Shown here: piece after piece, positions 1 through 64,000 of the stretch
Position numbering within the stretch: position 1 is the stretch's first letter
How the letters are laid out: every line of letters starts with the position of its first letter
Assembly: GCF_018326305.1 (NCBI RefSeq)
Contig: NZ_AP023416.1
Span: 186,001-250,000, forward strand
Length of the DNA: 64,000 nt
Direction: 5' to 3'
Source: Vescimonas fastidiosa
GTDB taxonomy: Bacteria; Bacillota; Clostridia; Oscillospirales; Oscillospiraceae
The notes under the pieces: model-generated
What the model saw: the letters and a program-made list of their open reading frames with translations, nothing else
Told to the model about the DNA's origin: nothing
Database searches by the model: none
Translations under genes and position numbers: made by a program

Positions 1-531
1 GTGCCCCAGACGGCGGAGGCCGCCGCCTATCACCTGTGCATTTTGGGCATCGCCTCGGTGTTTGTGTGCCTGATGATCGCCACGGCGGGCATCCTGCAGG
101 CCTACGGCAAGGAGCGGATCCCGGTCATCACCCTGCTTGTGGGCGGGGGGGTGAAGATTGCCGCCAACTACCTGCTGGTGACAGACCCGGCCATCTCCAT
201 CCACGGCGCGCCCATAGGGACGCTGCTGTGCTACGCCGTCATTGCGGGTCTGAATCTGCTGGCCATCGTCCGGGTGGTGCCCCATCGCCTGGGCCTGGGC
301 GGCGCAGCGGGAAAGCTCCTGCTCTCCACAGCGGCCATGGTGGCAGCGGCCCGGGGCGGCTACGGCCTCCTCTCCCGGCACATGGGCTCCGGGGCCGCCA
401 CGCTCCTGTCCATTTTGGCGGCGGGGGCGGTCTATGTCCTGCTGGTGCTGTGCCTGGAGGTGCTGCGCCGGGAGGAGATTTTGCAGCTTCCCAAGGGCGA
501 AAAATTGGCAAAATTTCTATTTAAGTCATGA
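1..531 (+). CDS. SpoVB-like lipid/polysaccharide flippase, C-terminal part
   Basis: Partial gene: the frame is open from the first base, so the N-terminus is outside the window. The visible 176 residues hold about five hydrophobic segments with glycine-rich turns and a short basic tail, as at the end of MATE/MOP-superfamily exporters of the SpoVB/YabM type. These proteins move lipid-linked polysaccharide precursors across the membrane. The main argument is context: mazG, yabO, yabP, yabQ, divIC and yabR follow on the same strand, the B. subtilis yabM-to-yabR order. The call rests on membrane character plus synteny, since no catalytic motif is visible. Confidence 0.7.
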   Translation: MPQTAEAAAYHLCILGIASVFVCLMIATAGILQAYGKERIPVITLLVGGGVKIAANYLLVTDPAISIHGAPIGTLLCYAVIAGLNLLAIVRVVPHRLGLGGAAGKLLLSTAAMVAAARGGYGLLSRHMGSGAATLLSILAAGAVYVLLVLCLEVLRREEILQLPKGEKLAKFLFKS

Positions 532-566
532 AAAATATGAATTCCTATTGCAATAGAGGGGAAACT

Positions 567-1349
567 ATGGTAAATTTTACGAGGAAGCCACGCTACGACT
601 ATGCGGATCTGCTGGAGATCATCCGGCTGCTTCGCTCCCCGGAGGGCTGTCCCTGGGACAAGGCGCAGACCCACGCCTCCATTCGCCGGGGCCTGCTGGA
701 GGAGAGCTACGAGGCCGCCGAGGCCATCGACCTGGACGATGCGGCGCTGCTGCAGGAGGAGCTGGGCGATGTGCTGATGCAGGTGGTCTTTCACGCCGAC
801 ATCGAGAAGGATCGGGGCCGCTTCACCATGGAGGATGTGGTGGACGGCGTGGTGAAAAAGCTCCTGTACCGCCACCCCCATGTGTTCGGGAGTGGACAGG
901 AGGACAGTCCCCAGTCCGTTTCGGTGAGCTGGGATAAGCTCAAGCGGGCGGAAAAGGGGCAAAAGACCACAGGCGATGCCATGGACGCCGTAGCCCGGAG
1001 CCTGCCGGGCCTGTGGCGGGCGGAAAAGCTGCAGAAGAAGGCAGCCGACGCCGGCTTCGACTTTAAGGACATCTCCGGAGCGCTCTGCAAGCTGGAGGAG
1101 GAGGTCCGGGAGCTGCGCCAGGCCGTGGAAACGGGCCGGGGCGTGGAGGAAGAGCTGGGCGATGTGCTGTTCGCCGCCGTGAAGGTGGGCCGCTTTGCCG
1201 GGGTGGACCCGGAGACGGCCATAGCCTCCACCTGCGAAAAATTCATCCATCGGTTCCGGGCCGTGGAGGACGGGGCCCAGGGCCGCCCCCTGGAGACGCT
1301 GACCCCGGAGGAAATGACGGAGCTGTGGAACCGGGCAAAGAGATTCTGA
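567..1349 (+). CDS. mazG: Nucleoside triphosphate pyrophosphohydrolase MazG (YabN type)
   Basis: 260 residues with two MazG-type helical domains. The first carries GCPWDKAQTH and an EE-rich helix near residues 20-70, and the second carries the acidic EEELGDVLFA signature near 200. The family hydrolyses (d)NTPs to monophosphate and pyrophosphate and is linked to removal of aberrant nucleotides. I chose the ATG at 567, preceded by AGAGGGGAAA, over the longer upstream frame. In Bacillus yabN occupies the same place in the yabM-yabR block. The usual YabN has an extra N-terminal SAM-methylase-like domain; it is absent here, leaving the shorter stand-alone MazG. Confidence 0.92.
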   Translation: MVNFTRKPRYDYADLLEIIRLLRSPEGCPWDKAQTHASIRRGLLEESYEAAEAIDLDDAALLQEELGDVLMQVVFHADIEKDRGRFTMEDVVDGVVKKLLYRHPHVFGSGQEDSPQSVSVSWDKLKRAEKGQKTTGDAMDAVARSLPGLWRAEKLQKKAADAGFDFKDISGALCKLEEEVRELRQAVETGRGVEEELGDVLFAAVKVGRFAGVDPETAIASTCEKFIHRFRAVEDGAQGRPLETLTPEEMTELWNRAKRF

Positions 1350-1414
1350 AACGAGTATTCGTTTGGAATAAATCGCATAATCACTAAGGATAAAAATATG
1401 GGAGGAAATGTATT

Positions 1415-1690
1415 ATGAACAAAACCGAACTGATTGCTGCTGTTGCAGAGAAGAGCGGTCTGTCCAAGAAGGACAGCGAGGCCGCCGTAGTCGCCACCAT
1501 TGCCGCCATCACCGACGCTCTGAAGGCGGACGATAAGGTGCAGATTGTTGGCTTCGGCTCCTTTGAGGTGAAGAAGAAGGCCGCCCACATGGGCCGCAAC
1601 CCCCGCACCGGCGAGGCCATGAAGATCGCTGCCAGCAAGAACCCCACCTTCAAGGCCGGCAAGGCTCTGAAGGACGCCGTGGCTGAGTAA
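1415..1690 (+). CDS. hup: DNA-binding protein HU
   Basis: 91 residues with the full HU/IHF fold. It starts [20 protein letters not shown], has the GFGSFEV turn, and carries the beta-arm around [12 protein letters not shown] with the intercalating proline. HU bends and compacts the nucleoid as a dimer. A strong GGAGGAAATG ribosome site precedes the ATG. The gene has its own terminator directly downstream. In B. subtilis hbs is not part of the yabM-yabR block, so HU looks inserted here between mazG and yabO. Confidence 0.97.
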
Positions 1691-1704
1691 TTATCTGTCC
1701 TATC

Positions 1705-1742
1705 CCGGTGCCGGTGCGCTCTGCATCGGCACCGATTTTTTC
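1705..1742 (+). terminator. Rho-independent terminator after hup
   Basis: An 8-bp stem CGGTGCCG/CGGCACCG (1706-1713 with 1727-1734) is followed by ATTTTTT. It ends only 14 bases before the next gene. Confidence 0.85.
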
Positions 1743-1756
1743 CCAAGGAGAAAGCC

Positions 1757-2014
1757 ATGCGACTGGATAAATATCTAAAGGTGTCCCGGCTTATAAAGCG
1801 CCGCACCGTGGCCAACGAGGCCTGCGACAATGAGCGGGTCAGCGTAAACGGCCGTGTGCAGCGGGCCAGCTACGATGTAAAGGTGGGCGACCGCATCAGC
1901 ATCCGCTTCGGCCCCAAGGAGCTGCAGGTGGAGGTGCTCAGCGTCCAGGACAATGTAGGAAAGGCCGATGCCGCCGCCATGTACCGGGAGGTTTCGGCGG
2001 ACAAACCGACATAA
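1757..2014 (+). CDS. rqcP: S4-domain RNA-binding protein (YabO/RqcP family)
   Basis: 85 residues, nearly all one S4 domain: MRLDKYLKVSRLIKRRTVAN at the N-terminus and the KVGDRISIRFG turn near residue 50. In B. subtilis YabO (RqcP) works with RqcH in ribosome-associated quality control, promoting alanine tailing of stalled nascent chains on 50S subunits. The AAGGAGAAAGCC ribosome site supports the ATG at 1757. It is the third gene of the conserved block. The RqcP assignment comes from family and position; a generic Hsp15-like heat-shock S4 protein would look similar. Confidence 0.88.
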   Translation: MRLDKYLKVSRLIKRRTVANEACDNERVSVNGRVQRASYDVKVGDRISIRFGPKELQVEVLSVQDNVGKADAAAMYREVSADKPT

Positions 2015-2021
2015 AAACCAA

Positions 2022-2067
2022 GACCTCACATACACTGGTAAAAACGGTGTATGGGAGGTCCTTTTTT
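2022..2067 (+). terminator. Terminator/attenuator hairpin containing the yabP ribosome site
   Basis: Stem 2022-2035 pairs with 2047-2060 (14 positions, one A-G mismatch) around an 11-base loop, then CTTTTTT. The 3' strand of the stem contains GGGAGGTC, the only plausible ribosome site of yabP, whose ATG follows the T-tract directly at 2068. Confidence 0.8.
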
Positions 2068-2352
2068 ATGGCATACGAGCTGAAGCAGGCGGCGGAGCTG
2101 AGCCAGCGCATTGACTTGACGGGGCGGGAAAGGCTGACGGTGACGGGCGTAGAGGATGTGGAGCGGTTTGACGAGCTGAGCGTGGTCATGCGCACGGCGG
2201 CAGGGGTACTGGTGGTGACCGGGGAGGACCTGCACATCGGAAAGCTCTCCCTGGACGGCGGCGAGCTGCTGGTGGAGGGACACATCGACGGACTGAACTA
2301 TGAGGACGCGCCGGTGCGGAAGGGGTCCTTCTTCTCCAGGCTGCTGGGGTAA
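2068..2352 (+). CDS. yabP: Sporulation protein YabP
   Basis: 94 residues, a beta-rich single-domain protein with the YabP features RERLTVTGVEDVERFDEL and VVTGEDLHIGKLSLDGG. YabP is a sporulation protein encoded with YabQ; its biochemical role is not established. I use the ATG at 2068 because GGGAGGTC sits 8 bases upstream; a GTG at 2047 lies in the hairpin and has no ribosome site. It sits between yabO and yabQ, 3 bases from the latter. Expression is probably controlled by the terminator hairpin that overlaps its ribosome site. Confidence 0.9.
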   Translation: MAYELKQAAELSQRIDLTGRERLTVTGVEDVERFDELSVVMRTAAGVLVVTGEDLHIGKLSLDGGELLVEGHIDGLNYEDAPVRKGSFFSRLLG

Positions 2353-2355
2353 GGG

Positions 2356-2826
2356 ATGGAGCTTTATATCCGCCTCCAGGTCCAAACCATCGCCGCGGCC
2401 CTGGCCCTGGGGGCGGCGGCGGTGCTGGTGTATGAGCTGCTGCGCACCGTGCGCCTGAACCGGCGCCGTCGCTGGGTGACCCACCTGACCGACGGGGTGT
2501 ATGTGCTGGCGGCTTTCTGGGCGCTGCTGCGCTTCACCCTGTCCATCGGTCAGGGGGAGCTGCGGCTCTATGTGCTGCCCTGCACAGCCCTGGGCGCCCT
2601 CCTCTCCCGGCAGCTCCTGGCCCCGTTTTTTCGGGGCGTGTGGCAGTTTTGGTGGGGCGCGGCGGCGCAGACGGGCCGCTGGCTGTGCCGCCCGGTGATA
2701 CTTTTTTTGCATTTTTGTAAAAAAGTATTGGTTTTAGCGCAAAAAAATATTGCCTTTTTGAAAAAAATCGGTAAAATAAAACTGTACAGGAAGAAAAATG
2801 CGGCGAAGGAGGCGAAGGACGCTTGA
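2356..2826 (+). CDS. yabQ: Spore cortex biosynthesis protein YabQ
   Basis: 156 residues with about three membrane helices in the first 100 (segments near 8-28, 45-65 and 72-95) and a basic cytoplasmic tail ending in a lysine/alanine stretch. B. subtilis YabQ is a membrane protein needed for spore cortex formation. The assignment rests on membrane topology, length and position directly after yabP and before divIC. Its TGA overlaps the TTG start of divIC, so the two are translationally coupled. Confidence 0.85.
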   Translation: MELYIRLQVQTIAAALALGAAAVLVYELLRTVRLNRRRRWVTHLTDGVYVLAAFWALLRFTLSIGQGELRLYVLPCTALGALLSRQLLAPFFRGVWQFWWGAAAQTGRWLCRPVILFLHFCKKVLVLAQKNIAFLKKIGKIKLYRKKNAAKEAKDA

Positions 2827-3113
2827 AGCAGGCAAGGAAGAAAAAGCGCAGCGCACCCATTACCCTGGTTGTGCTGGTGGTGCTGCTGGCCGTGGTGGCT
2901 GTGCAGCTCATCCGTGTATACGGGCAGCTGGGCGAGGCAAAGGCCCAGCGGGAGACCGTGAGCCAGCAGCTGCAGGAGCAGAAAAAAGAAAACAGCGACC
3001 TGGAGTCCGACCTGAGCAAGGCCGATGACAAGGAGTTTATCAAGGGCCTGGCCAAGGATCAGTTGGGCCTGGCCGAGGACGGCGAGCGCATTTTTTATGA
3101 TGTAAACCACTGA
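2823..3113 (+). CDS. divIC: Septum formation initiator DivIC/FtsB-like
   Basis: 96 residues: a basic N-terminus (KQARKKKR), one membrane helix near 13-33, then a coiled coil of about 35 residues and a conserved C-terminal patch (FIKGLAKDQLGLAEDGE). DivIC/FtsB bridges the divisome through the bitopic FtsL-FtsB-FtsQ complex and activates septal peptidoglycan synthesis. The start is TTG, with AAGGAGGCG upstream and a TTGA overlap with the yabQ stop. Position in the yab block supports DivIC. Confidence 0.9.
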   Translation: MKQARKKKRSAPITLVVLVVLLAVVAVQLIRVYGQLGEAKAQRETVSQQLQEQKKENSDLESDLSKADDKEFIKGLAKDQLGLAEDGERIFYDVNH

Positions 3114-3151
3114 GTGGAGAGACTGGGCTAAAGGAGAAAAAACACACATTT

Positions 3152-3574
3152 ATGGATTTGGCGGTTGGGAATATCGTCACCGGAAAGGTGACCACCATCA
3201 CAAAGTTCGGGGCGTTCATCGCCCTGCCGGAGGGAAAAAGCGGCTTGGTGCATATTTCGGAGGTGGCCCCCACCTTTGTCAGTGATGTGCATGATTTTCT
3301 GACAGAGGGCCAGGAGGTCACCGTGAAGATACTGGCCATCACGCCGGAGGGGAAGATCAACCTCTCCATCAAGCAGGCCATGCCCCGTCCCCAGCGTCCC
3401 GGGCGTCGGGAAGCCCCTGCCCGCCGGACCGCGCCTACCCCCGCCGCGCCCCCGGAGCCGGCGGAGCAGACCTTTGAGGACAAGCTCAAGCAGTTTATGT
3501 CCGTGTCCGACAGCAAGCAGTCTGAGCTCAACCGCTACATAGCCGGTAAACGCGGCGGCCGCCGCAGAAAGTAA
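3152..3574 (+). CDS. S1-domain RNA-binding protein (YabR type)
   Basis: 140 residues. Residues 1-75 form an S1 domain (VGNIVTGKVTTITKFGAFIA, then LVHISEVA and INLSIKQA). A proline/arginine-rich linker (about 80-110) and a basic RGGRRRK tail follow. S1 proteins bind single-stranded RNA, often in translation or degradation complexes. It closes the conserved block, as yabR does in Bacillus, and a strong terminator follows. The substrate RNA cannot be told from sequence. Confidence 0.88.
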   Translation: MDLAVGNIVTGKVTTITKFGAFIALPEGKSGLVHISEVAPTFVSDVHDFLTEGQEVTVKILAITPEGKINLSIKQAMPRPQRPGRREAPARRTAPTPAAPPEPAEQTFEDKLKQFMSVSDSKQSELNRYIAGKRGGRRRK

Positions 3575-3577
3575 AGC

Positions 3578-3612
3578 AAGCTCCCCGCACGATAAGGGCG
3601 GGGAGCTTTTCC
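3578..3612 (+). terminator. Rho-independent terminator closing the yab block
   Basis: An 11-bp stem AAGCTCCCCGC/GCGGGGAGCTT (3578-3588 with 3598-3608) is followed by T residues. Confidence 0.9.
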
Positions 3613-3628
3613 TATGTCTATACGGGCC

Positions 3629-3905
3629 TACCATCGGTTGACAAGGGCAAACATGGTTTTGACGGGCAGAAATACGCCCATACCGCGTCAAGCCCCTTGG
3701 AAATACGACAAGTATTCCCTGCGGGTCTTTCCTTGTCTGGACGTATTTCTGCGCGGCAAAACTGCTTCGCACCTGCCAGCGATGGATTTCCGAGCGATTT
3801 TTGGCTTTTGAGCCGCAGGCGGGCTGGCGCCCGCCAAGGTGAGAAGGGCAAAAAGCGCCGCAAAGGCGCACTGGCAGGCGTGTTTGCCCTTGTCAACCGA
3901 TGGTA
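3629..3905. repeat. 277-bp MITE-like element with 24-bp perfect terminal inverted repeats
   Basis: Bases 3629-3652 and 3882-3905 are exact reverse complements of each other over 24 bp. A second inverted pair (CAGAAATACG near 3667 and CGTATTTCTG near 3741) lies inside. No transposase or convincing gene lies within; the open frames on both strands read through the arms. No clear target duplication is visible. It sits between the yab terminator and the 3' end of the carbonic anhydrase gene. A miniature transposable element or a large intergenic repeat are both possible. Confidence 0.75.
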
Positions 3906-3909
3906 TCGC

Positions 3910-4398
3910 TTACTCTGCATACTCTGCCGCTTCCCGGCAGTAAAATTCGGCAGCGGCGCGGTTGGAGCGCACCTCTTCCTCCGTCAGAGCCCGGCGGACC
4001 TTGGCCGGGGAGCCGAATGCCAGACTGCCGTCGGGAATTTCCATCCCCTGGGGCACCAGGGCCCCGGCGCCGATGATGCAGTCCCGGCCGATTTTCGCAC
4101 CGTTGAGCACGATGGCGCCCATACCCACCAGGGTATTATCGCCGATGGTGCAGCCGTGTAGAATGGCCCCGTGGCCGATGGTGCAGCCCCGGCCGATGCG
4201 GATGGGGAAGCCCGCATCGGTGTGGAGGACGCAGTTGTCCTGGATATTGGTGTCGGGGCCGATAAGCGTCTCCTCCGACTCCGAGCGGATCACCGCGCCA
4301 AAATAGATGCTGCTGCCCGGCCCGGCGGTAACATGGCCCCGGACGGTGGCATTCTCCGCCACAAAGGCGGCCTGGGGCAGCTTGGTTTTCTCAATCAT
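3910..4398 (-). CDS. Gamma-carbonic-anhydrase-family left-handed beta-helix protein
   Basis: 162 residues made of hexapeptide repeats (GCTIGHGAILHGCTIGDNTL is typical), which form a left-handed parallel beta-helix trimer. Histidines that would bind metal between subunits are present in that segment and in the preceding LHTDAG region. The family includes gamma-carbonic anhydrases (CO2 to bicarbonate) and the YrdA/PaaY-like proteins, many without proven activity. The ATG has an AAGGAGG ribosome site. Function beyond the fold is inferred. Confidence 0.88.
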   Translation of the reverse strand: MIEKTKLPQAAFVAENATVRGHVTAGPGSSIYFGAVIRSESEETLIGPDTNIQDNCVLHTDAGFPIRIGRGCTIGHGAILHGCTIGDNTLVGMGAIVLNGAKIGRDCIIGAGALVPQGMEIPDGSLAFGSPAKVRRALTEEEVRSNRAAAEFYCREAAEYAE

Positions 4399-4480
4399 AA
4401 AGGAACCTCCTTTTTCCCTCCGGGATGCGTTTTCCCGGATATAACAGCTGTAAATACAGGGCGCGTGGCACGCCGCCCCG

Positions 4481-5326
4481 CTATCCCTGTTTCATTTCCT
4501 CAGCCCCCCGCTTTGCCAGCCAGGGAAGGGCCTTTTCAAACTCCACGCCGTACCAGCTTGCCTCCGGGTCCGCCCGGGTGCAGCGGATGCACTCCAGGGT
4601 AAAGTCCACCGCCAGGGCCACCGCCTGCTCCAAGCTGCGCCCCTGCATCATGCCGCCCAGCACCGTAGCGGTGAAAATGTCGCCGGTGCCGTGGAAGCTG
4701 GCGGGGACCTTCTCGTTGAAATAGGAAAAATAACGGTCCGTCTCCCGGTTATAGGACATGGCGCCCAGACGCTTTTCATCAAAGCTGACCCCGGTAAGCA
4801 CCACCCGGGGTGCCAGGGCCGAGAGCTTTTTCAGCAGCTGCCGTATAAACGCCTCGTCCGCCTCCTCCCGGTAGGGTGTGTCCGTCAGGAGGCAGGCCTC
4901 GGTGAGATTGGGCAGCAGCACATCCGCCCGGGCGCAAACCTTTTTCATGTACTGCGGAAAATCCGGCGCAAAGGGCTTGTAGAGCCGGCCGTGGTCGGCC
5001 ATAGCCGGGTCCACCACCACCAGGGTGTCCCGGGCGCGAAGCAGGTCAAACACCTGACACACCGCCTCCGTCTGCCGGGGTGAGGCCAGGTAACCGCTGC
5101 AGAGGGCGTCCAGATGCACCTGCTGGCTCTGCCAGTGGCGAGCAATGGGCAGCAGCTCGTCGGTGAGGTCCCGGCAGGTGAAATCCGGGAAGATGGTGTG
5201 GGTGCTCAGCACCGCCGTGGGGATCACCGCACACTCCACCCCCAGCACCGAAAGCACCGGCAGCGCCACCGTCAGGGAGCATCGTCCCAGGCAGGAGATG
5301 TCCTGTATGCTTGCCACTCGCTTCAT
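4481..5326 (-). CDS. pdxY: Pyridoxal/pyridoxamine kinase (PfkB/ribokinase fold)
   Basis: 281 residues. It starts KRVASIQDISCLGRCSLT like B6-vitamer kinases and has the C-terminal FHGTGDIFTA motif with the catalytic aspartate of the PfkB family. The enzyme phosphorylates pyridoxal, pyridoxine or pyridoxamine with ATP to supply PLP. Two ATGs compete: the one at 5332 abuts the GGAGG, while the one at 5326 has normal spacing and gives the canonical start, so I chose 5326. It is a single-gene unit with its own promoter. Confidence 0.88.
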   Translation of the reverse strand: MKRVASIQDISCLGRCSLTVALPVLSVLGVECAVIPTAVLSTHTIFPDFTCRDLTDELLPIARHWQSQQVHLDALCSGYLASPRQTEAVCQVFDLLRARDTLVVVDPAMADHGRLYKPFAPDFPQYMKKVCARADVLLPNLTEACLLTDTPYREEADEAFIRQLLKKLSALAPRVVLTGVSFDEKRLGAMSYNRETDRYFSYFNEKVPASFHGTGDIFTATVLGGMMQGRSLEQAVALAVDFTLECIRCTRADPEASWYGVEFEKALPWLAKRGAEEMKQG

Positions 5327-5359
5327 TGTCATTCCTCCGTTTAGCGGTTAATTACGAAT

Positions 5360-5388
5360 AGTATACCATGATTCCGGATATAAAAACA
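5360..5388 (-). promoter_or_regulatory. Probable promoter of the pyridoxal kinase gene
   Basis: On the minus strand the -10 is TATACT (complement of 5360-5365), with a weak -35 TGTTTT 17 bases upstream. The transcription start would fall about 30 bases before the gene. Confidence 0.5.
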
Positions 5389-5441
5389 GGACCAGTTTTG
5401 CGCTGACGGATAATACCAGATGAGGCCCGCGGCAAGAGACT

Positions 5442-5481
5442 CCCTTCCTTACCGCCATTGCAATCTCACCACTTTATCGGC
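5442..5481 (-). repeat. 40-bp split repeat, copy 1
   Basis: Read on the minus strand this is GCCGATAAAGTGGTG, 12 variable bases, then CGGTAAGGAAGGG. The same 15+12+13 arrangement recurs on the plus strand at 10404-10443. The outer blocks are identical and the central 12 bases differ. Confidence 0.7.
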
Positions 5482-5497
5482 CCTCCCGAAATAAATC

Positions 5498-5526
5498 TTG
5501 TGTACGGGAAAAGAATGTGCTATAAT
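5498..5526 (+). promoter_or_regulatory. tRNA-Leu promoter
   Basis: TTGTGT (5498-5503), a 17-base spacer, TATAAT (5521-5526). It lies 12 bases before the tRNA. Confidence 0.75.
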
Positions 5527-5538
5527 TTCGGAGAAAAC

Positions 5539-5623
5539 GCGGGCATGATGGAATTGGTAGACATGCGAGATTTAGGTTCTCGTGCAGTGATGCGTTGGGG
5601 TTCGAGTCCCCATGCCCGCACCA
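5539..5623 (+). tRNA. tRNA-Leu (anticodon TAG)
   Basis: 85 nt including an encoded CCA. The acceptor stem is GCGGGCA/TGCCCGC and the anticodon arm is CGAGA-TTTAGGT-TCTCG. It has the long variable arm of class II tRNAs and a TTCGAGT T-loop. Confidence 0.95.
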
Positions 5624-5624
5624 G

Positions 5625-5660
5625 GCCGCCGCAGGTTCTCTTGCGGCGGCTAAATTTTTA
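5625..5660 (+). terminator. tRNA-Leu terminator
   Basis: Stem GCCGCCGCA/TGCGGCGGC (5625-5633 with 5642-5650), then TAAATTTTT. Confidence 0.85.
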
Positions 5661-5697
5661 TCGTTAGCGCAGATCCTACCCCTTATCGGCCCTCTCC

Positions 5698-5724
5698 AAA
5701 AAAGCCGCCCAAAGGCGGCTTTTT
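5698..5724 (-). terminator. Terminator downstream of the tetR-family gene
   Basis: GCCGCC/GGCGGC stem with A-run and T-run flanks on both sides, so it can work in both directions. Confidence 0.7.
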
Positions 5725-5754
5725 CCGTTGATTCACATTGTTGTACCGAAGCCC

Positions 5755-6303
5755 TCACGCCTCTACCTGCACAGCGCTGGCCAGGAAGCTGTCAAACAGG
5801 TCGGCCAGCCGGTCCACGCTGGTATCGATGTCGTTTTCCATACGGTTCCAGAAAAACTGCATCACAAACCCGATGTAAGCATAGCGGCAAAAGGACGCCA
5901 CGCTGCGCACCCGCTCCTCGGGCAGCTCCCGTCCCTGGGCCGCCTGCCGAGCCAGGCGGTAAAACACATCGTCCGTCAAGGAGAAGATATATCGCTCCAT
6001 CCGGTCCCGGGACAGGCCGTCGAAAATGTGATATATAACCTTCGGATGGTCCTTGCACCGGTGCAGCACAGCCTTAGTGGCGCTTTTCCACTCCAAAAAA
6101 GAGTCTGCCGGGGCATAGAACTCCACCACCTGCCGAAACCAGGCGTCCAGCAGGGCGTAAATATCCTCATAGTGGTAGTAAAAGGTATTGGGGCTGACCC
6201 CGGCGCGCTTGACCAGAGCGGCCACGGTGATCTTGTCAAAGGGCAGCTCCTCCAGCATCTCCGCAAAGGCGGTCATAATGAGCTTTTTCGTGTACAGTGC
6301 CAC
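5755..6303 (-). CDS. TetR-family transcriptional regulator
   Basis: 182 residues. The first 50 form a TetR helix-turn-helix (FDKITVAALVKRAGVSPNTF then YYHYEDIYALLDAWF), and the rest is an all-helical ligand/dimer domain. Such proteins are usually repressors released by a small ligand. The start is GTG at 6303 with GGAGGTG upstream. The next gene on the same strand is yitT, about 80 bases further upstream, so the regulator may lie in the yitT transcript or control it. No operator is obvious. Confidence 0.9.
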   Translation of the reverse strand: MALYTKKLIMTAFAEMLEELPFDKITVAALVKRAGVSPNTFYYHYEDIYALLDAWFRQVVEFYAPADSFLEWKSATKAVLHRCKDHPKVIYHIFDGLSRDRMERYIFSLTDDVFYRLARQAAQGRELPEERVRSVASFCRYAYIGFVMQFFWNRMENDIDTSVDRLADLFDSFLASAVQVEA

Positions 6304-6381
6304 AGCGGCACCTCCTGTGCAGTCAGTGTCTCTGTCTGTATTGTATCGGAAATGCCCCCAAAATGCAAGGGCTTTCGCCCA

Positions 6382-7263
6382 TCAGCTCAGGTGCTTCTCG
6401 AAGTTGCCGCCCACGCGAACTCCCTCCTGCACGATGAAGAAGGCATTGGGGTCCACCTTGCGCACCTCCTGCTGCAGGGTCTGGATCTCGTACTTGCTCA
6501 GGCACACGCACAGCACCTGCAGGGGCTGATCCGTGTAGGCGCCGTAGCCCTGCCAGTAGGTCACGCCCCGCTCCAGCCGCTCCATGATAAACTTGGGCAG
6601 CTCCGTGTGCTTCTCCCTGGTGAAGATCAGCACCTGGACGGTGATGCTCTGCTGGTGGGTCCGGTCCAGAAACAGGCTGTTAAAGACCGTGTAAATGGTG
6701 GAATAGATGGCGGTGGCGGCATCAAAGAGCACCAGGCAGAGGGCGTAAAGCACGGCGTTGCAGGAGATGCTGAACTTGCCCACGGTGAAGCCCTTACCCT
6801 TCTTGCTCATGTACAGGCCCAGGATGTCAAATCCGCCGCTGCTGCACCCGCAGGTCAGCACGATGCCCCCGGCAAAGCCGTTGACCATGCCCCCCAGGAG
6901 GCAGCTGGTGAGGGTGTCCTCCACGATGGGGTGGGCCGGCACCGGTATCATAGTCAGAAACAGGGAGCAGCACACCGTGCAGGTCATCGTCCGCACCACA
7001 AAGCCCCGGCCCATGGTTTTCCACGCCAGTATGAGCAGCGGTATATTCAGCAGCAGGTACAGAACGCCGGAGATGTCGAAGCCCGGGTCCACGCCCAGCC
7101 TTTGGGTCAAAATGGAGCGAAACAGCTGGCAGAAGCCCAGCAGACCGCCGGTGTATAGATTGTGCGGCACCACAAACAGGTTTATGGATATAGCCATCAG
7201 CAGCACACCCAGAATTCCTATCCCCAGGCGCGCCCAGCGGTTATGCAGCGCTTTGCTGAACAT
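6382..7263 (-). CDS. YitT-family membrane protein (DUF161/DUF2179)
   Basis: 293 residues with five to six membrane helices in the first 200 (ISINLFVVPHNLYTGGLLG and GGIVLTCGCSSGGFDILG are family hallmarks) and a C-terminal soluble DUF2179 domain (about 215-290). The family is widespread in Firmicutes; it is thought to be a transporter, but the substrate is not established. The ATG has GGAGGAGC upstream and a strong promoter at 7297-7325. Confidence 0.9.
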   Translation of the reverse strand: MFSKALHNRWARLGIGILGVLLMAISINLFVVPHNLYTGGLLGFCQLFRSILTQRLGVDPGFDISGVLYLLLNIPLLILAWKTMGRGFVVRTMTCTVCCSLFLTMIPVPAHPIVEDTLTSCLLGGMVNGFAGGIVLTCGCSSGGFDILGLYMSKKGKGFTVGKFSISCNAVLYALCLVLFDAATAIYSTIYTVFNSLFLDRTHQQSITVQVLIFTREKHTELPKFIMERLERGVTYWQGYGAYTDQPLQVLCVCLSKYEIQTLQQEVRKVDPNAFFIVQEGVRVGGNFEKHLS

Positions 7264-7296
7264 GATATGCTCCTCCTTCTATCTGTCCTTTTTCTC

Positions 7297-7325
7297 ATTA
7301 TTCCCATTTCCCGGCCAAATGTCAA
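7297..7325 (-). promoter_or_regulatory. yitT promoter
   Basis: On the minus strand: TTGACA (complement of 7320-7325), 17 bases, AATAAT (complement of 7297-7302). Confidence 0.7.
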
Positions 7326-7328
7326 TAG

Positions 7329-7373
7329 AAAAAAATCCGACTGCGGGAAAAACCATCCGGGTTTTTCCCGCAG
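7329..7373 (-). terminator. Terminator after the sigma-like gene
   Basis: A near-perfect stem of about 14 bp (7341-7355 with 7359-7373) is followed on the minus strand by TCGGATTTTTTT. It overlaps the start of the yitT promoter region. Confidence 0.85.
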
Positions 7374-7418
7374 ATGTGCTGCGGAGCTGGCAGGGGAGGA
7401 GCCCCTGCGCCGTAAGGG

Positions 7419-7715
7419 TTATAGACTGTAGCGCAGGGACTTATAAAGCCGCTCTATGCTCCGGGCTAAGGACCGGGACACGGTGGACTTGTTCAGCCCC
7501 AGCTTTTCGGCGATGGCGGTGACGCTCATGCCGCCGGTGAAGCGCAGCCGCAGAATTTCCCGCTGCCTAGGCGTCAGCTCCTGCTGCACCGCCAGAGGAA
7601 GGTTGCTGAGCAGACGGCGGATGCGCTCCCGATTGTCGCCGGACTCCTCCTGCCGCCACAGGCACAGGCTGGCGATGTCGATGGGGTCGAAGGCCTCAGA
7701 GGGTGTAGTACGCAT
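7419..7715 (-). CDS. Small sigma-70 region-4-like DNA-binding protein
   Basis: 98 residues. The C-terminal two thirds is a sigma region 4 helix-turn-helix (LTPRQREILRLRFTGGMSVT, then AIAEKLGLNKSTVSRSLARS). There is no region 2, so it cannot be a complete sigma factor; it may be a DNA-binding regulator or one half of a split factor. The ATG lies inside the upstream coiled-coil gene (20-bp overlap), so the two are coupled. A strong terminator follows. Confidence 0.75.
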   Translation of the reverse strand: MRTTPSEAFDPIDIASLCLWRQEESGDNRERIRRLLSNLPLAVQQELTPRQREILRLRFTGGMSVTAIAEKLGLNKSTVSRSLARSIERLYKSLRYSL

Positions 7716-7929
7716 TTTTGTGATACCCCCTGTCGTAATAGCGGGCGGTGAGCTCCGCCAGCTGGCGGGACTCCCGGTGCAGCGGCTCCAGGTCCCGGAT
7801 GCGCTGGCGCAGATGCTCCTCGTTCTCCCGACTCTCGCATTGGGCCTGGGCCCGGCGCAGATCCACGATCCGCTGGTGCAGAACCCGGGCCTGCTCCTGA
7901 TACTGGTACGATAGCTGCTGTAGTGTCAT
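7696..7929 (-). CDS. Small coiled-coil protein, unknown function
   Basis: 77 residues, highly charged and helical (QYQEQARVLHQRIVDLRRAQ, then EEHLRQRIRDLEPLHRESRQ), predicted to be one long coiled coil. I do not recognise a family. The longer frame to 8226 runs through two tRNA genes and is rejected; the ATG at 7929 has GGAGAACGGAGACT upstream. It overlaps the sigma-region-4 gene by 20 bases, which suggests the two proteins act together, perhaps as a split regulator. Confidence 0.7.
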   Translation of the reverse strand: MTLQQLSYQYQEQARVLHQRIVDLRRAQAQCESRENEEHLRQRIRDLEPLHRESRQLAELTARYYDRGYHKNAYYTL

Positions 7930-7986
7930 AGTCTCCGTTCTCCTTTTCCATATGTAAAAATTTTGCGGGCCAAATGCACTTTTTTG

Positions 7987-8015
7987 TTGACAAAGCTCGC
8001 GGTTTGTGGTAGCAT
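7987..8015 (+). promoter_or_regulatory. Promoter of the tRNA-Thr/tRNA-Tyr pair
   Basis: TTGACA (7987-7992), 17 bases, TAGCAT (8010-8015), 19 bases before tRNA-Thr. Confidence 0.6.
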
Positions 8016-8034
8016 AATGTTCGCTGGTTGTTGT

Positions 8035-8110
8035 GCTGGTGTAGCTCAGCTGGTAGAGCAGCTGATTTGTAATCAGCAGGTCGGGGGTTCGAATCCGTCC
8101 ACCAGCTCCA
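8035..8110 (+). tRNA. tRNA-Thr (anticodon TGT)
   Basis: 76 nt with encoded CCA. Acceptor GCTGGTG/CACCAGC, anticodon arm CTGAT-TTGTAAT-CAG-type with TGT, T-loop TTCGAAT. Confidence 0.95.
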
Positions 8111-8126
8111 ATTTCATAGATAATAT

Positions 8127-8211
8127 GGGGGATTTCCCGAGTGGCCAAAGGGGACAGACTGTAAATCTGCTGGCGATGCCTTCGGTGGTTCGAATCCACC
8201 ATCCCCCACCA
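8127..8211 (+). tRNA. tRNA-Tyr (anticodon GTA)
   Basis: 85 nt class II tRNA with encoded CCA. Acceptor GGGGGAT/ATCCCCC, anticodon loop CTGTAAA, long variable arm. Confidence 0.95.
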
Positions 8212-8243
8212 AAAAGCCGATTGCAAAAGCGATCGGCTTTTTA
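8212..8243 (+). terminator. Terminator after tRNA-Tyr
   Basis: A 10-bp stem AAAAGCCGAT/ATCGGCTTTT (8212-8221 with 8232-8241) ending in T residues. Confidence 0.85.
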
Positions 8244-8245
8244 TT

Positions 8246-8520
8246 TTTGCGCTTTTCGCTATTCTCCTCCACGCAAACCCCTCGCCCTACCGCATTCCTT
8301 GTGCCCCTCCGTAGGGGCGGGGTTCTACCCCGCCCGCTCTTCCGCGCCCCTTGTAACGGACGCGGGGCGATGTGGGCATCGCCCCCTACAAAATCCTATC
8401 GGTAAGCACTTCGTAGGGCGGCACCCATGTGTGCCGCCGCACACGCACCCCTTGTAACCCCCCTGTCATTGCGAACCAGTGACCGATGTCACTGGTGTGG
8501 CAATCCGTTCTCCGTCCCCT
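8246..8520. repeat. Intergenic repeat island (no gene seen)
   Basis: Several GC-rich palindromes in tandem. One is a 28-bp block at 8310-8337 that recurs identically at 12252-12279. Another is a TGTCATTGCGA...TGGCAATCCG palindrome at 8464-8507, whose frame recurs twice in the second island. Others include GGCGATGTGGGCATCGCC and GCGGCACCCATGTGTGCCGC. These look like REP-type intergenic repeats; no reading frame here has a ribosome site. Confidence 0.65.
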
Positions 8521-8568
8521 TGCACCCGCTCCCGGGAACAACTTTTCTCACAGTATTCTCTATTAGTC

Positions 8569-8666
8569 ACAAGGTTCTTGTCTTGCTTCTTACGGTATCA
8601 CAAGTTTCTTGTTGTGTCAATACTTAATTTACAAGTTTCTTGTAATTATTGGTTGACAAGCACAAG
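8569..8666. promoter_or_regulatory. Array of ACAAG-TTT-CTTGT operators at exact 31-bp phase
   Basis: Palindromes lie at 8569-8581 (centre GTT), 8600-8612 and 8631-8643, followed by a half site ACAAG at 8662-8666 inside the promoter spacer. All start-to-start distances are 31 bp. A degraded copy starts at 8538. The array ends in the promoter of the XRE-S24 gene, so autoregulation by that protein is the simplest reading. Confidence 0.8.
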
Positions 8667-8681
8667 AAAATAGGGTACACT
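8653..8681 (+). promoter_or_regulatory. Promoter of the XRE-S24 repressor gene
   Basis: TTGACA (8653-8658), 17 bases, TACACT (8676-8681). The fourth ACAAG half site lies in the spacer. Confidence 0.8.
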
Positions 8682-8724
8682 GTGTCTGAAGATGTCGAAT
8701 CATGTCAGAACGGGAGGAACGCGT

Positions 8725-9477
8725 ATGGGATTCGGAGAGCAGCTGCGCAGGCGGCGCAAGGAGCTGGGCTACAGCCGGGAGGAGCTGGCCCAGAAGCTGG
8801 GCATCACCGGCTCGGCAGTGGGCAACTATGAAACCGGCGTCAGTGCCCCCCGGGAGAGCGTGCTGCTGCGGCTATTCGATGTGCTGCAGGTGGAGCCCAA
8901 CTACCTGTACCGGGACTTTTACGCCGCCGGACGCCGGGGAGAGGGCGTCAGCAGCGAGGAGGCGTCCCTCCTCCGGAAATACCGGGAGCTGGGCCTCACC
9001 GCCCGGCAGACCCTGTGTACCATGCTGGATGCCCTGGGGGTTTTGCAGGCGGAGGCGGAGCAGGATCGGCCTGCCTCGGAGCAGCGGACCATCCCCCTGT
9101 ACCGTTCCCCGGCGGCGGCTGGCTATGCGGCCCCGGTGTTCGGCGAGGACTACCAACTGCTGACCGTGGACGGGGAGGTTCCCGTGGGGGCGGAGCTGGC
9201 GGTGCGCATCCAGGGCGACAGCATGGAGCCCTACATCCGGGACGAGTCCGTGGTGTATGTAAACCACGATCCCCTGCGCTCCGGCGATGTGGGCATTTTC
9301 TGCGTAGACGGCGATATGCTCTGCAAGCAGTACTACCGGGACAGCCTGGGCACCGTGTATCTCTTTTCCCTGAACCGCAGCCGCAGCGATGCCGACCAGG
9401 TGTTCACCGCCGGCAGCGGCCGCAGCCTCACCTGCTTTGGCCGGGTGATGCTCCACAACCTTCCTCTCCCTATATAA
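8725..9477 (+). CDS. XRE-family repressor with S24 (LexA/CI-like) peptidase domain
   Basis: 250 residues. Residues 1-65 form an XRE helix-turn-helix (LRRRRKELGYSREELAQKLG, then SAVGNYETGVSAP). The C-terminal half is an S24 domain with the catalytic Ser in QGDSMEPYI and the Lys in MLCKQYY. Such proteins repress as dimers and can inactivate themselves by RecA-stimulated self-cleavage. The cleavage site should lie in the linker near SPAAAGYAAP. The ATG at 8725 has GGGAGG upstream. The phased operator array before the promoter suggests strong cooperative autorepression. It may be a host stress repressor or a domesticated phage repressor; no phage genes adjoin it. Confidence 0.9.
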   Translation: MGFGEQLRRRRKELGYSREELAQKLGITGSAVGNYETGVSAPRESVLLRLFDVLQVEPNYLYRDFYAAGRRGEGVSSEEASLLRKYRELGLTARQTLCTMLDALGVLQAEAEQDRPASEQRTIPLYRSPAAAGYAAPVFGEDYQLLTVDGEVPVGAELAVRIQGDSMEPYIRDESVVYVNHDPLRSGDVGIFCVDGDMLCKQYYRDSLGTVYLFSLNRSRSDADQVFTAGSGRSLTCFGRVMLHNLPLPI

Positions 9478-9484
9478 AAAGCGA

Positions 9485-9532
9485 AAAACGGAGATGTTGC
9501 CCCCCTTACGGCAACATCTCCGAAAATTTTTT
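9485..9532. terminator. Bidirectional terminator between convergent genes
   Basis: A 13-bp perfect stem (9489-9501 with 9510-9522) flanked by AAAAA on the left and AAAATTTTTT on the right. Confidence 0.85.
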
Positions 9533-9540
9533 GACAGTTT

Positions 9541-10275
9541 TTAAAGGATAAAACCTCCATCGCAGGTAAGCACCTGCCCGGTGATGAAATCCGCCGCCGG
9601 ATCGGCCAAAAACGCCACCGCCGCGGCAATATCCTCGGGCCTTCCCAGGCGGCCCATAGGCGTCTGCTGTGCCAGCTCCGGGAGCAGCTCCGGGGGCAGC
9701 TCATTCAGCATATCCGTGCGGATGACCCCCGGAGCCACGCAGTTCACCCGGATGTGGCTGGGTGCCAGCTCCGCCGCCAGGGACCGGGTCAGGCCGATGA
9801 GGGCCGCCTTGGTGGCGGAGTAGGCCACCTCGCAGCTGGCGCCCCGCTGACCCCAGATGGAGGATATATTCACAATGCAGCCCTCATGCTCGTGGAGCAT
9901 GGCGGGCAGCACCGCCCGGCTGGTGTAGAAGGCTCCGTCCACATTCACGGAGAAAAACTCGTGCCAGCGCTCATCCGTCAGGTCCTGAAACAGGCACTGG
10001 CCCGCGATGCCCGCGTTATTTACCAGCAGGGAGACGGGCCCGAAGGTGTCCGCCACCGTGCGGACCATCTCCTCCACCTCCTCCCGGCGGGACACATCCG
10101 CCCGGCAGATCATGGCCCGGCAGCCCTCCGCCGTCAGCGCCGCCGCCAGCTCCTCCGCCTTGTCCCGGCGCACCCGGTAGCCGATGGCCACGGCCCAGCC
10201 CCGGTGTGCCAGCTCTGTCGCCACAGCCCGTCCGATACCCCGGGACGCCCCGGTGACCAACGCGATCTTTTCCAT
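9541..10275 (-). CDS. Short-chain dehydrogenase/reductase, FabG-like
   Basis: 244 residues, a classical SDR: N-terminal VTGASRGIGRAVA nucleotide motif, NNAGIAG near residue 85, catalytic Ser (NISSIWG), YSATK pair, and a C-terminal ITGQVLTCDGGF as in 3-oxoacyl-ACP reductases. FabG reduces 3-oxoacyl-ACP with NADPH. No fatty-acid genes are adjacent, so it could equally reduce another 3-oxo substrate. The ATG at 10275 has GGAGGGTGG upstream; the longer frame to 10461 is non-coding. Confidence 0.88.
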   Translation of the reverse strand: MEKIALVTGASRGIGRAVATELAHRGWAVAIGYRVRRDKAEELAAALTAEGCRAMICRADVSRREEVEEMVRTVADTFGPVSLLVNNAGIAGQCLFQDLTDERWHEFFSVNVDGAFYTSRAVLPAMLHEHEGCIVNISSIWGQRGASCEVAYSATKAALIGLTRSLAAELAPSHIRVNCVAPGVIRTDMLNELPPELLPELAQQTPMGRLGRPEDIAAAVAFLADPAADFITGQVLTCDGGFIL

Positions 10276-10347
10276 AATTTTCCACCCTCCAAAATAACAT
10301 ATTAAAAATAGTATAGCAAAATATCCCCGCAAGCGCAAGGAACGCCG

Positions 10348-10376
10348 TTGCAAATTTCCGGAGATGCGTGTATGAT
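10348..10376 (+). promoter_or_regulatory. Promoter of the lspA transcript
   Basis: TTGCAA (10348-10353), 17 bases, TATGAT (10371-10376). It predicts a 5' leader of about 160 nt before lspA. Confidence 0.65.
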
Positions 10377-10383
10377 AAGAGCA

Positions 10384-10543
10384 GCAAACAGCGAAACCGG
10401 ACTGCCGATAAAGTGGTGCCATTACGATAACGGTAAGGAAGGGCGTGTGAGGGAAACCCAAGAGGGGTGTCCCTCACCATTGAAATCTTAGGCAGCGGGG
10501 CGAAAAGACTTTTTCGACACGCTGACATAAAGGAGTATTGCAT
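10384..10543 (+). ncRNA. Structured 5' leader of lspA (candidate cis-regulatory RNA)
   Basis: In order: the second copy of the 40-bp split repeat (10404-10443), a hairpin GTGAGGGA/TCCCTCAC (10447-10477) with an inner AACCC/GGGGT helix, and an interrupted hairpin CAGCG...CGAAAA/TTTTCG...CGCTG (10493-10524), then the lspA ribosome site. I do not recognise a known riboswitch class. Confidence 0.5.
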
Positions 10544-11044
10544 ATGGTGTGGAGCATTGGGCTGCTGGCGGTCCTCATCGGACTGGATCAGGCTCTGAAA
10601 TACTGGACGGTGACCCATCTGGCCCTGGGGGAGAGCGCAGAGCTGATCCCGGGCTTTCTTCAGCTGACCCGGCTGCACAACTACGGCGCGGCCTGGTCCA
10701 GTCTCTCGGGCAAGGTGGTGGTGCTGCTGGTGGTCACCGGTGCGCTGATGGTGGCCGTAGCCTGGCTGCTTATTAAGAAGATCGTGCGCCATCCCCTGGG
10801 CGTCACGGCGGGTCTGTTCCTTTTGGGCGGCGGCCTGGGCAATATGATCGACCGGGTCCTCCGGGGCTATGTGGTGGATATGCTGGACATTTCGCCCCTG
10901 TTTGACTACCCCATTTTCAACCTGGCGGATTGCTTCGTGGTGGTGGGCGCCGTGCTGGGCGCGGTGTACTACCTGTGGTTCTACGATAAATATGACAAGA
11001 AGGAGCGCACCCATGGACACAAGGACCCTGACGGCCACAACTGA
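10544..11044 (+). CDS. lspA: Prolipoprotein signal peptidase (signal peptidase II)
   Basis: 166 residues, four membrane helices. The conserved blocks are LDQALKYW (residue ~15), NYGAAWS, and the two catalytic aspartates in GGGLGNMIDRV and FNLADCF. LspA cuts the signal peptide of diacylglyceryl-modified prolipoproteins at the membrane; the TRAP binding lipoprotein in this window would be a client. The ATG at 10544 is preferred over TTG 10538, which is too close to GGAG. The 3' end overlaps the RluA-family gene by 32 bases, the common lspA-rluD arrangement. Confidence 0.96.
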   Translation: MVWSIGLLAVLIGLDQALKYWTVTHLALGESAELIPGFLQLTRLHNYGAAWSSLSGKVVVLLVVTGALMVAVAWLLIKKIVRHPLGVTAGLFLLGGGLGNMIDRVLRGYVVDMLDISPLFDYPIFNLADCFVVVGAVLGAVYYLWFYDKYDKKERTHGHKDPDGHN

Positions 11045-11930
11045 ATCCGCCGGGGCCCGGCTGGACGCTTTCCTGGCCGCCCGGCTCCCGGACCTGACCC
11101 GCTCGGCGGCGGCCCGGCTTATTGAGGGCGGCCTTGTCACCGTAGACGGTAAGCCCGCCGGGAAAAGTGCGCGCCTCACCGGCGGTGAAACGGTCTCCGT
11201 GACCCTTCCCCAAGCGGAGGAGCCGGAGGCCCGGCCCCAGGACATCCCCTTGGAGGTGGTCTACGAGGATGCGGATGTAATCGTGGTGAATAAGCCCGTG
11301 GGCATGGTGGTCCACCCGGCGCCAGGGCACCCGGACGGCACCCTGGTCAACGCCCTGCTGCACCACTGCGCCGGGAGCCTTTCGGGCATCGGCGGCCAAC
11401 TGCGCCCCGGCATCGTCCACCGTATCGACCGGGACACCAGCGGCCTCATCATCGCCGCTAAAAACGACGCCGCCCACACCTGCCTGGCCGCCCAGCTGGC
11501 CGACCATACCCTGGCCCGGACCTACGAGTGTCTGGCCGTAGGCAATTTCAAAGAGGACAGCGGCACCGTGGATGCCCCCATCGGCCGCCACCGCACCGAC
11601 CGGAAAAAAATGGCCGTGGTGCCGGACGGACGCCGGGCCGTGACCCACTGGGAGGTCATCGCCCGCTATCAGGGCGTCACCCACCTGCGCTGCCGGCTGG
11701 AAACAGGCCGCACCCACCAGATCCGCGTACACCTGGCCTATATCGGCCATCCCATCCTGGGGGACACGGTGTACGGGGCCAAAAAGCCCGTGCCGGGTCT
11801 GACGGGCCAGTGCCTCCACGCCACCGGCCTGCAGTTTCTCCACCCCTCCACCGGGGAGAAAATCACCCTCACCTGCCCCTTGCCGGAGGAATTCACAAAA
11901 ATGCTGAAGAAATTGCAAAGTCAACGCTAA
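11013..11930 (+). CDS. rluD: RluA-family 23S rRNA pseudouridine synthase (RluD-like)
   Basis: 305 residues. An N-terminal S4 domain (ARLDAFLAARLPDLTRSAAA) precedes the RluA catalytic domain, which has the catalytic aspartate in HRIDRDTSGL and the later TGRTHQIRVH motif. The enzyme isomerises specific uridines of 23S rRNA helix 69. The start is the ATG at 11013 with AAGGAGCGC upstream, inside the end of lspA. The exact target uridine cannot be read from sequence, so RluD is an orthology guess. Confidence 0.92.
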   Translation: MDTRTLTATTESAGARLDAFLAARLPDLTRSAAARLIEGGLVTVDGKPAGKSARLTGGETVSVTLPQAEEPEARPQDIPLEVVYEDADVIVVNKPVGMVVHPAPGHPDGTLVNALLHHCAGSLSGIGGQLRPGIVHRIDRDTSGLIIAAKNDAAHTCLAAQLADHTLARTYECLAVGNFKEDSGTVDAPIGRHRTDRKKMAVVPDGRRAVTHWEVIARYQGVTHLRCRLETGRTHQIRVHLAYIGHPILGDTVYGAKKPVPGLTGQCLHATGLQFLHPSTGEKITLTCPLPEEFTKMLKKLQSQR

Positions 11931-11977
11931 CCCAAGAGAAAAGGCGACATGGATAAGCGGAAAGATAAAGGGCAAGC

Positions 11978-12010
11978 ACCGGGCCGGGATAAACCCCCGC
12001 CCGGTTTGTT
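11978..12010 (+). terminator. Terminator after the lspA-rluD operon
   Basis: ACCGGGC/GCCCGGT stem (11978-11984 with 11999-12005), then TTGTTATT. A weak T-tract. Confidence 0.65.
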
Positions 12011-12039
12011 ATTCGCACCCGTACCGCAGCCCTGTAAAA

Positions 12040-12475
12040 CTCTCTGTCATTGCGAAGCCAGTGCGCACACTGGCTGTGGCAATCCGCTCCCCCGTCCCCT
12101 CGGCCCACTTGCTTAAAGGGGGCTGGCACGGCAAATCCGTGACTGGGGGATTCATTTCCCGCACCCACGGCAGGGCACACGGGCCCTGCCCTACAAAGTG
12201 TTGCGTTACCGGGCCCGGGCGGACAGGGTCGTCCGCCCCTACAATCGCTTTCGTAGGGGCGGGGTTCTACCCCGCCCGCGGGAGGGGCAGAGCCCCTCCC
12301 CTACGCCCCCCTTGCCCCCCTGTCATTGCGAGGGCGCAACGCGCCCGTGGCAATCCGCATCCCCCGTCTATGGCCCCCTTGCCTAAAGGGGGCTGGCACG
12401 GCAAAGCCGTGACTGGGGGATTCTCCCGCCGTACCGCACCTCTTGTAACGCCCCGCCCTGCGATTACCCCATCCG
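12040..12475. repeat. Second intergenic repeat island (no gene seen)
   Basis: Two TGTCATTGCGA...TGGCAATCCG palindromes with different centres (12045-12086, 12321-12357). Two copies of a block starting TAAAGGGGGCTGGCACGGCA (about 12114 and 12384) that differ by one base in the centre. The 28-bp block shared with 8310-8337 (12252-12279). Also long GC palindromes. The same repeat families occur in the 8.3-kb island, so they are genome-dispersed. Confidence 0.65.
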
Positions 12476-12516
12476 AAAAAATTCCCACGCCGGAAATCCG
12501 GCGCGGGAATTTTTTA
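12476..12516 (-). terminator. Terminator after the iscR-like gene
   Basis: A stem of about 17 bp around AATTCCC..CGCCGG/CCGGCG..GGGAATT with A-run and T-run flanks. It overlaps the last codons of the gene. Confidence 0.8.
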
Positions 12517-12936
12517 TCCTTTTATCTTCTTTCGTCCGTCCAAAACGCTTTGCAGGCTGATGCTGTCCAAATACTCGTTCACCACCTGCTCCAAACCCGC
12601 CCAAATGGGCAGGGTGTCGCATTCATGGCAGCGGGGACAGGCGTTGGGGGAGTGCTCCAGGCAGGCCACCGGCGACAGTCCCCCTTCGGCGGCCCGGAGA
12701 ATTTCCCCCACCGTGTAGTCCGCCGGGTCCTTAGCCAGGCGATAGCCCCCCTGAAAGCCCCGGGAGGTCTGCAGCAGGCCCGCCCGATTCAGCACCGGGA
12801 TGATCTGCTCCAGGTACTTTTTGGAAATGTCCTGCCGGGCGGCAATGTCCTTCAGGGCCACTACGCCGCTTCCCTGGTTTTCCGCCAGGTCCAGCATCAT
12901 TCGCAGGGCGTACCGACCCCGGGTGGAAATTTTCAT
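12514..12936 (-). CDS. iscR: Rrf2-family Fe-S-cluster regulator (IscR-like)
   Basis: 140 residues. The winged helix is at 1-70 (MKISTRGRYALRMMLDLAEN, then QDISKKYLEQII and GFQGGYRLA). Four cysteines lie between 93 and 108 (ACLEHSPNACPRCHECDTL), three of which would ligate a [2Fe-2S] cluster. IscR senses Fe-S sufficiency and represses its own isc operon. It lies downstream of nifS and nifU on the same strand, so it is probably the last gene of the operon that it controls through the palindrome at the nifS promoter. Confidence 0.9.
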   Translation of the reverse strand: MKISTRGRYALRMMLDLAENQGSGVVALKDIAARQDISKKYLEQIIPVLNRAGLLQTSRGFQGGYRLAKDPADYTVGEILRAAEGGLSPVACLEHSPNACPRCHECDTLPIWAGLEQVVNEYLDSISLQSVLDGRKKIKG

Positions 12937-13000
12937 TCCTTACACGCCTCCCTCTTCACAGGGTCATAATACCACAATTTTATCCCTCTCACAAGGGGTC

Positions 13001-13435
13001 TCACACCATCCGGCAGCCCTCGCAGCTCTCGCAGTCGGGAAATTGGCTGTGGTCATAGGGGATGCCGCTGCGGTCGTAGTAATCCTTCACGGCGGACTTG
13101 ATGGCCTCCTCGGCCAGCACGCTGCAGTGCAGCTTGTGGGCGGGCAGGCCGCCCAGAGCATCCACCACATCCTTGTTGGTAATGGCCAGGGCCTCCTCCA
13201 CGGTCTTGCCCTTGATCATCTCCGTTGCCATGGAGGAGGAGGCAATGGCGCTGCCGCAGCCAAAGGTCTCAAACTTCACATCCTTGATCACATTGTTTTC
13301 AATGTCCAGATACATTTTCATAATGTCGCCGCACTTGGCGTTGCCCACTTCGCCCACGCCGCTGGGGTCTTTGATCTCGCCCACATTCCGGGGATGCATG
13401 AAATGGTCCATTACAGTGTCGGTATACAGTGCCAT
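13001..13435 (-). CDS. nifU: Fe-S cluster scaffold NifU/IscU
   Basis: 144 residues, the IscU-type scaffold: opening YTDTVMDHFMHPRNVGEI and the three cluster-ligand cysteines in GNAKCGDIM, TFGCGSAIASSS and KLHCSVLAEEA. It receives sulfide from the cysteine desulfurase encoded just upstream and builds transient clusters. The C-terminus adds CESCEGC, an extra cysteine motif common in clostridial versions. It is 16 bases from nifS. Confidence 0.95.
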   Translation of the reverse strand: MALYTDTVMDHFMHPRNVGEIKDPSGVGEVGNAKCGDIMKMYLDIENNVIKDVKFETFGCGSAIASSSMATEMIKGKTVEEALAITNKDVVDALGGLPAHKLHCSVLAEEAIKSAVKDYYDRSGIPYDHSQFPDCESCEGCRMV

Positions 13436-13451
13436 GATAATTGCCTCCTTA

Positions 13452-14639
13452 TTACAGCATGAACGGCTTCTTGCCGCTGACCAGGTCTTTCCACATGGGG
13501 CTCATATTGCGCAGGTACTCCACAACCCTGGGGACCTCCCGCAAAATGATGTCCACTTCCTCCTCCGTGTTCCACTCGCACAGGCTCAGCCGCAGAGACC
13601 CGTGGGCCACCTCGTGGGGCCGGCCGATGGCCAGCAGCACATGGCTGGGGTCCAGGGACCCGGAGGTGCAGGCGCTGCCGGAGCTGGCGCAAATGCCCTT
13701 GGCATCCAGCAGAAGCAGCAAACTCTCTCCCTCAATGCCCTCAAAGCAGAAGTTTACATTGCCGGGCAGGCGGTGTACCGGATCGCCGTTGAGGTCGGAA
13801 TGGGGAATTTTGGACAGGCCCGCGATGAGCTTGTCCCGAAGGGCGGAGACCTTGGCGGCGTTCTCGTCAATATGGTCGCAGGCCTCCTGCAGGGCCGCCG
13901 CCATGCCCACGATGGCCGGGAGATTTTCCGTGCCGGCCCGCTTGCCCCGCTCCTGGGCGCCGCCCTCGATGATGTTCACCAGCGGGATACCCTTGCGGGC
14001 GTACAGCACGCCGGAGCCCTTGGGCCCGTGGAACTTGTGGCCGGAGAGGGAGAGCATGTCGATGTTCTGCGCCCGGACATCAATGTGCAGGTGTCCCGCC
14101 GCCTGCACGGCGTCCGTGTGGAACAGGACTCCCTTTTCCTTGCACACCGCGCCGATCTCCGGGATGGGCAGAATGGAGCCGATCTCGTTGTTGGCGTACA
14201 TAATGGTCACCAAGGCGGTGTCGGGACGGATGGCCGCAGCCACCTGCTCCGGGGTAATGGTGCCGGTGGTGCCCACAGGCAGCAGCTCCACCTCAAAGCC
14301 CTCTTTTTCCAGCTTCTTCAGGGTGTGCAGCACGGCGTGATGCTCAAAGGCGGTGGAGAGGATGTGCTTCTTGCCCTTCAGGGCGCCAAACCGGGCAGCG
14401 GAGATAATGGCCTGGTTGTCGGCCTCGCTGCCGCCGGAGGTAAAGATGATCTCCTTGGGGTCACAGCCCAGGCACCGGGCCACGGTCTCCCGGGCGCTCT
14501 GGAGCGCCTCGTTGGCTCGCTGCCCCACGGTGTGCAGGCTGGAGGGGTTGCCGTAGTTGCCCTGCAGGCAGGGGAGCATGGCGGCCACGGCGGTGTCGCT
14601 CATTCTTGTGGTGGCGGCGTTATCGGTATAAATGGTCAT
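13452..14639 (-). CDS. nifS: Cysteine desulfurase (NifS/IscS)
   Basis: 395 residues, a class V PLP aminotransferase fold. The PLP lysine is in [11 protein letters not shown] (residue ~200), and the catalytic cysteine is in the mobile loop [11 protein letters not shown] (residue ~325). It removes sulfur from cysteine and delivers it as persulfide to NifU. First gene of a nifS-nifU-iscR operon. The promoter upstream contains a palindrome over the -10 box, consistent with Rrf2/IscR control. Confidence 0.96.
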
Positions 14640-14670
14640 ACGCTGGTCCTCCTGGTATGAAAAACTAAAG

Positions 14671-14719
14671 CCTACTTATTAGGTATGTTTACAATACCTC
14701 TAAAAGCATACTTTGTCAA
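14671..14719 (-). promoter_or_regulatory. nifS promoter with probable IscR operator
   Basis: On the minus strand: TTGACA (complement of 14714-14719), 17 bases, TATTGT (complement of 14691-14696). The 19-bp palindrome AGGTAT-N7-ATACCT (14681-14699) covers the -10, and CCTA-N5-TAGG (14671-14683) lies just downstream. Confidence 0.75.
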
Positions 14720-14770
14720 TAGGTTTTAGTAAAATATTTTGAATGCCTCTTGTATTTTTTCCGGCGCTGT

Positions 14771-14780
14771 GCTAACCTAA
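14771..14780 (+). promoter_or_regulatory. DtxR-type half operator upstream of the DtxR gene
   Basis: GCTAACCTAA matches the right half of the DtxR/IdeR consensus. The left half is not conserved, so this is suggestive only. Confidence 0.4.
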
Positions 14781-14795
14781 ACATAATGATCATCG

Positions 14796-14850
14796 GAAAA
14801 GTTTCGGACCGCAAACCCTTTGGCAGAAAGCCCGAAACTTTTTCGCCGGA
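14796..14850 (+). repeat. Inverted repeat flanking the DtxR gene, left copy
   Basis: AAAAGTTTCGG/CCGAAACTTTT forms an 11-bp stem around GCAAACCCTTTGGCAGAAA (14811-14829). About 35 of 40 bases (14811-14850) match the reverse complement of 15311-15350. Confidence 0.7.
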
Positions 14851-14883
14851 CGCAAGCATAATGAAAAGACGGAGTGTGCCTAT

Positions 14884-15255
14884 ATGGAAATTCAGAAATC
14901 CTCGGAGGACTATTTGGAAACCATGCTGATGATGCAGAAGAAGCACGGCTTCATCCGCTCCATCGATGTGGCGGAGCATTTGGGTGTCACCAAGCCCAGC
15001 GTCAGCTATGCCACCAAGCGCCTGCGGGAAAACGGCTACATCACCATGGATAAAACCGGCCTTATCACCTTAGAGCCCAGCGGCCTGGCCATTGCCCAGG
15101 AGATGCTGGACCGGCACCGGACCCTCACCGATTTCCTGGTCCGCCTGGGTGTAGACCGGGATACGGCGGAAACCGACGCCTGCAAGATCGAGCACGACAT
15201 CAGCCCCCAGACCTTTGCGGCCATCTGCCGCCACGCCCAGGCGCATAAGGACTGA
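14884..15255 (+). CDS. DtxR/MntR-family metal-dependent regulator
   Basis: 123 residues. An N-terminal winged helix (SSEDYLETMLMMQKKHGFIR, then VAEHLGVTKPSVSYATKRLR) is followed by the dimer/metal domain with H, E and C residues typical of the family (DRHRTLTDFLVRLGV, TDACKIEHDIS). There is no C-terminal SH3 domain, so it is the short MntR-like form. Members repress Mn or Fe uptake when metal-bound; the cysteine favours an iron-type site, but this is not decisive. It is a single-gene unit diverging from nifS, flanked by long inverted repeats. Confidence 0.88.
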   Translation: MEIQKSSEDYLETMLMMQKKHGFIRSIDVAEHLGVTKPSVSYATKRLRENGYITMDKTGLITLEPSGLAIAQEMLDRHRTLTDFLVRLGVDRDTAETDACKIEHDISPQTFAAICRHAQAHKD

Positions 15256-15271
15256 ATCAGCCCCTAAGCCA

Positions 15272-15309
15272 AAGGACCGACCCCATTTTCGGGGCCGGTC
15301 CTTCTTTTA
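15272..15309 (+). terminator. Terminator of the DtxR gene
   Basis: AAGGACCG..CCCC/GGGG..CGGTCCTT stem (15272-15303), then CTTTTAT. Confidence 0.8.
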
Positions 15310-15310
15310 T

Positions 15311-15350
15311 ACTGGCGAAAAAACTTCGTTTTTTCTGCCAAAGGGTTTGC
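15311..15350 (-). repeat. Inverted repeat flanking the DtxR gene, right copy
   Basis: Reverse complement of 14811-14850 with about five mismatches; 15332-15350 is an exact 19-base match. It contains its own GAAAAAAC-TTC-GTTTTTTC hairpin. Bases 15351-15500 hold further A/T-stem palindromes (AATTTTTGCGC/GCGCAAAAATT) and no gene. Confidence 0.7.
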
Positions 15351-15500
15351 AGTCTGCTGCGCGCATAATTTTTGCGCGAGGCGCAAAAATTCCACACTGG
15401 CAGCCTGAGAGGTATTTTTCCCCACGCACATGTCGCGGTGAAAAATGATTTTAATTTTTCGCGTCTGCGGACGCAAACTCTGCGAGGCTTTTGTTGCTTC

Positions 15501-15537
15501 AAAAAAGACCGGCTCCTGTTTCCGGGGCCGGTCCTTT
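15501..15537 (-). terminator. Terminator of the AI-2E-family permease gene
   Basis: GACCGGC..CC/GG..GCCGGTC stem (15507-15533) with an A-run on the left (T-run on the minus strand) and TTTTAT on the right. Confidence 0.8.
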
Positions 15538-15549
15538 TATTATATGGTG

Positions 15550-16716
15550 TTATTCTGTTTCGGGAGGCACGGGCTTCTCGTCATCCTCCGCAGGCTGAGA
15601 GCGGACAAAGTCCTGCACCAGCACATAAACCACCGAGCATATCGGCACGCCCAGGAGCATCCCCGCAATGCCGAAAGCACCGCCGCCGATGGTCACCGCC
15701 GCCAGGACCCACAGCCCCGGCAGGCCCACGGACTTGCCCACCACTCTGGGATAGATCAGGTTTCCCTCCACCTGCTGCAAGATCAGCAGGAAGATAAGGA
15801 AGGTCAGGGCCTTGATGGGGCTCACAAATACAATAAGGAACGCCCCGGTGGCCGCGCCGATCCACGCGCCGAAAATGGGGATAAGGGAGGTAAAGCAGAT
15901 GATCACCGACACCGGCAGCGCATAGGGCAGGCGCAGTATCAGCATACCCATGCAGCACAGGGTGCCCAGGATGAACGCCTCCGTCACCTGCCCCGTGACA
16001 AAGCTGGAAAAGGCGTTGTTGGTGATCTTCAAAATATGCATGGTGCGCTTTCCGGCCTTTTTGGGAATGGCCGCCAGCAGCAGGCGCTTACTCTGGGCCA
16101 GCAGCTTTTCCTTCTGGGCCAGCAGGTACACGGAGAATACCAGCGCCAGCAGGAAATTCACCAGCGCCCCCAGGATGGAGGTGGTGATGCCCAGGGTGGT
16201 ATTCACCACATTGTCGCCGTTGTTGGTGAGGAAGTCCTTCAGCACCTTGGTGGCGTTGTCGGCGTTCATAGACAGCTCCGGCAATGTGACGCCTCGCTCC
16301 GCTGCAAAGGCTATGACCCCGTTCCACCAGCTCTGAAGCTGATCCACATAGACGGGCACATTGGCCACCAGCGTGGCCCCGGCCTCCTCCAGACGAGGGA
16401 TGAGAATGAAGATAATGGCGAAGATGATGCCCAAAAACAGCAGCATGGTCAGCGTCAGGCAGATGGGGCGCTTCAGCTTTCCCCGCCATATCTCCGGCGC
16501 CTTGGCCAAGGCCTTGTCCCACAGCCGCTCCACCACCTTCAGCAGCAGGTTTACCACATAGGCGACGCAGATGCCCAGCAGCAGCGGCGCCAGCAAAGAG
16601 AAAAAGCTGTCCACCACTGCGCTCAGGGCAGAGAGATTATTCAGCCCCCAGTACAGCAGGATGGCGCAGAGCACCAGCAGTAAAATGCACTTAAAATTCT
16701 TCTTATTCAGCTCCAA
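15550..16716 (-). CDS. AI-2E-family transporter (PerM/YtvI type)
   Basis: 388 residues with about eight membrane helices, a soluble coiled region near 130-190, and the family's GAWIGAATGAFL and PRVVGKSVGLPGLWVL segments. The family includes autoinducer-2 exporters and Na+/H+ antiporter-like members; clostridial paralogues have no proven substrate. The frame is open to a GTG at 16755, but a -10 TATAAT just upstream would leave that start leaderless. The TTG at 16716 gives the usual MELNKKN start and has AGGGTGG upstream, so I chose it. Confidence 0.82.
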   Translation of the reverse strand: MELNKKNFKCILLLVLCAILLYWGLNNLSALSAVVDSFFSLLAPLLLGICVAYVVNLLLKVVERLWDKALAKAPEIWRGKLKRPICLTLTMLLFLGIIFAIIFILIPRLEEAGATLVANVPVYVDQLQSWWNGVIAFAAERGVTLPELSMNADNATKVLKDFLTNNGDNVVNTTLGITTSILGALVNFLLALVFSVYLLAQKEKLLAQSKRLLLAAIPKKAGKRTMHILKITNNAFSSFVTGQVTEAFILGTLCCMGMLILRLPYALPVSVIICFTSLIPIFGAWIGAATGAFLIVFVSPIKALTFLIFLLILQQVEGNLIYPRVVGKSVGLPGLWVLAAVTIGGGAFGIAGMLLGVPICSVVYVLVQDFVRSQPAEDDEKPVPPETE

Positions 16717-16830
16717 ATGGAACCCACCCTTCTCCGAAATTGCACCGAAATGCACCTAATTACACCTATTATACCATAGCATCTGTGAAGATTCTATGTA
16801 GAAAAAGGAAATTTTCCGTGCCGATCCCAT

Positions 16831-16876
16831 AAAAAGCGCGGTGCCCCCGGAGGCCGAAGCCGCCGGGGGCGCCGCT
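16831..16876 (-). terminator. Terminator of the lipoate ligase gene
   Basis: A GC-rich stem GCGCGGTGCCCCCGG/CCGGGGGC-GCCGC (16836-16850 with 16863-16875), with AAAAA on the left that becomes TTTTT on the minus strand. The 170 bases between it and the gene show no coding frame with a ribosome site. Confidence 0.8.
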
Positions 16877-17044
16877 ATAGGGGAAAAGGGGAGAGCAAAT
16901 GAAAGCGGATCACGAAATCGTCGCCTGTGTGCTTCCTCTCCGGCAGATACTATTCCTCCATCTATATTATATTCCATATTATGGGAAATAACAATGTTCC
17001 TTTTCCTCCGCATGAAGAGAGGGTATTTGCGCCTGCAGGCGGCC

Positions 17045-18040
17045 TCAGTCGCTGAACAGGGTGTCCAGGACCTGCTCCCGGGTAATGCCGCCAAAGAGGT
17101 CCGCCACCGGATAGCGCTCCAGCACCCGGCAGACCTCCTCCCGGCGGAAGGGCGTACCCAGCAGAGCCTTTGTCAGCGGCTCCAGGCTGCTGACAGACAG
17201 GAAATCCCCGTGGAAGATCACATCCGTAATAAGGCCCCGGGACACGGACACGCCCACCTCCAGGCAGCCGCCGTCCCAGTAGCGCTTGGCGGTCATATCG
17301 AACCGGGGAGAGCGGCCATAGTTCCACTCCCAGGTGTCGTATTTCTCCGCCTTCAGCGCATCCACCTGGGCCAGCTCCTGGGCTGTCAGAGCGTCAAACA
17401 CCATGCCGCTGCCGGCCAGAGTTTCCTTCAGATAGGCCCAGAAGGCGGGCATATCCATATCCTGCTTCAAAAAGCTGCGGATATTGCCGATACGGCTGCG
17501 GACGGACTTGGTGCTCTTGGAGCGAAACTTCTCCGGGTCCACCTGCAGGGCCCCGGCCACCATGTCGGCATTGGCGTCAAAGAGCAGGGTGCCGTGGTGG
17601 AGGATACGGTCTCCCCACAGCCGCTGGGCCGTGCCGGAGACCTTGCGCCCCTCCACCAAAATATCGTTGCGACCGGAGGCCTCCGCCTGCAGGCCCAGGC
17701 CCTGCAGCGCCTCCACCACCGGCTGCGTAAACCGGGCCATGCTTAAGGCAGCCCTGTCTCCGGCGTCGGTGATGAAGGAATAATTCAGATTCCCCAGGTC
17801 ATGGTAGACCGCGCCGCCGCCGGTGCTGCGGCGCACCACATGGATGTGATGGGCCTCCACGAAGGGGCGGTTGATCTCCGCCTCGGTATTCTGGTTCTGC
17901 CCCACCACGATGGTGTTGTCGTTCTGCCAGAGCAGAAGATAGTCGCCCCGGGTGCGGTGGGTCAGCACATATTCCTCAAAGGCAAGATTATAATACGGGT
18001 CCCGGGAGCCCGTTTCCAAATAGTGTACGGCGTGCTGCAT
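17045..18040 (-). CDS. lplA: Lipoate--protein ligase A
   Basis: 331 residues, an LplA/LipB-fold N-terminal domain (about 1-245) with the RRSTGGGAVYHDLGNLNYSF lipoyl-AMP motif near residue 70, plus an LplA C-terminal accessory domain (about 250-331). It activates free lipoate with ATP and attaches it to lipoyl-domain lysines. The substrates are next door: the E2 and E3 proteins encoded just upstream both carry a lipoyl domain. A terminator separates it from lpd, and its own AGGAGGAC ribosome site precedes the ATG. Confidence 0.95.
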   Translation of the reverse strand: MQHAVHYLETGSRDPYYNLAFEEYVLTHRTRGDYLLLWQNDNTIVVGQNQNTEAEINRPFVEAHHIHVVRRSTGGGAVYHDLGNLNYSFITDAGDRAALSMARFTQPVVEALQGLGLQAEASGRNDILVEGRKVSGTAQRLWGDRILHHGTLLFDANADMVAGALQVDPEKFRSKSTKSVRSRIGNIRSFLKQDMDMPAFWAYLKETLAGSGMVFDALTAQELAQVDALKAEKYDTWEWNYGRSPRFDMTAKRYWDGGCLEVGVSVSRGLITDVIFHGDFLSVSSLEPLTKALLGTPFRREEVCRVLERYPVADLFGGITREQVLDTLFSD

Positions 18041-18059
18041 ACGGTGTCCTCCTGTCGGT

Positions 18060-18104
18060 GAAAAAATCCCTCCGAGAGTGAGAGAGGAGAGCTCACGGAG
18101 GGAT
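18060..18104 (-). terminator. Terminator after lpd
   Basis: TCCCTCCG/CGGAGGGA stem (18067-18074 with 18096-18103) followed on the minus strand by TTTTTT. It marks the 3' end of the 2-oxoacid dehydrogenase cluster. Confidence 0.8.
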
Positions 18105-18118
18105 AGAGTAATGCGAAC

Positions 18119-19846
18119 TCAGTTTTTGGTGTGAATGGCGCGCTTTTCGGCGTTCAGAGCCGCCTCGCGCATGGTCTCCGTGACGGTGGGGTGGGAGTGG
18201 ATGGTGTCGACGATCTCATCCAGGGTCATCTCGCCCTCAATGGCCAAAGCGCCCTCAGCGATGAGGTCGGTGGCCCGGGGCCCGATGATATGCATACCCA
18301 AAATCTCGCCGTACTCGGCCCCGGCGATGATCTTCACCAGGCCCTCGCCGCCGTTGAGGATCAGGGCCTTGCCGTTGGCGCTCATGGGGAACTTGCCCAC
18401 CTTATAGGCAATACCCTGGGCCTTGCACTGCTCCTCGGTCAGACCCACGGAGGCCGCCTCCGGCTCCATGTACACGCAGGTGGGGTTGGTCTTTTCGCAG
18501 TATTGGGCCTCCAGGCCGCAGATATTCTCCGAGGCTACCTCGCCCATGGCGGAGGCGGTGTGGGCCAGCTGTGCATGGCCGAACACGCAGTCGCCGATGG
18601 CGTACACACCGGGTACATTGGTCTCCATCTTGTCATTGACCAGGATGCGGCCCTTGTCGTTGTCGATCTTTCCGGCGGCCAGGTCCAGCCCGGCGGTATT
18701 GGCCTTGCGGCCGATGGCCACCAGCACCTTCTCCGCCTCAAAGCTGACGGTCTTGCCGCTCTTATCCTTGCAGACCACCTTGGCACCCACAGGGCTGCTC
18801 TCCACGGACTGCACAGGGCACTCCAGATGGAAGTCCATACCCATCTTCTTCATGTGGGCCACGCCGATCTTGGTCAGGTCGCCGTCCAGCATGGGCAGCA
18901 TATGGTCCATAGCCTCCACCACGGTGATCTTGGTGCCGAAGGCGGCATAGGCACAGGCCAGCTCCAGACCGATGACGCCGCCGCCGATGACCACCATGGT
19001 CTGGGGCAGCTTCTCCAGGGACAGAGCGCCGGTGGAGTCGATGCAGTTGGGATTTTCCTTCAGGCCGGGAATGGGGGGCTGGGCATTGACGGAGCCGGTG
19101 GCCACGATAATGGCATCGGCGGTCATGGTCTCCTTGCTGCCGTCGGCCTTGGTGACCTCCAGCTGCTTCTCGCCGGTGAACTTGGCGGTGCCGTCCACCT
19201 TCTTGACCTTGTTCATCTTCAGCAGGCCGGCCACACCGCTGGTGAGCTGCTTGCTGATGGCGTTCTTATGGGCGATGACCTGGGGGAAGTTGACCTTTAC
19301 GCCCTCCACCTCCACGCCGATGTCCTTGCCCTGGGTCTTGATCTGCTCCACCAGCTCGGCGGAATGCAGCAGGCACTTGGTGGGAATGCAGCCCACATTC
19401 AGGCAGGTGCCGCCCAGGTACTGCTTCTCCACGACTGTGACCTCCGCACCCAGCTGCGCGGCACGGATGGCAGCCACATAGCCGCCGGGGCCGCCGCCGA
19501 TGACGATGACGGACTTTTTGCCGCCGGCAGGAGCAGCGGCAGGCGCCGCCGGAGCCTGGGGCACAGCCGCCGCCACAGCGGCAGGCACTGCACCGGGCAC
19601 AGCCTCGCCGGCCTGACCGATCCAGGCCAGGGTACCCTTAACGGGAATGTCGTCGCCCTCCTGGGCCACCAGCTTCAGCACAACGCCGTCCTGCTCGCTG
19701 GTCAGCTCGTTGGTCAGCTTGTCGGTGGTGATCTCTGCCACCACCTCGCCGACCTTTACGGTATCGCCCTCGTGCTTGAGCCACTTGGAAAGAGTGCCCT
19801 CCTCCATGGTCAGACCCAGCTGGGGCATTTTCAGTTCATAAGCCAT
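18119..19846 (-). CDS. lpdA: Dihydrolipoyl dehydrogenase (E3) with N-terminal lipoyl domain
   Basis: 575 residues. A lipoyl domain occupies 1-75 (lipoate lysine in TTDKLTNELT). An alanine-rich linker leads to the flavoprotein: FAD motif VIGGGPGGYVAAIRA near 115-130, redox disulfide GGTCLNVGCIPTK near 150, NAD motif VVIGGGVIGLELA near 285, and the C-terminal HSHPTVTE pair. E3 reoxidises dihydrolipoyl groups with NAD+. The lipoyl-domain fusion is typical of clostridial acetoin/pyruvate complexes. It is the last gene of the cluster. Confidence 0.95.
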   Translation of the reverse strand: MAYELKMPQLGLTMEEGTLSKWLKHEGDTVKVGEVVAEITTDKLTNELTSEQDGVVLKLVAQEGDDIPVKGTLAWIGQAGEAVPGAVPAAVAAAVPQAPAAPAAAPAGGKKSVIVIGGGPGGYVAAIRAAQLGAEVTVVEKQYLGGTCLNVGCIPTKCLLHSAELVEQIKTQGKDIGVEVEGVKVNFPQVIAHKNAISKQLTSGVAGLLKMNKVKKVDGTAKFTGEKQLEVTKADGSKETMTADAIIVATGSVNAQPPIPGLKENPNCIDSTGALSLEKLPQTMVVIGGGVIGLELACAYAAFGTKITVVEAMDHMLPMLDGDLTKIGVAHMKKMGMDFHLECPVQSVESSPVGAKVVCKDKSGKTVSFEAEKVLVAIGRKANTAGLDLAAGKIDNDKGRILVNDKMETNVPGVYAIGDCVFGHAQLAHTASAMGEVASENICGLEAQYCEKTNPTCVYMEPEAASVGLTEEQCKAQGIAYKVGKFPMSANGKALILNGGEGLVKIIAGAEYGEILGMHIIGPRATDLIAEGALAIEGEMTLDEIVDTIHSHPTVTETMREAALNAEKRAIHTKN

Positions 19847-19864
19847 TTTTCTAATCCTCCCCGC

Positions 19865-21106
19865 TTACAGGATGATGCTCATGGGCTTCTCCAGCAGATC
19901 CCGGAGAGCCATCACGAACTTGGCGGCCACGGCGCCGTCGATGAGGCGGTGGTCATAGGTAAAGGACAGGCGCATGACCTGGTGCTTGGAGATGTTGCCC
20001 TCGTCGTCCATCACCAGCTCGTCCTCCACGGCGCACACGCCCAGAATGGCGGCATCGGGCTGGTTGACGATGGGGGTGAAGGTCTCAATGCCGAACATAC
20101 CCAGGTTGGAGACGGAGAAGGTGGAGCCCTTGTACTCGTCCGGGGTCAGCTTGTTGCCCTTGGCCCGGGAGGCCAGATCCTTGGCGGCGGCGGAGAGAGC
20201 GTCCAGGCCCATGCGGTCGGCGTCGCGGATCACGGGAACGATCAGTCCCGCGTCCAGAGCCACTGCCATGCCCAGATTTACATGGGCCCGCTGGATGATC
20301 TGGTCGCCGTCCAGGCTCACCAGCACCTCCGGGTGCTGACGCAGGCACTTGGCCGTGGCCTTGAGGATCAGATCGTTGACGGAATACTTGTTGCCCGTCT
20401 CGGCCAGGAGCATCTTGCGGAACTTCATCAGCTCCGTAACATCCACCTTGGTGTTCTGGGTAACAGGGGGGATCTCCGTGTGGGACTGCAGCATACGCTG
20501 GGCCACCACCTTGCGCATACCCGCCAGCTTGGAGACGGTGTCGCCCTCCATCAGCTCCAGCCCGGTCTTGCTCACGGGTTTGGCGGCGGGGGCGGGCTCG
20601 GCAGCCACAGGGGCCGCGGCCTTGGGTGCATTGGCGGCAGCCAGCACATCCTGCTGGCGGATACGGCCGCTGGGGCCGCTGCCTACGATACCGCTGACAT
20701 CCACGCCCAGCTTGGCCGCCGTCTTGCGGGCCAGGGGGGAGATGCGGATGCGGGCGCCGCCTGCGGCCACGGGAGCGGGCACAGGGGCAGCGGTAACGGG
20801 TGCGGCGGGAGCAGCCGGGGCGGCAGGTGTAGCGGCAGCGGCGGCAGGGGCATCGCCTACGGCCTCGCCGCTCTGGCCCACATAGCACAGCAGGCCCTTC
20901 ACGGGTACATCCTCGCCCTCCTGGGCTACGATCTTCAGCAAAACGCCGTCATGCTCGCTGGTGACCTCATTGGTCAGCTTGTCGGTGGTGATCTCCAGCA
21001 GCACATCGCCGGTCTTTACGGCATCGCCCTCATGCTTGATCCACTGAGAGACGGTGCCCTCCTCCATGGTCAGGCCCAACTGGGGCATACATACTTCAAA
21101 AGCCAT
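19865..21106 (-). CDS. 2-oxoacid dehydrogenase E2 (dihydrolipoyllysine acyltransferase)
   Basis: 413 residues with classic E2 order: lipoyl domain 1-75 (lysine in TTDKLTNEVT), Ala/Pro linker, peripheral-subunit-binding domain near 118-152 (RISPLARKTAAKLGVDVSGI), second linker, and catalytic domain 185-413 ending in the YDHRLIDGAVAAKF active-site motif. It transfers the acyl group from lipoyl to CoA and forms the complex core. Specificity (pyruvate, acetoin or branched-chain) is not certain from sequence. It is 18 bases from lpd. Confidence 0.94.
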   Translation of the reverse strand: MAFEVCMPQLGLTMEEGTVSQWIKHEGDAVKTGDVLLEITTDKLTNEVTSEHDGVLLKIVAQEGEDVPVKGLLCYVGQSGEAVGDAPAAAAATPAAPAAPAAPVTAAPVPAPVAAGGARIRISPLARKTAAKLGVDVSGIVGSGPSGRIRQQDVLAAANAPKAAAPVAAEPAPAAKPVSKTGLELMEGDTVSKLAGMRKVVAQRMLQSHTEIPPVTQNTKVDVTELMKFRKMLLAETGNKYSVNDLILKATAKCLRQHPEVLVSLDGDQIIQRAHVNLGMAVALDAGLIVPVIRDADRMGLDALSAAAKDLASRAKGNKLTPDEYKGSTFSVSNLGMFGIETFTPIVNQPDAAILGVCAVEDELVMDDEGNISKHQVMRLSFTYDHRLIDGAVAAKFVMALRDLLEKPMSIIL

Positions 21107-21118
21107 AGTTCTCCCTCC

Positions 21119-22096
21119 TTACTTGTTCAGCACGCGCTTCACCGCGGCCACGATGTCCTCCGGATGGGGGAAGTTCTTGTCCTCCAGCACGGGGCTGAAG
21201 GGGGAGCAGATGTTCAGGCCGCAGACACGCTCCACCGGGGCGTCCAGCTCGTCGAACAGCTCCTCGCCGATCTGAGCGGAAAGCTCACCGGCGAAGCTGC
21301 CGCGCTTGACCTCCTCGGAGACGATGATGGCGTTGTGGGTCTTGGAAATGGTCTTTACAATGGCGTCCCAATCCAGGGGCACCAGGGTGCGCAGGTCCAG
21401 CACCTCGGCCTCAATGCCCTGCTCGGCCAGCTTGGCAGCCGCCTCCAGGGAGAAGTTTACCTCGCGGCTCCAGGTGATGATGGAAATATCCTTGCCCTCC
21501 CGCTTCACAGCGGCCTGGCCCAGAGGAATGGTGTACTCCTCCTCGGGGATCTCCTCCTTCTTGGCGTACAGCAGCTTGTGCTCCAGGAAGATAACGGGGT
21601 CATCGTCCCGAATGGCGGTTTTCAGCAGGCCCTTGGCATCCGCGGCGGAGCAGGGAGCCACCACCTTCAGGCCGGGGAAGTGGCAGAAGAAGTTCTCCAG
21701 AGACTGGGAGTGCTGGCCGGCGTTGCGGCGTCCGGCGCCCATGGGAGCCCGCAGGACCATAGGGACATTGCACTGGCCGCCGGTCATATAGCGGATCTTG
21801 GCCGCCTGGTTGAACAGGGGGTCGGCGCACTCGGTGGCGAAGTCGTCATACATCAGCTCCACCACGGGACGCAGGCCGCGCATAGCCGCGCCCACGGCCA
21901 TACCTACGAAGCCCTCCTCGGAAATGGGGGTATCAATGACCCGGTTGGGGCCGAACTCCTCCAAAAAGCCCTTGGTAATGGCAAACACATTGCCCATAAC
22001 GGCCATATCCTCGCCCATGATAAAGACATTTTTGTCCCGGAGCATCTCCTCGTGCAGGGCCTCACCGATGGCCTTGCTGACGGTAATCTTTTTCAT
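21119..22096 (-). CDS. 2-oxoacid dehydrogenase E1 component, beta subunit
   Basis: 325 residues with the transketolase pyrimidine-binding and C-terminal domains. Recognisable segments are VFIMGEDMAVMGNVF, the VIDTPISEEGFVGMAVGAAM block and GRRNAGQHSQSLE. With E1alpha it forms the TPP-dependent decarboxylase heterotetramer. The start is the ATG at 22096 with AAAGGTG upstream; it overlaps the E1alpha stop as ATGA, so the pair is coupled. The acoB/pdhB-like character fits an acetoin- or pyruvate-type complex. Confidence 0.93.
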   Translation of the reverse strand: MKKITVSKAIGEALHEEMLRDKNVFIMGEDMAVMGNVFAITKGFLEEFGPNRVIDTPISEEGFVGMAVGAAMRGLRPVVELMYDDFATECADPLFNQAAKIRYMTGGQCNVPMVLRAPMGAGRRNAGQHSQSLENFFCHFPGLKVVAPCSAADAKGLLKTAIRDDDPVIFLEHKLLYAKKEEIPEEEYTIPLGQAAVKREGKDISIITWSREVNFSLEAAAKLAEQGIEAEVLDLRTLVPLDWDAIVKTISKTHNAIIVSEEVKRGSFAGELSAQIGEELFDELDAPVERVCGLNICSPFSPVLEDKNFPHPEDIVAAVKRVLNK

Positions 22097-23100
22097 CGTG
22101 CCACACACCTTTCATTGTCGCTCACATACATATCGTCCAGCACCGTGGCGGGATCGGGATACTCGGACTCGTCGGCAAACTTAACGGCCTCGGTCATCTC
22201 GGCATCCGCCGCTGCGGTGATCTCGTCCAGCTCCTCCTGGGTGGCGCCCAAAGCCAGCAAACGCTTGCCCAGCTTCATGATGCCGTCATTCTCCAGGGCG
22301 TGCTCCATGTACTCCTTGGGGCGGTACACGGCGGGGTCGCCGCAGTAATGGCCCTGATAGCGGTACACAGTGGCCTCCACCAGATAGGGGCCCTTGCCGC
22401 TGCGGGCGTGCTCCATGGCCTTCTTCATGGCCTCGTAAACCTCCGTGGGGTTGGTACCGTCCACGATGGCATAGGGCACGCCGTAGGCCTCGGCACGGCT
22501 GGCCAGATGGGGGGTATTGGTAACCCGGTGGATCTCGGTGGACACACCGTAGCAGTTGTTTTCAATGAACCACACCATGGGAAGCTGCCATGCGGCGGCC
22601 ATATTCAGGGACTCGTGGAAGCTGCCCTCGTTGGTGGCGCCGTCGCCGAAGCAGCCCACGGTCACCGCGCCGTCGCCCAGGATCTTGGAGGCCAGAGCGC
22701 TGCCGGCAGAGATGGGCTGGCCGCCGCCTACGATGCCGTTGGCGCCCAGGTGGTTCATCTTCTCCATGTCCGCAATGTGCATGGAGCCGCCCTTGCCCTT
22801 GCAGTAGCCGGTCTTTTTGCCGAACAGCTCGGCCATAGCCAGCTTGGGGTCAGCGCCCCGGGCAATGGCGTGGCCGTGGCCACGGTGGGTGGAGGTAAAG
22901 TAGTCCTGGGGGCCGATAGCGGCGAAAGCGCCGGCCTCAGCAGCCTCCTGACCGATGCTCAGATGGATATTGCCTGCCAGCATACCCTTGGTGAAGCACT
23001 CGGCGGCCTTCTCCTCGAAGGTACGGATACGCACCATCGTGCGGTAGAACTCCAAAAGCTGCTCCTTACTGTACATTTCCTTAGTTTTCTTTTCAGCCAA
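22093..23100 (-). CDS. 2-oxoacid dehydrogenase E1 component, alpha subunit
   Basis: About 335 residues. The TPP/Mg motif GDGATNEGSFHESLNMAA lies near residue 170 and ends at WFIENN; the THRGHGHAIARG segment lies near 80. The enzyme decarboxylates a 2-oxoacid and passes the acyl group to lipoyl-E2. The start is probably the TTG at 23100, because AAAGGTG lies 8 bases upstream exactly as at the E1beta start; an ATG at 23076 is the alternative. It is acoA-like, but the true 2-oxo substrate should be judged from the whole operon. Confidence 0.93.
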   Translation of the reverse strand: MAEKKTKEMYSKEQLLEFYRTMVRIRTFEEKAAECFTKGMLAGNIHLSIGQEAAEAGAFAAIGPQDYFTSTHRGHGHAIARGADPKLAMAELFGKKTGYCKGKGGSMHIADMEKMNHLGANGIVGGGQPISAGSALASKILGDGAVTVGCFGDGATNEGSFHESLNMAAAWQLPMVWFIENNCYGVSTEIHRVTNTPHLASRAEAYGVPYAIVDGTNPTEVYEAMKKAMEHARSGKGPYLVEATVYRYQGHYCGDPAVYRPKEYMEHALENDGIMKLGKRLLALGATQEELDEITAAADAEMTEAVKFADESEYPDPATVLDDMYVSDNERCVAR

Positions 23101-23128
23101 TGTTCTCACACCTTTCTTTAGCTGTCCC

Positions 23129-23605
23129 TTACGCCTGCTTGGGCGCGAACAGGGGCACTTCCAATTCGTCGTCAAATTTTCTTCCCATGACCAGTCCACC
23201 GATCTCGGCGATGATCACATCCACGGTGAGCAGCACCTTGGTGCCCTCTACCAGGTGGCCGCCGTGGGCGTTGCCGTAGCGGTCGCTGAGGCTCATGTGT
23301 ACATGGAGGTTCGTGACCCCCTGGTCATCATGGCAGATGATGCCGCTGCCGGCGGTCAGCTCAATGGGCCCCGTCAGGTGCAGCACCTCGCCGTAGCCGT
23401 AGCCGGCCTTCTTGTCCGGCAGCTCCACGGGATTGCAGTAGGCCACACCGTCCAGACTCCCGATAGCGCTGAGGATCACGCCGTTATTGATACCGGCCCG
23501 GCGGCAGGCCTCCGTGAGGCCCTGCAGCACATCCGTGCCGGGACGCAGCCGCACGGCGATGACCCGGGTGAGATTGCCCTGGGCCATTTCCAGAATGTCA
23601 TTCAT
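23129..23605 (-). CDS. PPC/DUF296-domain protein
   Basis: 158 residues, one PPC domain (VIAVRLRPGTDVLQGLTEAC; GVILSAIGSLDGVAYCN; NLHVHMSLSDRYGNAHGGHL). Bacterial members are small trimers of uncertain function with a His-rich pocket; plant relatives are AT-hook DNA-binding proteins. It lies between E1alpha and the MBL gene on the same strand with short gaps. It could be a metabolite-binding or enzymatic accessory of this pathway rather than a DNA-binding protein. Confidence 0.85.
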   Translation of the reverse strand: MNDILEMAQGNLTRVIAVRLRPGTDVLQGLTEACRRAGINNGVILSAIGSLDGVAYCNPVELPDKKAGYGYGEVLHLTGPIELTAGSGIICHDDQGVTNLHVHMSLSDRYGNAHGGHLVEGTKVLLTVDVIIAEIGGLVMGRKFDDELEVPLFAPKQA

Positions 23606-23637
23606 GGTTATTCACTCCCTATTCCGTTAAAGCTCGA

Positions 23638-24408
23638 TTAAAGCTCGATTTGCTGCATCGGTTCCGTCAGCGGCAGGACCCGCAGCCCACTGTCCGCCGC
23701 CCCACGCGGCATACGCCGCGCCATATCCTGCATATGCATCCCGTCGTCCTCTGGAAAGGGGACATGGTAGACGCACAGCGTATCCGTGTCAAAATGCCCG
23801 TGAAACAGGCGTGTATTATAATAAGCCTGGTAAAACAGGGGATTGAGGAACACCGCGTACAGGGGTGTGTCCGCCAGCCGGGAGAAGTCCTCGTGGAGAT
23901 AGTCACTGTCCGCCGTGAACAGCACCCGCCGCCCGTCAAAGGTCAGCAGGTAGCACACATGGGGGACGGAGCGGTACTCCTCTCCCAGGTGGGGCACCAT
24001 AAACGCCTGCACCGAAATATCCGGCTCGATCTGTATGGCGGCCCGGTCCGTATCGCGGCACAGGGGCACACAGGGGATGCCCTCCTGCCGCAGCCACCGG
24101 CTGAGCTTCTGCACCGCCGGGGACTCGTCCTTGGGATAAAACAGGCCCTTCACCCTCCGGCGCTCCAAAAGCGCCCGGACCATCTCCGGGTCAAAGTGGT
24201 CGGGATGGTAGTGGGTGAACAGCAGGTAGTCCAGCCGCTCAAAGGGCGGTCGGCCCTGAAGCATGGCCTCCCGGCAGCCGGGGGGCAGGAGGCTGAAGGG
24301 ATTGTCCTTTCTGCCGAACAGCCCGTCCAGGAGCAGAGCCGTGTCCCGGTAGCGGATCAGAACGCCGGCGTTGGCCAGCAGGGTTACGCGGATGGGATAG
24401 CGGTCCAT
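23638..24408 (-). CDS. MBL-fold metal-dependent hydrolase (UlaG-like)
   Basis: 256 residues. The zinc-binding motif FTHYHPDHFD lies near residue 75, with later VPHLGEEYR and FTADSDYLHEDF histidine/aspartate ligands. It resembles the UlaG/lactonase-like branch of the metallo-beta-lactamase fold. In a hydroxyacid operon, a lactone or thioester hydrolase role is plausible, but the substrate is unknown. It is 4 bases from the dehydrogenase gene upstream, so clearly co-transcribed. Confidence 0.85.
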   Translation of the reverse strand: MDRYPIRVTLLANAGVLIRYRDTALLLDGLFGRKDNPFSLLPPGCREAMLQGRPPFERLDYLLFTHYHPDHFDPEMVRALLERRRVKGLFYPKDESPAVQKLSRWLRQEGIPCVPLCRDTDRAAIQIEPDISVQAFMVPHLGEEYRSVPHVCYLLTFDGRRVLFTADSDYLHEDFSRLADTPLYAVFLNPLFYQAYYNTRLFHGHFDTDTLCVYHVPFPEDDGMHMQDMARRMPRGAADSGLRVLPLTEPMQQIEL

Positions 24409-24412
24409 AGGT

Positions 24413-25294
24413 TTATTTTTCTTCGCCCACGGTCACATCCATCTTGTCCTCGTAATACTTGACCATGGCGATCTGGTCCTCGTCGATATGGCCGTTGTCG
24501 TTCATCCAGTCCATGACCCGCAGCACCACATCGGTCATAGGCGTATCCACGCCCATGTGATGGGCAAAGTGCTTGGCATTGAGAATGTCCTTGCGGTGAA
24601 CGGCTACCCGGGCGCCGGGCTCGAAGTCGCGCTTGATGAGCTTGGGCACCTTGTTTTCATACACGGGGCCGCCGGCAAATCCGCCACGGGTGGCCTCGAA
24701 GGTGGTCTGCAGGTCGATGCCCGCCTTGGCGGCGAAGGCATAGGCCTCAGCGATGACGACCATGTAGGCCCCGGCCACCATGTTATTCACCAGCTTGGTG
24801 ACGCTGCCGCTGCCGCTGCCGCCGGTGTAAACGGGATGGCCCATGCACTCCAGCAGGGGCTTTACGCTCTCAAACACTTCCTTGTCGCCGCCGGTCATAA
24901 TGGCCAGGGTGCCGGCAATGGCCATGGGATTACCGCCGCTGATGGGGGAATCCAGCAGGTACATACCCGCTTCCTTGACGGTTTTATACAGGTCCTGGAT
25001 GATGTCGGGGGCGGTGGAGCTGAGGTCAATGATGATGTTGCCCCGCTTGCCGTAGCGCACGGCGTCCTCCACGGACTTGCGGATAATGGCGTGGGTGGGC
25101 AGGATCTGCATGATGATGTCACACTGCTTATAAATATCCGTCTGCTCCTTCACCGGCGTACCGCCTGCGGCGGCGAACTCGTCCAGGCGATTCTGGGCCA
25201 CATCAAAGCCCAGCACCTCACAGCCGCTCTTTTTAACCAGATTTTTTGCCATAGGCAGTCCCATAACGCCCAGGCCCAGGAAACCGATCTTCAT
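24413..25294 (-). CDS. Beta-hydroxyacid dehydrogenase (3-hydroxyisobutyrate/tartronate-semialdehyde reductase family)
   Basis: 293 residues. The N-terminal Rossmann motif is GFLGLGVMGLPMAKNL, the substrate motif is DSPISGGNPMA near 120, and the catalytic-lysine region is SGSVTKLVNNMVAGA near 170. Members oxidise a beta-hydroxyacid to the 2-formyl/oxo acid with NAD(P)+. Two ATGs compete; MKIGF at 25294 has 10 bases to AAGGAG, and the one at 25300 has 4. Location between the TRAP genes and the E1-E2-E3 genes suggests it acts on the imported compound. Confidence 0.88.
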   Translation of the reverse strand: MKIGFLGLGVMGLPMAKNLVKKSGCEVLGFDVAQNRLDEFAAAGGTPVKEQTDIYKQCDIIMQILPTHAIIRKSVEDAVRYGKRGNIIIDLSSTAPDIIQDLYKTVKEAGMYLLDSPISGGNPMAIAGTLAIMTGGDKEVFESVKPLLECMGHPVYTGGSGSGSVTKLVNNMVAGAYMVVIAEAYAFAAKAGIDLQTTFEATRGGFAGGPVYENKVPKLIKRDFEPGARVAVHRKDILNAKHFAHHMGVDTPMTDVVLRVMDWMNDNGHIDEDQIAMVKYYEDKMDVTVGEEK

Positions 25295-25434
25295 ATACAT
25301 ACATCTCCTTATTGAAATACATATGGAAACTCAACAAACTCCTTATTTTTTCCCTCCGTACCTCCCGCCCCCGGAGGGGCGGGAAGCACATTGGAAACAG
25401 AAAAGGAGTGTATAGGGGGGGCAATATTAAGTCC

Positions 25435-26712
25435 TTACTTCTTCAGCAGGGACGGCAGCCATGTGGTCAGCGGGTCCACATAGGTGATCAGCAGCAGCAC
25501 CACGATGCTGATGAGCAGCAGGGGCATCAATGCCTTCAGGGACTTGCTGAGGCTGGTCTCACCGATCTGATTGCTCAGCAGCAGGCACAGGCCCACAGGA
25601 GGCGTGACCAGACCGATGCACAGGTTGAAGCTCATAACGATACCGAACATCAGGGGGTTGATGCCGTACAGGGTCAGCAGAGGCATCAGAATGGGGGTCA
25701 TCATAATGATGGCGGCATTGGCCTCCATGAGCATACCGATGATGAGGAACAGCAGGTTCAGCAGCAGCAGGATCAGCACCCGGCTCTCGGTGAGGCTGGA
25801 GAAGGTGTCCAGCAGCAGGGCCGGCAGGCCGGAGGTGACCACCACATAGCTGGAGGCCTTGGACAGGCCCACCATCACCATGATGGTGGCGGTGGAAACG
25901 GAGGCCTCCACAAAGGAGGAGGGCAGCTCGCTCCACTTGGTGTCCTTGTAGACGAACAGGCTCACGATCAGGGCGTACACCACGGCCACGGCAGCGGCCT
26001 CGGTGGCGGTGAAGATACCGCCGAAGATACCGCCCAGAATGATAATGGGCATCAGCAGCGCCCAGATGCTGCTCTTGAAGGTCTTGGCCACCTCCTTGGC
26101 AGGCATCTTCTCGTGGGCGGGGAGGTTATAGCGCTTGGCATATACCAGGGCGTAGCCCATGAGGCACACCACCAGCAGCAGGCCGGGGATCACGGAGCCG
26201 ATAAACAGCTTGGACACCGACACATTGGTGATGGAGGCGTACACGATCAGGGTAATAGACGGGGGAATGATGGGGCCCAGAATGGACGAAATGGACGACA
26301 CGGCCACGGCAAAGGGAGCGGGATAGCCCTCCTTCTTCATGGCGGGAATAGTCAGGCCGCCGATGGCGGAGGCCGTAGCCACACCGGAGCCGGAGATGGC
26401 GCCGAACAGGCCCGAGGCCACCACCGTTACCAGGGCCAGGCTGCCCTTAATGCGCCCGATAAGGGCGTTGGCCACATCGATGAGCTTCCCCGTAATACTG
26501 CGGGACATAAGGTTGCCCGCCAGGATGAAGAAGGGAATGGCCAGCAGGGAGGAGGAGTTCATGCCGGCAAAGAGCTTCTGGGGCAGCACCAGCATGGGCA
26601 GGTCCGCCATATTCAGAGCTATCAGGGTGCCGATGCCCAGGGAGATAAAGATGGGAATGCCCAGGAAGGACAGAAGCAGCAGCAGAATAAATACAAGCAG
26701 TCCTGCGTTCAT
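25435..26712 (-). CDS. dctM: TRAP transporter large permease DctM
   Basis: 425 residues with 11-12 membrane helices and the DctM features (FILAGNLMSRSITGKLIDVA near 55-75, FGAISGSGVATASAIGG near 100-120). It is the ion-coupled membrane subunit of a tripartite ATP-independent periplasmic transporter. Its start overlaps the dctQ stop by 4 bases. Bases 25301-25434 downstream hold only a GC-rich palindrome without a T-tract, so transcription can continue into the dehydrogenase gene. Confidence 0.95.
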   Translation of the reverse strand: MNAGLLVFILLLLLSFLGIPIFISLGIGTLIALNMADLPMLVLPQKLFAGMNSSSLLAIPFFILAGNLMSRSITGKLIDVANALIGRIKGSLALVTVVASGLFGAISGSGVATASAIGGLTIPAMKKEGYPAPFAVAVSSISSILGPIIPPSITLIVYASITNVSVSKLFIGSVIPGLLLVVCLMGYALVYAKRYNLPAHEKMPAKEVAKTFKSSIWALLMPIIILGGIFGGIFTATEAAAVAVVYALIVSLFVYKDTKWSELPSSFVEASVSTATIMVMVGLSKASSYVVVTSGLPALLLDTFSSLTESRVLILLLLNLLFLIIGMLMEANAAIIMMTPILMPLLTLYGINPLMFGIVMSFNLCIGLVTPPVGLCLLLSNQIGETSLSKSLKALMPLLLISIVVLLLITYVDPLTTWLPSLLKK

Positions 26713-27215
26713 ACGGCGGTACCTCCTTTCTTTTCGTCAGCCAGTTCCTGAATGTTCTTGAGAATGACCTCTATGGAGGTCAGCACCATCAGCGCCGTGC
26801 CGATGGGTACACAGGTATAGGGAATGGACATGGGCAGGCCCAGGCCGGCGGAGGTGTTAGGCGCGCCGCTGCGCACCAGCTCCAGGGAGAGGATGAACAG
26901 GTATACCAGGAACACCAGGCCCACCGTCGTGGCGCAGATGGTGAAGATCCGGCGCATATGGGGCTTCAGGGCGTTGAGTACAATGTCGATCTGCAGGTGG
27001 CTGTTGCGCCGCACGGCAATGGCCGCGGCCATCATCACATTGAAGATGAACAGGTAGCGCACCAGCTCCTCGCTCCAGGCCGGGGAATTGTGGAACACAT
27101 ACCGCATAACGACCTGATAGAACATGATCAGCACCATGGCCGGCACGGACACGGTCAGAATGACCCTCTGGATCTTCTCCAGAATATCCAGAAATTTGGA
27201 ATACGCTTTGATCAC
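26709..27215 (-). CDS. dctQ: TRAP transporter small permease DctQ
   Basis: 168 residues with four membrane helices and the family's YVFHNSPAWSEELVRYLFIF region near 40-60. It pairs with DctM. A separate Q subunit (not a QM fusion) with P, Q, M order matches classical C4-dicarboxylate-type systems. Confidence 0.94.
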   Translation of the reverse strand: MIKAYSKFLDILEKIQRVILTVSVPAMVLIMFYQVVMRYVFHNSPAWSEELVRYLFIFNVMMAAAIAVRRNSHLQIDIVLNALKPHMRRIFTICATTVGLVFLVYLFILSLELVRSGAPNTSAGLGLPMSIPYTCVPIGTALMVLTSIEVILKNIQELADEKKGGTAV

Positions 27216-27233
27216 GACAATTCTCCTCCTTTC

Positions 27234-28235
27234 TTAGCCCTTAGCAGGATCCATGGCGGCGATGCGCTCCACCCAGTCGGCAAACGCGGGATAGTTGGTG
27301 GCGGCGAAGTCCTTGAAATGCTCGGCGAAGGCGGCGTTATCCACCTCGATGATGGTCTTGCCCTCGTCCTCCAGCTCCTGCCAGGCCACGGCATCCTTGT
27401 CCGCCTGCTGCTCACTGATGGCCCGACCCGCGAACTCGGCGGCCTCCAGGGTGGCCTTCTGAATGTCGGCGGGCAGGCTCTCGAAGTACTTCTTGTCCAT
27501 GATCACCACATTGCAGCCGTAGACATGGTTGGTCTTGATCCAGTAGTTGCACACCTCGTCAAAGGCGTAGTTCACGGAGTCCACCACGGGGTTTTCCTGG
27601 CCGTCCACGGTTTTCTGCTGCAGAGCGGTGTAAACCTCGTTCATGGGGATCGGGGTGGGGTTGGCTCCCGCCCACTGCCAGGTCTTCAGATACATCTCTA
27701 GATTGGGGGCACGGAGCTTGAAGCCCTTGAAGTCGGCAACGGTTTTCAGCTCCTTGGTGGCGCACACCACACGGGGGCCGCGGTAGGACGCGCCCATGAG
27801 CTTGAAGCCGGCGTCATCGCCTACGGCGTCCTTGATCTCCTGACCCAGATCGCTGTACCATACATTCATAAAGTGATCGTAGCTGCTGAACATATAAGGC
27901 ATAGCCTCAATGTTGGCCAGGGGGGTAAAGGTAGCCAGCGTACCGATGGACTCGCACATCACATCGGCCACACCTGCGTACATGCCCTCCAGCACCTCTG
28001 CCGTGGTGCCCAGCTGGGCGCCGCCGTACAGGTCTACCTGCACCCGGCCGTCGGTCAGCTCCTTGATCTTCTGGGCAAAGAGAACGCCTGTGTCATAGGC
28101 ATTGTCGCCCTCGGTGGAGTTCAGCGCCATTTTCCAGCGGTATTCCACCTCGTCGTCGTTTGCGGTGTTTGCGCAGCCCGATAACAGGCCCGCCAGCATC
28201 AAGCCCGCCAGCACCGCTGCCATCAGCTTTTTCAT
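27234..28235 (-). CDS. dctP: TRAP transporter substrate-binding lipoprotein DctP
   Basis: 333 residues. It has a lipoprotein signal MKKLMAAVLAGLMLAGLLSG with cysteine 21 as the lipidation site, processed by LspA. The mature protein has the DctP/SmoM fold with the carboxylate-binding arginine region (GPRVVCATKELK near 145) and AENPVVDSVN-like hinge residues. It binds an organic acid outside the membrane for DctQM. The ATG at 28235 has TTAGGAGGAA upstream. First gene of the operon, behind the GntR-type operator. Confidence 0.94.
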   Translation of the reverse strand: MKKLMAAVLAGLMLAGLLSGCANTANDDEVEYRWKMALNSTEGDNAYDTGVLFAQKIKELTDGRVQVDLYGGAQLGTTAEVLEGMYAGVADVMCESIGTLATFTPLANIEAMPYMFSSYDHFMNVWYSDLGQEIKDAVGDDAGFKLMGASYRGPRVVCATKELKTVADFKGFKLRAPNLEMYLKTWQWAGANPTPIPMNEVYTALQQKTVDGQENPVVDSVNYAFDEVCNYWIKTNHVYGCNVVIMDKKYFESLPADIQKATLEAAEFAGRAISEQQADKDAVAWQELEDEGKTIIEVDNAAFAEHFKDFAATNYPAFADWVERIAAMDPAKG

Positions 28236-28281
28236 ACGATTCCTCCTAACTCTCAAAGTTTCTCAAATTCGCTCTCAAAAA

Positions 28282-28346
28282 GATGGTAATTTGGTCATAC
28301 CATCTAACCACGATACCAAAATACCACCTTTTTCGACCCTCGTCAA
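28282..28346 (-). promoter_or_regulatory. dctP operon promoter with FadR/GntR-type operator
   Basis: On the minus strand: TTGACG (complement of 28341-28346), 17 bases, TATTTT (complement of 28318-28323). Downstream of the start lies TGGT-CAT-ACCA (28292-28302), inside a wider GATGGTA...TACCATC palindrome (28282-28304). A bound regulator there would block elongation or initiation. Confidence 0.8.
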
Positions 28347-28423
28347 TCCGCAATTAAAACCGAATTTTGAGGATGGGAATTGTCTATTGTGTATAAAAAA
28401 TTTTTAATAAATTTACTAAAGCG

Positions 28424-28475
28424 AAAAAAGAGGGGATATACCCTTTCTTCACAGGGTATATCCTCCTCTTTTTCT
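28424..28475 (-). terminator. Terminator after the gntR gene
   Basis: An 11-bp core stem GGATATACCCT/AGGGTATATCC (28434-28444 with 28453-28463), extended by GAGG/CCTC, with A-run left and T-run right. Confidence 0.85.
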
Positions 28476-28493
28476 TGTCGGGAAATTAATTTC

Positions 28494-29225
28494 TCAGGCC
28501 TCCTCCGGCACAGGGGCCTCCTCCTCGCCGCTGTCCCGGGCGGGATAGCACAGGGCGTATCGGGAAACGACGTTCAGGTGCCGGATCATCGCCTCCTGGG
28601 CCTCTGCCGCATTTCGGTTCTTTACGGCCATGTAGATCTCGTGGTGGGTCTGCTGGGTCAGCTCCTTGTAGCGGGGCAGGTCCCAAAACCGCATCCGCAC
28701 ATCGGCGATGAGATTATTCACCAGGTGAATGGTGGAGGCCAGCATGGCGTTGTGGCTGGCCACGGCCAGGGCATCGTGAAACTCCACATCGTGCATATAG
28801 TTGGCGGGGTCCTCGTCCAGGTTGCGGATGGCCTCGTCCAAAGCGGCCATGTCCTCCTCCGTGGCGCGCTCGCAGGCCAGGCCCACGATGCCCACCTCGA
28901 TGACCCGGCGGAACTCGTTGAAGGGCTCCGTTCCGCCCATCTCATTGGAGCACTCGATCCAGGTGCGGGCCTTCTGAATATAGTCCGCGTCCCGCAGCAG
29001 CACCTTCCGGTTTCCCCGGCTGTCGATGGCGCCTAAAAACTCCAGAATAGCCAGGCACTCCCGCAGAGAGCCGCGGCCCACGCCCAGCATCTCCGCCAGG
29101 TCCCGCTCCGAGGGCATATCCTCGCCCACCCGGATGTGGCCGTCCTCAATGGCCTTGACCAGGGCCTGCATGATCAGCTCCGGCACCCGCGGCGCGTTAT
29201 TCTGCTGTATTTTCTCGATGTGCAT
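28494..29225 (-). CDS. GntR/FadR-family regulator of the TRAP/2-oxoacid operon
   Basis: 243 residues. The GntR winged helix is at 1-75 (VGEDMPSERDLAEMLGVGRG, then SLRECLAILEFLGAI) and the helical FCD ligand domain is at 90-225, with metal/ligand histidines in VEFHDALAVASHN and QQTHHEIYMA. FCD regulators typically repress catabolic operons until an organic acid binds. The same 14-bp core lies in its own promoter and in the dctP promoter, so it should control both. Confidence 0.92.
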   Translation of the reverse strand: MHIEKIQQNNAPRVPELIMQALVKAIEDGHIRVGEDMPSERDLAEMLGVGRGSLRECLAILEFLGAIDSRGNRKVLLRDADYIQKARTWIECSNEMGGTEPFNEFRRVIEVGIVGLACERATEEDMAALDEAIRNLDEDPANYMHDVEFHDALAVASHNAMLASTIHLVNNLIADVRMRFWDLPRYKELTQQTHHEIYMAVKNRNAAEAQEAMIRHLNVVSRYALCYPARDSGEEEAPVPEEA

Positions 29226-29283
29226 GGCCGTTCCTTACCCTTTCTGTTTTGCCATAACGGGGCAGCATTCTTCTTATCTGCCT

Positions 29284-29323
29284 ATTCTACACGGAATTTT
29301 TACATAAATCAATGGTATGACCA
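29284..29323 (-). promoter_or_regulatory. gntR promoter with TGGT-N3-ACCA operator
   Basis: On the minus strand: TTGATT (complement of 29307-29312), 17 bases, TAGAAT (complement of 29284-29289). The operator TGGTATGACCA (29313-29323) abuts the -35. It matches the dctP operator in reverse orientation over 14 bases. Confidence 0.75.
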
Positions 29324-29493
29324 AAAATTTTTACGCCTCCGACCCATCTTTTTCCCACAAAATCCATTAATATATAATGTATAGGGCGCTTTGCATCTAT
29401 ACTGCTTTTGCCAGGCCCGGGGGAAATGCTATTTTTGCAACTTTTAGAGGCATTTGGCCAAAACCGAGAAAAGCGTACTTCGGCAAAATGACG

Positions 29494-29528
29494 AAAAGCC
29501 CCGGAACCCATGAGATTCCGGGGCTTTT
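29494..29528 (-). terminator. Terminator of the interrupted tRNA gene
   Basis: A 12-bp stem AAAAGCCCCGGA/TCCGGGGCTTTT (29494-29505 with 29517-29528). It lies just downstream of the tRNA 3' fragment on the minus strand. Confidence 0.8.
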
Positions 29529-29533
29529 GACGA

Positions 29534-29580
29534 TGGTGCGCGGTACAGGACTTGAACCTGTGACCCCATGCACGTCAAAT
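29534..29580 (-). other. Prophage attachment site: 3' half of a tRNA, probably tRNA-Val(GAC)
   Basis: Read on the minus strand: TTGACGT (anticodon loop), GCATG, a 5-base variable loop, T-arm ACAGG-TTCAAGT-CCTGT, then ACCGCGC-ACCA. No 5' half is present on the integrase side; the sequence beyond the anticodon loop is AT-rich and unrelated. This is the host 3' remnant left by integration, with the restored tRNA expected at the other end beyond the window. Confidence 0.75.
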
Positions 29581-29706
29581 ATACCTGTTCTGAATATATA
29601 AGCACAAAAGTTAATAAAAATAACAATATTTGTTGCGATTTTGCAACTTTTCGCCGAGTAATTTTGCACAGGCCTGCCTTGGCTCCCGTCGGTAACTAAC
29701 AAACTA

Positions 29707-30708
29707 CTAACAAATTTTCGCCTTTTTAACGGCCTGCACCAATTCCTCCGCTGACGTATGGACATATATATTTGCGGTAGTGGAGTAGTTGGCGTGGCCG
29801 AGGATCCTCTGTAGCGTCTCCGGAGCAATCCCCGCTTTTCTCGCCCAGCTCGCATAGGTGTGCCGGGTGGAGTGCGGCGTTTTGCGCTGGATTTTTAATT
29901 TTTCCAAAAGCGGGTAATAATCCCGACGGCGGAAGTTTGCTGGTTTTTTTTCACCAGCATAGCCGGATATGAGCAGCGGGCCGGTGGCCTTATTTGCAAA
30001 ATAGGCAAAGTATGGGAGCCCTTCGGGGCGGATGGGGATGATCCTGTTTCGCCCGGCTTCCGTCTTTTCACCGCCGATCACATAATCTTTGTGATAGTCT
30101 TTAGTCGGGAGAGAAAACAACTCCCCTATGCGCATGCCTGTGTAAATCAGCATGAGGATAATTTTTGCGGTGTCGCTGCCGTCCGCTTCCAGCTTGCTTA
30201 TTTCAGCATCGGTAAATGTTTCTTTTTCTTTTTTTGTGTTTTCGGGGAGCTGGACGAATTTTGCAAAATTTGTTGTGATGATCTCCTCGCGCATGGCCCA
30301 TGTGGACATCTGCGTTATGAGCTGCTTATACTTGGACACAGTGCTATGGGATTTATGCATATGGGCATCCAGCACGCCTTGGAAATCTGCCGTTTTTAAT
30401 TCCCGGAACTTCCGGTCGTGCAGCGGCGCAAAAATTTTAAATGCGCCGTCATAGCCCTCTATACCGATTGGCCCTATTTTTTTGTAATGCTCCACTTTCC
30501 AAGCGTCGAACACTTGGGCAAAGGTCATGTTGTACCGCTCCGTTAAATCCTTGCCTGCAAGACGTTCCAGCGCCGCTATAGCATCTTTTTTGGTGGGGTA
30601 ATATCCTATAATGATTTTTTGCTTTGCGGCCACCCAGGGCCTGCGACGGCGCCCGGCGAGCTTATACACTGTCCCGGTTCCGTTGGCCCTCCTCATTGCT
30701 TTTCCCAT
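29707..30708 (-). CDS. int: Phage tyrosine integrase
   Basis: 333 residues. An arm-binding N-terminus (basic, 1-60) and core-binding SAM-like domain (65-150) lead to the catalytic domain with Arg in YTGMRIGELFSL, His-x-x-Arg in HSTRHTYASW, His in LGHANY and the nucleophile Tyr in NIYVHTS. It integrates and excises the prophage at the tRNA site 130 bases away. The orientation, reading toward the att site, is the common one. Confidence 0.95.
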   Translation of the reverse strand: MGKAMRRANGTGTVYKLAGRRRRPWVAAKQKIIIGYYPTKKDAIAALERLAGKDLTERYNMTFAQVFDAWKVEHYKKIGPIGIEGYDGAFKIFAPLHDRKFRELKTADFQGVLDAHMHKSHSTVSKYKQLITQMSTWAMREEIITTNFAKFVQLPENTKKEKETFTDAEISKLEADGSDTAKIILMLIYTGMRIGELFSLPTKDYHKDYVIGGEKTEAGRNRIIPIRPEGLPYFAYFANKATGPLLISGYAGEKKPANFRRRDYYPLLEKLKIQRKTPHSTRHTYASWARKAGIAPETLQRILGHANYSTTANIYVHTSAEELVQAVKKAKIC

Positions 30709-30723
30709 TTTTATCCTCCTGCC

Positions 30724-31317
30724 CTATATTTTATCGGTTTGATGGCATCTGTAATATCGCAGTGCGTTAATCAGCGCAGCAATTATTACACCGATGCCTA
30801 CCGCAAGCAGCGCAAATAGCATCCAGCCGAGTGATGTAATCTTCCCGTTGCGGATAAGCCCTGTGTGGGGGACGCTTGAGTCAAACGCCAAATATCCAAA
30901 TATTATGGATACGGAAATCGACAGCGAAACCGCCAGGATATACACCAAAATTTGCAATACGCGCTCCTTTTTTTCGTGCTTTGCCACTGATCCGGTCAGT
31001 TGCTCAATGCCGCCCTCCAAGTGCGCAATGCGTAGGTCTGCGCTATGCTTTGCATCTGCATCGGCCATTGCTCTGTGGGCCTCTGCAAGCTGCTCCTCCG
31101 TGGATGGTCTCTTTACGATACCAAAATACTCATCTATAGACACACCGAGGGCGGCGCATATAAGCCCCATTTTGTATAGGCTTGGATCCTTTGACGACGC
31201 AGAAAAGTAATTGCTGATCGTGGACGATGACAGATCTGTTAAATCGGCTAAGTCTTGCGTGGTAAGATGCTGGTCTTCTTTTGCCTCTCTGCAAATATCC
31301 TGCAAAGTTTTTTCCAT
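30724..31317 (-). CDS. XRE-family regulator with C-terminal membrane helices
   Basis: 197 residues. The HTH is at 1-65 (LTTQDLADLTDLSSSTISNY), then a coiled coil (about 80-125), then two membrane helices (about 128-150 and 168-192). A membrane-tethered DNA-binding protein is unusual for a phage repressor; it may sense the envelope or exclude superinfecting phage. The ATG at 31317 has GCAGGAGGGG upstream. Placed next to int, it could regulate lysogeny jointly with the soluble XRE protein at 32348. Confidence 0.82.
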   Translation of the reverse strand: MEKTLQDICREAKEDQHLTTQDLADLTDLSSSTISNYFSASSKDPSLYKMGLICAALGVSIDEYFGIVKRPSTEEQLAEAHRAMADADAKHSADLRIAHLEGGIEQLTGSVAKHEKKERVLQILVYILAVSLSISVSIIFGYLAFDSSVPHTGLIRNGKITSLGWMLFALLAVGIGVIIAALINALRYYRCHQTDKI

Positions 31318-31374
31318 TTCTTCCCCTCCTGCCCTATTTCGGGCAAACATCTCCGCTTGTTTTTATCGGCTAAT

Positions 31375-31408
31375 CGGATATTATCCGGTTTTTGTATTGA
31401 CTTGCCAA
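31375..31408 (-). promoter_or_regulatory. Promoter and operator of the membrane-linked XRE gene
   Basis: On the minus strand: TTGGCA (complement of 31403-31408), 17 bases, GATAAT (complement of 31380-31385). The 13-bp perfect palindrome CGGATATTATCCG (31375-31387) covers the -10. Confidence 0.75.
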
Positions 31409-31464
31409 ACAGCAAACTGATACCGTGGGTATGCGGCCAAGAGCCGGTGACGGCGATAGGCGGC

Positions 31465-31500
31465 AAAAATCCCCACCGTCCGGTGCGGGGGCGGTGGGGA
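31465..31500 (-). terminator. Hairpin, possible minus-strand terminator
   Basis: TCCCCACCG/CGGTGGGGA stem (31470-31478 with 31492-31500) followed on the minus strand by TTTTTGCC. No minus-strand gene ends here, so its role is unclear. The rest of 31318-31620 holds only promoters and no gene. Confidence 0.5.
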
Positions 31501-31620
31501 TAAATCACATAAGATCATCACAGAAAACACTTCCCCTAAAATTTTTCGCCTTGTTGCCCTAAACTGTGCAACAAATGCCATATTTTGACTATGGGTAGAT
31601 AAACCGAAAGGAGAAATAAT

Positions 31621-31791
31621 GTGGATTGGAAGCAGAAAAGTATAAAGATGGAAATTTTAAGCTGTGAAACGAAAAATAAATGTAATATAATAAAGAATGC
31701 AGAGCATATTGCGTTACTTTCTGAGGCGATTTCTTTGGCGAGTAAAATGACCCGCACTCAGTTTGATAAAATTATGGAGGCGATAAAATGA
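31621..31791 (+). CDS. Small phage protein, unknown
   Basis: 56 residues, starting GTG at 31621 with AAAGGAG 7 bases upstream. Lysine-rich first half and a helical end (EAISLASKMTRTQFDKIMEA). It overlaps the next gene as ATGA. No family recognised. Its orientation, diverging from the repressor and int, suggests an early gene. Confidence 0.65.
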   Translation: MDWKQKSIKMEILSCETKNKCNIIKNAEHIALLSEAISLASKMTRTQFDKIMEAIK

Positions 31792-31964
31792 AAATTTGGG
31801 CTATCAGTAAAGAAAACGGCTACGAGCGCGAAATCGGCCTTGAGCTGGACGGCGTTGACCGCGAAACAGCCATCAGTGAGCTTTACAAAATTGCCAGGAA
31901 TCTTTTTGCCGGTGAACTTGATATGTTTTGGAAAGAGGGAGAGCAGGGCAAGGCGACCTTTTAA
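31788..31964 (+). CDS. Small phage protein, unknown
   Basis: 58 residues (MKIWAISKENGYEREIGLEL, acidic, helical C-terminal half). It is translationally coupled to the preceding small gene by a 4-base overlap and uses the GGAGGCG there as ribosome site. No family recognised. Confidence 0.65.
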   Translation: MKIWAISKENGYEREIGLELDGVDRETAISELYKIARNLFAGELDMFWKEGEQGKATF

Positions 31965-31985
31965 AGCTACGCTTTACGCTTGCAC

Positions 31986-32345
31986 TCAATTACGGCTTGC
32001 AGCTGGTCGGGATACTGCTGCGCGATTTGGGCATTCCCTCACGATTAAACGGCTGAGTTCGTCAACCTTTTCTGCCGTTTCTCCCGTGGCTTTTGCGCGA
32101 TAAATGCCGACGGCGTTGGTAGCGGACTGAAAGTTTGCGGGAGCCGGATACTTTGCATATAAGGAAACGGCGGCAACCATCGCATCAAAATCGGAATCGC
32201 AAGCGGCCTCTTTCTCGTGCGCCCATATTGCCCGCAGCTTTTCGATTTCTGCTTTTGCTGTCCGCTTAGAAATGTAGACAGACACTCCGGCGGATGCCAA
32301 AACAGAAAAGGCGGAAACGCCGATTTCACCCCACGAAATACTCAT
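31986..32345 (-). CDS. Small membrane-anchored phage protein, unknown
   Basis: 119 residues. One N-terminal membrane helix (about 8-26), then a charged helical region. It directly follows the XRE repressor gene on the same strand with a 2-base gap, so it is expressed in the lysogen. This is the typical position of a superinfection-exclusion or other lysogenic-conversion gene, but there is no sequence proof. Confidence 0.65.
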   Translation of the reverse strand: MSISWGEIGVSAFSVLASAGVSVYISKRTAKAEIEKLRAIWAHEKEAACDSDFDAMVAAVSLYAKYPAPANFQSATNAVGIYRAKATGETAEKVDELSRLIVRECPNRAAVSRPAASRN

Positions 32346-32347
32346 AA

Positions 32348-32710
32348 TTAATTCTCCAAAGCCCCGCGGGCGGCTTTGATAAAAATCCGCAGGGTTTCCT
32401 TATCCATTTTTTTCAAAAGCTCGACAGCTTCTTTCAAATCTTCATCTTCCATTACGCCCTCGATCTCCGGATCGGGGGCTTTTTTTGCGCCCTCCGAAGC
32501 TGCGTTGGCGGATACATCGTCTGGCATAATGTCCTCTACGGAAACGCCGAGATATTCGGCAATAGCGGGAAGGCGAGCATTTGACGGCTTAGTTTTCCGC
32601 GTGTTCCATTGGCTATAAATGCTATTTGATAGCCCTAATGCGCGGCTTAAATCGGCTCCATTTTTGCCATTTTTGCTCAAGTAAAAGTTGATTTTGTCTA
32701 TAGCGTCCAT
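32348..32710 (-). CDS. XRE-family phage repressor (CI-like)
   Basis: 120 residues. The HTH is at 1-65 (GADLSRALGLSNSIYSQWNT, then KPSNARLPAIAEYLGVSVED). A C-terminal helical tail (EDEDLKEAVELLKKMDKETL) probably dimerises. There is no peptidase domain, so induction must work by another route, such as an antirepressor or anti-repressor RNA. I chose the ATG at 32710. Two XRE genes on the plus and minus sides of the operator region form a CI/Cro-like pair. Confidence 0.88.
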   Translation of the reverse strand: MDAIDKINFYLSKNGKNGADLSRALGLSNSIYSQWNTRKTKPSNARLPAIAEYLGVSVEDIMPDDVSANAASEGAKKAPDPEIEGVMEDEDLKEAVELLKKMDKETLRIFIKAARGALEN

Positions 32711-32768
32711 TTGCACCTCGTGTATATTGTGCAGTTCGCCAAAACTAATAAAAACTAATAGAAAGCGG

Positions 32769-32797
32769 TTGACTTATAATTTCTAATTAGTTATAAT
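32769..32797 (+). promoter_or_regulatory. Rightward promoter in the immunity region
   Basis: TTGACT (32769-32774), 17 bases, TATAAT (32792-32797). CTAATTAG lies in the spacer, and two ACTAATA repeats lie just to the left near 32740-32760, which look like repressor sites. Confidence 0.7.
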
Positions 32798-32879
32798 AAG
32801 AATCGGCGGGAGGCAATACAAAGCCGAGCCCCCTGCACTTAGCGGACTGCGGAAAATATTAAGGGTTGTTGGCACTTCC

Positions 32880-32918
32880 ATAATACCACAGTTTGCTAAG
32901 TTGTCAAGAAAAACTTAG
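32880..32918 (-). promoter_or_regulatory. Leftward promoter of the CI-like repressor with operator
   Basis: On the minus strand: TTGACA (complement of 32902-32907), 16 bases, TATTAT (complement of 32880-32885). The palindrome CTAAGTT-N9-AACTTAG (32896-32918) overlaps the -35. Confidence 0.75.
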
Positions 32919-32960
32919 TTTTTGTTGATTGCGGAGAGGAGGAAAAGGCGAAAAGAAAAA

Positions 32961-32996
32961 CACCCGCAGTCCGTTTGCGGGCGTTTTCTTCCCAGA
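32961..32996 (-). terminator. Terminator in the immunity region
   Basis: ACCCGCA/TGCGGGC stem (32972-32978 with 32986-32992), with AAAAACA on the left and GTTTTCTT on the right, so it can act in both directions. It ends the minus-strand transcript described next. Confidence 0.75.
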
Positions 32997-33243
32997 TTTG
33001 TTACCAGAGTGCGCTGCACAGACTGTTCACCGGCAATCCTTAGCCGATGGCCAAGCCGTCATTCTTGCGGCTCGGAAATGCCAGTCTGACGAAAAACGGA
33101 CTTCCGTTTCTGTGACGCACCGCTCACTTTGGCAGTTCTGGGGCAGCCTGACCCTATCGCATTGCGCCGGTACTTCGGTCTGGAACGGGCAAAGTCAAAA
33201 GGTTGGTCAAAAAGTCCACCTCCTTAAATTTGCCGCAAGGGCT
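32965..33243 (-). ncRNA. Short minus-strand transcript of the immunity region
   Basis: Promoter: TTGACT (complement of 33273-33278), 17 bases, TATACT (complement of 33250-33255). An ideal AAGGAGGTGG ribosome site (33216-33225) is followed by TTG at 33210 and an 18-codon frame ending at 33154 (TNLLTLPVPDRSTGAMR after the start). The transcript ends at the terminator near 32965, about 280 nt in all. No longer protein fits. It could be a leader-peptide RNA or an antisense-type regulator; it lies opposite the gap between the CI and Cro genes. Confidence 0.55.
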
Positions 33244-33249
33244 AAAGGC

Positions 33250-33278
33250 AGTATAACAAATTCCCCCGCCACAGTCAA
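33250..33278 (-). promoter_or_regulatory. Promoter of the short minus-strand transcript
   Basis: TTGACT-17-TATACT on the minus strand. Just upstream it reads ACTTAGTTTTCGTTGACT, closely similar to AACTTAGTTTTTGTTGAT on the plus strand at 32912-32929, so both are probably bound by the same repressor. Confidence 0.75.
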
Positions 33279-33313
33279 CGAAAACTAAGTAAATACAAAC
33301 TGGAGGTGAAAGA

Positions 33314-33508
33314 ATGAGTTTTCGCAGCGCTCGATTGGCCGCTGGTCTGAGTGTCAAGCAGGTAATCGAGAAACTAAAGGTGACGGATGCGGCGGTTTAC
33401 ATGTGGGAGACCGGCACGCAGGCACCGAGAGCCAGCCGCTTGCCGGAGATCGCCGAGCTGTACGGCTGCACGGTGGACGAGCTGTTGAAGAAGGAGGCTG
33501 ACAAATGA
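33314..33508 (+). CDS. Cro-like XRE-family regulator
   Basis: 64 residues, little more than one HTH (LAAGLSVKQVIEKLKVTDAA, then VYMWETGTQAPRASRLPEIA). TGGAGGTGAAAG precedes the ATG. First gene of the rightward early operon, the Cro position opposite the CI-like gene. It overlaps the next gene by 4 bases. Confidence 0.88.
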   Translation: MSFRSARLAAGLSVKQVIEKLKVTDAAVYMWETGTQAPRASRLPEIAELYGCTVDELLKKEADK

Positions 33509-33708
33509 TCGAAACCATGACGCTGCACCAGGCATCGAAGTATCTTAGAGATAAAGGCTTGAGCCTTTGTTCTGACACCCTGGCCGACGGCCTGGAGCAA
33601 GGTGTGTACCCCTTCGGCGTGTGCATCCGCACCGACCGCAGCCGGGTATTTCAGATTTTTAAAAAGAAGCTGGATGCGTGGATCTCGGAGGTAGAGGCGG
33701 ACGAATGA
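33505..33708 (+). CDS. Excisionase/AlpA-like small DNA-binding protein
   Basis: 67 residues. MTLHQASKYLRDKGLSLCSD resembles the winged-HTH start of AlpA/Xis-type proteins, followed by a hairpin and a basic helix. It could be the excisionase or an early activator. The small size and position after Cro fit both. Confidence 0.65.
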   Translation: MIETMTLHQASKYLRDKGLSLCSDTLADGLEQGVYPFGVCIRTDRSRVFQIFKKKLDAWISEVEADE

Positions 33709-33730
33709 TTTTTGCGAAGAGGAGGACATG

Positions 33731-33829
33731 ATGGATACTTACACATTGACACTGGTCATCATCGGCGCGGCAACGGTGGCGTGGATGTTCGTGAAGCTGG
33801 TGGACAAGCTGGATAGACCAGGCAAGTGA
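33731..33829 (+). CDS. 32-residue single-helix membrane peptide
   Basis: Starts MDTYTLTLVIIGAATVAWMF and ends KLVDKLDRPGK: one membrane helix and a basic tail. AGAGGAGGACATG precedes the ATG at 33731; an ATG at 33728 is too close. The function is unknown; the clear ribosome site argues that it is real. Confidence 0.6.
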   Translation: MDTYTLTLVIIGAATVAWMFVKLVDKLDRPGK

Positions 33830-33848
33830 GAATTTGGGAGGAATGAAG

Positions 33849-34139
33849 ATGCAAAGACATTACTACGCCATCGTGGCTGAAAGGTGCGGCGTCCGGGTAA
33901 TTATGCGGTCGGAGTGCGATGTGGCCGAGGTGGGCGACCTGGTTAGCGGCAGCAATAAGGCAGTCGTATATTCCGGGTACAAGGTCATCACAGAGCCGCA
34001 CTTTGTCCTGTGCGGGACCAGTGAGGACGATTTTCTGAACGCCCTGTATGCGGGGGATATTCCCCAGGTTTCCAAGGTCACCCGGGATGTGTGGAAGCTG
34101 GAGCTGGAAGAGGAGGATGCATCCGATGTGGACATCTGA
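33849..34139 (+). CDS. Phage hypothetical protein
   Basis: 96 residues, beta-rich first half (YYAIVAERCGVRVIMRSECD), acidic end. GGGAGG precedes the ATG at 33849. It overlaps the next gene by 14 bases. No family recognised. Confidence 0.65.
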   Translation: MQRHYYAIVAERCGVRVIMRSECDVAEVGDLVSGSNKAVVYSGYKVITEPHFVLCGTSEDDFLNALYAGDIPQVSKVTRDVWKLELEEEDASDVDI

Positions 34140-34320
34140 CCCGGTATGGGACGCGGAGTGCTACGCCGCAGAGCAGGATAGGCAGACCGACCGGCGCCCC
34201 GTGTGCGACTGCTGTGGGGAGCCTATCCAAGAGGATTGTGCATTGCATTACAAGGGGGTTTGGCTCTGCTGGGAGTGCGTCAACAACAATGAGGAGTATA
34301 TCGAGGAGGCTTGGGAATGA
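34126..34320 (+). CDS. Small zinc-ribbon phage protein
   Basis: 64 residues with two cysteine pairs (VCDCCGEPIQED and WLCWECVNNN), a treble-clef-like zinc site. GAGGAGG precedes the ATG at 34126. Function unknown. Confidence 0.65.
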   Translation: MWTSDPVWDAECYAAEQDRQTDRRPVCDCCGEPIQEDCALHYKGVWLCWECVNNNEEYIEEAWE

Positions 34321-34340
34321 GCGATAACGGAGGAAAAGGA

Positions 34341-34985
34341 ATGCTTAAATCATTTGATGAACTTGTAAAACTGGATGTGCGTCCTTACTGCGATGTGCGG
34401 GATGCAAAGGACGAAAGTGGGAAACTAATTAAAGTCCCCTATCTGAGCTGGGCAAAGTGCGTGAAACTGCTGCACGAAAACGGCGCGGAATCCGTTTGGT
34501 ATGCGCCCGTTGAATGCCCGGAAACAAAGACCTATCTTTGGCCGCAGGCAAAAGTAGTCACGAGCAAGGGGCGGGAAACCGAGTGCTGGTTTGTGCGGGT
34601 GCTGATCCACATTGACGGCATGGAATACACCTATGACACCCCGCTGCTGAACGGATCGCTTGTTGTATACACCGATACGCTGAACCAGCTCCGCATAAAC
34701 AATGCCCTGGCGAGAGCATTTGTGAAGGGCGTGGCCATCCGCACGGGGCTTGGATTTGACTTGTGGGCAGAGGGAGATACCGACGATGGCGAGGACGATT
34801 TGAGCCGCCATAGCATTTGGGCAATAAAAGAGCGGCTGGAAAGGCTCATCACTATCAAGGAAAAGAACGGCCTTGACCACAGAGATTTGCTGGCCAGTGT
34901 TGGCATTAGCGACAAGCAGCTAAATAACCTTATGGGATATTTCGCGACGATTGACAAGCTTGAAAAGGCGGTCAGCAAACTGTGA
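34341..34985 (+). CDS. Single-strand annealing protein (Sak3/DUF1071-like)
   Basis: 214 residues. SFDELVKLDVRPYCDVRDAK and YLSWAKCVKLLHENGAE at the N-terminus and a central beta-rich ring-forming region match the DUF1071 (Sak3) group of phage annealing proteins. The C-terminal 50 residues form a helical tail. It anneals complementary strands in recombination. The ATG at 34341 has GGAGG upstream. The gene for a YqaJ exonuclease follows with a 4-base overlap: together a Red-type two-component system. Confidence 0.82.
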   Translation: MLKSFDELVKLDVRPYCDVRDAKDESGKLIKVPYLSWAKCVKLLHENGAESVWYAPVECPETKTYLWPQAKVVTSKGRETECWFVRVLIHIDGMEYTYDTPLLNGSLVVYTDTLNQLRINNALARAFVKGVAIRTGLGFDLWAEGDTDDGEDDLSRHSIWAIKERLERLITIKEKNGLDHRDLLASVGISDKQLNNLMGYFATIDKLEKAVSKL

Positions 34986-35569
34986 TACGGAACCACGATA
35001 GGAGCGGATGGTTTGGAGCGTCGGACACGGCTACGATTATGGGATCGTGGGGCACAGAAACATTCCGCAGATGGTGGGCTGTAAAGCTTGGTATTCGGCA
35101 AGACCATTTTTCCAATGCGGCGATGCAGGCCGGAACGGCATACGAACACAAGATACTGGATGCCGCGAATGTCCAAACGAGAGATAGGCAGATAAAAGTG
35201 CGCCGTTTGCGGCTGCGCGTGAATTACGACGGGGAAACCCGCGACATGATACACGAGGTCAAAACGCACAGCAAGCCTGTTTTTAAGGTCACCAAGGGAT
35301 ATTGGATGCAGTGTCAAGTGGAGATGTACGCCAGCGGATGCGGAATCTTTAGAAAACGGAAAGCCTGCCAAATCATCGCATATCGGATGACACCGGCGGA
35401 ATATGAGAATTTTTTCCTTCCGATCGACATGAACAGGCTTTCAACTCACAAGGTCAAGTATGACAGCGAGTGGGTAGAATCACAGTATCTCCCACGCCTG
35501 CGATATTTGTCAAAATGCTTAAAGCGCGGGAAGTGGCCGCAGTCAGAGGAGGTAATATGCAGCAAGTAA
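34982..35569 (+). CDS. YqaJ-type recombination exonuclease
   Basis: 195 residues with a GTG start. It has the lambda-exonuclease/YqaJ catalytic set: WFGASDTATIMGSWGTE near 10, GTAYEHKIL, acidic VNYDGETRD, and the EVKTHSK pair near 93, then YWMQCQVEMYASG. It degrades one strand of duplex DNA and hands the other to the annealing protein. It is smaller than most YqaJ proteins but keeps all motifs. Confidence 0.85.
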   Translation: MIRNHDRSGWFGASDTATIMGSWGTETFRRWWAVKLGIRQDHFSNAAMQAGTAYEHKILDAANVQTRDRQIKVRRLRLRVNYDGETRDMIHEVKTHSKPVFKVTKGYWMQCQVEMYASGCGIFRKRKACQIIAYRMTPAEYENFFLPIDMNRLSTHKVKYDSEWVESQYLPRLRYLSKCLKRGKWPQSEEVICSK

Positions 35570-36102
35570 CCGTTGATGCCGCCCGGTGGCAGCAGGACAG
35601 CGATGGAGCGTGGCTGTGCCTTCGGGTGCAGTCCCCCCGGGCGGCAATGGCCGTGTGCGACGAGCTGCAGCCCGGCAAGGAGTACACGGCGCAGATTAAA
35701 CGCAGGGGCCGGAGCCTGGATGCCAACGCCTATGCGTGGGTGCTGATGGATAAGCTGGCGGCGCACTACGGGTTAAACCCGGAGGATATTTATCGGGAGA
35801 AGATAAAACAAATTCCCGGGGTCAGAGATGTGGTGTGCATCCCCGAAAAGTCAGCCGATTTCTTCTGTAAGAGCTGGTCGGCAAAGGGCATCGGCTGGAT
35901 GGCAGAGCGGTTTCCCTCAAAGCTCGACGGATGCGTATGCGTTACGGTGTGGTACGGATCCAGCACCTATGACACCTTGCAGATGTCACGACTGATAGAC
36001 GCGATCGCCGAGGACTGCCGGGAGGCCGAGATCGAGACCATGACACCCCAGCAGCTGGATGCGCTGAAATCTCGATGGGAGGAGGCGCAGGGCATTGGAT
36101 GA
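35557..36102 (+). CDS. Phage recombination-associated protein (NinB-like)
   Basis: 181 residues. Central RRGRSLDANAYAWVLMDKLA resembles the NinB/Orf signature (RSLxQNxxxW) of phage recombination mediators that bind SSB and single-stranded DNA. The assignment is by that motif and by the neighbours: annealing protein and exonuclease upstream, SSB downstream. The ATG at 35557 has GGAGG and overlaps the exonuclease end by 13 bases. Confidence 0.65.
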   Translation: MQQVTVDAARWQQDSDGAWLCLRVQSPRAAMAVCDELQPGKEYTAQIKRRGRSLDANAYAWVLMDKLAAHYGLNPEDIYREKIKQIPGVRDVVCIPEKSADFFCKSWSAKGIGWMAERFPSKLDGCVCVTVWYGSSTYDTLQMSRLIDAIAEDCREAEIETMTPQQLDALKSRWEEAQGIG

Positions 36103-36373
36103 GAAACGGTGCTTTCTTTGCGGCAGAAACGGCGCACAGGACCCACTGGACCGGCACCACATATTCCCGGGCCCTTACCGCAAGAAAAGTGAGAGATACG
36201 GCCTTGTGGTGTATCTGTGCCACAGCAGATGCCATATCTTCGCGAAAACCGCCGTACACAACAACGCCTTAAAAATGCGGCAGCTGCAAAGATACGGCCA
36301 ATTAAAGGCCATGCGGGAGCAGGGCTGGACGGAAGATGACTTCCGGCGTGAATTCGGAAAAAGCTATTTGTAA
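36095..36373 (+). CDS. HNH-like zinc-binding phage protein
   Basis: 92 residues with a TTG start, GGGAGGAGG upstream. CFLCGRN, DRHHIF and VYLCHSRCH give a CxxC...HH...C...H arrangement as in HNH/NinG-like nucleases. It lies in the recombination operon. Nuclease activity is inferred only from the motif. Confidence 0.7.
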   Translation: MDEKRCFLCGRNGAQDPLDRHHIFPGPYRKKSERYGLVVYLCHSRCHIFAKTAVHNNALKMRQLQRYGQLKAMREQGWTEDDFRREFGKSYL

Positions 36374-36384
36374 GGAGGAAAAAG

Positions 36385-36789
36385 ATGGTAAACAGAATGA
36401 TTTTGCAGGGGCGGCTTTGCTCTGACCCCGAACGCAGAGCCACACAGAACGGGACAACGGTGTGCAGCTTCCGCTTGGCGTGGAGCGAGAAGGTAAAGGA
36501 CAGAGAAACGAAGCTGTTCCTCTCCTGTGTGGCATGGCAGGGAACGGCAGAGCTGATCTGCACCCACTTTACCAAAGGCAAGGAGATCATCGTGGAGGGC
36601 AAGCTCTCCAGCCGGGACTATGAGGACAAGGCCGGCAACAAGCGCACCGTGGTGGAGCTGACTGCCGACAAGGTACATTTCTGCGGCAGCAAGGATGCTG
36701 TACAGAAACCCACGTATACCTTCGCTGTACAGGAACCCACGCAGACCTTCACGGAGATTTCCGAGGATGACGGCGATTTGCCGTTCTAA
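36385..36789 (+). CDS. ssb: Single-stranded DNA-binding protein
   Basis: 134 residues. OB fold at 1-105 (MVNRMILQGRLCSDPERRAT, KLFLSCVAWQGTAELI), then a short acidic tail ending DDGDLPF, the SSB-interaction tip. AAGGAGG precedes the ATG. It coats ssDNA and recruits partners during phage replication and recombination. Confidence 0.95.
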   Translation: MVNRMILQGRLCSDPERRATQNGTTVCSFRLAWSEKVKDRETKLFLSCVAWQGTAELICTHFTKGKEIIVEGKLSSRDYEDKAGNKRTVVELTADKVHFCGSKDAVQKPTYTFAVQEPTQTFTEISEDDGDLPF

Positions 36790-36805
36790 TTGGAGGTGAC
36801 GAGGG

Positions 36806-36979
36806 ATGACATTTGACGCGATTATCTACGATGCCGATAGCATTCGAGACGCACTTTCCGATTCTCTTACTAACAATGTTTTACGAATTGATGATCTTTC
36901 GGAGGAGGATGCAGTGCAGTTAGCCTGCATTTTTACGGATCACGGAATCGGTATTTGCCTACTTCCGCGCAAGGAGTAA
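36806..36979 (+). CDS. Small acidic phage protein, unknown
   Basis: 57 residues (MTFDAIIYDADSIRDALSDS, then EEDAVQLACIFTDHGIGICL). GGAGGTGACGAGGG precedes the ATG at 36806. No family recognised. Confidence 0.6.
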   Translation: MTFDAIIYDADSIRDALSDSLTNNVLRIDDLSEEDAVQLACIFTDHGIGICLLPRKE

Positions 36980-36983
36980 GTGC

Positions 36984-37628
36984 ATGGCGGATATGACATA
37001 CATCAAGCTGTTCATCGATTACTTAGATGCGATAGAGCCGCTCGGTGACGCAGAGAGGGGGCGGCTTTTCACTTCCTTGTTGGTTTATGCAAGGACGGGC
37101 GAAGCCCCGCAGCTCGGCGGGAACGAACGGTTTTTATTCCCGATGATGCGGGCGCAGATAGATCGAGACAACTCCGCAATGGATAGTTTATCCGACGCAC
37201 GAAGCGAAGCCGGAAGAAAGGGCGCAGAAGCAAAACAAGCAAATGCCAGATTTGCCAAGCAAAACAAGCAAATGCCAGATTTGCCAAGCAAAACAAGCAA
37301 AGACAAAGACAAAGACAAAGACAAAGACAAAGACAAAGACAAAGACAAAGACAATAGCGCGTCGCCGTTTGAATCGTTTTGGGCGGTATATCCCCGAAAA
37401 GTCGGAAAGCAGGCCGCAAAGAAAGCATTTTCCAAGGTTTCTGTGCCGGTTAAAACGCTTATCGATGCCGTCAACAGTCAGAAAAACAGCGAACAGTGGC
37501 GCAAGGATAACGGTCAATACATCCCAAACCCAGCCACATGGCTGAATCAAGGCCGATGGGATGATGTGCTGACGGAGGCCGGAGCGCAACCAACGAAGGA
37601 GGAGTACCATGTCGGAACATGGCTGTGA
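36984..37628 (+). CDS. Phage replication protein (DUF6291/DnaD-like organisation)
   Basis: 214 residues. An N-terminal DUF6291-like helical domain (YIKLFIDYLDAIEPLGDAER) is followed by a repeat-built linker (about 83-123: two and a half copies of a 29-bp repeat, then nine Lys-Asp pairs) and a C-terminal replication module (FWAVYPRKVGKQAAKKAFSK and QYIPNPATWLNQGRW). The latter is common in phage initiator proteins next to DnaC loaders. It probably helps recruit the loader at the phage origin. It overlaps the dnaC start by 20 bases. Confidence 0.8.
   Translation: MADMTYIKLFIDYLDAIEPLGDAERGRLFTSLLVYARTGEAPQLGGNERFLFPMMRAQIDRDNSAMDSLSDARSEAGRKGAEAKQANARFAKQNKQMPDLPSKTSKDKDKDKDKDKDKDKDKDNSASPFESFWAVYPRKVGKQAAKKAFSKVSVPVKTLIDAVNSQKNSEQWRKDNGQYIPNPATWLNQGRWDDVLTEAGAQPTKEEYHVGTWL
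37231..37352 (+). repeat. 29-bp tandem repeat plus (GACAAA)9 microsatellite inside a gene
   Basis: The 29-bp unit occurs at 37231-37259 and 37260-37288, with 13 bases of a third copy. As 29 is not a multiple of 3, each copy is read in a different frame (ANARFAK, QMPDLPS, then KTSK). Nine hexamers starting at GAC positions 37302 to 37350 follow, coding Lys-Asp pairs. Confidence 0.9.
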
Positions 37629-38277
37629 CATCTGCGGCGGGCTGGGCTACACCGTCCGGCGCACGGAAAGCGGCGAACTGGTGAGTAGCACTTGCAAATG
37701 CGAGATCATCCGGCAAAACAGAATTCGCATGGAGCGTTCCGGGCTTGCTGGTCTGCTGGATAACTGCACATTCGAGGCATTCCAAACGCGGGAGTATTGG
37801 CAACAGGCCGCAAAACAAGCGGCGGAGAAGTATTTGACCGACTGGAAGGGCAAGTGGTTTTTCATCGGCGGCTCTCCCGGAACTGGGAAAACCCACTTGT
37901 GTACGGCGATTTGCGCCAAGCTGATGGACGGCGGAATCCCTGTCCGGTATGTGCAATGGCGGGGAGATATTCCGGCAATCAAGGCAAAGGTAAACGATGC
38001 GGAAGCATACACCGAAGCCATGCACCCGCTGAAAACCGTCCGTGCGCTGTATATCGACGATTTCTTAAAGGGCAGCGTTACGGATGCCGACAAAAACATT
38101 GCCTTTGACCTGCTGAATGCCCGGTACATTGACCCGGATGCAATCACGATCATCTCCACGGAGTTGACCATTGACCGCATTTTGAGCTGGGATGAAGCAA
38201 TCGGCAGCAGAATCAACCAGCGTGCAAGGGATTATATGCTTAACATCGGCAAAAAGCAGAATTGGAGGCTGAAATGA
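37609..38277 (+). CDS. dnaC: DnaC-like helicase loader ATPase
   Basis: 222 residues. An N-terminal zinc site (CDICGGLGY...CKCE) is followed by the AAA+ core with Walker A GGSPGTGKTH near 85, Walker B LYIDDF near 145, and the IISTELTIDR and SRINQRARDY sensor/arginine regions. It loads the replicative helicase at the phage origin. It overlaps the preceding replication gene and the following methyltransferase (ATGA). Confidence 0.93.
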   Translation: MSEHGCDICGGLGYTVRRTESGELVSSTCKCEIIRQNRIRMERSGLAGLLDNCTFEAFQTREYWQQAAKQAAEKYLTDWKGKWFFIGGSPGTGKTHLCTAICAKLMDGGIPVRYVQWRGDIPAIKAKVNDAEAYTEAMHPLKTVRALYIDDFLKGSVTDADKNIAFDLLNARYIDPDAITIISTELTIDRILSWDEAIGSRINQRARDYMLNIGKKQNWRLK

Positions 38278-38937
38278 AAGTTTTGGTTGCTTGCGAGGAA
38301 TCGCAGGAGGTATGCAAAGCGTTTCGGGCAAAAGGCCATGAATCGTATAGCTGTGACATACAGGAACCGTCCGGCGGCCACCCAGAGTGGCACATTTTAG
38401 GCGATGCCCTTGTGGCTATCAAGGGGGGGGCAAGTGACCACGATGGACGGACAGACGCATGATGTGGGAAAATGGGATTTGCTGATTGCACATCCACCGT
38501 GTACTTATCTCAGCAATGCTGGAGCCAACAGACTTAGAGTCAACGGTGAGATTCAGCCTGGACGCATGGAAAAAGCGAAAGCAGCCAGGGCCATGTTTAT
38601 GGAGATGCTGGATGCCGAAATTCCGAGAATTGCTGTTGAAAACCCGGTCCCGGGCAAAATTCACGGTCTCCCGCCATACTCCCAGATTATACAACCATAT
38701 ATGTTCGGGGATGCCTGGCTAAAAAGAACATGCTTATGGCTCAAAAACTTACCATTGCTGATGGCCACGAATTGCGTAGTGCCAACTGGGAAATGGGTGG
38801 AAACTACTCCGCACGGTAGAGCGGCCAGACCTGGGGAATGGGAGAACAAAGGGCGGAGAACGCCTAAGGAACGCTCCAAGACATTCCCCTCTGTCGCAAA
38901 GGCGATGGCGGAGCAGTGGGGTGGATTGGAGGGATGA
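38274..38937 (+). pseudogene. C5-type DNA methyltransferase-like gene, frameshifted at a G8 tract
   Basis: The N-terminal part (MKVLVACEESQEVCKAFRAK, SAM-binding-like) runs in frame to KGG at the G8 tract 38423-38430. The rest (QVTTMDGQTHDVGKWDLLIA, HPPCTYLSNAG with the PPC catalytic cysteine motif, then RIAVENPVPG) continues in the +1 frame. With G7 a single 220-residue protein would be made. It resembles phage cytosine methyltransferases, which protect phage DNA against restriction. Phase variation, sequencing error or a real mutation all fit. Confidence 0.75.
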
Positions 38938-38938
38938 C

Positions 38939-39436
38939 ATGACAAAGAAAATTCTTGATGCCACCTGCGGATCTCGGACGATATGGTTTAACAAAAGCCA
39001 TCCTGCCGCAATCTACTGCGATTCGCGGGACGAGGAATATACGGGGATTTGGAAGAGCACAAATCGCGATTCTGAACGAACCTGCGTCGTGCATCCAGAC
39101 ATACAGTGTGATTCTACGGATCTGCCGTTTTTGGACAACACATTTTCTCTTGTCGTTTTTGATCCACCGCACCTTCGCCGCATCGGGGAAAACTCTTGGA
39201 TGCGGAAGAAGTACGGACAGCTCGGCGAGAACTGGCGCGAAATGTTGCATGACGGATTCCGCGAGTGTATGCGCGTATTAAAACCGGACGGCGTGCTGAT
39301 TTTTAAGTGGGCAGAAACGCAAATCCCCGCTGCAGATGTTTGGGCGGCAATCGGAGAACGCCCGCTTTTCGGGCATCATAGCGGAAAGAAGTCACAGACC
39401 TTTTGGGGATGTTTTATGAAACTTATGGAGGATTGA
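38939..39436 (+). CDS. SAM-dependent methyltransferase, DNA N-4/N-6 type likely
   Basis: 165 residues. Motif I ILDATCGSRTIWFNK lies at the start and the catalytic DPPH (SLVVFDPPHLRRIG) near 75, then MRVLKPDGVLIFKW. The order and the DPPx motif fit amino-methyltransferases of DNA, though the protein is small. It is the third methyltransferase-type gene of the prophage if 45212 is included. TTGGAGGGATGAC precedes the ATG. Confidence 0.8.
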   Translation: MTKKILDATCGSRTIWFNKSHPAAIYCDSRDEEYTGIWKSTNRDSERTCVVHPDIQCDSTDLPFLDNTFSLVVFDPPHLRRIGENSWMRKKYGQLGENWREMLHDGFRECMRVLKPDGVLIFKWAETQIPAADVWAAIGERPLFGHHSGKKSQTFWGCFMKLMED

Positions 39437-39437
39437 C

Positions 39438-39743
39438 ATGGCCACATTACGCATGATTCCCGGCATTACATACACCCGGAAGAACCTGGAAGCACTCACC
39501 GGTATGCCGGACAGAGAGAACCGGCGAATGATCAGGGCGCAGCGGCGGCAGGGGGTACCCATTGTGGCTCTGCCGGATGGCGGGTACAAACTGGCGGAGA
39601 CGGACGAGGAGAAGAAGATGCTCCTTGCCATGTACCGCAAGCGGGCTCTGGACGAGCTGGCTACCTACAGCATGCTTGCAAAGGCCATGCAGGTACCGGG
39701 TCAGATGACCGTGGAGGAGCTGCTGGACGGATTGGCGGTGTAA
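39438..39743 (+). CDS. Phage hypothetical protein
   Basis: 101 residues, basic and helical (TGMPDRENRRMIRAQRRQGV, later AKAMQVPGQMTVEELLDGLA). A DNA-binding role is possible from its charge; no family recognised. Confidence 0.65.
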   Translation: MATLRMIPGITYTRKNLEALTGMPDRENRRMIRAQRRQGVPIVALPDGGYKLAETDEEKKMLLAMYRKRALDELATYSMLAKAMQVPGQMTVEELLDGLAV

Positions 39744-39744
39744 T

Positions 39745-39939
39745 ATGACAATCTACATGCGAGTAAGCCGGGACAAGTACGAGCTACCGGAGGCGGTGTC
39801 CGATTCCATCATTGAGCTCGCCAATATGTGCCATATTAACTGGCACTCTATCTACAAGGCAGTATACAACAGCGGCAGACGGTACAAAGGACGGCCCGGC
39901 TATGTGGCGGTGTCCATCGAGGAGGGAGACGATGATTGA
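39745..39939 (+). CDS. Small phage protein, unknown
   Basis: 64 residues. A helix-loop-helix region (SIIELANMCHINWHSIYKAV) resembles a small DNA-binding fold. It overlaps rusA by 8 bases. Confidence 0.6.
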   Translation: MTIYMRVSRDKYELPEAVSDSIIELANMCHINWHSIYKAVYNSGRRYKGRPGYVAVSIEEGDDD

Positions 39940-40312
39940 GATCACGGTGCCGCTGGCACCAATCACAAAGAAAAATTCTATGCGGATCATGCACAGCAGC
40001 AAAACGGGGAAGCCGTTTATTATGCCGTCCCAGCAATATATGGACTACGAGGCGGAAGCTGTATGGCACTGCAAAATTGCCACACTGCAGCGTCTTATTG
40101 AGGAGCCTGTGGAGGTCAAATGCCTGTTTTATATGCCTACCCGGCGGCGAGTGGATTTGACAAATCTGCTGGAATCCATCGACGATGTGCTGGTGAAGTC
40201 CGGTGTGCTCAAGGACGACCACAGCGGCATTATCGTTAGCCACGACGGGAGTCGGGTGTTGTACGACAAGCAGAATCCCCGCACGGAGGTGTACATAGCT
40301 GACTATGAATGA
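39932..40312 (+). CDS. rusA: RusA-family Holliday-junction resolvase
   Basis: 126 residues. The RusA signature is clear: start VPLAPITKKNSMRI, and the metal-binding aspartates in RRRVDLTNLLESIDDVLVKS and VLKDDHSGI. It resolves branched phage DNA before packaging. The ATG at 39932 has GAGGGAG upstream. Confidence 0.93.
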   Translation: MIEITVPLAPITKKNSMRIMHSSKTGKPFIMPSQQYMDYEAEAVWHCKIATLQRLIEEPVEVKCLFYMPTRRRVDLTNLLESIDDVLVKSGVLKDDHSGIIVSHDGSRVLYDKQNPRTEVYIADYE

Positions 40313-40889
40313 TTTTGATTACGACTGCATGCAGAAAAAACGAATAGCGATGGGTGCATTTGCTCACATCAACAGAAAACGCGGTGGGTGTTCGCTCCCC
40401 AGCGACGCCCTCACTGAAAAGCAGAGGAAGGAGAAAAACGGAGAAGTGAAAAGCTATAATATCACGCGGCCTATGCCGTGGCATGAATTTAAGGCTATGC
40501 CGGAGGATCTGAAACGCGAGTTTTTCCGCAACATGCAATCTTTCGGCGGTACGGCCAAATGGCTGGCGGAGGAAATGAACGCTTGTGATGCAACGATACG
40601 CCGCGAGGCGGAATTAGTAGGTGCGCCATTCCGGCGCGGTGGAAGAAACGCGGAGATGTGGCAGCGTAAAATCATGGAGTGGGCTAATGCGGATGCGGTG
40701 GACATACATCCGGCAGATGCACAGGTTGAGGGGGGGCACATCACCGCCGATGTACCGGAAGGCAAAAAACCACAGGTGGGAGCTAAGCTGCTGCATGCCC
40801 GGCTGGAGATGAGCGGTGACCGGGAATCCCTGCTTGCAAACCTACGGGTATTGCTGCCGGATGAAGGGCGGGTGACGGTGGAATGGTGA
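40305..40889 (+). CDS. Phage hypothetical protein
   Basis: 194 residues. The middle part (AKWLAEEMNACDATIRREAE) looks like a helix-turn-helix. The N-terminus is polar and the C-terminus is a helical dimer-like segment. A transcription or assembly role is possible. It overlaps rusA by 8 bases and the 3D gene by 7. Confidence 0.6.
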   Translation: MNDFDYDCMQKKRIAMGAFAHINRKRGGCSLPSDALTEKQRKEKNGEVKSYNITRPMPWHEFKAMPEDLKREFFRNMQSFGGTAKWLAEEMNACDATIRREAELVGAPFRRGGRNAEMWQRKIMEWANADAVDIHPADAQVEGGHITADVPEGKKPQVGAKLLHARLEMSGDRESLLANLRVLLPDEGRVTVEW

Positions 40890-41332
40890 AAAGAAGCATG
40901 TTAATCGCGGCGCTGCTTGTAGCAATCTTGGGGGCCTTGGGCATTGCGTCTGCCACAGAGGACAGCGGGCAAACGCCGGAGACTGTAGTTGTGCCGCCGG
41001 GGGTGGTTATGCCCCGCGATGAGCCGCAGGAGACCCAGGAGACGCGGACGTGCGTATTTACCGTCACTGCGTACTGCCCCTGTGAAAAATGCTGTGGAGC
41101 GTACGCAAATGGCTACACAGCCACCGGCGAAAAGGCCACCCAGGGCGTGACGATCGCCGCAGACCCAGATGTGCTGCCGATGGGTACGGAAATCGAACTG
41201 GACGGCCATACATACACCGTGCAGGACACCGGCGGCGCCATTGCCGGAAATCGGCTGGATCTGTATTTTGACAGCCACGAGGATGCACTCCAATGGGGCG
41301 TGCGGGAAAAGATTGTGAGGTGGGCTGGATGA
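40883..41332 (+). CDS. Secreted 3D-domain protein
   Basis: 149 residues. Signal peptide at 1-24 (MLIAALLVAILGALGIASA), a Pro/Thr/Glu spacer, and a 3D domain (FTVTAYCPCEKCCGAYANGY; GVTIAADPDVLPMGTEIELD; the three aspartates near DTGGAIAGNRLDLYFDS). 3D domains occur in lytic transglycosylase-like cell-wall enzymes such as MltA and YuiC. A secreted wall enzyme within the early/middle genes is common in phages of gut Clostridia; its role may be lysis or superinfection control. Confidence 0.88.
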   Translation: MVKRSMLIAALLVAILGALGIASATEDSGQTPETVVVPPGVVMPRDEPQETQETRTCVFTVTAYCPCEKCCGAYANGYTATGEKATQGVTIAADPDVLPMGTEIELDGHTYTVQDTGGAIAGNRLDLYFDSHEDALQWGVREKIVRWAG

Positions 41333-41532
41333 AAAGCCCCTGCGTAAAAGATTGCCCGGACAGGCTTCCATGCGGGGCCTGCCGGAAGAGCTGCGAGGCG
41401 TTCCGGGAATATGAAGCCCAGCGGCTGGAGCGGGTCAATGGGACTACTGTAGGCGCACTTACAGCCGGCAGAAAATCCATGTTCCGGCGCGGGTGGCGGA
41501 GCGCCCAACGGGGGAAGAATCACAAGAGATAG
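41329..41532 (+). CDS. Small Cys-rich phage protein
   Basis: 67 residues. SPCVKDCPDRLPCGACRKSC carries five cysteines, then a basic tail. ATGA overlap with the 3D gene. Probable zinc-binding protein; function unknown. Confidence 0.65.
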   Translation: MKSPCVKDCPDRLPCGACRKSCEAFREYEAQRLERVNGTTVGALTAGRKSMFRRGWRSAQRGKNHKR

Positions 41533-41544
41533 GAGGTTGACAAT

Positions 41545-41877
41545 ATGGATGCTGTGAAGTTTTTGGAAGAACGAAAGAGAATGTTCAAGAATGGCAACCC
41601 TGTGCCGGGCCTTGGCATTGATATCAATTACAATTCCGAGAAAGTAGTTAAGATCGTTGAGGAATGGTCGGCTGCACATCCGCGTAAGACACGGCAGGAT
41701 TTGTTTCTTGAACAATGGCCGACCGCGTTGATGGACCCCATTGCCGAAGACGGACTTTTATATGCGTGTCCCACGCTTTTTTCCTCTGAATACAGGGATA
41801 AGAATGGATGTTGCGCAAAGCCTAATAGACCTTGCGCTGAGTGCCGCCGCGAGTTCTGGATGCAGGAGGTGGAGTGA
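41545..41877 (+). CDS. Phage hypothetical protein with C-terminal Cys motif
   Basis: 110 residues. A helical middle (VVKIVEEWSAAHPRKTRQDL) and a C-terminal CCAKPNRPCAECRREFW cluster. AGGAGGTTGAC precedes the ATG. Similar proteins with this WxxxHPxKTRQ layout are frequent in clostridial phages and have no assigned role. Confidence 0.65.
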   Translation: MDAVKFLEERKRMFKNGNPVPGLGIDINYNSEKVVKIVEEWSAAHPRKTRQDLFLEQWPTALMDPIAEDGLLYACPTLFSSEYRDKNGCCAKPNRPCAECRREFWMQEVE

Positions 41878-42398
41878 TGGAACGACTGACTGAAAAGCAC
41901 TATCTTGGCACCGACCATTACATGAAGTGTTCTGGTAGCTGCAATGTGGACATGGATTGCATAGATTGCCCATCGTTTGACTGTCTGGTTGAACGCCTCG
42001 CCGCCTACGAGGACACGGGGATGACGCCGGAGGTGTTTCAATCTTATGTGGTGTTTCTTCAGGATTTAATCGGAAACCAAAAAGCCAGTGAGGCACTGGA
42101 CAGGTTCCGCTGGCTGGCCGAGGCCGACAAGGACGGGCGAGTGATGGTGCTGCCTGTGCGGCCAGTCCTCACGCAGAGCATCGGAAGTATGCTGTATATC
42201 ATCGAGGAAGGAGAAATTTTTGAGGACTCGCTGTGCGAAGCGCTTATCGGTATGGAAAGTAACGGAGAGATAAACATATTTTACACGACGCTGTCCGATC
42301 AAATATCTTTCGAGCAGGCTGACATCGGCAAGACCGTATTCCTCACCCGCGAGGAGGCGGAGAAAGCATTGGGGGCGATGAAGGATGGCAACGGTTAA
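41877..42398 (+). CDS. Phage hypothetical protein with N-terminal Cys motif
   Basis: 173 residues. The N-terminus MERLTEKHYLGTDHYMKCSG and CNVDMDCIDCPSFDC gives a zinc-like site followed by an ERLAAYEDTGMTPEV segment, seen in many phage proteins of this host group. The remainder is an alpha/beta domain. GGAGGTGGAGTG precedes the ATG. Confidence 0.65.
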   Translation: MERLTEKHYLGTDHYMKCSGSCNVDMDCIDCPSFDCLVERLAAYEDTGMTPEVFQSYVVFLQDLIGNQKASEALDRFRWLAEADKDGRVMVLPVRPVLTQSIGSMLYIIEEGEIFEDSLCEALIGMESNGEINIFYTTLSDQISFEQADIGKTVFLTREEAEKALGAMKDGNG

Positions 42399-42588
42399 GT
42401 GTGCGCTTGGCAAGCGAGGACGCCCGTCTCACGAATGGAACGACGGCAAGAAAGACCGCATCTACTGTCTCGGAAGGGTTGACCTGATGACGGATGACCC
42501 GTTGCCGCATTGCGTAGTTTGCCCTGATTTTGTGAAAAAAGCACAGGATGACTTAGAGGCATTTTACGGGAGGGAGGAAAGAACATGA
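42385..42588 (+). CDS. Small Cys-containing phage protein
   Basis: 67 residues (KRGRPSHEWNDGKKDRIYCL; HCVVCPDFVKKAQDDLEAFY). It overlaps both neighbours by a few bases. Unknown function. Confidence 0.6.
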   Translation: MATVKCALGKRGRPSHEWNDGKKDRIYCLGRVDLMTDDPLPHCVVCPDFVKKAQDDLEAFYGREERT

Positions 42589-42785
42589 CGAAGCATTTTT
42601 GTGATCTTTGTGGAAAAGAAATACACAATTTTCAGGAAACTTATAGGGTCAGCGTGAAGAACAACGCAAGAATCCCCTACGCAAGCGACCCGAACATAGT
42701 GGATGTGGGGGAAATATGCCCTGCCTGCGCGAATCGTATCCATCAGACTGTGCGAGAGTTGAAACAGGAGGACGACAATGGCTGA
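42585..42785 (+). CDS. Small zinc-ribbon phage protein
   Basis: 66 residues. FCDLCGKEI and ICPACANRI form two CxxC knuckles. ATGA overlap with the preceding gene; GGGAGGGAGG upstream. Confidence 0.65.
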   Translation: MTKHFCDLCGKEIHNFQETYRVSVKNNARIPYASDPNIVDVGEICPACANRIHQTVRELKQEDDNG

Positions 42786-43215
42786 ATACATCGAGCGAGG
42801 CGCGTTGATGCAATTTCCCATCCGTCGCGATCATTACGACAGAAAGAACGGCAACAAACATTTTATAAACGGCATTGAATCGGTGTTGGAATATGCGGAG
42901 AATTTGCCCGCCGCTGATGTGGCTCCGGTGGTGCATGGGCGGTGGATATTCACAAAGAGACATTTGTGGTACAAGGACGAAAACGGAAACATTGACGAAT
43001 GGAGAGTTGACAACGGTTTTCACAACGGGCCGGAATGTCAAATTTGCCATACGGCATTTTGCGAACATTGTACACCTGACTGGTCAACCACGGAGTGCGA
43101 AATTGGGCACTACTATTGCTCTGAGTGTGCGGAAACATCCAGAGATGCGCATGAGAACTACTGCCCCAACTGCGGCGCTATAATGGACGGAGGTGACAAC
43201 AATGCGGCTGATTGA
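42778..43215 (+). CDS. Zinc-ribbon phage protein
   Basis: 145 residues. The start AEYIERGALMQFPIRRDHYD and APVVHGRWIF segment is common in clostridial phage proteins. The C-terminal half carries ECQICHTAFCEHC, YYCSECAE and NYCPNCGAI, enough cysteines for two zinc sites. Function unknown. Confidence 0.7.
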   Translation: MAEYIERGALMQFPIRRDHYDRKNGNKHFINGIESVLEYAENLPAADVAPVVHGRWIFTKRHLWYKDENGNIDEWRVDNGFHNGPECQICHTAFCEHCTPDWSTTECEIGHYYCSECAETSRDAHENYCPNCGAIMDGGDNNAAD

Positions 43216-43477
43216 TGCGGAAAAGCTGGTGGACATGCTGTATGACAACGAGTTTGCTGTACTTTGCCCACTGGACGAAGTAAGCGGGGTGGTTGATGCT
43301 TGCCCCACGGTGGATGCAGTGCCCGCGGTGCGGTGTAGGGGTTGTAAACACTGTAAAGAAGCGACTGACCACGAAGGGCGCGGTTTTTTCTGCGCGATTT
43401 GGGGGCGCGGGTGGCATCGGGTGCAGCCTGACGACTTCTGCTCCTACGGCGAACGGAGGGACGGTGCGGAATGTTAA
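43202..43477 (+). CDS. Cys-rich phage protein
   Basis: 91 residues. It starts MRLIDAEKLVDMLYDNEF and carries VRCRGCKHCKEA and GFFCAIW...FCSYGE. It shares the 'RLIDAEKL...AVPVVRCxxC' layout of many prophage proteins. GGAGGTGACAACA precedes the ATG at 43202. Confidence 0.65.
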   Translation: MRLIDAEKLVDMLYDNEFAVLCPLDEVSGVVDACPTVDAVPAVRCRGCKHCKEATDHEGRGFFCAIWGRGWHRVQPDDFCSYGERRDGAEC

Positions 43478-43578
43478 TTTGCACTTGCCCTAACGAGCTG
43501 GAATGTCCCGCATTATTATCAGATGTGGTGTGTTTTCCGTGGTGCGAATATCTGGAGGACGGTGACGGCGATGCTTGA
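43471..43578 (+). CDS. 35-residue Cys-rich peptide
   Basis: MLICTCPNELECPALLSDVV, then CFPWCEYLEDGDGDA: five cysteines in 35 residues. Overlaps both neighbours. Ribosome site GGAGGGACGG. Confidence 0.5.
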   Translation: MLICTCPNELECPALLSDVVCFPWCEYLEDGDGDA

Positions 43579-43735
43579 TGACTGCAAATGGATGCAGGAC
43601 GAAATATGCGTCAACGCAGATTGCCCGGCGTGTGCGGATTATTGCCCAGTGGCAAATACACCGGGCGTATGCAAATACGAGGAAAGGGGTGATAGCGATG
43701 CTCAAAAGGGTAAACGGCAGACCGGTGCCAAATAA
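43571..43735 (+). CDS. 54-residue Cys-rich peptide
   Basis: MLDDCKWMQDEICVNADCPA, then CADYCPVANTPGVCKYEE: six cysteines. It overlaps the preceding gene by 8 bases and the next by 38. Probably a small metal-binding protein. Confidence 0.55.
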   Translation: MLDDCKWMQDEICVNADCPACADYCPVANTPGVCKYEERGDSDAQKGKRQTGAK

Positions 43736-43991
43736 TCCGGCTAAGGCCTACGAACTGGGCCGCCTGAATGGCACCAAGCAATGTATGGACAATGTTTCCT
43801 GCGTACTGCTGGACAAGTGCGGATTCCATGTGATGGAGGAGACGGCGGACGAGCACGACACCCGCAGCCTGGAATACTTACAGCAGTGCCTTGTGGAGCT
43901 GGTGGAGGCCAAAAACAACGGCTATATCAAGATGGCGGACATAGAAAAGGCTCTGCGGGGCGAATATAAGATGGTAAACAGTGCGGAGTAA
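43698..43991 (+). CDS. Phage hypothetical protein
   Basis: 97 residues, mainly helical (NPAKAYELGRLNGTKQCMDN; EYLQQCLVELVEAKNNGYIK). The ATG at 43698 has GGAAAGGGGTG upstream. No family recognised. Confidence 0.6.
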   Translation: MLKRVNGRPVPNNPAKAYELGRLNGTKQCMDNVSCVLLDKCGFHVMEETADEHDTRSLEYLQQCLVELVEAKNNGYIKMADIEKALRGEYKMVNSAE

Positions 43992-44001
43992 AGGAGGGCA
44001 A

Positions 44002-44466
44002 ATGAGCAAAAAGGCGACGCTGCCTTATGATGTGCGGTTGGAGTGCATTGCTTATGTGCGTGGATATCCGCGCCGGGTGCGGGCGTATCGCGAGGCCCGG
44101 GCGGAGATCCTGGGCGGGACGCATGGCGCCACAGAGGGCATGCCAACTGGATCGGGCGCTGGTAGGCCCGCCGAGAGCAAGGCGGAGCAGCTTGCAGCCA
44201 TAGAGCGATGGCCGGAGACGCAAAAGATGCTGGCGGTGGAATACGCCATAGACCGCTGCGGCAGAGATATCGGCAGCGATACAATCCGGCGGCAGCTAAT
44301 ATATGGCATTATGCGCAACTGCCAAGGCAAGCACAAGTATGCCCGTAATCGGATCGTGATTCCGGGTATCAGCGAGAGAACATTCAGCCGGAGGAAAGAG
44401 CAATTTCTATATGACATAGCCATATATTGTGGTTTTGCAGAGAAAGTTGGCACAAATTCCGCCTAA
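44002..44466 (+). CDS. RinA/ArpU-like late transcription regulator
   Basis: 154 residues, basic. The C-terminal RNRIVIPGISERTFSRRKEQ followed by FLYDIAIYCGF is typical of the RinA/ArpU group that activates late (packaging and structural) operons of Gram-positive phages. Its position, just before the terminase region, supports the role. AAAGGAGGGC precedes the ATG at 44002. Confidence 0.78.
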   Translation: MSKKATLPYDVRLECIAYVRGYPRRVRAYREARAEILGGTHGATEGMPTGSGAGRPAESKAEQLAAIERWPETQKMLAVEYAIDRCGRDIGSDTIRRQLIYGIMRNCQGKHKYARNRIVIPGISERTFSRRKEQFLYDIAIYCGFAEKVGTNSA

Positions 44467-44471
44467 TGATG

Positions 44472-44480
44472 TGCTACAAT
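44472..44480 (+). promoter_or_regulatory. Extended -10 promoter before the non-coding region
   Basis: TGC-TACAAT with an extra TG upstream; no good -35 at 17 bases. It could start the structured RNA and the late operon, and would be a natural RinA target. Confidence 0.5.
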
Positions 44481-44486
44481 AGGTAC

Positions 44487-45190
44487 AGTGGATGATAGGA
44501 CATGGTCATTCACGCGTTTTCCCAATCATCACTTTCCTCCCTTCTATGCGCCGCCGGTATTGGGCGCACCTTCTGGCACCGAAAGGTCATACCGGCACAA
44601 ACAGCCTGTAGGGAAACCTATGGGCTGTTGTTATATGCCGTGCGCTCGTTGCACCCCACGATCTGGGGCGGGAGGTCGCACCTCCCACACGGCGCAAATA
44701 TATGCGGGCGGAAGCTGGGAGGAATCAGCTCCGATAGTAAAATTTCGGGTTCGCAGGTTCGAATCCTGCCGTCTGCGCAAGAGGCCGGGTAGCACCCGGA
44801 CACTGTGAGACCGTTCGTCGTGGCTCACATGGAAATGACAATGCTCGCTGAAAACTGCGCTTGTCTTGATGCGTCAAGACCGGTTTGACCAGACGGAATA
44901 GGGGCTACGACTTTTCGGAGCGTAGTTGCCGGTAGCGTGTGACAATCTAAGCGGGAAGACGGCCAATATGCGGCTCCAGATGAAAACGTTGAATCGTTTT
45001 CACCCGCAAGGGGCTTTCTTGGGGCGTATGCCCCACACGCGGCATAGGTGCCCCGTAAGGGGAGACCACAGCGAGTGACGGGGACTTTCCCTAGAAAATA
45101 TAAAAAATAGTGTGTAGCCCATGTTTGAGAGGCCCAAGAGGCCCGCATGGGCGGGGAAAGACTGTTACTGTAGCCAAGGGGTGGGGGTTG
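44487..45190 (+). ncRNA. Candidate large structured non-coding RNA
   Basis: The roughly 745 bases between the RinA-like and ParB-methyltransferase genes have no frame with a ribosome site on either strand. They contain many hairpins in a row: 44553-44596, 44601-44628, a three-way junction 44637-44693 enclosing CCCC/GGGG and GGGAGGT/ACCTCCC helices, the tRNA-like 44704-44777, CCGGGT/ACCCGG 44785-44799, 44804-44829, GAAAACG/CGTTTTC 44982-45001, GGGGC/GCCCC 45021-45034 and GCCCATG/CATGGGC 45117-45152. Size, a tRNA neighbour and a prophage setting recall the ROOL/GOLLD class of giant phage RNAs, but I cannot match it to either by sequence. Confidence 0.55.
44704..44777 (+). tRNA. tRNA-like element with irregular anticodon arm (anticodon not assignable)
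   Basis: 74 nt. Acceptor GCGGGCG/CGTCTGC (two G-U pairs), D-stem AGCT/AGCT, and a perfect T-arm GCAGG-TTCGAAT-CCTGC. The anticodon arm is irregular: CCGA/TCGG with a T-T mismatch and an 8-base loop AGTAAAAT, or a shifted fold with a 6-base loop. CCA is not encoded (CAA follows). Either a degenerate phage tRNA or a tRNA mimic inside the larger RNA. Confidence 0.45.
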
Positions 45191-45211
45191 GTAGCAAAAC
45201 AGGAGGAAAGC

Positions 45212-46404
45212 ATGGAAATCACAAAACGGCGGCTTGCGGATATTGTGCCGTATGCCGGCAACGCAAAAAAGCATGATAAACGGCAAATCAACAACGTTGC
45301 GGAGAGCATCAAGCAATACGGCTTTGTGCAGCCGATTGTGGTTGATCGTGACGGCGTGATCGTAATCGGGCATTGCCGCGCTCTGGCGGCGAAAAAGCTG
45401 GGCATGGAAGAAGTGCCCTGTGTCTGCGTGGACGATCTGACACCGGAGCAAGTGAACGCCCTGCGGCTGGTGGATAACAAGAGCAACGAGAGCGATTGGG
45501 ACTTTGACCTGCTGGCTGATGAGCTGCCGGGGCTTGACCTGTCGGCTTTTGACTTTGATTGGGGCCTGCGTGATGAACTCGACACGTCAGTGGTAGAGGA
45601 CAACTACGATCCTGTTTTACCGGCAGAGCCGAAGAGCAAACTGGGCGATGTGTACCAGCTTGGAGACCATCGCCTTATGTGCGGAGACAGCACATCTTTG
45701 ACAGACGTACAGAAGCTCGTGGGGGGGCACAAATGGATTTGCTGCTCACAGACCCCCCGTACAATGTGGACTATCAGGGCACCGCCGGGAAGATTAAGAA
45801 CGACAATATGGAGGATACGGCCTTCAGGCGTTTTCTGACGGATGCATTCTCCAATGCGGCGATGGTCATGAAGCCCGGTGCTCCGTTCTACATCTGGCAT
45901 GCAGACAGCGAGGGGTATAACTTCCGAGGCGCGTGCAGAGATGCGATGCTGCGTGTCCAGCAGTGCCTGATCTGGGTGAAGAACTCCCTTGTGATGGGGA
46001 GACAAGATTTCCAGTGGAAACATGAGCCTTGCCTGTATGGTGAGAGCGAGATTGAAGAGGAAGCACACGAACCTTGCCTGTACGGATGGACGGAAGGGAA
46101 GAAGCACTATTTCTTCAAGAACCGCAGACAGACAACCGTGCTGAATTTCGATAAGCCCGTCAAGTCTGCGGAGCATCCGACCATGAAGCCGATTAAGCTG
46201 TTTGATTACCAGATGCAGTGCTCCAGTAAGCTGGGTGAGAATGTGCTTGACCTGTTCGCTGGGTCCGGCACAACAATCATGGCAGCGGAGCAGAATGGCA
46301 GACACGCCTTCTGCATGGAGTATGACCCGAAGTATGCCGACGTCATTATTGATCGATGGGAAAAGTTTACCGGAGAAAAGGCGGTGCTTCTGAATGACGA
46401 TTGA
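45212..46404 (+). pseudogene. ParB-domain DNA methyltransferase, frameshifted at a G7 tract
   Basis: The N-terminal ParB/Srx-type domain (ITKRRLADIVPYAGNAKKHD; PIVVDRDGVIVIGHCRALAA) runs to DVQKLVGG. At the G7 tract 45721-45727 the frame changes. The methyltransferase part (LLLTDPPYNVDYQG with DPPY, then DLFAGSGTTIMAAEQNG) continues in the -1 frame. One extra G would give a single protein of about 397 residues, as in many phages. The enzyme would methylate A or C amino groups of phage DNA. It is the first gene after the non-coding region. The ATG at 45212 has AGGAGGAAAGC. Confidence 0.8.
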
Positions 46405-46570
46405 AGAGGCGCGGGCAATCATCGAAAAAACAAGCAGCCCGCACCTAAAGCGGGACATGGAGAAGTTTATTAAACGCCAGCAGAGAAAGGAGGGTGCGTA
46501 TGGCAAGGCCAAGAAAGGAAATAGACCAGAAGCAGTTCGAGAACCTCTGCGGCCTGCAATGCACGCTTGA
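46394..46570 (+). CDS. Small phage protein overlapping two genes
   Basis: 58 residues (MTIEEARAIIEKTSSPHLKR, then DMEKFIKRQQRKEG). It overlaps the methyltransferase end by 11 bases and the TerS start by 71. The N-terminal 35 residues look like a real small helical protein; the tail read through TerS may be fortuitous. Weak ribosome site. Confidence 0.45.
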   Translation: MTIEEARAIIEKTSSPHLKRDMEKFIKRQQRKEGAYGKAKKGNRPEAVREPLRPAMHA

Positions 46571-46880
46571 GGAAATCTGCGGCTGGTTTGATGTGACCGA
46601 TAAAACATTGGATAGTTGGTGTAAACGCACCTATCATGCCAGTTTTTCCGAGGTATTTAGGCAAAAGCGAGGAGCGGGGAAAATTTCGCTGCGGAGAAGT
46701 CAGTGGCGATTGGCTGAAAAGAACGCTACAATGGCAATCTTCCTCGGCAAACAGTTTTTGGGGCAGCGTGACAGCGTGGACGTGGCAGTGACGGACGCAA
46801 AGGGCATTGCATTGGACGAGCTGGAGAAGATGGTGATGCAGAATGACGCGGATACAAGCGGCGGAACTGCTGATACATAA
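46500..46880 (+). CDS. Terminase small subunit (TerS)
   Basis: 126 residues. N-terminal HTH (LCGLQCTLEEICGWFDVTDK, then TLDSWCKRTY), a coiled middle and an acidic C-terminus ending DADTSGGTADT. It recognises pac/cos DNA and hands it to TerL. GAAAGGAGGGTGCGT precedes the ATG. It overlaps the TerL start by 38 bases. Confidence 0.85.
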   Translation: MARPRKEIDQKQFENLCGLQCTLEEICGWFDVTDKTLDSWCKRTYHASFSEVFRQKRGAGKISLRRSQWRLAEKNATMAIFLGKQFLGQRDSVDVAVTDAKGIALDELEKMVMQNDADTSGGTADT

Positions 46881-48108
46881 CCCCATCGCGTTTGGCCATG
46901 CTGTTGGGTTTGATAAGCTGGGCGCGCTGCACAACGCATGGATACAGGATATGGTGCGCGGGAGTGAGGACAAAACCTTGCAGGCGCACCGTGGCAGCTA
47001 TAAAACAACATGCGTTTCGATTGCGCTGGCGGAGATCATCGTCCTTCTGCCGAATCTCAAAACGCTGTTTATGCGAAAAACGGATGCGGATGTGAAAGAG
47101 GTTGTGCGGCAGGTGCGGAATCTGCTGCTATCGCCATACATGGAGGCACTGTGCGAGAAGATCCACGGGAAACCGCTGATCCTGACAACAGTATCCGCGA
47201 CGGAGATTTCCACGAATCTGACAGCGGACAACAAGGGCACGAGCCAGCTTGTGGCGTGCGGCGTGAACGGGTCCTTGACCGGCAAGCATTTTGACCGCAT
47301 ATTTACGGACGATATTGTAAACGTACAGGACCGCATTTCCCGCGCAGAGCGGGATCATACAAAAACGATTTATCAGGAGTTGCAAAACATCCGCAATCGT
47401 GGCGGACGCATTTTCAATACCGGAACGCCCTGGCATAAGGAAGACGCATTTTCCATGATGCCGAATATCGAGAAGCACGATTGCTATTCAACCGGGCTGA
47501 TCTCCGGGAATGAGTTGCAAGCCATTAAATCGTCTATGACGTCATCCCTGTTTGCGGCAAACTACGAGCTACGGCATATTGCCAGTGACGATGTGATCTT
47601 TGACACGCCGCAAATGGGCGCGGAGCCTTGCCTTGCAGAGCAGGGCATTTGCCATATCGACGCGGCATACGGCGGCGATGACTACACGGCGTTTACGATC
47701 GCCCGGAAGAAGGGAACAACATATTACCTCTATGGGCGGCTTTGGCACAAGCATGTGGACGATTGCATGGATGAGATTATTCGGCTTCGGAAGTCCTTCA
47801 ATGCTGGGGAGATTTACTGCGAGACCAACGCTGACAAGGGCTATTTGGCAAAGGCTTTGCGTGCGAAGGGCGAACGGGCCGTTACCTATCACGAAAACAT
47901 GAACAAATTCCTTAAAATCACAAGCTATCTCAAGGCGGAATGGCGCAATGTGGTTTTTGTGGCCGGTACGGATGATGCGTATATCGACCAGATTTGCGAT
48001 TACAACGAGAATGTTGAGCATGATGACGCGCCGGACAGCGCGGCCAGCATCGTAAAGCGGCTGTGGAACAAACGCGACAGCTCTGATTATGTTTCCATTC
48101 TGAGATAA
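46843..48108 (+). CDS. terL: Terminase large subunit (TerL)
   Basis: 421 residues. The N-terminal ATPase has Walker A-like AHRGSYKTT near residue 50 and Walker B FDRIFTDDIV near 150. The C-terminal RNase-H nuclease begins HIDAAYGGDDYTAF near 275 and has CETNADKGYLA and the late EHDDAPDSAA acidic site. It packages phage DNA into procapsids. The ATPase/nuclease spacing is normal for the family. Confidence 0.94.
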   Translation: MTRIQAAELLIHNPIAFGHAVGFDKLGALHNAWIQDMVRGSEDKTLQAHRGSYKTTCVSIALAEIIVLLPNLKTLFMRKTDADVKEVVRQVRNLLLSPYMEALCEKIHGKPLILTTVSATEISTNLTADNKGTSQLVACGVNGSLTGKHFDRIFTDDIVNVQDRISRAERDHTKTIYQELQNIRNRGGRIFNTGTPWHKEDAFSMMPNIEKHDCYSTGLISGNELQAIKSSMTSSLFAANYELRHIASDDVIFDTPQMGAEPCLAEQGICHIDAAYGGDDYTAFTIARKKGTTYYLYGRLWHKHVDDCMDEIIRLRKSFNAGEIYCETNADKGYLAKALRAKGERAVTYHENMNKFLKITSYLKAEWRNVVFVAGTDDAYIDQICDYNENVEHDDAPDSAASIVKRLWNKRDSSDYVSILR

Positions 48109-48142
48109 GGGGTGAGCGGAGATTAAGACATATAATGACCTT

Positions 48143-49498
48143 GTGGCGGTGGGCGAGGACGAAAAGGCGCGGATGGAGTTTATCCGCAGCGCAATCAACG
48201 AGCACCGCGAATCCCACGCATATAAGACGGCGGCGGATGCTGAGGAATATTACAACGGCCTGAATCCGACCATAAATCGCTATGAAAAGATCATCTACGA
48301 TATGCAGGGGCGCAGCCACACGGATATGTGGACGGCAAACCATAAGCTGGCCAGCCGCTTTTTTGGCCTTGCGGTCGATCAGGAGGTTTCGTATCTGCTG
48401 GGAAACGGTGTGACCTTTGCGGAGAAAGAAACGCCGAAAAAGCTATGCCCAGACTTCGATCAGGAAGTCATGGACGCGGCGCGTGAGGCGAAAATCGCGG
48501 GCGTATCCTTCGGCTTCTGGGATCTGACGCATTTGCGCGTGTTCTCCCTGCTTGAGTTTGTCCCCCTATACGATGAGGAAGACGGCGCGATGAAAGCCGG
48601 TATCCGGTTCTGGCAAGTGGCGCCGGATAAGCCCTTGAGAGCGACGCTGTACGAGCTGGACGGCTTTACAGAGTATTTCCAGCCGAAGAACAAAGATATG
48701 AGCGTATTGCAGGGAAAGCGCAGCTACAAGCTCGTTATCCGCAAGGCCGAAGTTGGCGAAACCGAAATCTATGACGGAGGCAATTATCCGAGTTTCCCCA
48801 TCGTCCCGCTGAAAAACAATAAGCGGTGTCTATCCGAAATTGTCGGCAAGCGCAACACCATCGACGCGCTCGACCTTGCGTCCTCGAACATGGTCAACAA
48901 CGTGGATGAGGGCAATCTGATTTATTGGGTGCTGTCCAACTGCAACGGCATGGACGATCTGGACGATGCGAAATTCGTGGAGCGCTTGAAAACCACGCAC
49001 GTTGCCCACGCCAACGGCGACGACGGCGCGAAGGTGGAGAGCAAGACCATCGAGGCGCCGTATGAGGGCACGAGCAGCACCATTGATATGCTGAAAAAGA
49101 AGCTCTATGAAGATTTCCAGTGCTTTGATGCTGCGGCGGTATCCGCAGGGAACCAGACGGCAACGGCAATCAAGGCCAGTTATGTGCCGTTGGATTTGAA
49201 GACGGACAAGTTTGAATCCGAGGTCACGCGTTTTATCGTGGAAATCTTGCGTCTGGCAGGCATTGAAGATCAGCCGAGCTATACGCGCAATCAGATCATC
49301 AACAAGAGCGAGGAAACGCAGAACATTCTTCTGGGCGCGGCGTATTACGATGATGAATACATCACAAAGAAGCTGCTGACCATCAACGGCGACATTGACC
49401 AGTACGAGGACATGGCGAAGCGCAAAGCGGCAGAAGAGATTGACCGAAGCTTTGCGGAACCGGATGCGCCGGAGGTGAGCGGCGATGGCGAACAGTGA
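48143..49498 (+). CDS. Phage portal protein (SPP1 gp6-like)
   Basis: 451 residues. The segments EEYYNGLNPTINRYEKIIYD, HKLASRFFGLAVDQEVSYLL and VSAGNQTATAIKASYVPLDL, and a charged C-terminus, fit SPP1-type portals, the dodecameric DNA gate of the head. The annotated GTG has no ribosome site. An in-frame ATT at 48122 has AAGGGGTGAGCGGAG before it and would add seven residues (IKTYNDL), so the true start is probably there. Confidence 0.92.
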   Translation: MAVGEDEKARMEFIRSAINEHRESHAYKTAADAEEYYNGLNPTINRYEKIIYDMQGRSHTDMWTANHKLASRFFGLAVDQEVSYLLGNGVTFAEKETPKKLCPDFDQEVMDAAREAKIAGVSFGFWDLTHLRVFSLLEFVPLYDEEDGAMKAGIRFWQVAPDKPLRATLYELDGFTEYFQPKNKDMSVLQGKRSYKLVIRKAEVGETEIYDGGNYPSFPIVPLKNNKRCLSEIVGKRNTIDALDLASSNMVNNVDEGNLIYWVLSNCNGMDDLDDAKFVERLKTTHVAHANGDDGAKVESKTIEAPYEGTSSTIDMLKKKLYEDFQCFDAAAVSAGNQTATAIKASYVPLDLKTDKFESEVTRFIVEILRLAGIEDQPSYTRNQIINKSEETQNILLGAAYYDDEYITKKLLTINGDIDQYEDMAKRKAAEEIDRSFAEPDAPEVSGDGEQ

Positions 49499-51044
49499 CC
49501 TCGGCCACAAGCTGACCGATAAGGAGCTTGCGAAGCTGGAGCGGCGTATTGCAACGCTATACCGCGAGGCTGGGAAAGAGCTGCAAGCTACCATCGACGC
49601 ATATTTCGAGCAATTCAAAAAGCGCGACGAGGAAATGAAAGCGCTGATCGGCACCGTGCAGAACGGCAAAGAATGGACGGAGGCCGACTATAAGCAATGG
49701 CGGCTCAACCAGATCGGGCGCGGGGAACGCTATCAAGCCATGCGTGACAAAGTGGCGCACCGTGTAACAGATGCAAACGCCGTGGCGGTGTCCTACACCA
49801 ACGATGCTACGCCCGGTATTTACTCCCTCAACCGCAATTATGCGGCGTACACCATTGAGAGCGTGGCCGGGAATGTTGGCTTTGACCTATGGGACGAGCA
49901 GGCGGTAAAGCGGCTTATGGTAGAGCAGCCGGACTTAATGCCGTATTACCCGCCAAAGCGAGCATTAAAGCGTGGCATTGATCTTGCGTATGGCAAGAAA
50001 CAAATCACGGCAAGCGTGACAAGCTCCATCTTGCAGGGAAAGAGCATCAAGCACATGGCGGATGACCTGCAAAAGCGGATCACCACCATGAGCCGAGATT
50101 CCGCCATCCGCACTGCCCGTACAGCCGTGACCGGCGCGCAGAACGCCGGACGCATGGACAGCTACGCGGCGGCGGAGAAGATGGGGATAAAGCTCAAAAA
50201 AGAATGGTTGTCTACGCTGGACGCGCGTACACGCCACTCTCATGCCATGCTTGACGGCGAACAAGTGGCGCAGGACAAGAAATTTTCTAACGGTTGTCGC
50301 TTTCCCGGCGACCCACAAGGGCCACCGTGGGAGATATATAACTGCCGCTGTACGCTGATTGCCGCCGTGGATGGTGTAGATACATCAGACGGGCTGCGTA
50401 GGACACGCGACGGGCTTATATCTGACATGACATATGCGCAGTGGAAAGACTTTAAAACTGCGTCACATAGTAGTATAATAAGGGCAAATGATAGCTGGAA
50501 AGTTATAGCCGATCCAATTACACAAGCGACAATAGATAGCGTACCTGAAATAGTACCGCGGGGCTTTACCAAGGAAATGGCGGGCCGATTGCAAGAGGCA
50601 TATCAAGATATATTGACCAAGGCAATGGAGCAGGAAGACATTCGGACAGAAGTGGGTTCGGTATTCAACATGCGGATGGAAAGGATCTCGGAGGTCACGG
50701 TTGGTGAGCGCAATCATATTTGCTTGCTATCACCGAATGAGGCGTACATTTCGATCCATAGCCACCCGGATAGCCTGATATTCTCCGCAAAAGATTTGCA
50801 GATATTTGCCGCAAATTTGAATATGCAGATGATGTCAGTAGTGGGGAATGACGGAACGATTTACATCTTGCAACGCACGGATGATTACGACGGGTTCTTA
50901 TTTTTAAAAGACTTTTCGGAAGTGCAGACGAGATTAAAGCGGTTGGCAGAAGAAAACAAGCCGAATGAATATGTGGCGGAAATAGCAGGTTTTTTAGAGA
51001 GGAGCGAAGAATATGGCACACATTTTGACAGATACAGAATGTGA
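49485..51044 (+). CDS. MuF-type minor head protein with C-terminal JAMM-like domain
   Basis: 519 residues. A helical N-terminal region precedes the MuF domain near 205-300 (RTARTAVTGAQNAGRMDSYA; LDARTRHSHAMLDG; YNCRCTLIAAV), the usual phage head protein. An extra 200-residue extension carries a JAMM-type metal site: Glu389, then ISIHSHPDSLIFSAKD (His425, His427, Ser434, Asp437). JAMM proteins cleave isopeptide bonds or act as Zn-peptidases. MuF proteins with variable C-terminal effector domains are a known class of phage polymorphic toxins; a small acidic gene overlaps the 3' end, as an immunity gene would. Confidence 0.85.
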   Translation: MANSDLGHKLTDKELAKLERRIATLYREAGKELQATIDAYFEQFKKRDEEMKALIGTVQNGKEWTEADYKQWRLNQIGRGERYQAMRDKVAHRVTDANAVAVSYTNDATPGIYSLNRNYAAYTIESVAGNVGFDLWDEQAVKRLMVEQPDLMPYYPPKRALKRGIDLAYGKKQITASVTSSILQGKSIKHMADDLQKRITTMSRDSAIRTARTAVTGAQNAGRMDSYAAAEKMGIKLKKEWLSTLDARTRHSHAMLDGEQVAQDKKFSNGCRFPGDPQGPPWEIYNCRCTLIAAVDGVDTSDGLRRTRDGLISDMTYAQWKDFKTASHSSIIRANDSWKVIADPITQATIDSVPEIVPRGFTKEMAGRLQEAYQDILTKAMEQEDIRTEVGSVFNMRMERISEVTVGERNHICLLSPNEAYISIHSHPDSLIFSAKDLQIFAANLNMQMMSVVGNDGTIYILQRTDDYDGFLFLKDFSEVQTRLKRLAEENKPNEYVAEIAGFLERSEEYGTHFDRYRM

Positions 51045-51189
51045 GGAGCTATTGGAGTATTTAAAGCATCATGAACCATATGACGAAAGCGATCCCGCAA
51101 TGCATGACTTTGACGGTGAATGTGATAACGACCGCATGATGGCGACAATTGCCAAGAAAATACTGGAGACACAGAGTAGACAGGCGTAA
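51013..51189 (+). CDS. Small acidic protein overlapping the MuF gene end
   Basis: 58 residues, strongly acidic (ILTDTECEELLEYLKHHEPY, then DESDPAMHDFDGECDND), helical end. The ATG at 51013 has GAGAGGAGCG upstream and overlaps the MuF gene by 32 bases. It could neutralise or chaperone the MuF-JAMM extension; this is inferred from context only. Confidence 0.65.
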   Translation: MAHILTDTECEELLEYLKHHEPYDESDPAMHDFDGECDNDRMMATIAKKILETQSRQA

Positions 51190-51190
51190 T

Positions 51191-51589
51191 ATGAACATTG
51201 AGACCCACGACAACAGCAAAGAGATTTCTGCCGAGATTAAGGCAGCACTGCTGCGCGGGCTGGAAAAGATCGGTCTGGTGGCAGAGGGATATGCGAAAAA
51301 ACTGTGCCCCGTTGACACTGGCAATCTGAGGAACAGCATTACCCATGTGGTAGACGAGCAGGAACCGGCGGCAATCATCGGGACAGGCAACGAGTATGCT
51401 GCTTATGTTGAGCTTGGCACCGGCATTTACGCCGAGGGCGGCGGCGGACGGCCTACACCGTGGGTGTATCAGGACGCAAAGGGAAATTGGCATTACACGC
51501 GTGGCAACAAGGCACAGCCGTTTTTGAAACCTGCTGCGGCAGACCATGCCATCCAATACCGGAAGATATTGGAGGACGAACTGAAATAG
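51191..51589 (+). CDS. HK97 gp10-like head-tail connector protein
   Basis: 132 residues. LEKIGLVAEGYAKKLCPVDT followed by GNLRNSITHVVDE and AYVELGTGIYA is the gp10-family signature. It normally helps join head and tail. Here it lies before scaffold and capsid rather than among the connectors at 53.5-54.6 kb. A terminator follows directly. Confidence 0.82.
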   Translation: MNIETHDNSKEISAEIKAALLRGLEKIGLVAEGYAKKLCPVDTGNLRNSITHVVDEQEPAAIIGTGNEYAAYVELGTGIYAEGGGGRPTPWVYQDAKGNWHYTRGNKAQPFLKPAAADHAIQYRKILEDELK

Positions 51590-51629
51590 GAGCTAACTGC
51601 TTACAAATTGTATGCAGTTGGCTCTTTTT
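51590..51629 (+). terminator. Terminator inside the late operon
   Basis: An 11-bp stem GAGCTAACTGC/GCAGTTGGCTC (51590-51600 with 51614-51624) then TTTTTG. A second weak hairpin ACCGC/GCGGT with TTTTTAT follows near 51638-51661. Confidence 0.75.
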
Positions 51630-51709
51630 GTTAATTACCGCAAGGGACAGCGGTTTTTATAAAACTATCGTTTCCGAAGGAACGGAACCGAAGAAAAGGA
51701 GATAGTGTC

Positions 51710-52315
51710 ATGGCACTTACACGAAAACTTTTGAAGGGTATGGGACTTACCGATGAGCAGGTTGATACCATCATCGAGGCGCATACCGACACCGTGGACG
51801 GCTTGAAAGCTGATGTCAGCAAGTATAAGGCGGACGCGGAGAAGCTGCCCAGCGTCCAGAAGCAGTTGGACGATCTCAAGGCGGCAGGTGACAACGGCTA
51901 TCAGGAGAAGTACGAGAAAGAGCACAAGGCTTTTGAGGACTTCAAGGCCAATGTCACGGCAAAGGAGAGCAAGGCGGCAAAGGAAAAGGCCGTCCGCGCT
52001 TACTTTGAGAGCAAAAACATCACCGGCGCGAATCTCGACCTTGCTATGCGCGGCTGCGGCGAGGAAATGGCCGCATTGGAGCTAGACGGCGAGAAGATCA
52101 AGGACACCAAAAGCCTTGATGCGCTCGTAGACGGCACCTACAAGGGGCTTGTCTCCACCACGCAGACAAAGGGCGCAAATCCCGCCACTCCCCCGGCGAA
52201 TACCGGCGGAGGCGCAATGACTAAAGACCAGATTATGCAGATCAAGGACAGGTCGGAGCGCCGCGCGGCGATCGCTGCAAACATCAATCTTTTTGAAAAT
52301 AAGAACGGAGGCTAA
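51710..52315 (+). CDS. Capsid scaffolding protein (GP20-like)
   Basis: 201 residues, a mostly coiled-coil protein rich in K/E/D/A (ADVSKYKADAEKLPSVQKQL; EKEHKAFEDFKANVTAKESK), typical of SPP1-type scaffolds. A GGG-rich hinge separates a C-terminal capsid-binding helix (QIMQIKDRSERRAAIAANIN). It guides capsid assembly and then leaves. The gene sits immediately before the capsid gene. Confidence 0.88.
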   Translation: MALTRKLLKGMGLTDEQVDTIIEAHTDTVDGLKADVSKYKADAEKLPSVQKQLDDLKAAGDNGYQEKYEKEHKAFEDFKANVTAKESKAAKEKAVRAYFESKNITGANLDLAMRGCGEEMAALELDGEKIKDTKSLDALVDGTYKGLVSTTQTKGANPATPPANTGGGAMTKDQIMQIKDRSERRAAIAANINLFENKNGG

Positions 52316-52317
52316 TT

Positions 52318-53457
52318 ATGGCTGCTGAAACCAATCTGATCAAGAAAAATGACCTCGCCCGCGTGCGCGAGATCGAATTTACCGAAATGTTCGGGTACTC
52401 CATCAAGAAGCTGATGGAGGCTTTGGGTGTGACCCGTAAGATCGCCAAGCAGGCCGGTACTGTGCTCAAGAGCTACAAGGCGACCGGCACGCTCGAGAGC
52501 GGCGTTGTGGCCGAGGGTGACACCATCCCCCTTTCCCACTACAAGACCGAGGCTGTGAACTACAAGGAGATCACGATCAAGAAGTGGCGCAAGGCCACCT
52601 CTGCCGAGGCGATCACCGATCGCGGCTACGATCAGGCGGTGGAAACGACCACCGATGAAATGCTCAAGGACGTCCAGAAAGGCATCCGCAAGAGCTTCTT
52701 TGACTTCCTCTCGACCGGCACCGGCGCGGTGAGCGGTAAGAACTTCCAGACTGTTCTTGCGCAGGCGTGGGGCAATCTGCAGGTTCTTTTCGAGGACGAC
52801 GAGATTGGCGCGGTCTACTTCATGAATCCGCTGGACGTTGCGGATTACCTGTCTACGGCCAACATCACCGTGCAGACCGCTTTCGGCATGAGCTACGTCG
52901 AGAACTTCCTCGGCCTCGGCACGCTCATCATGAACGCCAGCGTCCCGAAGGGCAAGATTTACGCTACGGCGAAGGACAACATCGTCCTCTACTACATCCC
53001 CGTCAACGGTGCCGATCTGCAGGAGGTCTTCACCTTTACCACCGATGCGACCGGCTACATCGGCATCCATGAGGAGCCTGATTACACCAACATGACCGCA
53101 TCGGACACCGTCATTAACGGCATGGAGCTGTTTGCCGAGCGCATTGACGGCGTGGTCGTTGGTACCATCGACAACGGCACGCTCGGCTCTTTGACGGTCA
53201 CCTCTGCCGCAGGCTCCAAGAGCGGCGATACCAAGCTGACCGTGTCTCCGGCAAAGGCTGCTGCGGGCAACAAGTATAAGTACACGTCCGGCGCCTCTGC
53301 CGCGACCGTCGCTTACGGCGACAATGTCGCCGGTTGGAACGATTGGGACGGCAAGAGCGACCTGACCATTGCGACCGGACAGACCGTGACCGTGGTCGAG
53401 TGCGACGGCAACTACCACGCGCTCAAGAGCGGCAACGCGAGCGTGACCGCAAAGTGA
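52318..53457 (+). CDS. Major capsid protein with C-terminal Ig-like extension
   Basis: 379 residues. The first 280 carry the capsid core (TLESGVVAEGDTIPLSHYKT; KWRKATSAEAITDRGYDQAV; NPLDVADYLSTANITVQTAF), similar to phage coat proteins with an N-terminal arm and spine helix. The last 90 residues are beta-rich and repetitive (SLTVTSAAGSKSGDTKLTVS; GQTVTVVECDGNYHAL), like a decoration or Ig-like domain on the capsid surface. RBS GGAGGCTAATT. Confidence 0.9.
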   Translation: MAAETNLIKKNDLARVREIEFTEMFGYSIKKLMEALGVTRKIAKQAGTVLKSYKATGTLESGVVAEGDTIPLSHYKTEAVNYKEITIKKWRKATSAEAITDRGYDQAVETTTDEMLKDVQKGIRKSFFDFLSTGTGAVSGKNFQTVLAQAWGNLQVLFEDDEIGAVYFMNPLDVADYLSTANITVQTAFGMSYVENFLGLGTLIMNASVPKGKIYATAKDNIVLYYIPVNGADLQEVFTFTTDATGYIGIHEEPDYTNMTASDTVINGMELFAERIDGVVVGTIDNGTLGSLTVTSAAGSKSGDTKLTVSPAKAAAGNKYKYTSGASAATVAYGDNVAGWNDWDGKSDLTIATGQTVTVVECDGNYHALKSGNASVTAK

Positions 53458-53473
53458 TAAGGAGGGCAGCGTA

Positions 53474-53908
53474 ATGCTTGAACAGGTCTTGCGGCACTTG
53501 AACAACTGGTTCCTTGTGGAGATCCACGAGGGCACGTTCACCGTGGAGAATGGCAGCATTACGCTGCCCTTTCTCCTGACCAATCAATATTTCCGCATCT
53601 GCGGCTCCGTGTTCAACGATGGCCTGCACCAGTATCCGGCGGCTGACCTGACGGATGAAACGTTTACCGGGACGGTGTGGGTGCTGGCGGTGCCAAAGGC
53701 TGTGGTTGCGCTTGCCGAAGATATCGCCGCGTGGGAAGAAAAGAACGGGGAGGCCGTTTTAAGCCCGTACACGAGCGAAAGCTTCGGCGGGTACAGTTAC
53801 ACCAAGGCGAGCGGCGGAAATGCCGACACGAGCGCTGGGACGGGCTGGCAGGGCGCTTTTAAAGGCCGGTTAAATGACTGGCGCAAGCTCAAGGGGGTGG
53901 AACCGTGA
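53474..53908 (+). CDS. Head-tail connector protein
   Basis: 144 residues. RHLNNWFLVEIHEGTFTVEN, a central beta domain and a conserved C-terminal helix (AVVALAEDIAAWEEKNGEAV) are typical of the protein encoded just after capsid in SPP1/TP901-like phages. It probably forms the adaptor ring under the portal. Confidence 0.75.
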   Translation: MLEQVLRHLNNWFLVEIHEGTFTVENGSITLPFLLTNQYFRICGSVFNDGLHQYPAADLTDETFTGTVWVLAVPKAVVALAEDIAAWEEKNGEAVLSPYTSESFGGYSYTKASGGNADTSAGTGWQGAFKGRLNDWRKLKGVEP

Positions 53909-54264
53909 GTTTACTGGACGATTTTGCCCACAAGTGCATTTTGATGGAGAAAAAGCGCACGCCTGACGGCGCGGGCGGCTACATCACCGCGTGGGAAGAG
54001 GGAGCGGAGTTCCTCAATTACCAGTCTCTTGACACATCGATGGAGGCGCGAAAAGCGGAAAAGGAGGGTGTGACCTCGGTATATTCCGCACTTGTCAATC
54101 AGAGCGTCCCCATCGAGTATAACGATTATTTCCGCGATACGGAAACGGGGATTACCTATCGCGTGACCTCAAATCCCGAGGAAAAGGCCGCACCGAGGTC
54201 TGCGGGGTCGACCATCAAGGCACTGAAATTCTTTACTGCGGAGCGAAAGGAGCTGCCGAAATGA
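53905..54264 (+). CDS. Head closure / head-tail adaptor protein
   Basis: 119 residues, beta-rich (CILMEKKRTPDGAGGYITAW; VPIEYNDYFRDTETGITYRV) as in SPP1 gp16-like stoppers. It overlaps both neighbours by 4 bases. It closes the portal after packaging. Confidence 0.72.
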   Translation: MSLLDDFAHKCILMEKKRTPDGAGGYITAWEEGAEFLNYQSLDTSMEARKAEKEGVTSVYSALVNQSVPIEYNDYFRDTETGITYRVTSNPEEKAAPRSAGSTIKALKFFTAERKELPK

Positions 54265-54629
54265 CAAAGGACAAGGCGCTCCATGCGTGGTTCTCTCAAT
54301 TCCTCCCATCATACCCAACCTCCAACGTGCCAGATGACGCGGTTTTCCCGTGGCTGACCTATGAGCTTATCACAGGATCATGGGAGAGCGGCGAGATCCC
54401 GCTGACGGTCAACCTCTGGTATTACACCGAGAGCGAAGCGATGCCCAACGCAAAGGCACAAGAAATCAGCGACGCAATCGGCATGGGCGGCTGTATGGTC
54501 GCCTATGACGGCGGAGCAATGTGGATCAAGCGTGGATCCCCGTGGTGTCAGAACATCGCGGACGAAAGCGATAAAAACATCAAGCGAAGGTATCTCAATA
54601 TCACGGTGGAATACCTATCGCAAAACTGA
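54261..54629 (+). CDS. Tail terminator / tail completion protein
   Basis: 122 residues. FPWLTYELITGSWESGEIPL, LWYYTESEAMPNAKAQEISD and the final YLNITVEYLSQN match tail-terminator proteins that cap the tail tube and join it to the head. Order (adaptor, terminator, tube) supports it. Confidence 0.72.
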   Translation: MTKDKALHAWFSQFLPSYPTSNVPDDAVFPWLTYELITGSWESGEIPLTVNLWYYTESEAMPNAKAQEISDAIGMGGCMVAYDGGAMWIKRGSPWCQNIADESDKNIKRRYLNITVEYLSQN

Positions 54630-54644
54630 TGAAAGGAAGAAAAT

Positions 54645-55232
54645 ATGAAATTCACTAAAATTCCCTCCGATGCATTTCAGAAGCTCCAGATCAACGCCGG
54701 TATTCTGACTACCGATTTTACCCCCGCAACCGGCACCATCGGGGAATCGGGGCAGATTGGCGCGACGACCGGCGGCATTAGCTTTACCGCAACGCCCACC
54801 TATAAGGACTATGGAGAGGACATCGACAACTGCCCCAAGAATACCAAGGAGCTGAAAATGGTGGATAGCTGGGAAGCAAAAGCCAGCGGTACATTTGTAA
54901 ATGCAGATACTGCAATCGCCAAGAGCCTCTGCGGGGCGGCGGATATCGGTACGGCAGACGCCACCAAGATCACACCGAGAAACGATCTCAAGGATTCCGA
55001 CTTTGATGACCTTTGGATTGTGGGTGACTACTCCGATATGAACGGGGAAACAAATGGAGGCTTTATCGCCATCCATCTGCTGAATGCGCTTTCTACGGGT
55101 GGATTCCAAATGAAAACAGCTGACAAAGCGAAGGGGCAGTTCGCGTTTGAGTATACGGCCCACTACTCCATGAGCGCGCAGGACACTGTGCCATTTGAAA
55201 TCTACATCAAGGCCGGCACGGCGGAGGCGTAA
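54645..55232 (+). CDS. Major tail tube protein
   Basis: 195 residues. IPSDAFQKLQINAGILTTDF, TGGISFTATPTYKDYGEDID and the long beta strands with the final VPFEIYIKAGTAEA are typical of TP901-1/SPP1-like tail tube subunits. AAAGGAAG precedes the ATG. Confidence 0.88.
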   Translation: MKFTKIPSDAFQKLQINAGILTTDFTPATGTIGESGQIGATTGGISFTATPTYKDYGEDIDNCPKNTKELKMVDSWEAKASGTFVNADTAIAKSLCGAADIGTADATKITPRNDLKDSDFDDLWIVGDYSDMNGETNGGFIAIHLLNALSTGGFQMKTADKAKGQFAFEYTAHYSMSAQDTVPFEIYIKAGTAEA

Positions 55233-55236
55233 CACC

Positions 55237-55641
55237 ATGAAACTGTCAACAATTAAAGGGGAGCGAGTGTTTGATGTTATCGCAGACATTATCGATCCTA
55301 TTGCCAACATAGCCGCGGACAAAGAAGCCGCAGCGTTGTTTCAGCGTCAGAAGCTCCCGGATGGCGTAAATGCAAAGGACTTTGTGTTGGCAAGGGTTAA
55401 GAAATCTGCTCCGCTGCTTTTGCGTGGGCACAAGAAAGATCTAATCGCAATTTTGGCGGCTGTGGAAGGCGTGCCTGCAAAAAAATATGCCTCTGGGCTG
55501 ACGCTTGCCAAGTTGCTGGTTGATGTTACTGAGCTTATGACGGACGATGCCTTTACGGACCTTTTTACATCTGCGCAGACCGAGACGGCAGAAACGCCGT
55601 CCGGCTCTGTGCAGGAGAATATCGGGGAAGCCAAAGAGTAA
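55237..55641 (+). CDS. Tail assembly chaperone (gpG-like)
   Basis: 134 residues, helical (RVFDVIADIIDPIANIAADK; ILAAVEGVPAKKYASGLTLA) with an acidic end. It lies between tail tube and tape measure. An open -1 frame continues past its stop, the usual chaperone arrangement in which a fraction of ribosomes make a longer gpGT. GGAGGCGTAACACC precedes the ATG at 55237. Confidence 0.82.
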   Translation: MKLSTIKGERVFDVIADIIDPIANIAADKEAAALFQRQKLPDGVNAKDFVLARVKKSAPLLLRGHKKDLIAILAAVEGVPAKKYASGLTLAKLLVDVTELMTDDAFTDLFTSAQTETAETPSGSVQENIGEAKE

Positions 55642-55877
55642 AGCCATTTCTGTCATACTGTGTAGCGCGGTATAAGCAGGATGCAGAAGAAAAAGCATAT
55701 CGAATTTATTCTGCTGACCTGCTTAAAGCAATATGCGAGCGATGCGCGGGCGTTTCAATCGATAAGCGATATATTGAAATTATAGATGTGAGCAAAATAG
55801 ACAATCGCTCCTGTGAAGAAATCACCAGCGATATTGTCAATCGGTGCGGGTTACAAATTAAAAAAGCCGCCCCGTAA
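55642..55877 (+). CDS. Tail assembly chaperone frameshift extension (gpT-like)
   Basis: The -1 frame relative to the chaperone gene is open through its stop and runs to TAA at 55875-55877. It has no start of its own. It codes PFLSYCVARYKQDAEEKAYR then a helical domain with SIDKRYIEIIDV and ends QIKKAAP. No perfect slippery heptamer is evident; the GCC-AAA-GAG codons just before the stop are the best place for slippage. Confidence 0.65.
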
Positions 55878-55890
55878 AGGGGCGGCGGGC
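55860..55890 (-). terminator. Terminator of the PH-domain gene
   Basis: GCCGCCCC/GGGGCGGC stem (55866-55873 with 55879-55886), followed on the minus strand by TTTTTTAATTT. It overlaps the end of the chaperone extension on the other strand. Confidence 0.7.
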
Positions 55891-55899
55891 GAATATGCG

Positions 55900-56283
55900 T
55901 TACTTGAGGACATAATCAGAAATCATTCTTCCGATTTTCCCGATGTCTGTGCCTCCCTTAAACTCAAACTTTGCGACATAACCATTGGAGAATGTCAGAA
56001 CAAGTTCGCTATCCGGGATGATTTCGGCAAAGCCTGGGGTTTGCACGGAGAAAAACTGCACTTTCGAATAGGGCATAGAGCTGAAGGACTTGCGCTTTCC
56101 TGTAATCCCCTGTACATCAACCGATATGACTCGCTTGTTAGTAAAAATCAGCTGGTCGCGTACGGTCTTAAATGCGGCAGCGATTTCTTCCCCGTCAATC
56201 AACAAGCCATTCACTTCGTCACGCACATCGGAAACGGGAATCGGCTTTAAGTCCCACGCAGAATCTTTGTTAAAACTTATCAT
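55900..56283 (-). CDS. PH-domain-containing protein (moron gene)
   Basis: 127 residues forming a bacterial PH domain (EIAAAFKTVRDQLIFTNKRV; ISVDVQGITGKRKSFSSMPY; KFEFKGGTDIGKIGRMISDY). It is on the opposite strand, with its own promoter and terminator, inserted between tail chaperone and tape measure. That arrangement identifies it as a moron expressed in the lysogen. The ATG at 56283 has AAGGAGGG. The role is unknown; PH proteins of this type are small and bind other proteins or membranes. Confidence 0.85.
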   Translation of the reverse strand: MISFNKDSAWDLKPIPVSDVRDEVNGLLIDGEEIAAAFKTVRDQLIFTNKRVISVDVQGITGKRKSFSSMPYSKVQFFSVQTPGFAEIIPDSELVLTFSNGYVAKFEFKGGTDIGKIGRMISDYVLK

Positions 56284-56304
56284 AAATAATCCCTCCTTGC
56301 CGAT

Positions 56305-56333
56305 ATCATACCATACTATCAATGGAATGTCAC
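56305..56333 (-). promoter_or_regulatory. Promoter of the PH-domain gene
   Basis: On the minus strand: GTGACA (complement of 56328-56333), 17 bases, TATGAT (complement of 56305-56310). Confidence 0.65.
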
Positions 56334-56373
56334 GAATAATTTTCAGAATTTACAAAGAGAGCGAGGTGAACGC

Positions 56374-58371
56374 ATGAATCTTCTTGATCTGTTTGTGAAA
56401 ATATCTGTGCAAGACGAGGCAAGCGAAAATGTAGAGACATTATCAGGAAAATTCAAAAATGGGCTTGCCACTGCGGCTAAAGTCGGCGCCGCAGCTGTAG
56501 GTGCGGCTGCTACCGGCATTGCCGTGCTTACGAAAAACGCGCTTAACAACTATGCTGAGTATGAACAACTGGTCGGCGGCGTTGATACGCTATTCAAGGA
56601 TAGCTCTGCAAAAGTTCAAGAATATGCAGCAAATGCATATAAGACTGCTGGCCTATCCGCTAACGAATATATGGACACAGTTACAAGTTTTTCTGCGTCC
56701 TTGCTGCAATCGCTTGGCGGTGATACAGCAGCGGCGGCAGACATGGCTAATGTAGCAATCACGGATATGTCTGATAATGCCAATAAAATGGGCACGGATA
56801 TGGCATCTATCCAGAACGCCTATCAGGGATTTGCAAAGCAGAACTATACCATGCTTGATAATCTGAAGCTTGGCTATGGTGGAACAAAAGAAGAAATGGA
56901 GCGTCTGCTTGCCGATGCGTCGAAGCTCTCTGGCAAAGACTTTCTGTGGGGCGAGGATGGCATGGGATATGGCTACGCAGAAATAGTAGAAGCAATCCAT
57001 GTGGTTCAGACAGAAATGGGTATCACAGGAACTACGGCAAAAGAAGCAAGCACCACCATTCAAGGCTCTGTTTCATCCATGAAGTCCGCATGGGGCAATC
57101 TGCTGGTTGGAATTGCTGACGATAACGCCGATTTCAAGACACTTACAGAACAGTTCGTTGATAGTCTTGTTACCGTTGGCGAAAATATCATTCCGCGCAT
57201 TAATGTCATTTTGGGCGGCATTTCACGGTTGGCCACATCTGCATCTACCACGATTATCCCGATGGTCATTACAACCATCACAGATAATCTTCCTGCACTT
57301 TTGCAGTCGGCGGTTGCACTTGTCGGCGCATTGGGACAGGGTATCATTGATAGCCTACCTGCAATTACGCAGGCGGCAATCGACATTCTTTTCTTCCTCG
57401 CAAATGGCCTGATAGAAAACCTGCCCACGCTCATTGACGGCATTGTGCAAGTGACCATGACGATTGTGCAAATGCTGACAAGCCCGGACTTTTTGACGCA
57501 GCTCATTGAAACGGCAATCCTGCTGATTGTGACGCTTGCAAACGGACTGATTGACGCGATTCCGCAGCTTATCGCGGCAGTTCCTCTGATTATTGGCAAC
57601 TTGCTTGCCGCAATCATTGTAGAGCTGCCGAACATTATCCAGATGGGCATTGACCTTCTGTTTGCGCTGATAGACGGAATTATTCAGTGCATCCCGGAAT
57701 TGGTGGCGGCAGTCCCTACACTGATTATTGCGTTTATCAACGGCATTGTTAATAACCTTGATAAGATTATCCTTGCCGCACCGCAAATCATTGTATCGCT
57801 GATTACCGGCATTGTCGGAGCAATCCCGGAGCTGATTGCAGCCGTCCCACGCATTATCGCGGCTATTGCTGACACGATCCGAAATTATGACTGGGGCAGC
57901 ATCGGTAGAAACATCGTGCAGGGCTTAAAAGACGGCATTGCCGGAATGTGGGACAATATCAAAAACTGGTTCAGTGAGAAAGTAGATGGGCTGGTTGGCA
58001 GTGTAAAACGGATCCTTGGGATAAATTCGCCTTCTAAGGTCTTTGCCGGTATCGGTGGATATATGGCGGAAGGCCTTGGCGAAGGGTTTAGCGATGAATT
58101 TGCATCTGTGAAAAAAGACATAGAGGGGGACATGAGTTTTTCTGCTGGATCCATTACGGCAGGAGCAAATATCAGCGGAAACTATGCAAGTGGAGCTTAC
58201 GGCGTAGCAAGCGGAGGATTCAGCAGAATTATAATGCTGCTTGAACAGTACTTGCCTATGTTGGCAAATATGAAAGTCATCATGGACAGCGGCCAGGTTG
58301 TTGGTTTGCTTGCCCCAGGCATGGATGAAGAACTGGCCAAAATCAATGCGAGGAGGGCGAGGGCCGTATGA
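56374..58371 (+). CDS. Tape measure protein
   Basis: 665 residues. An N-terminal coiled region (KNALNNYAEYEQLVGGVDTL, then SFSASLLQSLGGDTAAAADM) is followed by a long run of amphipathic repeats rich in I/L/P (VAAVPTLIIAFINGIVNNLD type, several copies in 330-500) and a C-terminal helix. The protein sets tail length and travels through the tail at injection. It is short for a tape measure, so the tail should be short. Confidence 0.92.
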   Translation: MNLLDLFVKISVQDEASENVETLSGKFKNGLATAAKVGAAAVGAAATGIAVLTKNALNNYAEYEQLVGGVDTLFKDSSAKVQEYAANAYKTAGLSANEYMDTVTSFSASLLQSLGGDTAAAADMANVAITDMSDNANKMGTDMASIQNAYQGFAKQNYTMLDNLKLGYGGTKEEMERLLADASKLSGKDFLWGEDGMGYGYAEIVEAIHVVQTEMGITGTTAKEASTTIQGSVSSMKSAWGNLLVGIADDNADFKTLTEQFVDSLVTVGENIIPRINVILGGISRLATSASTTIIPMVITTITDNLPALLQSAVALVGALGQGIIDSLPAITQAAIDILFFLANGLIENLPTLIDGIVQVTMTIVQMLTSPDFLTQLIETAILLIVTLANGLIDAIPQLIAAVPLIIGNLLAAIIVELPNIIQMGIDLLFALIDGIIQCIPELVAAVPTLIIAFINGIVNNLDKIILAAPQIIVSLITGIVGAIPELIAAVPRIIAAIADTIRNYDWGSIGRNIVQGLKDGIAGMWDNIKNWFSEKVDGLVGSVKRILGINSPSKVFAGIGGYMAEGLGEGFSDEFASVKKDIEGDMSFSAGSITAGANISGNYASGAYGVASGGFSRIIMLLEQYLPMLANMKVIMDSGQVVGLLAPGMDEELAKINARRARAV

Positions 58372-59033
58372 TGGGAAAGGTATTTTTTGACGGAAAAGAC
58401 ACCTACACAGAATATGGCCTGCTGCTTGCAAGCAAGTCCATTTCTCTGCCGGAAGTTCGCACGAACATGATCGATGTTCCGGGCCGGGATGGCCTGCTGG
58501 ATGCGTCCGAGGTTCTGACCGGCGAAGTCACCTATAAGAACCGCACTATTACGCTGAAGCTGACTGGCGTGGACACGGTGAGCGGCAAGACATGGCCTGC
58601 TACGATTTCCGATTTCTGCAACAAAGTCCACGGCAAGCGCGTTAAAATAACATTCCCTGAGGACACCGCCCATTTTTACAGTGGGCGGTGTTCTGTTGGG
58701 GAAGTGGGGCTTGTCAAAATGATGCAGACTATCCCGGTCACAGTCAACTGCGACCCGTGGAAATACAAGAACGCAAAAACCACGGTTTCCCGCTCTGACC
58801 TGGGCACGGTCTATAAACAGCTTTCGCTTCCGAATGAACGCCGCCCAGTGATTCCCACCATCACGGTGGCCCAGGACACCACCTTGCTTTGGGGCAGCAG
58901 CACAATCAACATCAGCGCTGGGGATCATATTCTGCCCGCTATTCGCCTTGCGGCTGGAAACAACATTATGAAAGCCAAAGTTGCAAGCGGCACCGGCAGT
59001 ATCACGGTTACATACCAGGAGGCGAGCCTGTAA
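58368..59033 (+). CDS. Distal tail protein (Dit)
   Basis: 221 residues. DTYTEYGLLLASKSISLPEV, the VPGRDGLLDASEVLTGEVTY strand and the C-terminal galectin-like beta region (TTLLWGSSTINISAGDHILP) match Dit/TP901-1 ORF46 proteins. It forms the hub between tube and tip. It overlaps the tape-measure end by 4 bases. Confidence 0.88.
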   Translation: MMGKVFFDGKDTYTEYGLLLASKSISLPEVRTNMIDVPGRDGLLDASEVLTGEVTYKNRTITLKLTGVDTVSGKTWPATISDFCNKVHGKRVKITFPEDTAHFYSGRCSVGEVGLVKMMQTIPVTVNCDPWKYKNAKTTVSRSDLGTVYKQLSLPNERRPVIPTITVAQDTTLLWGSSTINISAGDHILPAIRLAAGNNIMKAKVASGTGSITVTYQEASL

Positions 59034-61426
59034 TGTACCAACTCAAATATAAAAACTATATCCTGTATGACCCGCGCCTTGCGGATGAAAAACTAATCGT
59101 CCGTGACCCCTCTGTGAAGCTGGCGGTCAGCAAGGCCGGGGAAATGTCCTTTACGGTGGGTGCAGAGCATCCCTATCTAAGTAATCTGCGCCGCATGAGC
59201 GGCCTTGTGGAGCTGCTGGACGGCACTTTTCCTATATATAGGGGAAGAATAACCAGCGATATAAAAGACTTCTACGGGGCGCACAAAATCGAAACAGAGG
59301 GCATTATGGCTGTGCTGAATGACAGCATCATTCCACCGTTCAACTTCCCAGAGGACTTTACGGAGGACGCTTCCTATAAGGCCGCCGCCGCAAGCGGGAA
59401 TGTGGTGGAGTTTTTCTTCCGCTGGATTCTGTCACAGCACAATGCGCAGGTGACCGCAGAGCAGCAGATCAAGCCCGGCGTGGTCACCGTGTCCGACCCG
59501 AACAATTTCATTGCCCGCAGCTCTGAGGAGTACGCCACGGCGATGACCACTATTTCCGATAAGCTGTTCAAATCTTCTCTGGGCGGGAATCTGCTGATCC
59601 GTTACGAGGATGACGGCAATTATTTGGACTATTACGCCGCGCTGCCGCTGACAAACACGCAGACGGTGAAATTCGCCGAAAATCTTCTTGACCTGTCCAG
59701 CGAGACGGACGGTGCGGACATTTACACTGCTATTCTCCCGGAGGGCAAGGACGGCCTGACCATCGGGAATCTGCCGGACGGTGACTTGACGGATGACCTG
59801 GTGAAGTCCGGAAAAGTCATCTACAGCAAGTCCGGCGTGGCCACATACGGGCGCATTACCCGGCACATCAAATGGGATGATGTGACTGTTGCCGCCAACC
59901 TTCAGACCAAGGCGAAGGCGGCGCTGGCCGACAATGGTCTGTCCATGCCGGAGACCATCACCTGCAAGGCGGTGGATTTGGGCTGGCAAGAGGGCATCCA
60001 GCATTTCCGGGTTGGCAGAATGACCGCCCTGGTCAGTACGCCCCACGGCTACAGCGCGTCATATCCGTTGATGGAGCTGGCCCCGGATATTCTTGACCCC
60101 GGCAACACACAGATCACGCTGGGTTCGACCCGGCGCACATTCACCGGCTCACAGATCGATGCAGTGCGGAAAGCCGAGGAAAGCACCTCGCAAGTCCGCA
60201 CTGACTTAAACAAGAAAATTGAGGACATCGAGCTTACCCCCGGGCCTCCCGGCCCTGCCGGGGCAGACGGCAAGGACGGCACCAACGGTCTATCTGTGTG
60301 GATTACTTACCATGACGGCACATCCACACCGGCAACTCCGACAGGAAACGGTACGCTGAACGGCTGGCACACGGACTTGACCGCAGATGTGGTGTGGATG
60401 TCGCAGAAGGTGGCTGCATCTGCTACGGCTGGCACATGGGGTACGCCTATACGGATTTTGGGTGAAAAGGGTGAACAGGGAATTCAGGGCGTTCCCGGCG
60501 AAAAGGGAGACCCCGGCACAACTGGCCCCCAGGGGGAGCAGGGTATTCCTGGAGAGAAAGGCGACCCCGGAGAGCAGGGGCCGCAGGGAGTGAAAGGCGA
60601 TACTGGCGACACCGGCCCGCAAGGCCCACAGGGTGAGAAGGGTGCAACGGGGGCCACCGGCCCGCAAGGTGAAAAAGGGGCAACTGGCCCCCAGGGCGTA
60701 AGCGTCACCGCCACCACAGTGGAATATTATCTTTCCGCTTCCGAGACAGAGCTTTCCGGCGGCACATGGCAGTCTACGGCACCGGCTATAACGGATGGAA
60801 AGTATCTGTGGGGACGCACTAAGATCACCTATTCCAACGGCAAAACGACCTACACCGGCGCATACTGCATCAGTAAAGCCATGACCGAGAGCGCCGAACC
60901 GATAGTCAGCGAGACCCGCACGGCGGTGACGAAGCTGACCCAGGATGTAGACAGCTTCAAGGCTACGGTATCTGAGACCTACACCGAAAAATCCAACTTC
61001 AATGAGTTCAAGCAAAAAACGGAATCCGACCTAACCGCCAACAGTGCGGCCATAGAGCAGCGGTATACCGAGATCAAGACCGTGGAGCAGCAAGTCCTTG
61101 GCGTAGATGGCAAAGTCACGGATGTGCAGAAAAAGGTCACGGAGACGGCGGGCTATATCCGTACCGGCAAGGTGGCAGAGGATGAATCCGGGAATCCCAT
61201 CTACGGCGTGAAAATCGGGCAGACCGATACGGCGGGCAATTATAACGCCTTTGCCCAGTTCACGGCCGGCCGAATTTCCTTTTTCGATGAGGCCGGGCAT
61301 GAAATCAGCCACTTTGCCGGACAAGATTTCTACATCGACAGCGGTATCATCGTCCAAAACCTGAATCTCGGCGGCTATGAGCTGCGCCGGAATAAGGGCC
61401 TTGGCTTCAAGTGGATAGGAGGCTGA
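59033..61426 (+). CDS. Tail-associated protein (Tal, endopeptidase-type) with collagen-like stem
   Basis: 797 residues. The first 370 form the prophage endopeptidase-tail fold (YKNYILYDPRLADEKLIVRD; GNLLIRYEDDGNYLDYYAAL; VDLGWQEGIQHFRVGRMTAL). Collagen Gly-X-Y repeats (GPPGPAGADGKDG near 402; GPQGEQGIPGEKGDPGEQGP) run around 400-560, interrupted by a small beta domain. Coiled-coil and fibre tip regions follow to the C-terminus. It sits at the tail tip and likely contacts or degrades the cell wall. The ATG lies at the Dit stop. Confidence 0.85.
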   Translation: MYQLKYKNYILYDPRLADEKLIVRDPSVKLAVSKAGEMSFTVGAEHPYLSNLRRMSGLVELLDGTFPIYRGRITSDIKDFYGAHKIETEGIMAVLNDSIIPPFNFPEDFTEDASYKAAAASGNVVEFFFRWILSQHNAQVTAEQQIKPGVVTVSDPNNFIARSSEEYATAMTTISDKLFKSSLGGNLLIRYEDDGNYLDYYAALPLTNTQTVKFAENLLDLSSETDGADIYTAILPEGKDGLTIGNLPDGDLTDDLVKSGKVIYSKSGVATYGRITRHIKWDDVTVAANLQTKAKAALADNGLSMPETITCKAVDLGWQEGIQHFRVGRMTALVSTPHGYSASYPLMELAPDILDPGNTQITLGSTRRTFTGSQIDAVRKAEESTSQVRTDLNKKIEDIELTPGPPGPAGADGKDGTNGLSVWITYHDGTSTPATPTGNGTLNGWHTDLTADVVWMSQKVAASATAGTWGTPIRILGEKGEQGIQGVPGEKGDPGTTGPQGEQGIPGEKGDPGEQGPQGVKGDTGDTGPQGPQGEKGATGATGPQGEKGATGPQGVSVTATTVEYYLSASETELSGGTWQSTAPAITDGKYLWGRTKITYSNGKTTYTGAYCISKAMTESAEPIVSETRTAVTKLTQDVDSFKATVSETYTEKSNFNEFKQKTESDLTANSAAIEQRYTEIKTVEQQVLGVDGKVTDVQKKVTETAGYIRTGKVAEDESGNPIYGVKIGQTDTAGNYNAFAQFTAGRISFFDEAGHEISHFAGQDFYIDSGIIVQNLNLGGYELRRNKGLGFKWIGG

Positions 61427-61430
61427 CAGA

Positions 61431-63398
61431 GTGGCAACAAGCGGAACCGTAAAAACAAACACAAAATATGGCTCCTATTTTTGGGTCAAGTGGGAGATCA
61501 GCGGCAGTCAGGACATAGCCGGGAACAAGACTACCATTTCCTGGTCTTGCGGCCTGAGCCCCGGGGAGCAATATTACACAAACGCCATAAAAATGGGTGC
61601 GGTGGTCATTAACGGTCAAACTGTGTATTCCGGCGGCACATATTCCGACATCACGGATTACAAGGATCGCACCTTTGCCTCCGGCACACTGGACATCGCC
61701 CACAACAATGACGGTAGCAAGACCTTCACCGTTTCCGCCTTTTCCGGTTGGCTGTACGGAAACGGAGATTATACCGCTTCGGCGGAGAGCTTTGCCCTGC
61801 CTGCCATACCCCGGGCGGCTACCATCGCATCCGCGCCCAACTTTACAGATGTGGACAACCCGGCCATTGCCTATGCCAATCCGGCAGGCTCGGCGGTTTC
61901 TGCGCTGGATGTGTGCATTTCTCTGACCGGATCGGCATCGGATATTGCTTACCGAGCCGTCAGCACCAGCGGCGGTAGCTATACCTTCCAGCTTACCAAT
62001 GCGGAGCGGGCCGTGCTGCGCAACAACACGACCTTAACGCGAAAAGTCGTGTTCCTGCTGCGCACCAAAATCGGAAGCACCTATTACTACGACACCGCAG
62101 AAAGGACATTTACCGTCACCAATAATGCGGCCACCCGACCCAGCGAAGCTATTGCCGTGGCCCCCGTCAGCGCCCTGTCTGCGCCGTTTAATGGCCTGTA
62201 TATCCAGGGCAGAACACAGGCCAAAATCACGCACACGGCCAGCGGAAAGTTCGGCGCGACCATAAAGCAATATTCCGCCTCCGTAGAGGGTAAAGCCTAT
62301 TCCGGGAAAACAGCCACCAGTGACGCACTGCAAACGCCGGGCGTGCTGACCATCACCGGCACGGCAACGGACAGCAGAGGCTTTTCCACTACAGCATCTA
62401 AACCCGTCACGGTGCTGGCGTACAATACGCCCTCTGTGGTGCGTAACGGCACCACGGGAAGTTTTGTATGCGCACGGTCTACCTCTGACGGAACAATAAG
62501 TGAAGACGGTACAGCGCTTTGTGTGGCGTGCGCCAAGTCCTTTTCCCCTCTGGCCAACAATAATAAATGCACATTGCGTCTGCGCTATGCGGCAGAGGGC
62601 GGCGGTTGGTCAAGCTGGATCACGCTTTTGGCAGAATCTTCCGGAAACGATTACGCAGGCGTGGTGCCCGGTGTCACCCTATCGGTATCGGTGGTATATA
62701 CCATCGAGATTCAGGCGGTGGACAAGCTGGGTGAGAGCGGGTCGGTGGAAACGAGAATCCCCACATCCGAGATGACCTTTCACTTGGGCGAGAATGGTAA
62801 AGCCGTGGGTATTGGGCGGTACGCCAGCGAGAGCGGAGAGAGGCGGCTGGATGTGGCCTGGGATGCGCATTTTGAAAAGGGACTGCAAGTCAGCGGTGCC
62901 ACAACGCTGGGCGGAAACCTAACAGGCAAATATCTTACCGGCACATGGCTGCAAACCACGGAGGCCTCAGACCTGGGCAAAACACCACCTAAGGTGGCGG
63001 TGCTGGATAATGCCGGCTGGGTGTATTACCGGACACCGGCGGAGCTGCGGGCCGATTTGGGATATGGGGACTATGTGTTAGAGCAAGGCACCAGTGGTAT
63101 TTGGACTTACCGCAAATGGGCCAGTGGCGCGGCAGAGTGCTGGGGGCAGCCGTCTAAGAGCGTGGCATCATCCGGCACATTCCTTGGCGCGTATGCATTT
63201 TCCACATACTTCTCGTTGCCGACCGGGCTTTTCGCAAGTGTGGCGGAAGCCAATGTGAATCCAAAGTTCGGAAGCGGATACGCAATCCCTGCATATATAA
63301 ATTTGACCAATGCATCAATCGGTGTTGACGCGCTATCAAATAACAGCGGCACGCAGACCTTTTCCGCGCATATCAGTGTAAAAGGCAAGTGGAAATAA
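61431..63398 (+). CDS. Minor structural/receptor-binding protein (DUF859-like)
   Basis: 655 residues with a GTG start. Mostly beta: an N-terminal domain (KYGSYFWVKWEISGSQDIAG; GKTYSGGTYS-type strands), Ig/Fn3-like repeats in the middle, and a C-terminal HLGENGKAVGIGRYASESGE followed by a trimeric tail-spike-like foot ending in SGTQTFSAHISVKGKW. DUF859-type proteins are virion surface proteins. It is a candidate for host recognition. Confidence 0.8.
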   Translation: MATSGTVKTNTKYGSYFWVKWEISGSQDIAGNKTTISWSCGLSPGEQYYTNAIKMGAVVINGQTVYSGGTYSDITDYKDRTFASGTLDIAHNNDGSKTFTVSAFSGWLYGNGDYTASAESFALPAIPRAATIASAPNFTDVDNPAIAYANPAGSAVSALDVCISLTGSASDIAYRAVSTSGGSYTFQLTNAERAVLRNNTTLTRKVVFLLRTKIGSTYYYDTAERTFTVTNNAATRPSEAIAVAPVSALSAPFNGLYIQGRTQAKITHTASGKFGATIKQYSASVEGKAYSGKTATSDALQTPGVLTITGTATDSRGFSTTASKPVTVLAYNTPSVVRNGTTGSFVCARSTSDGTISEDGTALCVACAKSFSPLANNNKCTLRLRYAAEGGGWSSWITLLAESSGNDYAGVVPGVTLSVSVVYTIEIQAVDKLGESGSVETRIPTSEMTFHLGENGKAVGIGRYASESGERRLDVAWDAHFEKGLQVSGATTLGGNLTGKYLTGTWLQTTEASDLGKTPPKVAVLDNAGWVYYRTPAELRADLGYGDYVLEQGTSGIWTYRKWASGAAECWGQPSKSVASSGTFLGAYAFSTYFSLPTGLFASVAEANVNPKFGSGYAIPAYINLTNASIGVDALSNNSGTQTFSAHISVKGKWK

Positions 63399-63455
63399 AA
63401 AACTGGCATAAAATCAAATCAACCAAGCCCCCCAGAGGAGAAAGGAAATTACTGA

Positions 63456-63704
63456 ATGGAAACAATCGTCGTGGCTATCATCACCGGCGGCCTGTCGCTG
63501 CTGGGGGTAATCATCACCAGCAACAAAACCACCCGGGATGTGCAGGCCAAACTGGACATGCAGCAGGCCGTAACCGAGACAAAGCTGGAAGAGCTGACCC
63601 GGGAAGTCCGGGAGCATAACAATTTTGCGCGGCGCGTCCCGGTACTGGAGGAGCAGATCAAGGTCGCCAACCACCGCATCGCGGATTTAGAAAACAATCA
63701 TTAA
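63456..63704 (+). CDS. XhlA-like small membrane/coiled-coil protein
   Basis: 82 residues. One membrane helix (IVVAIITGGLSLLGVIITSN) then a coiled coil (QAKLDMQQAVTETKLEELTR). XhlA-type proteins are encoded next to holins and help lysis. Position directly before the holin supports this. Confidence 0.8.
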   Translation: METIVVAIITGGLSLLGVIITSNKTTRDVQAKLDMQQAVTETKLEELTREVREHNNFARRVPVLEEQIKVANHRIADLENNH

Positions 63705-63744
63705 TTTTTGTGGTGCCAGACCCTGGCACAGAAAGGAGCAAAAA

Positions 63745-64000
63745 ATGAATCTGGAATTTCTCAAAGACTACATCGTACTGCTCGTGGTAGGTATCTGCCT
63801 GTGTGTGGGCTACATTCTGAAGAATGTGGTTCCCACTGACAAGGTGAACCGTTACATCCCGCTCATTATGGGCGTGCTGGGCGTGATTCTGAATGTCTGG
63901 ATCTGCGGTTTCCTCTTTACTCCGCAGATTCTCCTGGGCGGCCTGTTCAGTGGCCTTGCCTCCACCGGTCTGTATGAATTGTTCCGCAACCTGATCGATA
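63745..64000 (+). CDS. Phage holin (Phage_holin_5_2-like), truncated by the window edge
   Basis: 85 residues are visible with no stop. MNLEFLKDYIVLLVVGICLC, YIPLIMGVLGVILNVWICGF and a Gly-rich QILLGGLFSGLASTGLYELF segment give two to three membrane helices as in the Phage_holin_5_2 family. AGAAAGGAGC precedes the ATG. A lysin gene is expected next, outside the window. Confidence 0.88.
   Translation, partial: MNLEFLKDYIVLLVVGICLCVGYILKNVVPTDKVNRYIPLIMGVLGVILNVWICGFLFTPQILLGGLFSGLASTGLYELFRNLID

Follow-up and report, generated by a model that had tools for sequence, protein, structure and literature searches.

The tRNA cluster of phage T4 encodes RNAs C and D, two stable small RNAs of unknown function, and structured RNAs are also found in phage leaders, as exemplified by the put RNA of HK022 and the 6S late leader of lambda. 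In phages, ROOL and GOLLD are located close to tRNA islands, their function not being known, according to the part of PMC12286853 cited here, and tRNA arrays contain variable spacers, with non-tRNA segments that may alter the expression or processing of the tRNAs (PMC10910872, likewise cited in part).

Here we describe module A, a structured RNA of gut-Clostridia phages and prophages, in which it often directly adjoins tRNA genes or immediately precedes the packaging genes. By description only, it can be likened to RNAs C and D, which are small RNAs of a tRNA cluster in another phage group, and to HK022 put and lambda 6S, which are leader RNAs as well, but most copies of module A sit beside tRNAs. 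Similar to ROOL and GOLLD, as portrayed in the cited part of PMC12286853, module A is phage-encoded, structured, often near tRNA genes and without a known function; it differs from them in length (about 110-190 nt, as against many hundreds), in matching no Rfam model and in being a unit tightly fitted beside single tRNAs. The array segments of PMC10910872, in the part cited, are of similar size and variable sequence, whereas module A is conserved in both sequence and structure.

The block between the late activator and the terminase genes

The window, namely the whole 64-kb stretch of DNA that was analysed, lies within a 2.5-Mb bacterial genome, and the phage to which the block belongs is therefore a prophage. 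As had been predicted, the block (44467-45211) borders a late activator on its left (stop codon up to 44466) and the ParB-methylase and terminase genes on its right, the first of which starts at 45212. The activator (44002..44466, + strand) is phrog_248-like ('transcriptional activator', PHROGs E 1.9e-5) and has no Pfam match, and relatives of it precede the corresponding blocks of locus L003 (phrog_248, E 2.3e-4) and of the near-identical viral contigs L032 and L033 (89% identical; the same contigs as L047 and L048). On the 3' side, the ParB-N/methylase gene is followed by the small and large terminase subunits, the portal and head genes. The methylase gene itself is split over two frames, its first half running from 45212 and its second being ORF 45679-46404, and the frame changes near a G run at about 45722, either by a real frameshift or by a sequencing error.

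The block was also said to be free of genes, and no credible gene was found in it: none of the three longest frames inside or overlapping it (44488-44808 and 44502-44792 on the + strand, 44825-45451 on the - strand) matched PHROGs at E up to 0.1, and the stretch matching the block in L032, its closest relative, has stops in all three forward frames. Many hairpins are indeed present in its minimum-energy fold, which has an energy of -302.5 kcal/mol, corresponding to a z of -7.7 when compared with 20 dinucleotide shuffles. When tiles of 745 nt were compared across the window (10 shuffles, pooled standard deviation), the block, with a z of -4.7, ranked 7th of 85, so that its fold stability alone is not exceptional, and we rejected this stability as proof of a special block. 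The strongest-folding tile of the window lies at 3492-4236 (pooled z -8.0). A plasmid search with the block gave no match. Elsewhere in the window, genes for tRNA-Leu, tRNA-Thr and tRNA-Tyr at 5539-8211 may mark a flank or integration region, and a FuFi-1 RNA (Rfam RF02986, 89.6 bits) lies on the minus strand at 32954-33169.

The size of the block, its phage origin and its tRNA neighbourhood led the original prediction to recall ROOL and GOLLD, but this reading, or that of a single giant ornate RNA alike, is now highly improbable. At the gathering thresholds of Rfam 15 there was no match in the block, no ROOL or GOLLD in the window and neither of the two in 17 further loci that had been fetched; L036, L054 and L041 lacked both at E up to 0.5. 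A covariance-model search of 44300-45300 with permissive filters, extended to E 1, likewise found neither of them, and its sole Rfam match was a sub-threshold tRNA-Sec. One giant RNA is further contradicted by the mosaic nature of the block, whose modules recur separately in other phages, with module A as a unit of its own. The accompanying suggestion of a new class was borne out in part, namely in that the block holds noncoding, structured, tRNA-associated RNA without an Rfam family.

Modular composition of the block

Comparison with related loci shows the block to be a mosaic leader of exchangeable, mostly tRNA-sized modules: these occur separately in other phages, and L032, in its own version of the block, lacks two of them (C and D). 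Separate pieces of the block are carried by three human-gut phage records. A BLAST search of the phage collection with the block, from which the best three of 600 records were used (H1-H3), gave 47-base matches at E 3 in rows 4-20 among the matches listed. No copy of the block was found by BLAST of 44301-45400 (E up to 0.01) among 26 loci related through the ParB half, nine of which matched in methylase DNA only. L032 and L033 have the activator and much of the block in common with the window, and L032 is 94.6% identical to it over the 224 bases that start at the T arm and include module A; the 5' leader of L032 is followed by a tRNA, in the place of module C and the tRNA-like element of the window. 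In L003 the order of modules differs, B preceding A, and two tRNAs follow A.

The left end of the block had been credited with a promoter, and an extended -10 element, TGCTACAAT (44472..44480, + strand), can be recognized there by eye, with no -35 consensus; L032 has TGGTAAAAT at the same place. It may represent an activator-dependent late promoter, but a sigma-70 scan of 44300-45300 did not score it, returning no promoter and no terminator where about one of each is expected by chance. Downstream lies a 5' leader with the putative panhandle GCCGGTA...TACCGGC (44550..44596, + strand; alignment A4, three sequences), common to the window, L032 and L003. This is followed by a 13-bp hairpin with a GAAA loop and a weak T tract (44600..44629, + strand; minimum-energy fold and alignment A4), a possible attenuator or terminator according to the folding model, which terminator scans left unscored; in L003 its place is taken by another hairpin, after which comes a T run. 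The extended -10 and the hairpin, both seen by eye and neither scored by the scan, could together form a leader akin to lambda 6S, with a late promoter and a terminator.

Such features would suit a cis-acting leader in which module A and its neighbours control how a long, untranslated transcript is elongated, as an antiterminator like HK022 put or as an attenuator, and thereby let polymerase proceed into the late genes or through the remainder of the tRNA array. Besides the terminator-like hairpin near the 5' end, the location of the block between the late activator and the ParB-methylase and terminase genes agrees with this explanation, as does that of the core upstream of the terminase in phage Castelnaud. 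Yet the scan scored no promoter or terminator in the block, and at least three copies of module A (L051, L064 and L070) follow several array tRNAs, away from the start of the transcript; we therefore regard both this control of elongation and the purpose ascribed to it as unlikely.

Module C (44636..44696, + strand; alignment A3, six copies) is tRNA-sized and has the closing stem GCCGTG/CACGGC and inner hairpins, its pairing being judged by eye; further copies are found in L004, L037, L041, L061 and the Flavonifractor phage Castelnaud (L062). The element that follows (44703..44777, + strand) had been described as tRNA-like. This proved to be real, with a 7-bp acceptor-like stem, a D-like arm and a T arm, but it matches the tRNA-Sec model at 25.6 bits only (gathering 47) and ARAGORN calls no tRNA there. 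We rejected it as a normal tRNA on account of its score below the curated threshold, the lack of a normal anticodon arm (by eye) and its 3' end, which is GCA instead of CCA. The copies of module A in L049 and L060 each come after a tRNA-like element that also seems to have no anticodon arm. A 25-base match in genome G079 (L002) was dismissed, being merely a tRNA T arm.

On the 3' side of module A (44778..44967, + strand), module D (44977..45038, + strand) comprises three tandem hairpins and is 84% identical over 64 bases to L005, in which it lies between two tRNAs, the second cut by the contig end. It is adjoined by module B (45039..45093, + strand), which comparison with L003 and L032 indicates to be truncated: by eye, the module extends in these two loci as far as a stem that closes it (CGGCAT/ATGCCG and TGGCGC/GCGCCG), and the window lacks this stem. 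Module E (45149..45211, + strand), a ribosome-binding-site leader directly before the methylase, is shared with L004 (86% identity over 70 bases), where it precedes another reading frame.

The array of the window may thus be partly decayed, given its aberrant tRNA-like element and truncated module B, with module A intact. If the whole were a functionless remnant, a decayed tRNA cluster with recombination debris, elements as degraded or truncated as these two would be expected, but the helices of module A are kept in 20 full copies with two-sided changes, and P4 is kept in most rows. Decay is thus quite unlikely as an account of the block and unlikely for module A, while modules B and D and the tRNA-like element of the window remain candidates for it. 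Exchange has reached into module A as well: L049 and L060 share 98.8% identity over 4018 bases, the similarity stops abruptly within its core and the two are unrelated beyond, which marks a recombination breakpoint.

Module A is a structured RNA family

We collected 25 non-identical copies of module A, 20 of them full and five core-only. The RNA contains the helices P1, P2, P3 and P4 and a 3' tail able to pair with the loop of P2; its core consists of P3, an asymmetric internal loop in which the conserved joints GAAAACUG and GUGACAAUCUA face each other, P4 and the 3' tail. The patterns used for collection fixed the core strings CGCTGAAAACTGC or TGACAATCTAAGCG(G), so that some of the constancy seen in the joints and in inner P3 comes from the collection itself, and left P1, P2 and P4 unfixed. 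The 3'-motif pattern yielded 15 loci in viral contigs (L038, L039 and L040 judged chance), the 5'-core pattern 12 loci in viral contigs and, among 84,980 species genomes, three more (one in Pseudoflavonifractor sp. Marseille-P3106 and one in each of two uncultured Clostridia MAGs), and a looser pattern 17 loci (L057 and L059 judged chance). An exact pattern of 14 bases was present in seven of 400 genomes of the family, the window's own included (L065 and L067 judged chance), and its reverse in none of these 400. All of these chance matches were recognized by the absence of the other half of the motif.

A covariance model, R1, was built from 15 sequences, among them the window, in which it scores 134.7 bits at 44781-44958. 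Outside its training set it finds L056 (132.0 bits), L064 (121.9), L060 (95.8), L070 (93.9) and L058 (79.1). The most independent of these are L058 and L070, as L064 is about 93% identical to L051 at this place, L056 has the variable domain of the window and L060 the 5' part of L049. Counting the window's own genome each time, R1 matched, at E <= 0.001, two of 394 genomes of the order and four of 291 of the class, two of these four (L071 and L072) being weak matches judged chance, and, at E <= 1e-6, one of 398 of the phylum; strict filters, which miss weaker matches, were used on the large genome sets. The family is therefore rare in the sampled genomes. BLAST with other copies gave MT836871 as the sole module A match. 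Each of the four named carriers is either a member of the Clostridia or a phage of such a host. Genome G713, which belongs to the same family as the window, does not differ from the Pseudoflavonifractor carrier over 3014 bases, and the host family is placed by this identity. A 2017 paper reportedly presents 224 candidate RNAs, and an earlier description of module A is possible there. The family was not found in Rfam 15 or in the main texts of the open PMC papers searched, and no such motif is described in the parts of PMC8040213 and PMC2864571 consulted; module A is thus apparently an undescribed structured RNA family of gut-Clostridia phages and prophages.

The original prediction proposed covariation as a check, and this was performed on the central module, module A. 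In alignment A1 (MAFFT, 16 sequences, including L041 with its unrelated 5' half), RNAalifold recovered the same three helices that had been drawn by eye, minus the outermost P1 pair, and 93.1% of the cells were paired, compared to 36-45% in slid controls with partners shifted by 1 to 3 columns. Two-sided changes affected seven pairs and 21 cells, counts reached by one and none of 500 shuffles, respectively. In alignment A5, in which the 20 full copies were fitted to the model and which leans towards the structure by construction, 94.7% of the cells of the three helices were paired, with two-sided changes in 10 pairs and 33 cells (both 0/500 shuffles); the count of further pair types was reached by five of 500 shuffles. 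The shuffle controls on both alignments ignore relatedness among the copies. The three helices thus covary above shuffled and slid controls, which for this module goes against the refutation envisaged in the original prediction, and module A qualifies as a family of structured RNAs.

Two further pairings, P4 and the tail helix, had initially been noticed by eye in the very sequences in which they were then tested, after the near-duplicates L032, L045, L053 and L064 had been dropped from 24 copies. P4, which lies just inside the conserved internal loop, was matched by none of 20000 permutations over 20 rows (relatedness ignored), with only 2-3 pairs kept in several rows. The tail helix, formed by the bases after P3 and the P2 loop, is weaker (73/20000 permutations, 15 full-form rows) and pairs poorly in L049 and L051. 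In the core-only copies the tail can pair with the strand just 5' of P3, well in L061, L062 and L063 and weakly in L041 and L066. L066 is minimal, with P3, loop and P4 only (1499-1563, minus strand). A natural variant of the core occurs in L070 (1501-1658), with shorter joints in the internal loop and a rebuilt P4 (GCATAG/CTATGT).

A conserved coding frame would have argued for a protein instead. All three forward frames contain stops in 19 of 19 full copies, and the reverse frames do so in 19, 13 and 10 of the 19. We rejected a protein-coding reading of module A on these stops and on the failure of all three window ORFs to match PHROGs, with one caveat: the record of Castelnaud annotates the small hypothetical proteins WAK79710.1 and WAK79709.1 over module C and the core.

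Placement beside tRNA genes and proposed function

At near-constant spacing, a called tRNA adjoins module A in 16 of the 25 copies. Among 24 copies examined with ARAGORN, an upstream tRNA ends 59-65 nt before P3 in nine, a distance equal to the length of P1, P2 and linkers, which implies that the RNA starts right after the tRNA there; in 10, P3 is followed by a downstream tRNA at a distance of 10-26 nt, and at least one of the two spacings is found in 15. The 25th copy, L070, has both, lying between tRNA-Glu and tRNA-Ser at 61 and 11 nt (by counting). In the fetched DNA, ARAGORN calls one or more tRNAs no further than 1.5 kb from the core in 19/24 copies and none in five (the window, L041, L049, L061 and L062); in the window and L049, a tRNA-like element was identified before module A by inspection. 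The nearest called tRNA is 139 nt away in L060 and 299 nt in L063, and in L045 a tRNA is cut by the end of the contig, 82 nt beyond the core. Several tRNAs are called ahead of module A in L051 (seven), in the fetched part of L064 (three) and in L070 (seven). The tRNA-island location of ROOL and GOLLD thus applies to the 15/24 copies that adjoin a called tRNA, while the copy of the window adjoins the tRNA-like element only. Just after module A in L034 and L037 we observed short hairpins with an acceptor-like stem ending in GGTGGCACCA, which by eye resemble tRNA minihelices with CCA. Two Rfam phage RNAs lie near copies of module A, int-alpA (L054 2671-2738) and GP20-b (L034 4598-4661).

We slightly favour the explanation that module A is a small RNA cut from tRNA-array transcripts by tRNA-processing enzymes and acting late in infection. 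According to this proposal, the block would serve as the late-operon leader of the prophage, a short tRNA-array-like transcript of exchangeable modules, in which module A is co-transcribed with the neighbouring tRNAs. It would be freed by 3'-end processing of the upstream tRNA and by RNase P at the downstream tRNA, would accumulate as a stable small RNA and might then act in trans, its object being translation or those functions of the host that are directed at tRNAs. Its release by tRNA processing is least certain in the window, as no ARAGORN tRNA lies within 1.5 kb there. The copies behind several array tRNAs (L051, L064 and L070) argue for a late RNA acting in trans over a leader acting in cis.

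The same downstream tRNAs raise a different explanation, a ribozyme-like or protein-bound structure that helps in cis to excise the tRNA or tRNA-like RNA behind it. The spacing of 10-26 nt in 10/24 copies would fit such an element, as would the compact core with its conserved joints and the minimal P3-loop-P4 form of L066, which lies 3' of a gene recognized by eye as that of the DNA-binding protein HU and has tRNA-Leu 126 nt downstream. Nevertheless, a called tRNA is lacking over the 1.5 kb downstream in the window, L034 and L037, and over 500 nt in L051. Nor did any Rfam ribozyme reach threshold in the window and 17 loci, or E 1 in the block; a nuclear RNase P match beside the core in L041 (16.9 bits, gathering 28) is attributed to chance. 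Taken together, this makes cis processing distinctly unlikely.

Returning to the small RNA acting in trans, we can offer a bolder version only tentatively: an undescribed phage RNA cassette, held between tRNAs and processed by the host, that acts in trans as a decoy or modulator of tRNA-directed functions and that forms, with the tRNA-like modules, a swappable toolkit of small structured RNAs, which some phages would have transferred to their late leader. The functions so targeted could, equally tentatively, be translation or the defences that cut tRNAs.

The isolated Flavonifractor phage Castelnaud carries module C and the core of module A, the latter upstream of the HNH and terminase genes. 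As stated in the cited part of PMC10197239, it is among 13 induced prophages of a twelve-member mouse-gut consortium, its host being Flavonifractor plautii. Lying ahead of the methylase and terminase genes, as in the window, or of HNH and terminase, as in Castelnaud, fits a late RNA acting in trans or a leader acting in cis.

Phage tRNA islands are known for large RNAs of unknown function, and to these module A adds a compact family with a defined core, a near-constant placement by tRNAs and, in Castelnaud, a laboratory carrier of that core, through which the role of non-tRNA RNAs in phage tRNA islands becomes directly testable.
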